30,107 nt of DNA, taken from IMG/VR virus record IMGVR_UViG_3300005265_000022, positions 1 to 30,107 of that record, one strand, 5' to 3'. Numbering within the stretch: the stretch's first letter is position 1; each line of letters opens with the position of its first letter. The notes under the pieces are model-generated. The model was not told where the DNA came from, ran no database searches, and was given only the letters and a program-made list of their open reading frames with translations. Shown here piece by piece: positions 1-30,107 of this stretch. Made by a program: the position numbers and the translations under genes. Origin of the DNA: a virus.

Positions 1-352
1 CTTTAACGTCCTTTTCCCATGTTTTCATTTTTTCAGGTTCAATCACGGTATTTCTTAACTTAAAACGATTATTATACATCCTTTCTAACACTATTAATCT
101 ATGTTTATTCCTGTCATCATTTAAATTTGTGGCATCCAAAATAACATTATATCCATTTTCCAACGCATCCACAATAAGAGAATTTTCAAATTGTGTAATC
201 AATTTTTCTTGTTTGGGTAACCAATATCTGCCTCTCATATTTCTTAAATCATCCCGATTTATACGAATCCAATCGGGATTTTTTTCAACAAACTCACGTG
301 CCCATGTAGATTTTCCGCTTGCGGGAAGACCCCTTAAAATCAATAATTTCAT
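1..352 (-). CDS. pseT: Polynucleotide 5'-kinase, T4 PseT-like (C-terminus off the left edge)
   Basis: Only the first 117 codons are visible; the gene runs off the left edge. The protein opens with a P-loop, GLPASGKST (residues 8-16), followed by WARE, then INRDDLR (31-37), the place where T4 PseT has its catalytic Asp in NRDDYR, and a later ILDATN strand. This order is typical of T4-type polynucleotide 5'-kinases, which move the ATP gamma-phosphate onto 5'-OH RNA or DNA ends during end repair. Whether a 3'-phosphatase domain follows cannot be seen. The ATG is preceded by AAGGTGG at good spacing and overlaps the upstream stop as ATGA, so it is co-translated with that gene. With the RNA ligase and Thg1-like genes it suggests tRNA repair. 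Kinase family is confident; substrate is inferred. Confidence 0.87.
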   Translation of the reverse strand, partial: MKLLILRGLPASGKSTWAREFVEKNPDWIRINRDDLRNMRGRYWLPKQEKLITQFENSLIVDALENGYNVILDATNLNDDRNKHRLIVLERMYNNRFKLRNTVIEPEKMKTWEKDVK

Positions 353-633
353 TTTTCCACCTTTATAATTTCATTGATTTCAAGAATATTTATCATTGGT
401 TCCACCGCTTTAGCCAAAATATCAGCAAAATGAACACACAACATGGTCATTTCCACAACACTAACATCCTTTTTTTTATAAAAATCTTTGGCATATTCTA
501 CAATCAATGCTCCTTCTGGAATAACACCGGTCAATGACAAGACTTTTATATCGTCAATCATGTGTAAAATTTCTTTCAAATCAACGTATTCTGGTTCCTC
601 TTCCCCAATAAATCTTGCAATCTGAATGTTCAT
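349..633 (-). CDS. Hypothetical protein, 94 aa
   Basis: Unknown small acidic protein with no recognised domain, signal peptide or membrane segment. It is predicted mostly helical, with an acidic start (GEEEPEYVDLKEI) and a hydrophobic middle (VIPEGALIVEYAKDF). The start is supported by a strong GGGAGG ribosome-binding site six bases before ATG. Both ends overlap neighbours by four bases: its ATG with the upstream stop, and its TGA with the ATG of the polynucleotide kinase. It therefore sits in a tight translationally coupled string. Coding is secure from length, overlaps and binding site; function is unknown. Confidence 0.8.
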   Translation of the reverse strand: MNIQIARFIGEEEPEYVDLKEILHMIDDIKVLSLTGVIPEGALIVEYAKDFYKKKDVSVVEMTMLCVHFADILAKAVEPMINILEINEIIKVEK

Positions 634-842
634 TTAATACCTCCCAATTCTTTTATACGATCCTTTAGTTCTTCCGCCAATAATATCATACAACCCATTA
701 AATTTATGAAATTATCCTTTCCAAATATTTTTTGAGATAATGTTCTAATTTTAGCATCACTAAAATTATCAAATTCTTCCACCATTTGACACAATTCATT
801 TAAACTATATTTTCTCATTATTTCTTTTTCCGTAGTATTCAT
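630..842 (-). CDS. Hypothetical protein, 70 aa
   Basis: Unknown, probably all-helical protein with many charged residues (EKEIMRKYSLNELCQMVEEF near the start, LAEELKDRIKELGG at the end). No catalytic motif is visible. GGGAG lies five bases before the ATG, and its stop overlaps the next gene's start (ATGA). It lies between a small membrane protein upstream and another hypothetical gene downstream in the operon that leads to the polynucleotide kinase. The coding call is good; no function can be assigned. Confidence 0.78.
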   Translation of the reverse strand: MNTTEKEIMRKYSLNELCQMVEEFDNFSDAKIRTLSQKIFGKDNFINLMGCMILLAEELKDRIKELGGIK

Positions 843-851
843 AATTTCTCC

Positions 852-1022
852 CTAACCAAAATACTTAATAATACCATATACTAACAGTGTTATTGATCCC
901 GATACCAAACTAAGATGAAATTCATCCAAATTATGTATATAAATAATTTTTGCAATTGTTAAAATAACAAAATATGCCGACAAAAACGTTCCAACTAAAA
1001 GTAAAATCAAATCTTTATTCAT
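852..1022 (-). CDS. Small membrane protein, 56 aa, two predicted helices
   Basis: The reading frame extends upstream to 1061, but the preferred start is the ATG at 1022. A run of six G's lies nine bases before it, and the upstream gene ends at 1024. The protein starts MNKDLILLLVGTFLSAYFV and consists of two hydrophobic stretches (about residues 4-24 and 37-54) separated by a short polar turn (IHNLDEFH), so it is probably a two-pass inner-membrane protein. No family is recognised. Small membrane proteins of this kind in phage operons can act in lysis or superinfection exclusion, but nothing here shows which. Confidence 0.7.
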   Translation of the reverse strand: MNKDLILLLVGTFLSAYFVILTIAKIIYIHNLDEFHLSLVSGSITLLVYGIIKYFG

Positions 1023-1023
1023 T

Positions 1024-1242
1024 TTATTTTTCCCCCCAATTAACACATCCAAAGTTTTCATTGGTTACAAAATTAATCCACAAACCCGAATCATCCGCCA
1101 CATCAAATTCTACATACGCACCTCCATTTTCCTCATTATTTTCCAGTTTTTCTTTGGAATAATAAAATATAACCTTAATACAATCCCCAAATCCATTCTT
1201 CCTATCTTTCCAAAATCGACAAGTTTTACAAATTCGATCCAT
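1024..1242 (-). CDS. Small Cys-rich protein, 72 aa, possible zinc-binding
   Basis: First gene after a strong sigma-70-type promoter. I chose the ATG at 1242 because AGGTGG lies five bases upstream; the frame could extend three codons to a GTG, but that would overlap the ribosome-binding site. The N-terminus carries CKTC, a third Cys about 12 residues later (GDCIK) and a fourth near the C-terminus (FGCVNW), a CxxC-C-C arrangement that could bind one zinc. The rest is acidic and aromatic. No known family is recognised, and the zinc role is inferred only from Cys spacing. Confidence 0.72.
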   Translation of the reverse strand: MDRICKTCRFWKDRKNGFGDCIKVIFYYSKEKLENNEENGGAYVEFDVADDSGLWINFVTNENFGCVNWGEK

Positions 1243-1268
1243 TTTTTCCACCTTTGTTATTTTTCTCT

Positions 1269-1297
1269 ATGTTATCATAGAAATAATAAAAAGTCAA
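1269..1297 (-). promoter_or_regulatory. Sigma-70-type promoter for the 1242-to-left-edge operon
   Basis: On the minus strand: -35 TTGACT (1292-1297), a 17-base spacer, then an extended -10, TGA TAACAT (TAACAT at 1269-1274). Transcription would start near 1262, giving a leader of about 20 bases that contains the AGGTGG site of the gene at 1242. The -35 and its T-run are nearly identical to those at 3694-3699 and 26899-26904. Confidence 0.8.
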
Positions 1298-1446
1298 CCT
1301 CTTTGACTTAATTTTTTTGATATTTTTTTAAATTGTCTTATCATAGCTTGATCGTATAAACATGGACTGTCTTTCATTACTAAAACAGAAAAATCACAAA
1401 ACCACACAATCTTTCTTTTAATCCATATAATTATTTTTTTAATCAT
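1294..1446 (-). CDS. Possible small basic protein, 50 aa
   Basis: A short open frame starting MIKKIIIWIKRKIVWFCDF fills the gap between the Thg1-like gene and the promoter at 1269-1297. It is strongly basic with an amphipathic or hydrophobic N-terminal half. Support is limited. The ATG lies just after the Thg1-like stop, but no good Shine-Dalgarno sequence precedes it (only GATTAAATCAAA), and its stop overlaps the -35 box of the next promoter. It could equally be an untranslated spacer. Confidence 0.35.
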   Translation of the reverse strand: MIKKIIIWIKRKIVWFCDFSVLVMKDSPCLYDQAMIRQFKKISKKLSQRG

Positions 1447-1452
1447 TTTGAT

Positions 1453-2157
1453 TTAATCAACTGGTTTATTATATAAACTTGTATATGATTCAAACATATC
1501 TTTTATTGCCCAATAATTCCTATTCGGAAATAAATCATAGAAAATATGTTCATCATCAAAATAAAATGTTCCATTTTTATATTTTGGTGGAACATCGGTT
1601 GCCCAATTTTTACCAATTTTATGTAACATATCGTGCATATCATTCTGATTTTTATTCATTAATTCTCTATGAGAAAAAAACATTCTGGAAAATGACTGAA
1701 TAGAATTTCTTTTGCAATCTTGAACACGCCATAAAAAATAATTGGGAACATCATCAATTGGAATATTAAATGCCCGCCCATCAAAAATGCCATTATGTCC
1801 AAAATAATTTGAAAATCCCAAAGACATTGCACTTGCCGCAATAGAAACCATTTTTTGAATATTATAATCAAACCATCCCTGTGTTTCATGTTTATTCAAA
1901 TCACTTAACAAAATAGACACTTCATCCGATTGAAAATAGGCCACTTGAAACCCCTGTGAAATAGTGTTTTTGACCATCATAACTCCATTCAACATAGAAT
2001 TATAAAATACTTCATCAAAAACACTTTTACAATATTTGCGTGTTAAAGTGTGAAATGCCTTTCCATCAAGTCTAATAATTACTGGAATTTTGGGAATGAG
2101 ATAATTTCGATAAATATTCTCATATTTTTTCATTCTATCACCCAAAGAATCATTCAT
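1453..2157 (-). CDS. thg1: tRNA-His guanylyltransferase-like 3'-5' polymerase (Thg1/TLP family)
   Basis: The 234-residue protein matches the Thg1 fold. RLDGKAFHTLT (29-39) carries the first metal-binding Asp (D31), FQSDEVSILLSD (75-86) the second pair (D78, E79), and DGRAFNIP follows later; human Thg1 uses D29, D76 and E77 in the same contexts. The family adds nucleotides in the 3'-5' direction: eukaryotic Thg1 adds G-1 to tRNA-His, while bacterial and archaeal Thg1-like proteins mainly rebuild damaged 5' ends of tRNAs. The length fits the bacterial-type catalytic core. The start has AGGTGA four bases upstream. With the polynucleotide kinase, RNA ligase and two phage tRNAs, tRNA repair is the likely job (inferred). 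Confidence 0.9.
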   Translation of the reverse strand: MNDSLGDRMKKYENIYRNYLIPKIPVIIRLDGKAFHTLTRKYCKSVFDEVFYNSMLNGVMMVKNTISQGFQVAYFQSDEVSILLSDLNKHETQGWFDYNIQKMVSIAASAMSLGFSNYFGHNGIFDGRAFNIPIDDVPNYFLWRVQDCKRNSIQSFSRMFFSHRELMNKNQNDMHDMLHKIGKNWATDVPPKYKNGTFYFDDEHIFYDLFPNRNYWAIKDMFESYTSLYNKPVD

Positions 2158-2165
2158 TTTGTCAC

Positions 2166-2432
2166 CTATATAATTATTTTAAAATCCAAATCACAAACCA
2201 TTTTATTTCCTAAATACAACTCTTTGCCGAAAATTTCCATAAATTCCCAGACCCTAAATTTCGTTTTCCCATATACTGATCTATACCGTGCTTTTATTTC
2301 ATCAACTGTAACTTTTTTAAAAACAGTTGGATTTATTTTGTGAAATGAATTATAATAATCAGTTAAAACTTCAAACCCATATTCAGTCAATTCAACCTCA
2401 ATAATATCATTAAAATTGGCCTTAAATTCCAT
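2166..2432 (-). CDS. Hypothetical protein, 88 aa, paralogue of the gene at 2695-2961
   Basis: Unknown protein that is clearly a paralogue of the gene at 2695-2961. Both share NFNDIIEVELTE near the N-terminus, then GF-VL-DYYN, P-VF-K-T, YR---GK-KF-VW-FM--FG and a C-terminal VC---FKII. The pattern suggests a small alpha/beta domain with conserved aromatics. GGGGG lies seven bases before the ATG. It follows a 56-codon gene by 11 bases and precedes the Thg1-like gene by 8. The duplication is seen directly; function is unknown. Confidence 0.82.
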   Translation of the reverse strand: MEFKANFNDIIEVELTEYGFEVLTDYYNSFHKINPTVFKKVTVDEIKARYRSVYGKTKFRVWEFMEIFGKELYLGNKMVCDLDFKIII

Positions 2433-2443
2433 TTTATTTCCCC

Positions 2444-2614
2444 CTAAAACCCCTCAAATTCAGGTAAATTGTTATACTCTTCCACACTCATTTCTAATAC
2501 TTCAATTCGCCAAACATCTCCTTGCTCTGAATTTTTTAAAAATTCTATAATATTTTCAACTTTATTTTCTACAACCGAATTAAAACCTTCTGGCTTAACC
2601 AAATAAACAATCAT
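2444..2614 (-). CDS. Small conserved-looking phage protein, 56 aa
   Basis: A 56-codon frame between tRNA-Asn and the paralogue at 2166-2432. It starts MIVYLVKPEGF and ends EMSVEEYNNLPEFEGF, an ending style I associate with small phage proteins of unknown role (acidic, E-E-Y/F-x-x-LPEF-G). GGAG lies seven bases before the ATG, directly after the tRNA 3' end, and the stop is 11 bases before the next gene. The middle (EQGDVWRIEVLEMS) looks like a beta strand pair. Coding is well supported by binding site, fit between genes and sequence character; function is unknown. Confidence 0.75.
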   Translation of the reverse strand: MIVYLVKPEGFNSVVENKVENIIEFLKNSEQGDVWRIEVLEMSVEEYNNLPEFEGF

Positions 2615-2628
2615 AATTTACTCCAAAT

Positions 2629-2704
2629 TGGCTCCGCTGGCAGGGCTCGAACCTACAACCTGGTGATTAACAGTCACCCATTCTACCAATTGAATTACAG
2701 CGGA
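2629..2704 (-). tRNA. tRNA-Asn(GTT)
   Basis: A 76-base cloverleaf. The acceptor stem TCCGCTG/CAGCGGA pairs fully, the discriminator is G and CCA is encoded. The anticodon stem is GGTGA/TCACC with loop CTGTTAA (anticodon GTT). The T arm is GTAGG-TTCGAGC-CCTGC. It reads AAC and AAT codons, which are heavily used in this AT-rich genome. Its first ten bases overlap the 3' end of the gene at 2695-2961, including that gene's TAA stop. Confidence 0.96.
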
Positions 2705-2961
2705 ATAATTTTAAAATTCATTTTGCAAACCTGTTCCATTCCCGCCCCAAAATAATTTCCAAACACTTTCATAAACCACCACACAAAAAATTTTGATTTT
2801 CCATCTTCATTCCTATACCATTTTTTAGCTTTTTCTATTGTCATTTTTTCAAAAACTTCGGGTGAATAATGATATAATTTATTATAATAATCTGCCAATA
2901 CTTTAAACCCATGTTCCGTCAATTCAACCTCGATAATATCATTAAAATTATATTCAATCAA
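2695..2961 (-). CDS. Hypothetical protein, 88 aa, paralogue of the gene at 2166-2432; ends inside tRNA-Asn
   Basis: Paralogue of the gene at 2166-2432, sharing NFNDIIEVELTE, DYYN, VF-KMT and a C-terminal FKII. The start appears to be TTG (2961): GAGGA lies seven bases upstream and no in-frame ATG occurs before conserved residues. Its last codons, CCG-CTG-TAA, form part of the tRNA-Asn acceptor stem, so coding and tRNA sequence share ten bases. The gene sits three bases after the stop of the previous gene. No functional domain is recognised. Confidence 0.8.
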   Translation of the reverse strand: MIEYNFNDIIEVELTEHGFKVLADYYNKLYHYSPEVFEKMTIEKAKKWYRNEDGKSKFFVWWFMKVFGNYFGAGMEQVCKMNFKIIPL

Positions 2962-2964
2962 TTT

Positions 2965-3195
2965 TCAATCCTCTAATTCAACATCTTCCCCATTAACAGT
3001 TATTGAAATTATATCATCATACATAAACCCACTAATTTTTTCTTTTCTGGAATAAGAATTTTTATAAATATCCATTCCCCCCACTTTGATAATAATATTT
3101 TTGCGTTTATCAGTATAAGTAAACACATATTTGTAATAATTATCAAAGTAAACATCCCTTTCTCCATATTCATCGAAAAATTCTCTCAAAGTCAT
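2965..3195 (-). CDS. Hypothetical protein, 76 aa
   Basis: Unknown protein rich in Tyr, Asp and Lys: MTLREFFDEYGERDVYFDNY at the start, an aromatic strand-rich middle, and ISITVNGEDVELED at the end. The C-terminal half looks like a small beta sheet. The ATG has GGGG about ten bases upstream and follows a 61-base spacer after the small membrane protein at 3257-3430. Function unknown. Confidence 0.72.
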   Translation of the reverse strand: MTLREFFDEYGERDVYFDNYYKYVFTYTDKRKNIIIKVGGMDIYKNSYSRKEKISGFMYDDIISITVNGEDVELED

Positions 3196-3256
3196 ATTAC
3201 TTACCCCGAAAAATTTATAATATCCTTATAATACCCCCAAAAAGATATATCTCATT

Positions 3257-3430
3257 TCATTTCCCGATTATTTCACACATATCAAATGTAATAAATAAAA
3301 TCATAACTAAAGCAATAATTGGGATCGTTTCGGGTTCAAGTGGTGGAAGTGTTTTTCCACTAATAGCTTCCGCCACTCTTTCAATTGACGTTGCCAAACA
3401 AATCACACTAAAAAGTATTGCTGATCTCAT
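3257..3430 (-). CDS. Small membrane protein, 57 aa
   Basis: A 57-codon frame whose ATG overlaps the upstream stop as ATGA (3427-3430), good evidence of translational coupling. The N-terminus MRSAILFSVICLATSIERV could be a signal sequence or first membrane helix. After a Pro-rich linker (KTLPPLEPETIP), a second hydrophobic stretch follows (IIALVMILFITF). No family is recognised. Overlap and hydrophobic pattern make it convincing as a gene; its role is unknown. Confidence 0.72.
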   Translation of the reverse strand: MRSAILFSVICLATSIERVAEAISGKTLPPLEPETIPIIALVMILFITFDMCEIIGK

Positions 3431-3645
3431 TTTATCTGTTCCTCCTCTACAAATATTTGATCCGAAAAAAGTCTTGGTATAGATGTTCCCACCTCTTCGG
3501 TCTCTTTTGAAAAAATATAATAAGTGCTTCCATCAACTTCAAAATATAATTGACCATTAATAGAAGAACCTATTTCTATACCCATTTTTTCTAACACCTT
3601 TTCCAATTGTTCCAACTTCTTTTTCAAAGTCATTTTATTATCCAT
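3427..3645 (-). CDS. Hypothetical protein, 72 aa
   Basis: The open frame extends to 3699, but the start must be the ATG at 3645: a strong promoter lies at 3671-3699 and GGGAGGG is four bases before this ATG. The protein has a coiled-coil-like Lys/Glu start (MDNKMTLKKKLEQLEKVLEK) followed by a beta-rich part (INGQLYFEVDGSTYYIFS) and an acidic tail. No known domain. It is the first gene of the operon that runs left toward tRNA-Asn and the Thg1-like gene. Confidence 0.75.
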   Translation of the reverse strand: MDNKMTLKKKLEQLEKVLEKMGIEIGSSINGQLYFEVDGSTYYIFSKETEEVGTSIPRLFSDQIFVEEEQIK

Positions 3646-3670
3646 ATTTCCCTCCCCATTATTTGTTATA

Positions 3671-3699
3671 GTTATACCACAAAAAAATAAAAAAGTCAA
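3671..3699 (-). promoter_or_regulatory. Sigma-70-type promoter after the capsid block
   Basis: Minus strand: -35 TTGACT (3694-3699), a 17-base T-rich spacer, and extended -10 TGG TATAAC (TATAAC at 3671-3676). The predicted start of transcription near 3664 leaves a short leader with GGGAGGG before the ATG at 3645. It immediately follows the terminator at 3711-3738, so it restarts transcription after virion block B. Confidence 0.85.
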
Positions 3700-3710
3700 C
3701 CATTAAAATA

Positions 3711-3738
3711 AAAAAATGGCACTTTTTATAGTGCCATT
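3711..3738 (-). terminator. Rho-independent terminator at the end of virion block B
   Basis: On the minus strand the hairpin AATGGCAC / GTGCCATT with an 8-base loop is followed directly by a run of T's. It lies 27 bases after the stop of the gene at 3765-4112 and just before the promoter at 3671-3699. A second inverted repeat, GCAAATTT/AAATTTGC (3759-3779), spans that gene's stop codon. Confidence 0.85.
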
Positions 3739-3764
3739 CAGGAAAAAACTATTTTAAAGCAAAT

Positions 3765-4112
3765 TTATTTCAAATTTGCCCCCGAAGATTTATATGAATT
3801 TTTGGTTTTGTCTTTTTTTGAAGTATCATTCACTTCTTTAACAACCTTTTTCATATTAAAATCTTCTTTTTCAACCTTTTTCATATCATCTTTAGGTTCT
3901 TTTTCCTTTTTGCCCTTTTTTCTTTCAACAAATTCAGTCAAAAAACCCAATGGTTTTTTTAAAAATTCAAAATCTTCTTTATCCATATCCACAATTGCCA
4001 CCCCATCTTTAACATTTACATCAAGACTTTTTTGTTTTCCTTTTTTACTTGTAAAATCAAAAGTCTTCTTCAATCCCGTTTTATATTTTTCCAAATCCAA
4101 TGCAACTTTCAT
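3765..4112 (-). CDS. Lys-rich protein downstream of the major capsid gene, 115 aa
   Basis: Last gene of virion block B. The first 60 residues look like a small ordered domain (VALDLEKYKTGLKKTFDF, then DVNVKDGVAIVDMDKEDFEF). The second half is a disordered, very Lys-rich tail (KKGKKEKEPKDDMKK and similar repeats). GGGGG lies six bases before the ATG. Its place right after the capsid gene, separated only by a G7/C7 hairpin, suggests a head accessory protein; a basic tail could contact DNA. No family is recognised, so the virion role is inferred from context. Confidence 0.75.
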   Translation of the reverse strand: MKVALDLEKYKTGLKKTFDFTSKKGKQKSLDVNVKDGVAIVDMDKEDFEFLKKPLGFLTEFVERKKGKKEKEPKDDMKKVEKEDFNMKKVVKEVNDTSKKDKTKNSYKSSGANLK

Positions 4113-4134
4113 GTTAATCCCCCATTAGATTTAA

Positions 4135-4155
4135 GGGGGGGAATTAAACCCCCCC
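4135..4155 (-). other. G7/C7 hairpin between capsid gene and next gene
   Basis: A perfect seven-base G/C stem with an AT-only 7-base loop lies 13 bases after the capsid stop. On the minus strand it is followed by TTAAATCTAATG rather than a T-run, so it is a poor intrinsic terminator. It may be a partial terminator or a 3' RNA-stabilising hairpin that raises capsid expression over the next gene. Confidence 0.6.
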
Positions 4156-4168
4156 AATCAATTTAATT

Positions 4169-5557
4169 TTATTTTATATTGACAATTTTTGCCCATTTCT
4201 TTGGTGCATACAAGAACAGTGCCCCGTAAAGTAAAATCATCCAACGATAGGCAGGTGCAATTGTAGCCAAATCCATCTTTAACAACGGTGCGAATTGTTT
4301 GAAAGAAATAACCTGTGGTGTCATTTCCCCAATATACACTGTTGAACTATTGGCAACGATATCACCAATTTCGTTGTATGTTGTGGTAGCACTTGCGGCG
4401 TCATTTGCGGCGGCCACTTTCTTCACAAAATACATTGTTGATCCACCCTTTTCAGATAGATAAATTTTGTAATAAGAAGGTTTTTCACCGTTTGGATAAG
4501 AAGCCGCATTTGTAATTGTAATTGGATAGTGATCTGTTGCCGAAGATACCGTAATTGTAGCAGAAGCGCATGGTGTTGATTCACCATATTGGTTACACGC
4601 TGTTGCTGTAATTTCGTAACTTCCTGTTCCCTCTACCCATTTTCCATCTGTTCCGGCCCCGGTTCCAACTGCAATAGAAGCAGGTGCGGCGGGTGCCTTT
4701 GTAGAAGTTGCGCTTGTTGGTGGTGTTTCCCCAGGACGTAAAAACACGTCTGTGTTAATATTAACCCGTCCACCAATTGTGTTAATAACGTTCAGATTAA
4801 CACCGGCGGCCATTCCTTCTTGACCTGGCAAAACTACACGTTGACGTGGGAAATATAAATCAACGATTTCTTTATATGGTTTGAATCCCATAAAAATATC
4901 TGTTGGAACTCCATAGTTTTGAAGAACCAATTCAGACGCTTCATTAATCATTTCTTCTGTTAAAGCGGCTCCTCCAGCATCTACGATATTTGAACTATCA
5001 ATTTGATTATCAATTCCATCAAATTCGACGTATTCTGATCCGCCCACTCCAAGTTTTGAATTTCCGTGAAAAAGTGCCCTTTCCAAGGCTCTCATGATCC
5101 ACAAAATCCCGTTTCTGTTTTCAAGGGCAATAACATCGCCATGTGCCACCCGTGCTAAACTCATAGGATGAGTAACTTGACGTGTTGTTCCCAAGAATTT
5201 AATGAAACCTGCCATACGTTTATAACTTGAATCCTCTGTCTCTGGCAGTTGACCTTCTGTTGTAAACGCTCCGGCTTCACTACCGTATTCTGTCAAAATA
5301 TTGTATTCTTCGACTGTTGAATAGGCAGGTGTTTTTGGAACTTTTTTCCAAAAAGTAAAATGTTTTTCTTGAAAGGTTAAAACCTTTAATGACGTTTCAA
5401 GTGATTCAACTCTAAGTGCTGAACCTCCCGTCATACCAATTTGTTTGTCATAACCAGCGTTCAACGCTTTGGTTAATTCGCCAACTTCGTCTTGTGAAGA
5501 AATTCCAAATCCCCCAAGAACCTGCGGCATATTAGCATAATCAGCAATACCAACCAT
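4169..5557 (-). CDS. Major capsid protein (HK97 fold) with an Ig/FN3-like insertion
   Basis: The 462-residue protein has the plan of HK97-fold capsid proteins of large myo- or sipho-type phages: an N-terminal region with AGYDKQIGMTGGSALRVESL (34-53), an E-loop-like stretch (81-135), LERALFHGNSKLG (158-170), a substrate-type FDGIDNQI loop (179-186), and helices and strands of the P and A domains. Residues about 277-410 look like an inserted Ig or fibronectin-type beta sandwich (YEITATACNQYGESTPCASA, YYKIYLSEKGGS), richer in Ala, Thr and Gly and in GC than the rest. AAGGAG precedes the ATG by ten bases. The N-terminal motif recurs in the prohead protease. Position after protease and scaffold genes supports the call. 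Confidence 0.88.
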   Translation of the reverse strand: MVGIADYANMPQVLGGFGISSQDEVGELTKALNAGYDKQIGMTGGSALRVESLETSLKVLTFQEKHFTFWKKVPKTPAYSTVEEYNILTEYGSEAGAFTTEGQLPETEDSSYKRMAGFIKFLGTTRQVTHPMSLARVAHGDVIALENRNGILWIMRALERALFHGNSKLGVGGSEYVEFDGIDNQIDSSNIVDAGGAALTEEMINEASELVLQNYGVPTDIFMGFKPYKEIVDLYFPRQRVVLPGQEGMAAGVNLNVINTIGGRVNINTDVFLRPGETPPTSATSTKAPAAPASIAVGTGAGTDGKWVEGTGSYEITATACNQYGESTPCASATITVSSATDHYPITITNAASYPNGEKPSYYKIYLSEKGGSTMYFVKKVAAANDAASATTTYNEIGDIVANSSTVYIGEMTPQVISFKQFAPLLKMDLATIAPAYRWMILLYGALFLYAPKKWAKIVNIK

Positions 5558-5583
5558 TTTCTAAATTCTCCTTTTTCTGTTTT

Positions 5584-6432
5584 TTATCGACTTCGCTCGA
5601 TAATGGCTTTTATTTTCGGTGTAATAACACCATTTGATTCAAACAATAAAATATCATTTGAATCTATTGTCCCTTCCGCTTTAAAAAATTCTTGCTCTAA
5701 AATTTGCAAAATCTGTGATTTATTCATCACCTTTTCGGTTTCAGATTTGCCTAATGGACTTTCAACATAAGTTACGGGAGCATTTTTATTCACGGGTTGG
5801 GACTCTAACTCTTTAATTGACTTTTTAATTTCGTCAATTTCCTCTGAAACTTTTTCCTCAAATTCATTCAAAGTTTCATTCAATTTTTCGCCAATTTTTT
5901 CGGATTTTTCCATTTCGCTTGTTAAGGCAATTGTATCCTCAATTGACTTTTTCAATTCTTTGGCAGTAATAACAAGTGATTTTTCAATCTTTTCTTCTGT
6001 TTCCGCCAATGATTTTTCAAATTTATCAATACGATCATTAATTTTATCAAGTCTTTCTGAGACTTTTTCAACTAATGATTTTAGAAAATCCGAAACTTCA
6101 TAAACAACTTCAAGTTCTTCGTCTTCTACCAACGATTTCTTTGCTTTTTCCTCTTCCTCATCTTCATCCTCATCTTTTTCCTCTTCCTCATCTTCTTCGT
6201 CCTCATCTTCCTCACCTTCTTCGGCCTTTTCCTCTTCTTCATCCTCATCTTTTTTGGCCTTTTTAGCCTTTTCGATTTCATCCTCTAATGATTTAATAAA
6301 ATCGACATCTTCATCATAAACAAATTCATCAAGTTCAGATTTGCTCAATGTAACCTTGACTTTATCAAGTTCTTTTTCGTCAATTTCATCAATATAATCA
6401 TCAATTTCTGACTTATTCAAAATTACTTTCAT
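5584..6432 (-). CDS. Probable capsid scaffold protein, 282 aa
   Basis: A highly charged, mostly helical protein between MuF and capsid genes, where scaffolds usually lie. The N-terminus has two similar units (KVILNKSEIDDYIDE and KVTLSKSELDEFVYDE), then a long Glu/Asp/Lys tract (52-98), then coiled-coil heptads (about 115-210), a Pro/Asn linker, and a helical C-terminal segment (MNKSQILQILEQEFFKAEG) that may bind capsid protein. Many K-S-L/I triplets recur along it. AAGGAG lies nine bases before the ATG, and two TTTATATTATT-like motifs lie just upstream. Scaffold function is inferred from position and composition; no sequence family is claimed. Confidence 0.72.
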   Translation of the reverse strand: MKVILNKSEIDDYIDEIDEKELDKVKVTLSKSELDEFVYDEDVDFIKSLEDEIEKAKKAKKDEDEEEEKAEEGEEDEDEEDEEEEKDEDEDEEEEKAKKSLVEDEELEVVYEVSDFLKSLVEKVSERLDKINDRIDKFEKSLAETEEKIEKSLVITAKELKKSIEDTIALTSEMEKSEKIGEKLNETLNEFEEKVSEEIDEIKKSIKELESQPVNKNAPVTYVESPLGKSETEKVMNKSQILQILEQEFFKAEGTIDSNDILLFESNGVITPKIKAIIERSR

Positions 6433-6470
6433 CTTTATAATCTCCTTTTTGTTTTACAGCATTTCCAAAT

Positions 6471-6482
6471 AATAATATAAAC
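6471..6482 (-). promoter_or_regulatory. Candidate phage-specific late promoter motif
   Basis: Minus-strand GTTTATATTATT lies 38 bases before the scaffold ATG. The same TTTATATTATT core occurs upstream of the first genes of both virion blocks (8521-8532, 22213-22224). No TTGACA-like -35 box is seen at the right distance. Confidence 0.45.
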
Positions 6483-6506
6483 TAAATTTCCTCTTTAGGT
6501 TTGCTA

Positions 6507-6518
6507 AATAATATAATA
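6507..6518 (-). promoter_or_regulatory. Second, weaker copy of the late-promoter-like motif
   Basis: Minus-strand TATTATATTATT lies 36 bases upstream of the copy at 6471-6482, right after the stop of the MuF gene. It matches the last nine bases of the core (ATATTATT) but differs at the 5' side. Confidence 0.3.
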
Positions 6519-6529
6519 AAAAATTTCAG

Positions 6530-7291
6530 TTAAATTACTTTCTTACCTTTCGGATATAATTCTACACACCTACAATTTATGACATTTCGTGGACTCCCCT
6601 CCGGGTCCCCAGGATATTTCAACCATTCCCCATCCACCCACCATTTATCATCAATTGGAATTATTTTCCCGTGAACCTCTTGGTGCCATTTACGAACTCT
6701 ATTGTCTAATTTTGTCCACCACTGTTTTACAGTAACACCTTGACTTTTTGCCACTAAATGTCTAACAAAATTCGTAACTCTCATTAATTCGGTTGTAGCA
6801 ATAATTTTGATTCTTTTTTTTGTTCTTTTTATAAAATCTTTTATAAATTTTTCCACATTTTCAGGGTCTATTCCAAACTTTTCAATCTTGTTCTTAAATT
6901 GTTTTTTAATGGTATCAAAAAATTTGCCCACAAAAGATTTTTTCTTATCAAGTATTTCCCCCACACCTTTTATCTTTTTCTTTAGGAAAAAATCAGTAAT
7001 ACTTTTTTCTGCAATTCCCAACTGTTTCCGAACTAATTTATACTGAGCATCAATTACGGCATTATAAATTGGACTTGCTTTTTTAAATGTTTTTTCCCGT
7101 TCTTTATCGAAAGTGTAATTTTTTAGGTTCTTTACACCATGTTTTTTCGCAAAATCAATTAAATTTTCCCCCATTTCATCAAACACTTCTGTTAGAATTT
7201 TTGCATACTTTTTTTCATATTTTTGATTTATTTTTAATATTTCCATGCGTTGTAAATCATTATGATTTACCATTATCCCAACTTTACTCAT
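6530..7291 (-). CDS. MuF-like minor head protein (SPP1 gp7 family)
   Basis: The C-terminal third carries the classic phage Mu F-like signature: TELMRVTNFVRHLVAKSQG, then KQWWTKLDNRVRKWHQEVHG, PGDPEGSPRNVINCRCV and a final ELYPKG. The rest is basic and helical (many K-K-F, KFIKDFIKRTKKRIK). MuF proteins sit at the portal vertex inside the head and are often ejected with DNA. At 253 residues it has the core domain without an added toxin or enzyme. It starts three bases after the protease stop with a weak CCGGG site, so coupling is likely. Unusually, the portal gene is about 13 kb away rather than adjacent. Confidence 0.9.
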   Translation of the reverse strand: MSKVGIMVNHNDLQRMEILKINQKYEKKYAKILTEVFDEMGENLIDFAKKHGVKNLKNYTFDKEREKTFKKASPIYNAVIDAQYKLVRKQLGIAEKSITDFFLKKKIKGVGEILDKKKSFVGKFFDTIKKQFKNKIEKFGIDPENVEKFIKDFIKRTKKRIKIIATTELMRVTNFVRHLVAKSQGVTVKQWWTKLDNRVRKWHQEVHGKIIPIDDKWWVDGEWLKYPGDPEGSPRNVINCRCVELYPKGKKVI

Positions 7292-7293
7292 AT

Positions 7294-8220
7294 TTAAAAC
7301 CCGGCAATAAGCGCATTTTTTAACATATCACGTATTTCATCATCTGAAAAACCACGTGCTTTTAAAATATCATACCCTCGTTTATAGTTTTTTCTCACAT
7401 AAGTTAAAATTTTTTCATCTTTGTCTAATGACTCTTCCCTAATTGCGCTTCCCCCCGTCATTCCTATTTCTTTGGCATAACCCGCACTTAATGACTTGGA
7501 ACATTTTACGTTATTTTTGAAATTTGTATAAGTTTCACTATTCAATAAATTAATACTTTCAAAAACTGATAAAACAGCATCATAATCCTCTGAATCTAAA
7601 ACAACCGATTCATTTTCTGGAAGTGATTTACCCATAATTGCTTCTAATGATTTTTCAAAGGCACTAAAAGTCTTAAAAGTTTCTTGTAAAACTGGTTTGT
7701 GAGTAATTGCTACATTTCTAACTATGGCAGATTCAACTATATTACTGTTGGAAGGATTTCTGGACACATACTTTCCCTCTACCGACATTCCTAAATTTCT
7801 TACGTGTTCTTTTGTTAAATCGGCTTTTTTTAAGAATTGTAAAAAATCCCAAACCCATTCGGCCCGTTTAAAATTAGGACCTTTAAATAGGTTTCCAACT
7901 AAATAAAATCCTTTTCTATCTATTTTTGTTCCTTCGGAAGGAAGACCAATAATGTCATCAGGCTCTTTTTTATGATCCCAATTTAAAACCCCAAATTTTA
8001 ACAAATATGAAATATCAAGACCTTTTGTTAAAATGGTTTCCCCATCCAAATCTTTTTTCTGGACAGACGCATATCCCGAAATAAATCTTTGGGTATCATT
8101 ATTTATGGATTTTTCAAGTGTATCAATCTCATTTGTGACTGGAACGATAAAATCAATTTCCTTATCTGTGCAAAATCTATAACCTTTTGAATCAACATAA
8201 CAATAAAAATTATCCGCCAA
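7294..8220 (-). CDS. Prohead maturation protease (HK97/U35-S78 type) with C-terminal extension
   Basis: Residues about 44-175 match the prohead protease fold: FISGYASVQKKDLDGETIL, VLNWDHKKEPDDIIG with the likely catalytic His (H83), and LGMSVEGKYV with the likely Ser (S146). A linker of about 60 residues follows. Then comes SAGYAKEIGMTGGSAI (245-260), almost the same as the capsid N-terminal motif, and a helical tail (FSDDEIRDMLKNALIAG). The start is TTG with GAGGTG nine bases upstream and four bases after the previous stop; no ATG fits. It cleaves capsid and scaffold propeptides during head maturation. The shared motif may be its processing or docking site (inferred). Confidence 0.9.
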   Translation of the reverse strand: MADNFYCYVDSKGYRFCTDKEIDFIVPVTNEIDTLEKSINNDTQRFISGYASVQKKDLDGETILTKGLDISYLLKFGVLNWDHKKEPDDIIGLPSEGTKIDRKGFYLVGNLFKGPNFKRAEWVWDFLQFLKKADLTKEHVRNLGMSVEGKYVSRNPSNSNIVESAIVRNVAITHKPVLQETFKTFSAFEKSLEAIMGKSLPENESVVLDSEDYDAVLSVFESINLLNSETYTNFKNNVKCSKSLSAGYAKEIGMTGGSAIREESLDKDEKILTYVRKNYKRGYDILKARGFSDDEIRDMLKNALIAGF

Positions 8221-8223
8221 TTT

Positions 8224-8487
8224 TTATTTCACCTCATATTTTTTTGCTAAAATAACATAATACATTTCCCTACTGATTTCCCTTTCCTGAGATTTGCTCA
8301 ATGCCTCTTTAATCACATACTTAATTGATTTTTCTGTATCCTTCTTATTTTTACCCGCTTTCATTTTCTTAAAAACAGTTGTTACAATCTTCCAATAAAC
8401 ATCCTCTGGATATTTTGATTTATCAACCGCTTTTTTAGCTTTTGCCCATATTTCCTCATCCTTTTTTGTTTTAATGAAAGCTGGCAT
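8224..8487 (-). CDS. Small conserved phage protein at the head of the capsid block, 87 aa
   Basis: Starts MPAFIKTKKDEEIWAKAKK, has VYWKIVTTVFKKMKAGK in the middle and an amphipathic helical C-terminus (EKSIKYVIKEALSKSQEREIS). I recognise the M-P-x-F-I-K-T---DE--W--AK ... KMK pattern as a small protein often found beside phage head genes, but its function is not known to me. AGGAG lies seven bases before the ATG. It is the first gene of virion block B, 33 bases after a TTTATATTATT motif fused to a terminator. Confidence 0.8.
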   Translation of the reverse strand: MPAFIKTKKDEEIWAKAKKAVDKSKYPEDVYWKIVTTVFKKMKAGKNKKDTEKSIKYVIKEALSKSQEREISREMYYVILAKKYEVK

Positions 8488-8520
8488 TTACAAACTCCTA
8501 AATGTATTTATGTTTTTCAA

Positions 8521-8532
8521 AATAATATAAAA
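8521..8532 (-). promoter_or_regulatory. Candidate late promoter motif opening virion block B
   Basis: Minus-strand TTTTATATTATT, 33 bases before the ATG at 8487. It begins inside the T-run of the terminator at 8531-8556, as also happens at 22213-22246. No sigma-70 -35 box accompanies it. Confidence 0.5.
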
Positions 8533-8556
8533 AAAATAATCCCTTTTATCGGGATT
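8531..8556 (-). terminator. Rho-independent terminator before virion block B
   Basis: Minus strand: stem ATCCC/GGGAT with a 7-base loop, then TATTTTTTTT. It lies 73 bases downstream of the FmdB-like gene and would end the nucleotide-block transcript before the capsid block. Confidence 0.75.
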
Positions 8557-8593
8557 TTACTTATCATGACAATCTAAAATAATCATTTAAATA

Positions 8594-8617
8594 ATTCGCA
8601 ATTTGCAAATCACGAAT
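8594..8617. repeat. 24-base near-perfect inverted repeat, possible operator
   Basis: The sequence runs from ATTCG to CGAAT with a central palindrome ATTTGCAAAT. Ten of twelve base pairs are perfect and the other two would be G-U in RNA. There is no loop, so it fits a dimeric protein-binding site better than a hairpin. It lies in the 141-base gap between the FmdB-like gene and the capsid block, the largest gene-free stretch here. Confidence 0.5.
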
Positions 8618-8628
8618 CAATAATAATA

Positions 8629-8844
8629 TCAAGATGTTACCATACTTTTTTCCGCATCAATTTCGACCCCCCCTTTTTTACTTGGTTTATACCACCCATC
8701 TCCATATAATCTAAAACTACATTCTGAAATTATTTTATCCATAATGCCCCCACATTTAGGACATTTATAATGTTTTTTATATTTTGGTTCTATCACTTCA
8801 ATTTTATAACCACAATTCTTACAAACATATTCATAAATAGGCAT
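8629..8844 (-). CDS. FmdB-family zinc-ribbon protein, 71 aa
   Basis: Starts MPIYEYVCKNCGYKIEVIEP and continues with KCPKCGG, giving the four zinc ligands C8, C11, C28 and C31 of the FmdB-type putative regulatory ribbon, then a typical short tail (FRLYGDGWYKPSKK). Family members are small proteins of unclear function, sometimes thought to regulate transcription. AAGGGA lies seven bases before ATG. It is the last gene of the nucleotide block, after a tiny membrane peptide gene. Confidence 0.85.
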   Translation of the reverse strand: MPIYEYVCKNCGYKIEVIEPKYKKHYKCPKCGGIMDKIISECSFRLYGDGWYKPSKKGGVEIDAEKSMVTS

Positions 8845-8847
8845 TTT

Positions 8848-8949
8848 TTATTCCCTTCTAAAAATTTTACACAAAACATCTATAAAAATGGCAACAACCA
8901 CACATACATAAAAACTCAAAAAAATCAATTCTTTTATTTGATTTGCCAT
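8848..8949 (-). CDS. Single-pass membrane peptide, 33 aa
   Basis: A 33-codon frame, MANQIKELIFLSFYVCVVVA then a hydrophobic-to-basic end (KIFRRE). One membrane helix is predicted with a positive C-terminus, a layout also seen in small phage lysis or regulatory peptides. The ATG lies five bases after the upstream stop with a weak TGGG site, and the frame ends just before the FmdB-like gene, overlapping its ribosome-binding region. Size and weak start keep confidence moderate. Confidence 0.55.
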   Translation of the reverse strand: MANQIKELIFLSFYVCVVVAIFIDVLCKIFRRE

Positions 8950-8954
8950 ACCCA

Positions 8955-9581
8955 TTAATGAGATATAATTTTTATATTTTTGCTTTCTGGAATAAAATTC
9001 AATGGAAAATCATAACAAACAGATATTTGTTCTGGGAATTTTCTGGTTTTTGGGGTATTATTTTCATTCATCCATGCCCCAAAAAATCTAAAATGTTGAT
9101 AAATATCCCACAAATATCTATGCCTCGATCCTTTTACAAAAGGAATCCCGGCACTTACCATATACTGTTCCCGTTTGGGAAATAAAATACACCCCAACAA
9201 ACCGGCTTCAAACTCATTTAACTTTATTCTTAAAAAATATTCAAAAAAATGAGATATTTGCCCCATATACAACCGTGAAAAATATTCACACATATTTTTC
9301 AAAAAAACAAATTCGTTTTCATTAACCACAAAATGACCATGTTGGCACTTTTCTTTGCATGATTCGGCCAATGAAAAAAGTAAATTAAAATAATCATAAT
9401 CCAATCTTATCAAATTTATTTCTCTAAAAAATACCGATTCAAATTCTCTTCCTTGATTTTCATCGAGAATATCAACTAAATCAAGTCCTTTCATAAAATT
9501 TCCTGAAAAAATAAAAAGGGCTTTATCTAACGTATCAGAAAAAACTTTAAAATGTTTTTTTGGTAAAAAAACTTCAATCAT
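8955..9581 (-). CDS. Hypothetical protein, 208 aa
   Basis: Unknown protein rich in Phe, Leu, Glu and Asn, likely mainly helical (RLDYDYFNLLFSLAESCKEK, FEYFLRIKLNEFEAGLLGCI). It has a cluster KCQHGHFVV and scattered Cys, but no complete metal motif or known domain. The start is ATG 9581 (GGAGG ten bases upstream) or TTG 9584 (seven bases upstream); I prefer ATG. It follows tRNA-Gln directly and precedes the 33-codon membrane peptide. Coding is sure from length; function is unknown. Confidence 0.82.
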   Translation of the reverse strand: MIEVFLPKKHFKVFSDTLDKALFIFSGNFMKGLDLVDILDENQGREFESVFFREINLIRLDYDYFNLLFSLAESCKEKCQHGHFVVNENEFVFLKNMCEYFSRLYMGQISHFFEYFLRIKLNEFEAGLLGCILFPKREQYMVSAGIPFVKGSRHRYLWDIYQHFRFFGAWMNENNTPKTRKFPEQISVCYDFPLNFIPESKNIKIISH

Positions 9582-9605
9582 CAACCTTTTACCTCCAAAT
9601 TATTT

Positions 9606-9679
9606 TGGCTGAGGGGGGAGGGATCGAACCTCCATGACAAGATTCAAAGTCTTGTAGCCTACCATTAGCTGACCCCTCA
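9606..9679 (-). tRNA. tRNA-Gln(TTG)
   Basis: A 74-base cloverleaf with acceptor TGAGGGG/CCCCTCA, discriminator G and encoded CCA. The anticodon stem is CAAGA/TCTTG with loop CTTTGAA (anticodon TTG), and the T arm is GGAGG-TTCGATC-CCTCC. It reads CAA. Its first three bases, TGA, are also the stop codon of the dUTPase gene upstream. Confidence 0.96.
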
Positions 9680-10135
9680 AAATTTCCCAGTAGAACCCAA
9701 TCCTTTATTTCCTCTATTTTCCAACTTTTTTAATTCAATTTTTTCCCATTCTTTTTCATTTTTAACTTCTTTTATTTCAAATTCGCTATTATAATTTTTA
9801 CAAATAATCAATTGTGCAATCTTTTCTCCCTTTTGAATAACATATTTTTCGTCTCCAAGATTCGCCAAAATAACTTTAACTTCCCCCGTGTAATCCTCAT
9901 CAACATCACCCGCAATAGGAAAAATACCATGTTTTGACGCTAACCCGCTTCTTCCATCAATTTTAATCCAAAACCCTTCCGGTATTGCTAACTGTAAATC
10001 GGTGTTTATTGTTTTAACTGACTTGGGATAAAGTGTCACCTCATATTTACTTCTAACATCTATACCAATATCCGTTGATTGAAACTCAATATCCTGAAAT
10101 GATGATTTATATTTTAAATCATATTTTTTACTCAT
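9677..10135 (-). CDS. dut: Trimeric dUTPase (deoxyuridine 5'-triphosphate nucleotidohydrolase)
   Basis: All five dUTPase motifs are visible in 152 residues: GIDVRS (24-29), GRSGLASK (61-68), GDVDEDYTGEVKV (76-88), GEKIAQLI (103-110) and the C-terminal RGNKGLGSTGKF (141-152) that closes over the active site. It hydrolyses dUTP to dUMP plus pyrophosphate, keeping uracil out of phage DNA and feeding ThyX, encoded just upstream. AGGAG lies six bases before ATG. The TGA stop forms the first three bases of tRNA-Gln. Very confident. Confidence 0.97.
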   Translation of the reverse strand: MSKKYDLKYKSSFQDIEFQSTDIGIDVRSKYEVTLYPKSVKTINTDLQLAIPEGFWIKIDGRSGLASKHGIFPIAGDVDEDYTGEVKVILANLGDEKYVIQKGEKIAQLIICKNYNSEFEIKEVKNEKEWEKIELKKLENRGNKGLGSTGKF

Positions 10136-10144
10136 TAAATTCTC

Positions 10145-10336
10145 CTATCCATTAAATGCTAATTTTCTTGCTCTTAAAATTTTTGCTATTCTCACCGCAC
10201 TTGCTAAATCATCCGCATCCTCAATTCTAAAATAAAAATACTCAGGTGCTAATGTTTCCTCTTCAAACGATCCGATATCCGCTAACTGCAACCACCTATC
10301 TTCATCGTCTTTAGAAATTGCAATTGCAAAAGTCAC
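10145..10336 (-). CDS. Hypothetical protein, 63 aa, GTG start
   Basis: Small acidic protein between thyX and dut: MTFAIAISKDDEDRWLQLAD at the N-terminus and a helix ending ADDLASAVRIAKILRARKLA. It starts with GTG; GGGGG lies six bases upstream, overlapping the end of thyX. No family is recognised. Position suggests co-expression with the thymidylate genes but does not show a role in that pathway. Confidence 0.75.
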   Translation of the reverse strand: MTFAIAISKDDEDRWLQLADIGSFEEETLAPEYFYFRIEDADDLASAVRIAKILRARKLAFNG

Positions 10337-10338
10337 TA

Positions 10339-10992
10339 TCAGCCCCCTATAAGATTTTTTACAGAATCCGGCAAAATCCCCTCTATTTTATTTGCCAATT
10401 CCCTAATTTCCCACAATGCCGCTTTGCTTTTTCTCAATCTTAAAAAATTCAACAAACTTCTCAAATTTATTGTCATAACTAATTTAGTCTTATATGCCTC
10501 TGGAAGTAAATATTTTAATACATCATTTTTTATATTTTTATCAAGTAAATAACATTCAATCACATTAATAAAACTCTGACAAATCATCCAATCTACATAA
10601 TTATTATTGGTAAAAACAAGAACATCATCAAACAAATCTTTTAAATAATTTAATCGTTTATTTCTTAAATTATGAGTTTCTTTTAATAATTTGGGATTAT
10701 TTAAGAATTTTTTTAATGTATGTCTTGTTGATTCTACTGAATAGGATGCAATTCTGTGTCTTGCTAATTCCTGCAAAACGGCCCTACTTATACCTTCTAT
10801 ATAAAAAGTAAATACAATATGTTCAAAAACGCTTTCATGATGATGAATATTCAATAATTTATTCAAAAAATCAAAATCATTTTCTCCAATTTTACCACCC
10901 TCACTATCGAATTTATCCATACTATCCCAGCATAAACGCCCAGCAAAAGCCGCCAAACTTAAATTTGTGCTTTTTAATAATTTTACTTTCAT
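10339..10992 (-). CDS. thyX: Flavin-dependent thymidylate synthase
   Basis: The ThyX signature RHR-x7-S is present as RHRIASYSVES (78-88), followed by TR, and HHESVFEH (51-58) is the usual substrate and FAD region. The C-terminal helix (LRSLLNFLRLRKS---A-WEIRELA) matches the family. At 217 residues the length is normal. It makes dTMP from dUMP using methylene-tetrahydrofolate, FAD and NADPH. GGAG is six bases before the ATG. It pairs functionally with dUTPase downstream and provides thymidine supply for an AT-rich genome. Confidence 0.97.
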   Translation of the reverse strand: MKVKLLKSTNLSLAAFAGRLCWDSMDKFDSEGGKIGENDFDFLNKLLNIHHHESVFEHIVFTFYIEGISRAVLQELARHRIASYSVESTRHTLKKFLNNPKLLKETHNLRNKRLNYLKDLFDDVLVFTNNNYVDWMICQSFINVIECYLLDKNIKNDVLKYLLPEAYKTKLVMTINLRSLLNFLRLRKSKAALWEIRELANKIEGILPDSVKNLIGG

Positions 10993-10995
10993 ATT

Positions 10996-11283
10996 TTACT
11001 CCAAGTAATCCGAAAAGTTTATTTCATATTTAATTCCCAAAAACACTAAATAGCCCATAATGTCCACAATATCATTTTTGTTATTTGATAATTCAGTTGA
11101 ATTGTTTATTCTGGATAATTTATCATCAAGTCTGATTAATATTAAATCGGTTACAGTATCTTTTTCCCCTATATGTTTTGAAAAAATTCTAATTGGTTCA
11201 AGAACAGAATTTCCATATTTTTTATTCTTTTCTAATAAAAAGTTTTTAAAGGCATCAATAAATTCAGAAATTTTACCCTTCAT
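10996..11283 (-). CDS. DUF1599/Nmad1-like protein, 95 aa
   Basis: A helical protein with the pattern FLLEKNKKYGNSVLEPIRIF, then DLILIRLDDKLSRI, then NDIVDIMGYLVFLGI. This arrangement fits the small DUF1599 or nucleotide-modification-associated domain 1 family, related in layout to MazG-like helical proteins and common in phages. The role is not established; association with nucleotide metabolism is inferred from family name and neighbours. The ATG at 11283 is chosen because GGGAG is six bases upstream. It overlaps the upstream gene by 11 bases. Confidence 0.78.
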   Translation of the reverse strand: MKGKISEFIDAFKNFLLEKNKKYGNSVLEPIRIFSKHIGEKDTVTDLILIRLDDKLSRINNSTELSNNKNDIVDIMGYLVFLGIKYEINFSDYLE

Positions 11284-11446
11284 TTTTTTCTCCCGTTTCA
11301 ATTTTGAATTTTATTTTGCTCCCGTCAATTTTAGCAGATTTAAAGACTGGATTTTTAACAATAATATCAATAACCGGACGTGCATACAAATTAACATCAA
11401 TTACGATTGTATTTTTGTCTTTTTTAGCCGTAAGAATATGACCCAT
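11273..11446 (-). CDS. Small beta-rich hypothetical protein, 57 aa
   Basis: Starts MGHILTAKKDKNTIVIDVNL and is predicted as alternating strands with Lys (IDIIVKNPVFKSAKIDGSKI). I chose ATG 11446 because GGAGGG sits four to five bases upstream, and the promoter at 11473-11501 leaves only a short leader. Its end overlaps the next gene by 11 bases. First gene of the operon containing thyX and dut. No family recognised. Confidence 0.75.
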   Translation of the reverse strand: MGHILTAKKDKNTIVIDVNLYARPVIDIIVKNPVFKSAKIDGSKIKFKIETGEKNEG

Positions 11447-11472
11447 TTTTCCCTCCATCAAATTTTGAATAT

Positions 11473-11501
11473 ATTATATCATAAAAAATTGAAAAAATAA
11501 A
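11473..11501 (-). promoter_or_regulatory. Promoter for the thyX-dut operon
   Basis: Minus strand: extended -10 TGA TATAAT (TATAAT at 11473-11478) with a weak -35 TTTATT (11496-11501) at 17 bases. The -35 lies in the T-run of the preceding terminator. Predicted start near 11466, leader about 20 bases. Confidence 0.65.
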
Positions 11502-11526
11502 CGCACCAACATTATAATTGGTGCGC
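11491..11526 (-). terminator. Rho-independent terminator after the ssb operon
   Basis: Minus strand: stem CGCACCAA/TTGGTGCG (11502-11509 with 11518-11525), 8-base loop, followed by TTTATTTTTTC. It ends the ssb two-gene unit and merges with the next promoter, so the T-run serves both. Confidence 0.85.
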
Positions 11527-11548
11527 TATTTGGTTTTGATCGAAAACA

Positions 11549-11731
11549 TTATTTTCTCTTTTCTAATAAAAAAGACTTATTTTTAGACAAATCAACAACA
11601 ACATCAACATCTTTGTCATAAATTGCCTCAAATAATAATCTATCTAACCGATTATTAACTTTCGCCAAACGTTTTTTATCGGCCCTTTCAAATTCTTTTA
11701 TATCATGAAAAAGAAAATGTTGTGCCGACAT
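11549..11731 (-). CDS. Hypothetical protein, 60 aa
   Basis: Small charged helical protein (HDIKEFERADKKRLAKVNNR, then DKDVDVVVDLSKNKSFLLEK). Its ATG overlaps the ssb stop (TAATG) and GGAG precedes it inside the end of ssb, so it is translationally coupled to ssb. It ends before the terminator at 11491-11526. No domain recognised; role with SSB is possible only by position. Confidence 0.75.
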   Translation of the reverse strand: MSAQHFLFHDIKEFERADKKRLAKVNNRLDRLLFEAIYDKDVDVVVDLSKNKSFLLEKRK

Positions 11732-12090
11732 TAATAATCTCCATTTAACTCATCGTCATTTTTTACTGATTTGATAATGTGACACCTATTAACTACTATA
11801 TTTGTAGAATATTTTGTATTTCCATCTGAATCTTCCCAAGACGAATACTTAATCCGTCCCTCTAAGTGTAAATTATCACCTTTTTTAATTTTTCCATAAA
11901 ATTTCTTTGCCAATTTTGAGAACATTACTACCCTGTGATAGTCAACGGTTGAAACCTCTTTACCGTTTTTTGTGAAATGATTATTAGTTGCCAAACTAAA
12001 ATTCATTATTTCCGTTCCCTCATTTGAAAATTTCATTTCTGGTTCATTTGATACATAACCCTCTAAAATCACTTTATTTTGATTCGGCAT
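11731..12090 (-). CDS. ssb: Single-stranded DNA-binding protein (OB fold)
   Basis: The first 110 residues match bacterial-type SSB: NKVILEGYVSNEPEMKF, MNFSLATNNHF, VDYHRVVMFSKLAKKF, KGDNLHLEGRIKYSSW and TNIVVNRCHII. It coats ssDNA during replication and repair. The tail is very short (KSVKNDDELNGDY) and lacks the usual DDDIPF tip that recruits host proteins. Two consecutive ATGs exist; the second (12090) is six bases after GGAGG and is preferred, the first being only three. A promoter (12117-12145) lies just upstream. Confidence 0.92.
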   Translation of the reverse strand: MPNQNKVILEGYVSNEPEMKFSNEGTEIMNFSLATNNHFTKNGKEVSTVDYHRVVMFSKLAKKFYGKIKKGDNLHLEGRIKYSSWEDSDGNTKYSTNIVVNRCHIIKSVKNDDELNGDY

Positions 12091-12116
12091 CATATACCTC
12101 CCTCATTTTTTGTTTT

Positions 12117-12145
12117 ATTATAACACACTTTTTACCAAAATTAAA
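12117..12145 (-). promoter_or_regulatory. Promoter for the ssb unit
   Basis: Minus strand: extended -10 TGT TATAAT (TATAAT at 12117-12122), 17-base spacer, -35 TTTAAT (12140-12145). The -35 overlaps the stop codon of the 1670-residue gene. The motif GGGTTTAATTTTG around the -35 recurs at 25552-25579. Confidence 0.75.
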
Positions 12146-15100
12146 CCCACACTATTTTATACAATTTACCCAATGATTTTTTAATTTCACCGGATGTTCC
12201 CAAAATATCTGTTAATTCATGTTTTGGAATTGGTGTTGTTTTTCCAATATCTATATAATCTCTTAAATGTTGAAACGCCAAAAATGCCTTTTCTATACCA
12301 CGTTGTTTAGATTGTGCCGCCCCTAAAATAGACGCTTCTCCAATATTTATTTCACCTAAATATCTTGAAAAAATTTCTTCTTTAATTGGATTAGCATACA
12401 ATATACGTTCAACATTTTTAAACATTCCCATTTCTTCAAGTAATTTAACATCTTCACTTGGCATTGACGCAAGAATTTTATTAATAATATCAAAGGAAGT
12501 TTCAGAACTAACCTCTTTTTGTGCTAAATCTTCCCCTTCAATTCCATACAAGGCTTTAACTTCATTTTCATATCTTGTCTTAAACTTATCCCAAAGTTCT
12601 TTAATTTTTGGATCATTTGTTTCATTCAACATTCTTGTAATTCTTGCTATTCTTTGTTTTGACATAGTTGGAGAGAAAATCTGATCGTATTCATACAATT
12701 TAGCCGCATTTCCAAAATTCAATCCAACATTAGCCGCATCTGAGGCAACCATAACTTTGACATTTTTCAAAATTTTAATTTGTCTATCTGTCAATCCTTT
12801 TTTCACATCAATACCATAATCTTTTTTCAACATTTCTTTTTCATCATCTTTTAACTTATTTTCCTCAATCAATTTCAAAATCAAAGGATTTCCATTTTTA
12901 TCTTTTCTAAACAATTTCTCATTTATATCTCGGCCTTGTTCATGCCCAATATAAGTTGTATAATATTTTCCAACAGGAGAAGTTGCTTCACCATTTAAGG
13001 CATCTTTAACATTTCTCAACCCCGCCGTTTCACATGCGGCCACACAACTTTGGGTTGAAGGAACAATTCTATTTCCAAAAATCACCATTTCTTCGTCATA
13101 GGTTTCTGGATTATTTAATGACCGGATAATTTCGTCTCTTAGATATTGTGCCTTTGAATTGGCATACATAACTGACTGATAAATTTGATTTAATTCTTTT
13201 CTATCAGTAACTTTACGTTTTGTAATCTTTGATAAATCGGGTTTTCCTTTAGAATCCACTCCAATTTTACGTTCAAACCATTCACCCGATGAGGTATCAT
13301 ATTTCCACATAAATGGTCCGCCCTGATCCCGTCTATAAACATTCCTAATTCCTTCTTGATTATAAAAGGGATTAGGAATTTTATTTCCAATTAAGTGATC
13401 TGGCAATCTTTTACCTTTAATTTCAGGGGGCATTTTATGTTTTGTTCTACCATATTCCCTAAATTTTTCAATTTCTTCATTTGAATATCCCATTGCTGGA
13501 AGTAAATAATCAATCATTAAATGCCACATTTTAATATCTTCCGGCGAATCAGAACCAGGCCATTCGTCTGGCAATTTCTCTGGATATCTAACAGGAATTG
13601 ATTTTTGCCCCTTCGGATTTCCTTTTCTGTCAATTATATCAACTTTTTCTATTAAGAATTTATCTCCCTCATTTTTAATAAAATTAGGACAATTTGCAAC
13701 ATTTCGTAAATTTTGAATTTTACGTTTCAAATTAGCATCAATTTCTTCCTCTGGAATTTTACCTTCGGCAATTTGCTTTAATTTTTCAAGTTCTTCGGGT
13801 GTTAATTTTTTAGCCAATTTTTTATATAATAAATCTTGATATGCGGCCTGTTCACCATTTATACATTCAACCAATGCTTTTTTAACATTAGCAAAAGGCA
13901 TAATTTTTCCCTTAACATCGGCGGATGTTACAATATGAGCATATTTACCAACAATAGCCGCCAATTTTTCAAGATTCTTCGGTTGTGTCATTTTACCTGT
14001 AATTGGGTCACGTGCAACATAAGTTTTTACAAACTCTTCCTTTGTTCCCAAATCCACAACCCCATTTGAAATTAATCTCAAATATTCTGGCAAATCTTTT
14101 AAGGTATCAGTAATGAAAGTCCCTGACATCATTACTAAATTATCTACAACTTCACTTGCTTCCCTTAAAGATTGATTTAATTTTGACCGTTTTGCTGGAT
14201 CAAGATTCCCTTGTTTAAATCTATGTGCTTCATCAACTATGACAGTTTGGAATCTATTTTTTCTCAAAATTTTATCTCTATGTCTTGCAAAATATTCATG
14301 TCCCACAATTACACATTCACTCGTTTTGCTCCAATCTACATTATTAATGTTTCTGCCATCTCTATATTTTTTATATTGCCCTGCAATAATAGTTGGAGTA
14401 ATTTCTGTGAAATTTTCAAATTCAGCTTCCCAATTGGAAAGTGTATTCGCCGGGACTACAAATAATGTTTTCTTTCCAAGACCTTCCCGTTTTAGAGTTA
14501 AGTGAGTAACAATTCCTTCAAGTGTCTTTCCTGTTCCCATTTCATGAGAATACATTGCCCGACCATTGTTTTCAATACAGAATTTCACGGCATCTTTTTG
14601 GTGTTCACCCAATTTAATAGGCATACCCTCTAACTTTGTAGTTAATCGCATACCAGGTAATTTAGCAGGTGTAATTGTTTCTTTATCAATTTTTCCCACT
14701 TTAGCCGTTTTTTCTTTTTTGGATGTTGTTAGTGCTTCTTCCATTGTTTGTAAATCTTTCATTACATCATCCGTGCAAACATAACCACCCAAAACCTTGT
14801 TTAAATTCAAGACCCCATCCATTGTAATAATCATATCTTGATTTTCATCTGTTCCTAACGGCTTTGAAATTCCAATTAAGGATTGTTGTAAACCCGCTTC
14901 TGTAAGTTGTGTCATTTCAGTATCTTTTGGCATTTTAATTCGTAAAGAACCTGACCGATTATCTTTATAGATCAAAATGTCAAAAGGAAATTGGTCATAG
15001 ATTTTTTCTGTCGCCTTTGCAACTATATCAACATCTTTAACTTCTTTGGAAGTGAATCTTTCTAATTTTGGGGAATCCCCCTCTGGACGAATTGTATATG

Positions 15101-17153
15101 TATAAACATCCCTACCTTCTGTAAAACTGTAAGTTTTTTTCACATCTACAATATGTGCGGGATGCAATTTACCATCCGTTTCAGACCGATAATAACAAGG
15201 ATTTCCAACTTCTAATTTATAATAGGAAATTGGCTTTGTTTCTACTGTTGGTGGAATTTTATCTTCTCTACTTAGTATTTTTCTTAAAATATCACTATCA
15301 ATTTTATCATCCAAACTTTTTGTTATTCCAAGTGCATACGCCAATCTATTATAATAGTCACCACCAATTTCAAATTTTTCCCCACCATTAAATTTAAAAC
15401 TTATAACTCTATGAAATGTTTCAACTTTATTTCCATTATCATCAAGATAATCACCTGAAACAGTATCGGCATATAGTGTTTTTCCTTTATTTTCAGCAAG
15501 TTTCAAAATAAGTGATTTGACATCTGTAACTCTAAATCCTTCTCCAAACATTTTTTGAAATAATAAAGGATAAACAATTTTTCCATCTGGACTAACTTTA
15601 ATTATCATTTCCCCATTTGGATTGTTCAAATCACCAATAGTTTTTCGTTTGAAAATTCTATTTCCATTTTCATCCACACCATCTTCTTCAAAATTATCCC
15701 AATTAAAACATCCTGACTTAGCATAAAATTCAGATTGTGTTACTTCTTTTGTCTTTTTAAGTGCTTGTGCCGATCCAAAACCAAAATATTTTCGTGGGGT
15801 ATAACCCAACATTAAGGCCACATCTTTCATTGAAATGGGTCTTCCATATTTATCATAAATATCTTTTATGCCTATTTTGTTACGTTTATTTGTGTATTTT
15901 TCATTTGTTCTAAAATAAACATAAAACCCATTTTTTCCTTCCAATCTGTAATACTTATCACCCGCTTCGTGCATAATACCATGTTCTAAATATGGTTCTG
16001 GAACTATGGCATCCCTCAAAGCATCCATTGGGTCCAATGAAACATTCCACCATTGTTTTTCTTTAACTCTACCGGAAGTATAATCGTTTGGGTCCTTTGG
16101 AAGTTTTGGAAAAAATGCTCTTTGAAGTAATCTATATCTATTTGGACAAATTTCGGCCATTTGTGCTGGATGAGAAACCATAGCCGCAAAACTTTCCGCA
16201 AAATCTTCTTCGTGCATTGTGGAAGCATAAGGTGAAATATATCTACCACCATCTTTTACAGCGGCCTTTTTAAATTCATTGTCAAATTGCTCAAACGTGT
16301 TTATACCTTTAAATAAACCACGTTCTTTCATTTTTCTAAAAAACGACTCTTCCTGTTTTGATTTAAAATAAACCACATGCGCCATTTCATGCCATATAAC
16401 TTCAAGAGAAAACGTTTTACGGGACCTGAATTTATTGGGATCAGTTCCGATTCCAATTTCCTTCATTGATCCCTCTGGAATATGAACATCATAATTTACA
16501 CGTGTCATATAACCGGCAACATTAGGCTTTTCCCGTGCATAAAAAGCCTCATTTGTTTCAAATTGTATGTATCCACGATCTTTAAACAATTCCTTCAAAA
16601 AATCCTTACCAAAAAGGTCTTCATATTGTTTAAAGGCAATTTCCAAGTATCTTCGGGGATGATTTAAATATCGACTTTCTTCCGGTTTAAACTGTTTTTT
16701 GTCGGATGAAAGTTCTCCGTGTAATTTCGGAAAAAATTTAAGTTTATCGGGTGGAACTGGTTGAACTTCTTCACCTTTTGGATTAAATTGGCCCGCAAAA
16801 ATATCTCTGATTCTTTTTTCATTTAAAGAAACAAGAGGTTCATAAACAAAGACATTTTCTAACATTTTTTCAATGCGTTCTTGTCTCTCTCTTCGTTTCC
16901 TTTTGGCGGTTCTTTTATCCACTTTCTTTTTACGTTTTTTTGAATTAGGCCCAAATCCTTTTTTATATTTATATTGCCAATTCCCACTTTTATCTTTCCA
17001 TCTCCAAAGATACGAAACTGGTTTACCGCCACGCATTTTACCCCCGCCATATTCGGCATTTGGAGGAACATCACTTGGCCTTTTTGGAATTTTTTCCTCG
17101 GCTTTATTCAAATCAATAACAAATCCCACAGGTCTCATTAAATTTTCATTCAT
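12141..17153 (-). CDS. Giant zinc metalloprotease-SNF2 helicase fusion, 1670 aa, probable injected virion protein
   Basis: N-terminal module (20-65: IPKRPSDVPPNAEYGGGKM, then YLWRWKDKSGNWQYKY) shared with the 585-residue protein; a basic linker (71-92). A zincin-type protease region follows with HEMAH (255-259) and a possible third ligand in EDFAESFAAM (E320). Residues about 370-840 have no known domain. An SNF2/superfamily 2 helicase follows: HEMGTGKT (870-877), VDEAH (973-977), MSGTF (1009-1013), VASDAANVGLNFG, and arginine-finger motif QRIARITR (1500-1507). It lies in a virion block after the portal. Such multi-domain fusions resemble polyvalent proteins and P1 DarB, delivered with DNA to protect it. 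That role is inferred. The ATG has a modest AAGAG or GGGG site. Confidence 0.88.
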   Translation of the reverse strand: MNENLMRPVGFVIDLNKAEEKIPKRPSDVPPNAEYGGGKMRGGKPVSYLWRWKDKSGNWQYKYKKGFGPNSKKRKKKVDKRTAKRKRRERQERIEKMLENVFVYEPLVSLNEKRIRDIFAGQFNPKGEEVQPVPPDKLKFFPKLHGELSSDKKQFKPEESRYLNHPRRYLEIAFKQYEDLFGKDFLKELFKDRGYIQFETNEAFYAREKPNVAGYMTRVNYDVHIPEGSMKEIGIGTDPNKFRSRKTFSLEVIWHEMAHVVYFKSKQEESFFRKMKERGLFKGINTFEQFDNEFKKAAVKDGGRYISPYASTMHEEDFAESFAAMVSHPAQMAEICPNRYRLLQRAFFPKLPKDPNDYTSGRVKEKQWWNVSLDPMDALRDAIVPEPYLEHGIMHEAGDKYYRLEGKNGFYVYFRTNEKYTNKRNKIGIKDIYDKYGRPISMKDVALMLGYTPRKYFGFGSAQALKKTKEVTQSEFYAKSGCFNWDNFEEDGVDENGNRIFKRKTIGDLNNPNGEMIIKVSPDGKIVYPLLFQKMFGEGFRVTDVKSLILKLAENKGKTLYADTVSGDYLDDNGNKVETFHRVISFKFNGGEKFEIGGDYYNRLAYALGITKSLDDKIDSDILRKILSREDKIPPTVETKPISYYKLEVGNPCYYRSETDGKLHPAHIVDVKKTYSFTEGRDVYTYTIRPEGDSPKLERFTSKEVKDVDIVAKATEKIYDQFPFDILIYKDNRSGSLRIKMPKDTEMTQLTEAGLQQSLIGISKPLGTDENQDMIITMDGVLNLNKVLGGYVCTDDVMKDLQTMEEALTTSKKEKTAKVGKIDKETITPAKLPGMRLTTKLEGMPIKLGEHQKDAVKFCIENNGRAMYSHEMGTGKTLEGIVTHLTLKREGLGKKTLFVVPANTLSNWEAEFENFTEITPTIIAGQYKKYRDGRNINNVDWSKTSECVIVGHEYFARHRDKILRKNRFQTVIVDEAHRFKQGNLDPAKRSKLNQSLREASEVVDNLVMMSGTFITDTLKDLPEYLRLISNGVVDLGTKEEFVKTYVARDPITGKMTQPKNLEKLAAIVGKYAHIVTSADVKGKIMPFANVKKALVECINGEQAAYQDLLYKKLAKKLTPEELEKLKQIAEGKIPEEEIDANLKRKIQNLRNVANCPNFIKNEGDKFLIEKVDIIDRKGNPKGQKSIPVRYPEKLPDEWPGSDSPEDIKMWHLMIDYLLPAMGYSNEEIEKFREYGRTKHKMPPEIKGKRLPDHLIGNKIPNPFYNQEGIRNVYRRDQGGPFMWKYDTSSGEWFERKIGVDSKGKPDLSKITKRKVTDRKELNQIYQSVMYANSKAQYLRDEIIRSLNNPETYDEEMVIFGNRIVPSTQSCVAACETAGLRNVKDALNGEATSPVGKYYTTYIGHEQGRDINEKLFRKDKNGNPLILKLIEENKLKDDEKEMLKKDYGIDVKKGLTDRQIKILKNVKVMVASDAANVGLNFGNAAKLYEYDQIFSPTMSKQRIARITRMLNETNDPKIKELWDKFKTRYENEVKALYGIEGEDLAQKEVSSETSFDIINKILASMPSEDVKLLEEMGMFKNVERILYANPIKEEIFSRYLGEINIGEASILGAAQSKQRGIEKAFLAFQHLRDYIDIGKTTPIPKHELTDILGTSGEIKKSLGKLYKIVWV

Positions 17154-17159
17154 TTTCTC

Positions 17160-17519
17160 TTACCCCAAATAATTTTTTAATCCCACATGATCTAAAAAGT
17201 TTCCCATTGATAATGGTATTCTCAATTCTTTAATAATTTTAAGTTCTTTCGCTCTTTTTAAAACTAATTCCCACAATCTTTTCAAATCGGTATCAGAATA
17301 TCCATGATTTGTAATTAAATCGTGGATATTATACGCATCACTTAAATAATCAATAACAACTTGAAGACTTTCAGTTGTGCCCTCTAAAACGTGTTTTTTT
17401 ATATTTTTTTGAATTGTATTTATATCTGTTGACGTGGTATCATTTGTTCTAAACAAATTTTTCAAAGCAATTTCAATATTTCTTTGAATTTCGTCATACT
17501 GTCTGTTTGGAGTTTCCAT
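17160..17519 (-). CDS. Hypothetical helical protein in virion block A, 119 aa
   Basis: Predicted all-helical: METPNRQYDEIQRNIEIALK, then TTESLQVVIDYLSDAYNIHD, SDTDLKRLWELVLKRAKEL. No known domain. GAGGAG lies eight bases before the ATG, which shares one base with the upstream stop (TAATG). It ends six bases before the giant fusion gene, so the two are co-transcribed. It could be a small accessory or chaperone for the giant protein, but this is only positional. Confidence 0.8.
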   Translation of the reverse strand: METPNRQYDEIQRNIEIALKNLFRTNDTTSTDINTIQKNIKKHVLEGTTESLQVVIDYLSDAYNIHDLITNHGYSDTDLKRLWELVLKRAKELKIIKELRIPLSMGNFLDHVGLKNYLG

Positions 17520-17857
17520 TATTCTGTCTCCTCATTAAGAGTTTCTATTTTTCCAATAGGCCAATAAATATCATGCCCATAAGCCGCCGAAATTACATAG
17601 TTTTTATCACCCGGATTTACTTTTTTCACTTCTGTTCCCCAAAAATCGGGATTATTGGTTTCGGCTCTACTAACATACATTTTTGGACCCTTAAACATAT
17701 CTTTTATAATTTTTTTAACATCCTCACTACACTCTGATAAAAACTGAAAATCTGATTCAGTCTTTGCCTCATTTGTAATAAGGACTTTAACATCATATCC
17801 TTCTGGATATTTGTGATTTCCACGCCCCAATTCAGCAAATTTTACAATATAATTCAT
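17519..17857 (-). CDS. Hypothetical protein in virion block A, 112 aa
   Basis: Starts MNYIVKFAELGRGNHKYPEG, with strands and a helix (ECSEDVKKIIKDMFKGPKMY) and a later beta-rich part (YVISAAYGHDIYWPIGKIE). No family recognised. GGGGAG is eight bases before the ATG; the stop overlaps the next start. It lies between the 585-residue protein and another small helical protein. Role unknown. Confidence 0.8.
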   Translation of the reverse strand: MNYIVKFAELGRGNHKYPEGYDVKVLITNEAKTESDFQFLSECSEDVKKIIKDMFKGPKMYVSRAETNNPDFWGTEVKKVNPGDKNYVISAAYGHDIYWPIGKIETLNEETE

Positions 17858-17870
17858 CTAATTTTCTCCC

Positions 17871-19628
17871 CTAAATAAAGTTATTTATGGTTTCTCCAAT
17901 TTGAAAAGGTTCATTCTCTATTTTAAATGCTCTATAAGCATATCCTTCTTTTGAATTTGTTTTTTCACCGGAAAAAAATGAAGGTGCAATATCAACTTTC
18001 CAATGTGCCTTTACTTTTTTACCAGTTTTTCTATCTTTTAAAATAACATAAATTTCATTATCACTTTTTTTCTTGTTATTTATTCCAACAAAATCATAAT
18101 CAAAATATCTACTAACAACTTTACCACTTTTTCGACTTGAAGCTACAATTTTAGAAGGCATAATACTACCATCTACCGCCTCAAAAAGATATTTCCCAAT
18201 TTTTTTGTTTGACAACAATTTTTTTAATTCATTCATTACTTCTTTTGATACCATTTTTTCCTTTTCTTTCAATACGTTATAAAAAAACATAGGAACTTTA
18301 CCACCCCGTTTAAAATCTAAAATACTTAATTTTTTTAAACAATCTTTCCCATATTTTCCCTCTTTTCCTTCACAACCCTTTAGTTTTTCAAGTGATTCAG
18401 TTTTTAGCCATGCCGAATCAAATGTGCAATCTTTTTCACTTGCTTTATCAATCAATAATTTATTATTTTTTTCGTATTTACCAGCCTCTTTTCCTTTTAA
18501 ATCTTCAAAAGTTTTAGCCAATTCAGTCAATTTATCAATACTTTCATCAAAATCTCTTTTTTCCTTTTCATCCAATACGCCAATTGATTCCATTTTATTC
18601 CGTGCATTTCCCAAAATATTTTTATACGAAACACTCGAAAATTCAGCATGTTTGTTTTTGAAATTCATCAAAGTGTATTGAAAATGTTCTGGAATTTCAT
18701 CTACTTTTTGACCTTTTATAAATTTAACCCTTTTACAATTGACTACAACATTATTTTTATCATCCGAAAGTGGGTTGCAATTCACCAAAAAAACCCTTTC
18801 TTTTTTGTTATCTGTATCATTATTTTTTAGATTTTCGTTCATCAAATTTATGTCATCCACAATTTTCAAAATGGATTTATTAACAAGATTCGTAATGTGT
18901 TTTACCTCTTTCTCAATTTTATCTTGATCGTAACCTTTTTGCTCCAAAACCATTCTTAAATATTCAATATGACCCCTAAAAATTTTGGCCGGATTCACAA
19001 AAATATTGTCATATCCACCACCATTTTCTAAATATGTTCTACCCAATTTATTTAAAAAAAATGTTGTTCCATATTTTATGATATCCGAATTGAGTTTATT
19101 GTATTTATGGGTATTTTTCTTAAATTCCCCAATATTTCCATATTTTTTCTTAACATCCATAGCAACTATTTTGCTTTCATTGCTCATGGTTGTATTTGAT
19201 ATGGTATTTAAAATATCAGGACCCATTTGCTCTATGGTAGCAGAATTGTATAAACTATCTAATTTTTCTGGATTTTCCACATAAATATTGCTTTTTGATA
19301 AATCATTCAAATAATCTTTTCCACTCAAATATATAACATTACTTGGTTTTTGATATTGTTTTGGTTGTGGTTTTGGTTTTTCTTTAGGAATTGCTCCTCT
19401 TTCCTGTCCTTCTTTATATACATACTCCCAATTCCCACTTTTATTTTTCCATCGCCATAAATAATTAACTGGCTTTCCTTTATAAGTTTTATCCCCCCCA
19501 TATTCAGCATTTGGAGGAACACCTTTGGGTCTTTTTGGAACATTATTTTCCGCTTTTTCCATTTTAACTTCATATAATCCATTCCCCGAAAAAAAATCGT
19601 AAAATTCTGATCCTTTAATTTTATTCAT
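17871..19628 (-). CDS. 585-aa protein sharing its N-terminal module with the giant fusion; possible packaged protein
   Basis: Residues 27-73 repeat the N-terminal module of the giant protein (VPKRPKGVPPNAEYGGDK, then YLWRWKNKSGNWEYVYKEG). A Pro/Lys/Gln linker follows, then a Lys- and Asn-rich helical body with no recognised enzyme motif, a Cys-containing stretch (DCTFDSAWLKTESLEKLKGC) and a strand-rich C-terminus. The start is ATG 19628 (GGGGG six bases upstream), overlapping the portal gene by 8 bases. Its place just after the portal and the shared module suggest a protein targeted into the head or ejected with DNA. Body function is unknown; a large toxin or anti-defence effector is one possibility. 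Confidence 0.82.
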   Translation of the reverse strand: MNKIKGSEFYDFFSGNGLYEVKMEKAENNVPKRPKGVPPNAEYGGDKTYKGKPVNYLWRWKNKSGNWEYVYKEGQERGAIPKEKPKPQPKQYQKPSNVIYLSGKDYLNDLSKSNIYVENPEKLDSLYNSATIEQMGPDILNTISNTTMSNESKIVAMDVKKKYGNIGEFKKNTHKYNKLNSDIIKYGTTFFLNKLGRTYLENGGGYDNIFVNPAKIFRGHIEYLRMVLEQKGYDQDKIEKEVKHITNLVNKSILKIVDDINLMNENLKNNDTDNKKERVFLVNCNPLSDDKNNVVVNCKRVKFIKGQKVDEIPEHFQYTLMNFKNKHAEFSSVSYKNILGNARNKMESIGVLDEKEKRDFDESIDKLTELAKTFEDLKGKEAGKYEKNNKLLIDKASEKDCTFDSAWLKTESLEKLKGCEGKEGKYGKDCLKKLSILDFKRGGKVPMFFYNVLKEKEKMVSKEVMNELKKLLSNKKIGKYLFEAVDGSIMPSKIVASSRKSGKVVSRYFDYDFVGINNKKKSDNEIYVILKDRKTGKKVKAHWKVDIAPSFFSGEKTNSKEGYAYRAFKIENEPFQIGETINNFI

Positions 19629-21210
19629 TTGTTTCCCCCTCTTCCCCTTCTTCATTTGTCCCAACTTCAAGTGTTTTTAAATAATTACTCAATTCATCCT
19701 CATTACCACCTGGCAACTCTTCCTCATTTTCCTCGCCCTCTGGCTCCTCACCTTCCATTTCACCACCCTCTTCCCCTTCTTCTTCGCCGCCCATCATTGC
19801 CTGTTGTGATAAATACTGAGTATAAGTTGGATTCAAGATAATATCACCATTTTCAATATCTTCCATCCCATTTTCCCGTCTTATTTCATTGATTGTCATG
19901 TAAATCTTTGATTTTTTATCATATTTATCAATACGTTTTTCTTCGGCTTCTGTTGTCAAATCTTCAAGAACGAATACAAAATCCTCAGTAATTTCCGCAA
20001 GAATTTCATTCACAATATCAGCAATCAATTCTAATAAGGGAATCAACCCTCTATCCTTTGACATATTAAGTTTGTCTTTATAATCACGTGCTTGAAATAG
20101 TGATTGTTGTTGTTGCGCTCCAAGTCCTGTTCTCATCATTAAATTTATTTCAAGTGGATCAATTTGATAAATAGCGCAAACAATCTTGATTAAATATTCC
20201 AAAAATTGTGCAAATTGTAAATCTGAATTTCTGTCAAGAGAAATAAATTGAATATCCCCACCACCCGCAGTAATTGGTGTTCTCCAAGCATTTGTAATAT
20301 CCGACACCATAGCGTGCCATGACCGTCTAAATGCTTCTAATGATTTTTGAGAAATATTATCACCTTTAAAATGAATAATTCCTTTTGGTGGACTTGCGGG
20401 TGAAAAATATCGTTTATTATACTCTTCTACAAATAAAAATGACGTGATAACATGAATCAAAATTTCTAATTCAGGTGTTCCATATCCATAACTTCTTATG
20501 TAAGTGTCTGGATTTGTTACAATCATTTCAACATCTTTTGCATTGAACATCCCCTTCACTTGCGTATCTATTACTTGAACAAAATCATAACCAGAATCTT
20601 CCGCCGCAAATCTTAAAGTTGCCCCATCAATAGCCTTAAATGAATGGATTCTGTCTTTTCTATCTCTAATTTTATAAATACCAATCTGATCGTATCTAAG
20701 TCTATCTTTTATGATTTTCATTGCAAATTGTTCAAATTTATCCCGACGCCTATCTTCATTAACCCCACAATACCAAACAAAATCTTCTAACATTTGTATT
20801 GCTTTTTTTTCACTTCTTAACAATGGTTTTGTTCTATCTTTCCAATCTCTCGGTTTTATAGAAAAACCCAATCCTGAGACGCTTTTATACTTCGGCCTTG
20901 TGAATTGTCTAACTTGATTCAATCGTGTAATAATAATTGCACTTACAACTGAAACTTTCTGAGAAATTGAATACATTAAATCATAAGATAAACGTGTTGG
21001 CCTACTTTTATATTTCAAATTTTCCATTAATTGATATGCCGGTTCAAACAAAACTTCTGTATCTTTAGTTTTGGCGTTTTCCTCAGCATAATTGAATTTT
21101 TTAATTGATTTATTCATATTATCAGTCATTAAAAATGACTGTTGCCCGTCCATATTCCGGCTCACCTCAATAAAATCAACCAATCTTACAACTTTTCCTT
21201 CATTTTCCAT
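19621..21210 (-). CDS. Portal protein
   Basis: Matches phage portals: an early helical clip/wing region (YDLMYSISQKVSVVSAIIIT), a core with YDQIGIYKIRDRKDRIHSFK and IDGATLRF, the typical YGYGTPELEILIHVI, EEYNKRYFSPASPPKGIIHF, and GLGAQQQQSLFQARDYKDKL before the C-terminal helices (MTINEIRRENGMEDIENGD). The C-terminus (about 50 residues) is an extreme Glu/Gly tract. The dodecameric portal forms the DNA entry channel at one vertex. ATG 21210 is chosen because GGAG is seven bases upstream and the previous gene stops at 21212. Terminase is not adjacent. Confident from overall pattern. Confidence 0.88.
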   Translation of the reverse strand: MENEGKVVRLVDFIEVSRNMDGQQSFLMTDNMNKSIKKFNYAEENAKTKDTEVLFEPAYQLMENLKYKSRPTRLSYDLMYSISQKVSVVSAIIITRLNQVRQFTRPKYKSVSGLGFSIKPRDWKDRTKPLLRSEKKAIQMLEDFVWYCGVNEDRRRDKFEQFAMKIIKDRLRYDQIGIYKIRDRKDRIHSFKAIDGATLRFAAEDSGYDFVQVIDTQVKGMFNAKDVEMIVTNPDTYIRSYGYGTPELEILIHVITSFLFVEEYNKRYFSPASPPKGIIHFKGDNISQKSLEAFRRSWHAMVSDITNAWRTPITAGGGDIQFISLDRNSDLQFAQFLEYLIKIVCAIYQIDPLEINLMMRTGLGAQQQQSLFQARDYKDKLNMSKDRGLIPLLELIADIVNEILAEITEDFVFVLEDLTTEAEEKRIDKYDKKSKIYMTINEIRRENGMEDIENGDIILNPTYTQYLSQQAMMGGEEEGEEGGEMEGEEPEGEENEEELPGGNEDELSNYLKTLEVGTNEEGEEGETNE

Positions 21211-21211
21211 C

Positions 21212-21796
21212 TTATATCTCCACAAAATCAAGTATTAGTTTTAATTTTGATAATCTAAATTTAAAATTCATGTTTCCCCTGTATTTTTCCATCACGTTAA
21301 GTGCGGTTGGCCTAAATAATGGCCTTGGGGGAATTTTGTTTGTGCCAAATTCAAGTATTCGCCACAATTGACCATAAGTAAGTCCAGAATGATGAACTTT
21401 ATTCTCATCTACCCCAATATATAATGTATTTCCATCTCTAAATATCCCAATTGATTTAAGAAATTCACCTTTTTGTATATAAATCCTTGTATCATATCCA
21501 TGTTTTTGTTTCCACTTTAAATAATTTTTACTTAAAGGTGTCCACGCATATTTTTGTTTTAATATAACCTCTCTTAATTCATTGACATAATCTTGATATA
21601 TTTCATTGTGTTTTGATATTCTGTATTTATCATACGTGGCCTTCAAAATACTTTTAAAAATTTGATTAACTTCCAATAAAGGAATCTGTGGAAACTCCAA
21701 TAACAACCTTTCGGTTTGTTGACCAATCAATTGCCACATTAAATGACCAAAAATGTTTTTATTTCCTTCTTTGGTTCCTGTTGTTACAACTCTCAT
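21212..21796 (-). CDS. HK97 gp10-like tail completion/neck protein, 194 aa
   Basis: The C-terminal half has the gp10-type signature ILEFGTNKIPPRPLFRPTAL preceded by GEFLKSIGIF, a short strand pair and HHSGLTYGQLW. Family members join head and tail or plug the tail tube. The N-terminal half is helical. It lies directly upstream of the portal gene, an order unlike HK97, where it follows the connector genes. GGGG lies five bases before the ATG, which overlaps the upstream stop (ATGA). Function is by family, and the exact neck role is inferred. Confidence 0.78.
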   Translation of the reverse strand: MRVVTTGTKEGNKNIFGHLMWQLIGQQTERLLLEFPQIPLLEVNQIFKSILKATYDKYRISKHNEIYQDYVNELREVILKQKYAWTPLSKNYLKWKQKHGYDTRIYIQKGEFLKSIGIFRDGNTLYIGVDENKVHHSGLTYGQLWRILEFGTNKIPPRPLFRPTALNVMEKYRGNMNFKFRLSKLKLILDFVEI

Positions 21797-22188
21797 TCAG
21801 TCCCCGCAACGCTTATTAAAAACTGAACATTTCCTGTTCCATTATTAGAATAATGAATAGAATTGATATTTGTATTGCTCAAAATAAAATAATCATTAAC
21901 TGGAAAAAATGAAGACCCACCATCAAAAGATACTTCAATTCCATCCCCCATATTTTCCGCCGAAAGAATTTTTAAAAAAACAAACTTAATTACACTTATA
22001 TCATCAATATTCAAAGCTACATTGCTATCTGAAACGTTACAATTGATAATTTTCTCAGTTGATACATCAAAATTGATTGAAGAAGACAAATTATAATTAA
22101 ATAAATTTGCATCAACCACACTACTATTTTCTGTAATTTCAATTGTTTTTGTCAAAAGACCTTCTAAATTCCAATTTCCAACTGCCAT
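21793..22188 (-). CDS. Beta-rich probable virion protein, 131 aa
   Basis: First gene of virion block A. The sequence alternates strands and turns rich in Asn and Ser (NYNLSSSINFDVSTEKIINC, IEVSFDGGSSFFPVNDYFIL, IHYSNNGTGNVQFLIS), as expected for a beta-sandwich decoration, neck or tail component. No family is recognised. GGGG lies nine bases before the ATG, with a TTTATATTATT motif 24 bases upstream. Its end overlaps the gp10-like gene by four bases. Confidence 0.75.
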   Translation of the reverse strand: MAVGNWNLEGLLTKTIEITENSSVVDANLFNYNLSSSINFDVSTEKIINCNVSDSNVALNIDDISVIKFVFLKILSAENMGDGIEVSFDGGSSFFPVNDYFILSNTNINSIHYSNNGTGNVQFLISVAGTE

Positions 22189-22212
22189 ATTACAATTCCC
22201 CTGTATTTTTAC

Positions 22213-22224
22213 AATAATATAAAA
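22213..22224 (-). promoter_or_regulatory. Candidate late promoter motif opening virion block A
   Basis: Minus-strand TTTTATATTATT, 24 bases before the ATG at 22188, overlapping the T-run of the terminator at 22221-22246. Same core as at 8521-8532 and 6471-6482. Confidence 0.5.
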
Positions 22225-22246
22225 AAAATCCCCTTAAAAAGGGGAT
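22221..22246 (-). terminator. Rho-independent terminator before virion block A
   Basis: Minus strand: 8-base stem ATCCCCTT/AAGGGGAT (22228-22235 with 22239-22246), 3-base loop, followed by eight T's. It ends the early-type operon 20 bases after the gene at 22267-22593. Confidence 0.88.
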
Positions 22247-22266
22247 AAATTGAAACACATTTCACA

Positions 22267-22593
22267 CTAAGTTTCCATTAATAAATTGTATAAATCTTCC
22301 CCCGTTTGCAATTTAATATCATTCCCTTTTTCATCTATACACATTCCATTTTTCCATTTTTGCCCAAAATCCAATTCATAAATAAAATATTCAATATATC
22401 CAAACTTATCATTCATAACAGTTTTCAATAAATCCAAATAACAAGATTTAAGAAAAACCATTGGTTTAATTTCCAAATTCGCTCTAAATGTATATGGAAA
22501 GACTTTTTCTAAATTATCAATAACATCCTCTTCCATTTTTTTGCACTGTTTAAAATAGTTCAAAAAAACAAGAAATTGTTTTTTAGTCATCAT
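22267..22593 (-). CDS. Hypothetical protein, 108 aa
   Basis: Last gene of the right-hand operon. Starts MMTKKQFLVFLNYFKQCKKM and continues with helices and an aromatic stretch (FGYIEYFIYELDFGQKW), ending with a helix (GEDLYNLLMET). The frame extends to 22620, but GAGGAAG lies eight bases before ATG 22593, which overlaps the end of the previous gene by 11 bases. No known domain. Confidence 0.72.
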   Translation of the reverse strand: MMTKKQFLVFLNYFKQCKKMEEDVIDNLEKVFPYTFRANLEIKPMVFLKSCYLDLLKTVMNDKFGYIEYFIYELDFGQKWKNGMCIDEKGNDIKLQTGEDLYNLLMET

Positions 22594-23104
22594 TATTTTC
22601 TTCCTCGTCATATTCTTCAAAATCGGCTACTGATTCGGCCAAAACAAATTTAAGAGTTAATAACCCGCCATCTTCAAAACTTACTTCAAAACCCCCATAA
22701 GCGGCAAAATCAACATGCTCAAACATAACCTTTACTAATAAATCAAAGGCAGTTTCAAACAATTCCCCATAAGTAGGAATGGTTCTTTTATTGGTTTTAT
22801 AATTATACCATTTCCAATCTAAATTTTCCATTATTTTTTTGACATTTTCCCAGTCAAATTCCCTAATAACATCATTTATCATTTTCATTTTGATATCAAA
22901 AGGAATATCATCTTTTTTCCAATACCTCACATTATTAAACATCAAACCAAAATATTCAGCAAAACGATTCTCTTTATTGATAAAATTTTCATTGTAACAC
23001 ATATAAAACTTAAAAAATGTATCTACAACTTTTTTATCCAATTCATTTGATAAAAATTTTATAACTTCTTCACGTTTTTTTGTGGAATCATCAATATTTT
23101 TCAA
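22583..23104 (-). CDS. Hypothetical protein, 173 aa, TTG start
   Basis: Contains FDWENVKKIMENLDWKWYNY followed by IPTYGELFETAFDLL. This pattern (helix, L-D-W-x-W, P-T, helix) recurs in small phage proteins of unknown role. The C-terminus is beta-rich then acidic (GGFEVSFEDGGLLTLKF, DEEENNDD). It appears to start at TTG 23104, with GGGGG nine bases upstream and no early ATG. It follows the previous gene by three bases. Function unknown. Confidence 0.78.
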   Translation of the reverse strand: MKNIDDSTKKREEVIKFLSNELDKKVVDTFFKFYMCYNENFINKENRFAEYFGLMFNNVRYWKKDDIPFDIKMKMINDVIREFDWENVKKIMENLDWKWYNYKTNKRTIPTYGELFETAFDLLVKVMFEHVDFAAYGGFEVSFEDGGLLTLKFVLAESVADFEEYDEEENNDD

Positions 23105-23107
23105 TTA

Positions 23108-23572
23108 TTAATACCCCCTTCTGTATTCAATATCTTTGTTCATATCTATTAAAAAATCAATTGCTCGATCCAACACACTTTCAAGTGTTCTCCCATTAAA
23201 AACCATATCAGTGAACTTTTCATCTCTTTTATTCCAACCATTTATTCCTTTCCAATAAGAACCTATATTTTTAATGGTAAGTGTATAAACTTTTTCATAA
23301 GTTTCACTTGCTTTTCCATGTGGCTCAAATTGATAATCTACTTTCAACTCATACGCAAATTTTAAAGAATCACACATCCCCAAATATTTTGATAATAAAA
23401 TCTCAAAAGCAATAAATTTATCCATTATATCAATATTCACCACTTTATATCTTTCAAAAACATCGGCCAATTTTTTAATTCGCCTAAAAGTTAAAGACGG
23501 CTTGTGCATATTTTCTAACAGAAGACATTCTATAACTTCATTTATGGCAATATATAAATCTGTATTACCCAT
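23108..23572 (-). CDS. Hypothetical protein, 154 aa
   Basis: Mostly helical N-terminal two thirds (LYIAINEVIECLLLENMHK, RIKKLADVFERYK) and a C-terminal part with GSYWKGINGWNKRDEKFTDM and a final helix (LESVLDRAIDFLIDMNKD). The frame reaches 23629, but the ATG at 23572 follows the upstream stop by two bases and is preferred. An AGGA lies 11 bases upstream, so initiation may depend on coupling. No family recognised. Confidence 0.72.
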   Translation of the reverse strand: MGNTDLYIAINEVIECLLLENMHKPSLTFRRIKKLADVFERYKVVNIDIMDKFIAFEILLSKYLGMCDSLKFAYELKVDYQFEPHGKASETYEKVYTLTIKNIGSYWKGINGWNKRDEKFTDMVFNGRTLESVLDRAIDFLIDMNKDIEYRRGY

Positions 23573-23574
23573 CT

Positions 23575-23757
23575 TTAAATAATTCCTGGTTTTTTGGCTT
23601 CTTCTAAAATACAATACATTTGACGACATTTTTCTATATCTTCATCACAAAATCTTTCCGCCGCACTTAAAACATATCCCACATAATTCAAAACAGCTTC
23701 AAGTAAAAGAAATTCATTCTCAGTCAATTCCAATTTATAATACTTTGTTGTTTTCAT
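23575..23757 (-). CDS. Small helical hypothetical protein, 60 aa
   Basis: Starts MKTTKYYKLELTENEFLLLE, followed by helices with two Cys (AERFCDEDIEKCRQMYCILE). AGAGGG lies eight bases before ATG. It follows the 59-codon gene at 23770-23949 by 12 bases, and the two share a loose plan (strand then L-T/D-x-x-E helix), so they may be distant relatives. Function unknown. Confidence 0.7.
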   Translation of the reverse strand: MKTTKYYKLELTENEFLLLEAVLNYVGYVLSAAERFCDEDIEKCRQMYCILEEAKKPGII

Positions 23758-23769
23758 TTTATTTACCCT

Positions 23770-23949
23770 CTACAAAAAATTATAAAAATACTCTTCCACT
23801 TCCGCCCTAATATATTTTAATTTCTTAATATCATTCAATGTTAGTCCCTTTTCCTTCAATTCATTTTTATCCAAAGTTCCCAACAACTTAAACAAAACTT
23901 CGACTTCTTTATCATCTAATTTTAAAACACAACCACGTGAAGTTTTCAC
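23770..23949 (-). CDS. Small hypothetical protein, 59 aa, GTG start
   Basis: A 59-codon frame beginning (GTG) VKTSRGCVLKLDDKEVEVLF and ending KYIRAEVEEYFYNFL. The GTG overlaps the upstream stop (GTGA, 23946-23949) and GGGGG lies eight bases before it, strong signs of a real coupled gene. Predicted as a strand followed by two or three helices, like many small phage proteins. No known function. Confidence 0.7.
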   Translation of the reverse strand: MKTSRGCVLKLDDKEVEVLFKLLGTLDKNELKEKGLTLNDIKKLKYIRAEVEEYFYNFL

Positions 23950-24395
23950 GACTTACGCCCCCTATAATAATTATTAATTTGATCCAATCTACGAAGTTCA
24001 CCTTCCAGCGCAAATTTTTCAAACCTATAATTGTAATTTATATAGATATTATACTCATTCACTTCCACTCGAATAATACAGTCTCTAACACTCATTTCGG
24101 CATGTCTAATTTTCTCCAAGCCCTCATTCAAACTTCCTATAATGTCAACAACATCACCATTTTTGAAACTTGGCAATAACCCATTAAACATAATAGTTGC
24201 AAAAGTGTCACAAAACGCAAATTGTGGAACTATTTCATATCCTTCTACCCCCGACACTTTTATTTCTCCAAAAGAATTGCGTAATATATTAAAATTATTA
24301 CGAATCAATTTTTCCCCGAATGGATCATTATTATCACACCATTCCCTTTTAAAATCAATATATATAATTCCAAAAATATAACCAACATCTCTCAT
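23946..24395 (-). CDS. Hypothetical protein, 149 aa, paralogue of the next gene upstream
   Basis: Alpha/beta protein with an N-terminal strand GYIFGIIYIDF, SFGEIKVSGVEGYEI, a helix around VVDIIGSLNEGLEKI, then SVRDCIIRVEVNEYNIYINY. The same elements in the same order occur in the gene at 24396-24851 (GVIRFDS, FGSEGPIEINF, WLNDGIKELF, VRDCNIRCDVE), so the two are diverged tandem paralogues. GAGGA lies about ten bases before the ATG, which directly abuts the upstream stop. Function unknown. Confidence 0.78.
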   Translation of the reverse strand: MRDVGYIFGIIYIDFKREWCDNNDPFGEKLIRNNFNILRNSFGEIKVSGVEGYEIVPQFAFCDTFATIMFNGLLPSFKNGDVVDIIGSLNEGLEKIRHAEMSVRDCIIRVEVNEYNIYINYNYRFEKFALEGELRRLDQINNYYRGRKS

Positions 24396-24851
24396 TTAAC
24401 AAATATCCTCACGTTTTGGAACCTTCAAAAATTCAAACTCCAATCTCTCCCAATTAAACACAATATAAAAATATTCCTTTTCAAATTCAACATCACATCT
24501 AATATTACAATCTCTTACCATGAACATCTTAAAATAAAAACTATCCGCTCTTTTCTGGCGTTCAAATAATTCTTTTATTCCATCATTCAACCAATTCAAT
24601 ATTTCTTTCACATTTTCTTTATCAAAATCTCTTAAATCAGCCGTCAATAACATTACGGGTCCTCTATTTGTTTGAACAAAATTAATTTCAATCGGACCCT
24701 CACTTCCAAAGGGAACGTTTCTTTTGAAAATATCATTCAAATTCATCAATTCATAATCCAAAAACTCTTCCTTATTGTGCGGTTCTGGATAAGTATTTTT
24801 TGCAAAAGAATCAAATCGTATTACCCCCAAAACGTGTGTCCATACAGACAT
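24396..24851 (-). CDS. Hypothetical protein, 151 aa, paralogue of the gene at 23946-24395
   Basis: Paralogue of its downstream neighbour, with VLGVIRFDSF at the N-terminus, FGSEGPIEINFVQTNRGPVM, LNWLNDGIKELFERQ and MVRDCNIRCDVEFE then YFYIVFNWERL. The conserved V-R-D-C-x-I-R stretch is the best signature. GGGGGG lies six bases before the ATG. No enzyme motif or known family. It is co-transcribed with the ParB-like gene upstream. Confidence 0.78.
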   Translation of the reverse strand: MSVWTHVLGVIRFDSFAKNTYPEPHNKEEFLDYELMNLNDIFKRNVPFGSEGPIEINFVQTNRGPVMLLTADLRDFDKENVKEILNWLNDGIKELFERQKRADSFYFKMFMVRDCNIRCDVEFEKEYFYIVFNWERLEFEFLKVPKREDIC

Positions 24852-24863
24852 ATTTTACCCCCC

Positions 24864-25091
24864 TTATGCGGCAAATCTTGATAAAATATCCTTTTTACCC
24901 AACAACTTGAAAGCCGTTACTCTATGACGGCCATCAAGAATTTTATATTGTCCATTGCCTATTTTTTGGATGTGAATGGGGGGAACACTCCCCCCACTCT
25001 TTAAATGTTCCAAAAGGCCCAAAATGGACGGATTTAACGGATATCTATCAATCACAATATTTGCAATTTTTATTTTTTTATATTGTCTCAT
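24864..25091 (-). CDS. Minimal ParB/sulfiredoxin-fold protein, 75 aa
   Basis: Carries the ParB N-terminal pattern: IVIDRYPLNPSILGLLEHLK, PPIHIQKIGNGQYKILDGRH, then RVTAFKLLGKKDI. The GxYKILDGRHR box is the nucleotide-binding motif of the ParB/Srx fold. At 75 residues it has only this domain, without the helix-turn-helix or dimer domains of a partition protein, so it is not a normal ParB; stand-alone versions in phages have been linked to CTP, nuclease or kinase-like activities. ATG 25091 is preferred to a GTG at 25100. The specific role is unknown. Confidence 0.82.
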   Translation of the reverse strand: MRQYKKIKIANIVIDRYPLNPSILGLLEHLKSGGSVPPIHIQKIGNGQYKILDGRHRVTAFKLLGKKDILSRFAA

Positions 25092-25101
25092 CAATTTCAC
25101 C

Positions 25102-25173
25102 CTAAAAAATCACAAACATCATTACAATTAGAATAATTGTGAGAAAAAAACGCCCCACTTCCCCAAAGAACAT
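25102..25173 (-). CDS. Possible 23-aa membrane peptide
   Basis: A tiny frame, MFFGEVGRFF followed by an Ile/Val/Met-rich stretch ending VIF, in the 97-base gap before the ParB-like gene. GGGCGG lies eight bases before the ATG; a TTG at 25194 would give 30 residues. One membrane helix is predicted. Too short to be sure it is translated. Confidence 0.35.
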   Translation of the reverse strand: MFFGEVGRFFLTIILIVMMFVIF

Positions 25174-25196
25174 TTTAATTTCCGCCCTATTCAATT

Positions 25197-25499
25197 TTAT
25201 CCCTCCGCCTCTGCCTTTTCCGGTTTCTGTTTTGGAATATAATGATATCCCTTGAAATTTTCCTTGTAATAGCGTTTGCAACGATTTTCAAAACTTTCAA
25301 ACTGATTCATAATGGAAAATGGAACAAGAGAATCACTTCCCTTTTCGGCCCGACCACGTGCAATTTTGACGGCAATTTCCCTATTCCACTTATCTAATTT
25401 TCTGTGGCATAGAGACCATCCAATCCAACCGTCCTTTGCTACCAAACAACCAATCGGCCTTCTTTTCTTATCCCTTACAAACTGAACCAATTCTTTCAT
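25197..25499 (-). CDS. Small phage protein with IGWSLC motif, 100 aa
   Basis: The start MKELVQFVRDKKRRPIGCLV then IGWSLCHRKLDKWNREIAVK IARGRA forms a pattern (V-R-D-K-x-x-R-P-I-G, I-G-W-S-x-C, A-x-x-I-A-x-G-R-A) that I associate with a recurrent small phage protein of unknown function. The C-terminus is basic. GGGAGG lies seven bases before ATG, and a promoter is at 25552-25579, so it heads this operon. No catalytic function is claimed. Confidence 0.78.
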   Translation of the reverse strand: MKELVQFVRDKKRRPIGCLVAKDGWIGWSLCHRKLDKWNREIAVKIARGRAEKGSDSLVPFSIMNQFESFENRCKRYYKENFKGYHYIPKQKPEKAEAEG

Positions 25500-25551
25500 T
25501 TTCTTACCTCCCGTGTTAAAAGTTAAAACCTCTTTTTATTCTGTTAAATTC

Positions 25552-25579
25552 ATTATATCACAAATTTTACAAAATTAAA
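25552..25579 (-). promoter_or_regulatory. Promoter for the 25499-to-22267 operon
   Basis: Minus strand: extended -10 TGA TATAAT (TATAAT at 25552-25557) and -35 TTTAAT (25574-25579) at 16 bases. The GGGGTTTAATTTTG context matches the ssb promoter. The 117-base gap 25500-25616 also holds A/T runs but no hairpin terminator that I can see. Confidence 0.7.
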
Positions 25580-25616
25580 CCCCTTTTTTAATTTTTTTTC
25601 ATTTTTTCCACCCCCT

Positions 25617-26357
25617 TTATCTAAAATCCTTGACTTTGCACTTTGTTAAAATTCTTTCCCCCTTAACATTATACAAATCGGGATTAAATCGTGCTACAAC
25701 CCCCTCGGCCTCAAAATCACCATAAACCGAACTGAACCCATTTTTACATAAATCAATTACTGTCAACAAGTCCTGACGGGCAATAAAAGGAACCATATCA
25801 ACATTTAATTCATTCGCCAAATTTGAAACATCTTCCCGTTTAGACAAATAAGTGTTCTGAATTTTAACATCAAATAACACAAACTTATTTTTAAACCCCT
25901 CAAAACTATCATTTACATACTTACCACCTTTTTGAATTTTTTCTCCTATCCCCTCTCCATAAAGAGTAATAACATCAACTTCATCTTTTTCAAGAAAAAA
26001 CGGAAAAACCTTAATCACATTTCCAATATCAAATTTATAGTTACAATAATCAAATATTCCATCAGGAATTTCAGCCTTATCCGTCTTACCACTCATAAAT
26101 AAACCAAATTTAATACCATCTTTAATATCATTAATAGAATCTAAACGTAACCATTTTTCTGGAATTTCAGATTCTTCTTTGAATTTTTTCAAAATAATTC
26201 GAGTATTCATTCCATCTAATTTTTCTTCAATATACCATTTTGCATAAAATAAATTTTCAAATTCTGGACGGGAATATTCCCCCACCCTAAATTTTCCTTT
26301 ATTTTCCCCTTTGTCATATCTTTTATAAATCGACTGAATCTTATGATATTTACTCAT
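25617..26357 (-). CDS. ATP-dependent RNA ligase-type nucleotidyltransferase, single-domain
   Basis: Ligase motifs appear in order: I, EEKLDGMNTR with nucleophile K46; III, LYGEGIG (132-138); IIIa, FVLFDVKI (159-166); IV, EAEGVVARF (216-224); V, LTKCKVKDF (237-245). Together these form the adenylation domain of the RNA ligase 2/DRB0094-like group. The protein ends right after motif V, so it lacks the C-terminal domain of T4 Rnl2 (334 residues). GGGGG lies six bases before ATG. With the polynucleotide kinase and Thg1-like gene it likely seals broken tRNA. A DNA substrate cannot be excluded, but the motif spacing favours RNA ligase. Confidence 0.87.
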   Translation of the reverse strand: MSKYHKIQSIYKRYDKGENKGKFRVGEYSRPEFENLFYAKWYIEEKLDGMNTRIILKKFKEESEIPEKWLRLDSINDIKDGIKFGLFMSGKTDKAEIPDGIFDYCNYKFDIGNVIKVFPFFLEKDEVDVITLYGEGIGEKIQKGGKYVNDSFEGFKNKFVLFDVKIQNTYLSKREDVSNLANELNVDMVPFIARQDLLTVIDLCKNGFSSVYGDFEAEGVVARFNPDLYNVKGERILTKCKVKDFR

Positions 26358-26371
26358 TCTTTACCCCCTTT

Positions 26372-26623
26372 TTAAGAAGAAATTTTAACACAAATTCTCA
26401 AAATAGGCTCTTCCATAAAAATTGATGGGCAATAATCTGACTGCATTATTCCCTCAAATAATCCTTTGAATTTTTCATCTTTTTCCTCAAAACATCCCTC
26501 TCCAAGATAATCCACAAAATACTCAATTTCTCCCTCATCCATAATTTCAAAAATTTCAGTGTATTCATGATTAGCCGAAATATATGTAATTCTTATCGAC
26601 TTAATATCCATCGAAATAATCAT
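26372..26623 (-). CDS. Small acidic hypothetical protein, 83 aa
   Basis: Starts MIISMDIKSIRITYISANHE, then an acidic helix (EIMDEGEIEYFVDYLGEGCF) and an aliphatic C-terminal strand (PILRICVKI). Predicted mixed alpha/beta. GGGG lies eight bases before ATG 26623; it is followed within 15 bases by the RNA ligase gene. No family recognised. Confidence 0.72.
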   Translation of the reverse strand: MIISMDIKSIRITYISANHEYTEIFEIMDEGEIEYFVDYLGEGCFEEKDEKFKGLFEGIMQSDYCPSIFMEEPILRICVKISS

Positions 26624-26627
26624 TTTA

Positions 26628-26846
26628 CTATCCCCTACTTACAAATCCCATAATTTTATCAAAATCAATTGGAAACTCTTCCTTCCATACCCAATCAAAA
26701 AGAATATCAAACTTGACCCTATCTATTACACCAGCATCATGAAGACCGCTTATATAACCAAGTGCCAAATTTCTACTGGCATCTTGGTCTAAAAATTGAC
26801 CGAATTTTTTAATACTTTCTTTTATATTTTCCACAGTAAACTTCAT
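26628..26846 (-). CDS. Small helical hypothetical protein, 72 aa
   Basis: Helical protein with MKFTVENIKESIKKFGQFLD at the start, ASRNLALGYISGLHDAGVID in the middle and a Trp-containing helix (FDILFDWVWKEEF). First gene after the promoter at 26876-26904; GGGGG lies about 11 bases before the ATG. It heads the transcript that includes the RNA ligase. Function unknown. Confidence 0.75.
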   Translation of the reverse strand: MKFTVENIKESIKKFGQFLDQDASRNLALGYISGLHDAGVIDRVKFDILFDWVWKEEFPIDFDKIMGFVSRG

Positions 26847-26875
26847 TTTTAGTCTTACCCCCTTATTTTTGGACT

Positions 26876-26904
26876 ATTATATATCACCAAAATCAAAAAG
26901 TCAA
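26876..26904 (-). promoter_or_regulatory. Strong sigma-70-type promoter for the RNA ligase operon
   Basis: Minus strand: -35 TTGACT (26899-26904), 17-base spacer, consensus -10 TATAAT (26876-26881). The TTGACTTTTT start is the same as at 1292-1297 and 3694-3699. Predicted start of transcription near 26869, giving a leader of about 23 bases. Confidence 0.87.
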
Positions 26905-26909
26905 CCTTT

Positions 26910-27518
26910 TTACCAATTTAATTTCAAAAATTCTATTAAATAATCCAAAAAAGTGTCAATTTTAGAACGTGTTATTTGAATGGTATTTATTCCCATATCA
27001 GAAAATATTTCATAAATATAATTACTTACTATTGATTCAGGAGATTCCCAGTGTTTATATGAATCAGTAGTAAGTTCAAAGGAATAAAACACCTTCATAT
27101 CCACATCAAACATCAAATTCTTAATCTCATCAAAAAAATATTCATATTCCCCCTCAAAAAATCTATCCTCAATCCCCCCCAATCTCATATAAGCCAAAAC
27201 ATCAACTGGACATCTATCCATCAAAACAAGTTTATTCTCATTTCGTTCAAACCCCCAACTATAAATATCTATGATCCACAAATAATAATTCAATAACATT
27301 TTTTCAAAAAAAACATAATTTGAAGGATTATCATCATAATTTTCCCCCCAATAAAACCCATGAGTTTCAATCATTTCCCGTGCCAATTCATTAATTTTAA
27401 CAATTTCTAATGGTTTTTCATTTAAAAATCCATTAAACTCTTTTTGAATCCTTTCAGAACATTTTTCAATTAAAGTTGTTTTTCCCACTCCATGTGGCCC
27501 CGAAAAAGTAATAATCAT
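26910..27518 (-). CDS. P-loop AAA_28-type kinase, possible deoxynucleotide or nicotinamide-type kinase
   Basis: Opens with MIITFSGPHGVGKTTLIEKC, a P-loop (GPHGVGKTT, residues 7-15), and has a Walker B/DRx element LVLMDRCPVDVLAYMRL typical of NMP-kinase-like and NadR/AAA_28 proteins. The rest is helical and aromatic (YYLWIIDIYSWGFERN). Phage members often phosphorylate deoxynucleotides, but the substrate cannot be read from sequence. GGAGG lies seven bases before ATG. The ATG overlaps the upstream stop by four bases. Confident in ATPase/kinase fold only. Confidence 0.8.
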   Translation of the reverse strand: MIITFSGPHGVGKTTLIEKCSERIQKEFNGFLNEKPLEIVKINELAREMIETHGFYWGENYDDNPSNYVFFEKMLLNYYLWIIDIYSWGFERNENKLVLMDRCPVDVLAYMRLGGIEDRFFEGEYEYFFDEIKNLMFDVDMKVFYSFELTTDSYKHWESPESIVSNYIYEIFSDMGINTIQITRSKIDTFLDYLIEFLKLNW

Positions 27519-27778
27519 AATGTAACCTCCCCTATTTGTTCATCATTATCATTAAAAATTCTAACCTTTATATTCAAATCTTCTTTTCCATCATCTATCC
27601 AAACCAAATTGGTAAACACATCATAATCCATATCTTTTTCTGTATTAAATACTATTTCATCCCGCAATTTTGCCATGTCTAAAATAAATTTACTAAATTC
27701 CTTCAAGAATTGCGGCAATTTTTCCGTTGGAATTTGAAAAATATCATTTATCTTTTCTATTTTGTATTTTTTCCTCAT
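27515..27778 (-). CDS. Hypothetical protein, 87 aa
   Basis: The N-terminal half is helical (MRKKYKIEKINDIFQIPTEK, LPQFLKEFSKFILDMAKL) and the C-terminus has strands (DLNIKVRIFNDNDEQIGEVT). I-F-x-I-P-x-x-x-L--F---F is a recurring small phage motif, function unknown. ATG 27778 is chosen because GGGGG is six bases upstream. The frame's N-terminus overlaps the end of the 49-codon gene by 35 bases. An AT-rich TATAAT (27792-27797) lies just upstream without a clear -35. Confidence 0.72.
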   Translation of the reverse strand: MRKKYKIEKINDIFQIPTEKLPQFLKEFSKFILDMAKLRDEIVFNTEKDMDYDVFTNLVWIDDGKEDLNIKVRIFNDNDEQIGEVTL

Positions 27779-27893
27779 TTTTAACCCCCATATTATATAA
27801 TTTCCTTGAAGTATTTTTCGCAAAATATCGTTTCAACCATCGTTTTGTGAAATGTTTTGTTTTTAATTTTTTATACCCACTTTTAGCTTTCAT
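27744..27893 (-). CDS. Very basic small protein, 49 aa, overlapping both neighbours
   Basis: MKAKSGYKKLKTKHFTKRWL followed by KRYFAKNTSRK: about one third Lys or Arg, suggesting a nucleic-acid or membrane-surface binder. The ATG overlaps the stop of the lytic transglycosylase as ATGA (27890-27893), and GGAG lies about 14 bases upstream, so initiation would rely on coupling. It runs 35 bases into the next gene in another frame. Overlap pattern and composition support it; length keeps it uncertain. Confidence 0.5.
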   Translation of the reverse strand: MKAKSGYKKLKTKHFTKRWLKRYFAKNTSRKLYNMGVKNEEKIQNRKDK

Positions 27894-28609
27894 AAAATTG
27901 CCAATTCTCCAATATTTTTTAGAATATCATACACATAATTATCTTTTTTCCCACCAACATATTTATACAATGCTTTTTTAAGACTTCCAGTTTCATCGAG
28001 ATATTTAGTCAAAATATAATTAGTTGCTTTAATATTCAAAACTGGATCATACAAATCTTTATAATCCTCAATTATATTAGACTCTTTTAATTCTTGCCCC
28101 CAAACATCCACTGGATTTCCTTTTCTATCATAATAAAACGGCCTAATTTGCCCCAATCCACGTGCATTTGCCTTTGAACACTCAAATGGATTAAATGAAC
28201 TTTCACGTTGAATTATAGCCAACAATATCTTAAAATTTTTGTATTTTGAACATTCATTTACAATCAATTTTGCTAATGACCTTGGACACTTAGAGGAATT
28301 ATTTAAAATCCATTCTACATATTTATCTTTATTTACATCCACTTTACTTTTATGTGACAACTCGTAATTTCTTTTCCTACAATCATTCAACTGTTTTAAT
28401 AACAATTTATTTACTCTTACAAAACCATCTTTTTCCGCCTCACAATATTCCAATTCAAAACCATCTTTTTCCGCCTCACAATATTCCAATTTTTTTAATA
28501 TTGTCTTGTTTTTCATTACTTCCTGAAAATATTTCCCCGTGGCAAAAGTAAACAAAATTGCCAAAAACACAATAATTCCCAAACACACACTCAAACTACT
28601 CTTTTTCAT
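27890..28609 (-). CDS. Membrane-anchored lytic transglycosylase (SLT domain), 239 aa
   Basis: The N-terminus MKKSSLSVCLGIIVFLAILF is a membrane anchor or uncleaved signal. A coiled stalk with a tandem 12-residue repeat (LEYCEAEKDGFE then LEYCEAEKDGFV) follows. From about residue 125 is an SLT domain: LLAIIQRESSFNPF with catalytic Glu E136, ANARGLGQI, LYDPVLNIKATNYILTKYLD and YKYVGGKKDNYVYDIL. Such enzymes cleave peptidoglycan between MurNAc and GlcNAc. A phage copy with a signal anchor could act as a signal-anchor-release endolysin or in DNA entry. GGGG lies eight bases before ATG 28609. Family is sure; role is inferred. Confidence 0.87.
   Translation of the reverse strand: MKKSSLSVCLGIIVFLAILFTFATGKYFQEVMKNKTILKKLEYCEAEKDGFELEYCEAEKDGFVRVNKLLLKQLNDCRKRNYELSHKSKVDVNKDKYVEWILNNSSKCPRSLAKLIVNECSKYKNFKILLAIIQRESSFNPFECSKANARGLGQIRPFYYDRKGNPVDVWGQELKESNIIEDYKDLYDPVLNIKATNYILTKYLDETGSLKKALYKYVGGKKDNYVYDILKNIGELAIL
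28421..28491 (-). repeat. Exact 36-base tandem duplication in the transglycosylase stalk
   Basis: Two copies, 28421-28456 and 28457-28491, differ only in the last base or so. They encode a repeated 12-residue unit beginning LEYCEAEKDGF, each with one Cys. In-frame duplication at DNA identity implies a recent event. Confidence 0.9.
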
Positions 28610-28610
28610 T

Positions 28611-28937
28611 CTATTCACCCCATTCCTGTTCATCAATTACAATAAAATTTTTAACATTGGATTTTTCCAAATTAATACCATCCATCATTTCCTTGTAAAA
28701 TTCTTGAAAGATATCTGTAATTTCTATCAAAGACGGTGCATAAGCCCTTTTAAATTCTTCAATAACTTTCATCCTCATTTCATTATATTTTTCGATAAAA
28801 TGTTTTTCAATTCCCCCATAAATGCCATGAACAATATCATTCTTAATCATATCTTTTAAAAGATATTTTCGACTATCAAAAAAATCATCCACAGCCTTAT
28901 CTACTACAAATTCTACTTTTCCCCGCAAAAATTTCAT
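28611..28937 (-). CDS. Helical hypothetical protein, 108 aa
   Basis: Starts MKFLRGKVEFVVDKAVDDFF with helices throughout (FIEKYNEMRMKVIEEFKRAY, IFQEFYKEMMDGINL) and an acidic end (VIDEQEWGE). ATG 28937 follows GGGGGGG by seven bases and overlaps the upstream stop (ATGA). It ends one base before the transglycosylase start. No known domain; possible coiled-coil. Function unknown. Confidence 0.78.
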   Translation of the reverse strand: MKFLRGKVEFVVDKAVDDFFDSRKYLLKDMIKNDIVHGIYGGIEKHFIEKYNEMRMKVIEEFKRAYAPSLIEITDIFQEFYKEMMDGINLEKSNVKNFIVIDEQEWGE

Positions 28938-29140
28938 TCCCAATCCCCCCCATCTTCATCATCAATATCACCATTATTGACATATTCAATCATAATTTCA
29001 TCCCTCAAATCAAACCAATTCTTACCATCAACATCTTCGCAAACAATGTGCGATCCACAATAATCATATTCTACTTGGACATTTTCAAGTAATTTTATCA
29101 TATTTTCAATTATTTTAATAAGATTCATTGATTTATTCAT
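28934..29140 (-). CDS. Small hypothetical protein, 68 aa
   Basis: An amphipathic helix (MNKSMNLIKIIENMIKLLEN) is followed by YDYCGSHIVCEDVDGKNWFD and an acidic tail (DIDDEDGGDWE). The start is ambiguous: ATG 29140 lies right beside GGAG, and ATG 29128 is 12 bases after it. Both overlap or adjoin the end of the 50-codon gene, so coupling is likely. The tail also encodes the G-run used as the next gene's ribosome-binding site. No family recognised. Confidence 0.72.
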   Translation of the reverse strand: MNKSMNLIKIIENMIKLLENVQVEYDYCGSHIVCEDVDGKNWFDLRDEIMIEYVNNGDIDDEDGGDWE

Positions 29141-29285
29141 CTCCAATTTTAATTATTGGTCCGAAATTCCACCATAGCCATTTATAAATTGGCGGGTTGC
29201 TTGTCAAAGTAAGTCTTTTGGGAATTATATAATTATACCACTTTCCATAAACTCCAATTACAATACTAAAATTGAATATTTTCAT
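29133..29285 (-). CDS. Small Trp-rich hypothetical protein, 50 aa
   Basis: A 50-codon frame starting MKIFNFSIVIGVYGKWYNYI and ending PPIYKWLWWNFGPIIKIGDE; rich in Trp, Tyr and Ile. GGGG lies six bases before the ATG, and it fills the gap between the nucleotidyltransferase and the next small gene, overlapping the latter by 8 bases. Possibly membrane-associated. Coding support is good; function unknown. Confidence 0.68.
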   Translation of the reverse strand: MKIFNFSIVIGVYGKWYNYIIPKRLTLTSNPPIYKWLWWNFGPIIKIGDE

Positions 29286-29296
29286 TTATTTCCCCA

Positions 29297-29920
29297 TTAA
29301 TCAATTCTTTTAAATCGTGGTGTTCCGTCTGGATAAAATTCTAAATGATTTGATTTCATATCCTTATCATTTAAATTCCTAATGGCATTTACAATTTCAA
29401 GTAATCCCCCATTGCAAATTGAATATCCCTTTTTAATATATTTTTGAAGTCTTTCAAGTGTAGCAATTGGAAAGGGTAATTTGTTTATCACAAGTTTTCG
29501 CATTGCCAAATCTTGAAAAAATCGAGGATGATGAATAATTTTACCATCAATATCAATAGCGCAACACGTAACTGTAAAATCAAAAGAATTAATACAATCT
29601 TGCATATTATTATAGTAAAATCGTGAAATTAACTGAATTTTTTTGCCTTTGTAATAAAAATTGGAAATATTTTCATCTGAATATCCTGTTTTGACATCAT
29701 TATTTTTAATTAATATATCCCTAACAATTTCAAATTGTAATTTATAAACAAAAAACACATCAATATCAGAATCGACATATCCTTTTGAGAAATAAGACCT
29801 TAATGCCCCACCCGCTATCCAACAATAAGCATTTTTATTTTCCATATATATAGATTTATCATTTTTAATTAAATCAAAAAAGAAATGATTAAAATAATTA
29901 AAACATAATTCATCTTTCAT
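29297..29920 (-). CDS. Nucleotidyltransferase (poly(A) polymerase/CCA-type head domain), 207 aa
   Basis: Residues 33-57 carry the Pol beta superfamily signature: IAGGALRSYFSKGYVDSDID VFF, with GG at 37-38 and metal-binding D52 and D54. The remainder follows the pattern of phage poly(A)-polymerase-like or tRNA nucleotidyltransferase-like proteins (FDFTVTCCAIDIDGKIIHH, then LPFPIATLERLQKYIKKGYS). It may add nucleotides to RNA 3' ends or modify another substrate. I use ATG 29920, which overlaps the upstream stop (ATGA); ATG 29932 is an alternative with a weaker binding site. Alongside the RNA ligase and kinase it could act in tRNA repair (inferred). Confidence 0.82.
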   Translation of the reverse strand: MKDELCFNYFNHFFFDLIKNDKSIYMENKNAYCWIAGGALRSYFSKGYVDSDIDVFFVYKLQFEIVRDILIKNNDVKTGYSDENISNFYYKGKKIQLISRFYYNNMQDCINSFDFTVTCCAIDIDGKIIHHPRFFQDLAMRKLVINKLPFPIATLERLQKYIKKGYSICNGGLLEIVNAIRNLNDKDMKSNHLEFYPDGTPRFKRID

Positions 29921-29988
29921 TCCACCACCCATTCTTTTTTTAATTTAAGAACATTTGTATGCAATTTACAACCACAAGGATAATCCAT
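29917..29988 (-). CDS. Possible small Cys-containing protein, uncertain start
   Basis: A frame ending at 29917 (overlapping the nucleotidyltransferase start as ATGA) reads MDYPCGCKLHTNVLKLKKEW from ATG 29988, 23 residues. It remains open upstream to 30099, into the partial gene at the right edge in another frame. No good binding site precedes the ATG. The C-x-C and basic helix look protein-like, and the ATGA overlap favours it, but a competing 21-residue hydrophobic frame from GTG 30005 overlaps it. Confidence 0.35.
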   Translation of the reverse strand: MDYPCGCKLHTNVLKLKKEWVVE

Positions 29989-30020
29989 CCACCCATAATG
30001 TTCACTTTTTCTATTTCCCC

Positions 30021-30107
30021 CTATTCGATTATGATATATGGTTTTCCTTTTTTCACAACTGGTTCCCCGTGAACATCTTCCGTAATTCCAAATCCACAAG
30101 AACTTGC
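30021..30107 (-). CDS. C-terminal end of a gene cut by the right edge
   Basis: The last 28 residues of a protein entering from the right: SSCGFGITEDVHGEPVVKKG then KPYIIIE and a TAG stop. It reads like a genuine C-terminus (balanced charged and aliphatic residues, beta-strand end) and is preferred to the overlapping frame that starts at 30099. No family can be named from so little. Confidence 0.5.
   Translation of the reverse strand, partial: ASSCGFGITEDVHGEPVVKKGKPYIIIE

What the first reader, a model, noticed from the sequence alone, without database searches (positions are those of the whole stretch)
12141..17153. 1670-residue metalloprotease-SNF2 helicase fusion in a virion block
One frame carries a zincin HEMAH with downstream EDFAE, about 470 residues without any recognised domain, and a complete SNF2/SF2 helicase (HEMGTGKT, VDEAH, MSGTF, QRIARITR). 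It lies in the portal operon, not with the replication genes. Polyvalent proteins of phages and conjugative elements, and P1 DarB, set the precedent for giant injected anti-defence proteins (established). That this one is packaged and protects incoming DNA is inference. The unassigned middle may hold a new domain.
Basis: partly seen in the sequence, partly recalled or inferred. Interest (0 to 1): 0.75.

Follow-up and report, generated by a model that had tools for sequence, protein, structure and literature searches.

The report
Tagged phage enzyme, probably packaged, injected
A bacterial virus related to SPO1 carries a very large protein that joins a protein-cutting domain to a DNA motor, and the start of this protein looks like the short, protease-trimmed label that phages use to load proteins into their heads for injection; the same kind of label sits on many different proteins of related phages.

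Summary
Pfam finds a zincin (247-331), a full SNF2 motor (851-1508) and nothing recognised between about 370 and 840. The fusion itself is not new: zincin plus SWI2/SNF2 combinations are described in phage 'polyvalent proteins', and P1 DarB is a packaged precedent. The window is a fragment of an SPO1-like phage (capsid protein 46% identical). What I add concerns packaging. (1) The first 66 residues are shared (64% identity) with an otherwise unrelated protein beside the portal. (2) In SPO1-like relatives, genes just upstream of the portal repeatedly carry an N-terminal module on unrelated bodies (zincin, ADP-ribosyltransferase, zeta-toxin, SNF2 helicase). (3) 42 of 51 module copies follow [LIM]xK|[ASG]. 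This motif is tenfold over-represented in the scaffolds and sits at the capsid-protein N-terminus, where a deposited mature chain begins right after the lysine. The giant has it (DLNK|A, residues 15-18). Best reading: a head-packaged, protease-trimmed, injected polyvalent effector, working like DarB with a T4-type targeting leader. Packaging and processing are inferred. Targets and the middle region remain unknown: structure prediction failed and no relatives were found.

The parts
12141..17153 (-). 1670-aa giant protein: leader, shared module, zincin, unassigned middle, SNF2 motor
17103..17153 (-). putative head-targeting leader, residues 1-17 (MNENLMRPVGFVIDLNK); predicted cut K17|A18
   Evidence: site [LIM]xK[SAG] at residue 15; same VIDLxKA string as the SPO1-like tags, hhalign P 0.005 over 7 columns only
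16956..17090 (-). shared basic-aromatic module, residues 22-66 (IPKRPSDVPPNAEYGG...YLWRWKDKSGNWQYKYKKG)
   Evidence: 58-64% identical to the portal-adjacent protein, E 2e-21 and 5e-21
16161..16415 (-). zincin-type metalloprotease region, residues 247-331 (HEMAH, EEDFAE)
   Evidence: Peptidase_Mx1 E 1.6e-5, just under cut-off; TIGR04549 E 2.2e-6
14634..16046 (-). middle region, residues 370-840, no recognised domain
   Evidence: no family match; structure prediction failed
13698..14603 (-). SNF2 motor, first lobe, residues 851-1152 (motifs I, II, III)
   Evidence: PF00176 E 1.1e-23; phrog_62 E 1.2e-42
12630..12767 (-). SNF2 motor, end of second lobe, residues 1463-1508 (motifs V, VI)
   Evidence: PF00271 E 1.3e-4, just under cut-off
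17871..19628 (-). second tagged protein, next to the portal (585 aa from ATG 19628; 599 aa if TTG 19670); body of unknown function
19407..19574 (-). leader end (EVKMEK|AENN) and shared module of the second tagged protein
19621..21231 (-). portal protein (SPO1-like)
   Evidence: phrog_12 E 5e-47, PF04860; tblastn to herelleviruses
7294..8220 (-). prohead protease; residues 239-265 (nt 7426-7506) copy the capsid-protein N-terminus (KCSK|SLSAGYAKEIGMTGGSAIREESL)
   Evidence: phrog_1028 E 2e-46
5584..6432 (-). scaffold-like acidic protein with 9 [LIM]xK[SAG] sites (0.9 expected)
4169..5557 (-). major capsid protein; predicted cut ELTK|ALNAG (nt 5399-5479)
   Evidence: phrog_752 E 2e-110; 46% identical to Bacillus phage Goe26
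11731..12093 (-). SSB, next gene downstream in the same run
   Evidence: PF00436 E 1.3e-27
11500..11527 (-). terminator-like stem closing the portal-giant-SSB run

Best explanation
The giant is a polyvalent effector of an SPO1-like phage that is loaded into the prohead, trimmed and injected with the DNA. Inferred steps: (1) it is made late with neck and portal; (2) its N-terminal leader (residues 1-17), perhaps with the adjacent basic-aromatic module (22-66), docks it into the prohead core; (3) the phage's own prohead protease (7294-8220) cuts after Lys17 in DLNK|A, as it is predicted to do in the capsid protein (ELTK|A) and scaffold; (4) the mature protein leaves with the DNA; (5) in the cell the SNF2 motor tracks on incoming DNA and displaces or blocks DNA-bound defence proteins, while the zincin cuts host proteins. 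Shown here: the domains, the shared N-terminus, the motif statistics, and the equivalent tagged effector slot in related phages. Not shown: packaging, cleavage, injection, and the targets.
For: Shared N-terminus on two otherwise different proteins next to the portal. The motif [LIM]xK[SAG] occurs 9 times against 0.9 expected in the window scaffold (p<=0.0005), and 322 times against 33.6 in 37 scaffold-position ORFs of relatives. The capsid protein has invariant K30, A31, A34 and G35. A deposited mature Herelleviridae capsid chain (9row, 439 aa) starts at S25 of the 463-aa precursor, right after EDVVK. N-terminal modules recur on unrelated bodies directly upstream of portals: 51 non-redundant copies, 42 with the site within 25 residues upstream. 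Among 37 such proteins: PARP/ART in 9, zeta toxin in 3, an SNF2-type helicase in 1 (L042:1742-4315), and an HExxH zincin signature in the large class. Precedents: the first 30 residues of DarB target cargo to the P1 capsid (PMC9024508); the SPN3US prohead protease removes N-terminal propeptides of ejected proteins (PMC10052503); MPTase-SWI2/SNF2 polyvalent proteins (PMC5512222).
Against: The module after the site in the window proteins is not demonstrably homologous to the SPO1-like module (hhalign aligns only 7 columns). Across the whole giant the motif is not enriched (5 against 5.3 expected). One ART subgroup of tagged proteins has no upstream site. Other ORFs near the portals also often carry the site in their first 40 residues (215 of 572 against 58 expected), so a single site alone proves little. 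The next gene is an SSB, which also fits intracellular DNA metabolism. The zincin scores just under its Pfam cut-off.
Confidence: 0.62

Rival explanations
1. The giant is an intracellular DNA-metabolism factor (replication, recombination or packaging helper) that is not packaged; the SNF2 motor works with the SSB encoded next to it, and the zincin is regulatory.
For: SSB is the next gene, ThyX and dUTPase follow; free-standing SNF2 helicases occur in phages, e.g. LysYB1 WAB25162.1, which is not next to the portal.
Against: The N-terminus is shared with a second portal-adjacent protein and carries the inferred protease site; tagged zincins and a tagged SNF2 helicase occupy the same slot in relatives.
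Confidence: 0.2
2. The giant is a prohead core or scaffold-like assembly factor: the tag docks it in the prohead, the zincin takes part in maturation, and it is not delivered to the cell.
For: Position between portal and protease; head-protease-like leader.
Against: SPO1 assembles heads without a giant at this place; the same slot in relatives holds ADP-ribosyltransferases, zeta-toxin kinases and helicases that have no obvious assembly role.
Confidence: 0.12
3. The shared N-terminus is a nucleic-acid-binding or other domain duplicated between neighbouring genes, and the match to the protease motif is chance.
For: The module is basic (28 K+R, 10 D+E in residues 18-100); the motif is short.
Against: Motif statistics across scaffolds and tags, and its placement at the N-terminus of both tagged proteins.
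Confidence: 0.06

Closest known systems
Phage P1 DarB (SNF2/methylase antirestriction protein)
   Same: Giant SNF2-type protein encoded beside portal and prohead protease (P1 ORFs 9-12: Ulx, DarB, Prt, Pro), N-terminal signal of at most 30 residues sufficient for head targeting, packaged and believed to enter the cell (PMC9024508)
   Different: DarB carries an adenine methylase, none recognised here; the giant adds a zincin; the phage is SPO1-like; no restriction phenotype known; sequence match only through the motor (phrog_10089 E 3e-8)
Polyvalent proteins of phages and conjugative elements (Iyer et al. 2017)
   Same: Multidomain, unrelated enzymatic domains in one chain; zincin-like MPTase combined with SWI2/SNF2 ATPase explicitly listed (PMC5512222)
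   Different: No ParB, ART or methylase recognised here; unassigned 470-residue middle
phrog_23829-class zincin proteins upstream of the portal (e.g. Exiguobacterium phage vB_EalM-132 AYP68573.1)
   Same: Tagged N-terminus, HExxH motif, upstream of the portal, SPO1-like phage
   Different: Zincin motif is C-terminal, no SNF2 motor, different module after the site
T4 capsid-targeting sequence of internal proteins; SPN3US ejection proteins
   Same: N-terminal leader (T4 IPIII) and N-terminal propeptides removed by the prohead protease (SPN3US) (PMC9024508, PMC10052503)
   Different: Site is hydrophobic-x-K|A/S/G here, AxE| in SPN3US; a further conserved module follows the site

Membership tests
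Polyvalent proteins (Iyer et al. 2017) | two or more unrelated functional domains in one phage or plasmid protein | tested here: met
   zincin plus SNF2
Polyvalent proteins (Iyer et al. 2017) | association with delivery: virion gene context or packaging | tested here: inconclusive
   virion gene context met; packaging itself not testable
SWI2/SNF2 ATPases | ordered SF2 motifs I, II, III, V, VI in two RecA-like lobes | tested here: met
   PF00176, PF00271 and motif positions
Zincin (MPTase) domain | HExxH plus downstream third ligand in a conserved context | tested here: met
   HEMAH 255-259, EEDFAE 315-320; Peptidase_Mx1 E 1.6e-5 just under the cut-off, TIGR04549 E 2.2e-6; fold not verified
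DarB | adenine methylase fused to SNF2 motor | tested here: not met
   no methylase family matched outside the motor region
DarB | N-terminal head-targeting signal | tested here: inconclusive
   candidate leader found by sequence only
DarB | protects DNA from type I restriction in cis | not testable with these tools
   needs experiment
Processed head cargo of SPO1-like phages (defined here) | [LIM]xK|[ASG] site near the N-terminus followed by a module shared with other cargo of the same phage | tested here: met
   DLNK|A and MEK|A; module shared by giant and 585/599-aa protein
Processed head cargo of SPO1-like phages (defined here) | homologous to the VxVxGKxGxxFxRMQWV module of relatives | tested here: not met
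   hhalign aligned only the VIDLNKA columns; module HMM gave no hit to the window
Herelleviridae (SPO1-like phage) | capsid, portal, protease and scaffold related to or arranged as in SPO1 | tested here: met

The most novel reading that the evidence does not exclude
SPO1-like phages use a general, protease-trimmed N-terminal address label (hydrophobic-x-K|A/S/G leader plus a short module) that lets unrelated enzymes be swapped into a cargo slot next to the portal and delivered with the DNA; the window's zincin-SNF2 giant is one such cargo, from a lineage that has replaced the module sequence.
Probability: 0.55. Interest if true: 0.78.

Novelty: new variant of a known kind. Interest (0 to 1): 0.6.

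Why it matters
If right, head cargo of SPO1-like phages could be predicted from sequence alone: look for the hydrophobic-x-K|A/S/G leader and the shared module upstream of the portal. It would extend the T4 and P1 capsid-targeting principle to this family, give a rule for its prohead protease, and turn dozens of unannotated portal-adjacent genes into candidate injected effectors (proteases, ADP-ribosyltransferases, zeta-toxin kinases, helicases).

Tried and rejected
Close relatives of the giant: none in IMG/VR, GTDB genomes or named phages beyond the helicase core. The first three scans need exact short peptides, so distant relatives may be missed. The window tag in IMG/VR and phages: no confirmed relative; weak Mx8 p75 match at E 2 not pursued. 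Structure of residues 1-372 and 360-850 without an alignment: pLDDT about 40 and 37, unusable; no fold search was made on them. 64 IMG/VR loci with the HEMGTGKT motif: none with a zincin motif or a related portal or capsid gene. Homology of the window module with the SPO1-like module: not supported. Chryseobacterium phage 1459-aa protein near the capsid gene: first thought an analogue, but no Pfam hit and only unknown PHROGs; dropped. Literature for an experimentally mapped SPO1-like protease site or for virion proteomes naming the tagged proteins: none found in the open library.

Full report
OBSERVATION. The ORF at 12141-17153 is real, 1670 aa from ATG, on the minus strand. Pfam gives SNF2-rel_dom (851-1152, E 1.1e-23), Helicase_C (1463-1508, E 1.3e-4, just under cut-off) and Peptidase_Mx1 (247-331, E 1.6e-5, just under cut-off). 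PHROGs gives phrog_62 'DNA helicase' (E 1.2e-42) and weaker matches that include a DarB-like family. NCBIfam adds a second HExxH family. No library recognises residues about 370-840.

CONTEXT. The capsid protein is 46% identical over 97% to Bacillus phage Goe26 and close to SPO1. The portal is about 35% identical to Herelleviridae portals. The 30-kb record, 30.6% GC, is therefore most likely a fragment of an SPO1-like phage. The giant lies in a tight run: 131-aa ORF, Neck1, portal, 585/599-aa protein, 112, 119, giant, SSB, with a terminator-like stem at 11527-11500. ThyX and dUTPase follow. Prohead protease, MuF, scaffold and capsid protein come further on. In SPO1 and its relatives portal, protease, scaffold and capsid gene are adjacent, so here about 11 kb of genes lies between portal and protease.

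THE SHARED N-TERMINUS. A search of the window with the giant itself found a second match: residues 12-75 are 58% identical (E 2e-21) to the N-terminus of the portal-adjacent protein; BLAST gives 64% over 56 residues. The two bodies show no other similarity.

THE SAME ARRANGEMENT IN RELATIVES. A portal profile brought in 80 IMG/VR loci. In Exiguobacterium phage vB_EalM-132 two ORFs upstream of the portal share an N-terminal module (VRRPVQVRGKNGKVFTRMQWVDP) and one has HEFAH. The equivalent Lysinibacillus protein has a similar N-terminus and a PARP-like end. A profile of the module finds it in up to several ORFs per phage, nearly all just upstream of the portal, and in SPO1 gp5.3. Among 37 such proteins, nine match PARP, three zeta toxin and one an SNF2/Strawberry-notch helicase; the large class has a conserved HExxH. 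So the slot beside the portal holds interchangeable enzymes behind a common N-terminus.

A PROTEASE SITE. Nearly all tags begin L-Y-I-D-L-x-K-[A/G/S]. The same pattern, [LIM]xK[SAG], occurs 9 times in the window scaffold against 0.90 expected by shuffling, and 6 times in the protease against 1.03. In 37 scaffold-position ORFs of relatives there are 322 occurrences against 33.6 expected. It sits at the N-terminus of the capsid protein (invariant K30, A31, A34, G35). In PDB 9row/9rox/9roz the capsid chain has 439 residues and begins SFQTGYG, which is residue 25 of the 463-residue precursor in 5lii, right after EDVVK. This fits cleavage after lysine in hydrophobic-x-K|S. It rests on the deposited chain sequence, not on a paper that I could read. 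With a profile of the module alone, so that the site is not part of the query, 42 of 51 non-redundant copies have the site within 25 residues upstream, against 239 of 713 other ORFs in their first 40 residues (Fisher 6e-12; the sequences are related, so the p-value is optimistic). Other ORFs near the portal are themselves enriched (215 of 572 against 58 expected), as expected if many head proteins are trimmed, but this also means that one site alone is weak evidence. The giant has FVIDLNK|AEEK at residues 11-21 and its partner EVKMEK|AENN.

LIMITS. Profile-profile comparison of the window tag with the SPO1-like tag aligns only VIDLNKA (P 0.005). The rest of the module is either too diverged or unrelated. 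The giant as a whole is not enriched for the motif. An ART subgroup has the module but no upstream site. AlphaFold2 on single sequences failed, so neither the zincin fold nor the middle region was verified. No relatives of the giant were found.

MECHANISM. The most likely account is head cargo: synthesis with the portal, docking by the leader, trimming by the prohead protease after K17, ejection with DNA. Then the SNF2 motor would act on incoming DNA or on proteins bound to it, and the zincin on host proteins. The packaging part is supported by sequence evidence; the part after injection is inference from DarB and from polyvalent proteins.

COMPARISON. Iyer et al. (PMC5512222) list MPTase-SWI2/SNF2 combinations and describe DarB as a virion head component. 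The P1 study (PMC9024508) shows that the first 30 DarB residues suffice for head targeting and lists DarB next to portal and protease. The SPN3US studies (PMC10052503, PMC5694885) show N-terminal propeptides of ejected proteins removed by the prohead protease. The giant works like DarB in this reading, but is not filed as DarB because no methylase was recognised. I found no open paper that describes the common label of SPO1-like portal-adjacent proteins, but most subscription papers were not searchable.

VERDICT. The fusion is a new member of a known kind. The address-label system is a new variant of a known kind (T4 and P1 capsid targeting) and is the more interesting part.

Noticed in passing
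window 7426-7506 (-) and 5399-5479 (-): The prohead protease carries near its C-terminus a copy of the capsid-protein N-terminus (KSLSAGYAKEIGMTGGSAIREESL versus KALNAGYDKQIGMTGGSALRVESL). Many relatives' proteases show the same; tblastn with a capsid N-terminus gives 1044 places in 585 phage records, which fits a second copy. It may be a substrate mimic or autocleavage site.
   Followed up: partly
window 1453-2157 (-), 25617-26357 (-), tRNA-Asn 2629-2704, tRNA-Gln 9606-9679: A Thg1-like 3'-5' nucleotidyltransferase (PF04446 E 5e-20), an RNA ligase (PF09414 E 2e-12) and two tRNA genes in one phage fragment: a possible tRNA repair set.
   Followed up: no
window 2166-2432 (-) and 2695-2961 (-): Two neighbouring, visibly similar 88-aa ORFs (perhaps a tandem duplication) around a tRNA-Asn gene.
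   Followed up: no
L037:8852-9463, L045:12731-13357, L041:6035-6721: In another SPO1-like sub-lineage several portal-adjacent ORFs begin with a DD[IV][FY]KG-like string, again hydrophobic/x-K|G, followed by a different glycine-rich stretch: perhaps yet another version of the label.
   Followed up: partly
L089:27850-30945: In Exiguobacterium phage vB_EalM-132 a ParB-like nuclease protein holds the tag module internally (residues 308-348) rather than at its N-terminus.
   Followed up: no
L095:9058-10836, L103:1668-3557 and others: Virus contigs encode free-standing SNF2 proteins beginning MSLGDYLTKSAEE (YLTK|S), a possible further leader.
   Followed up: no
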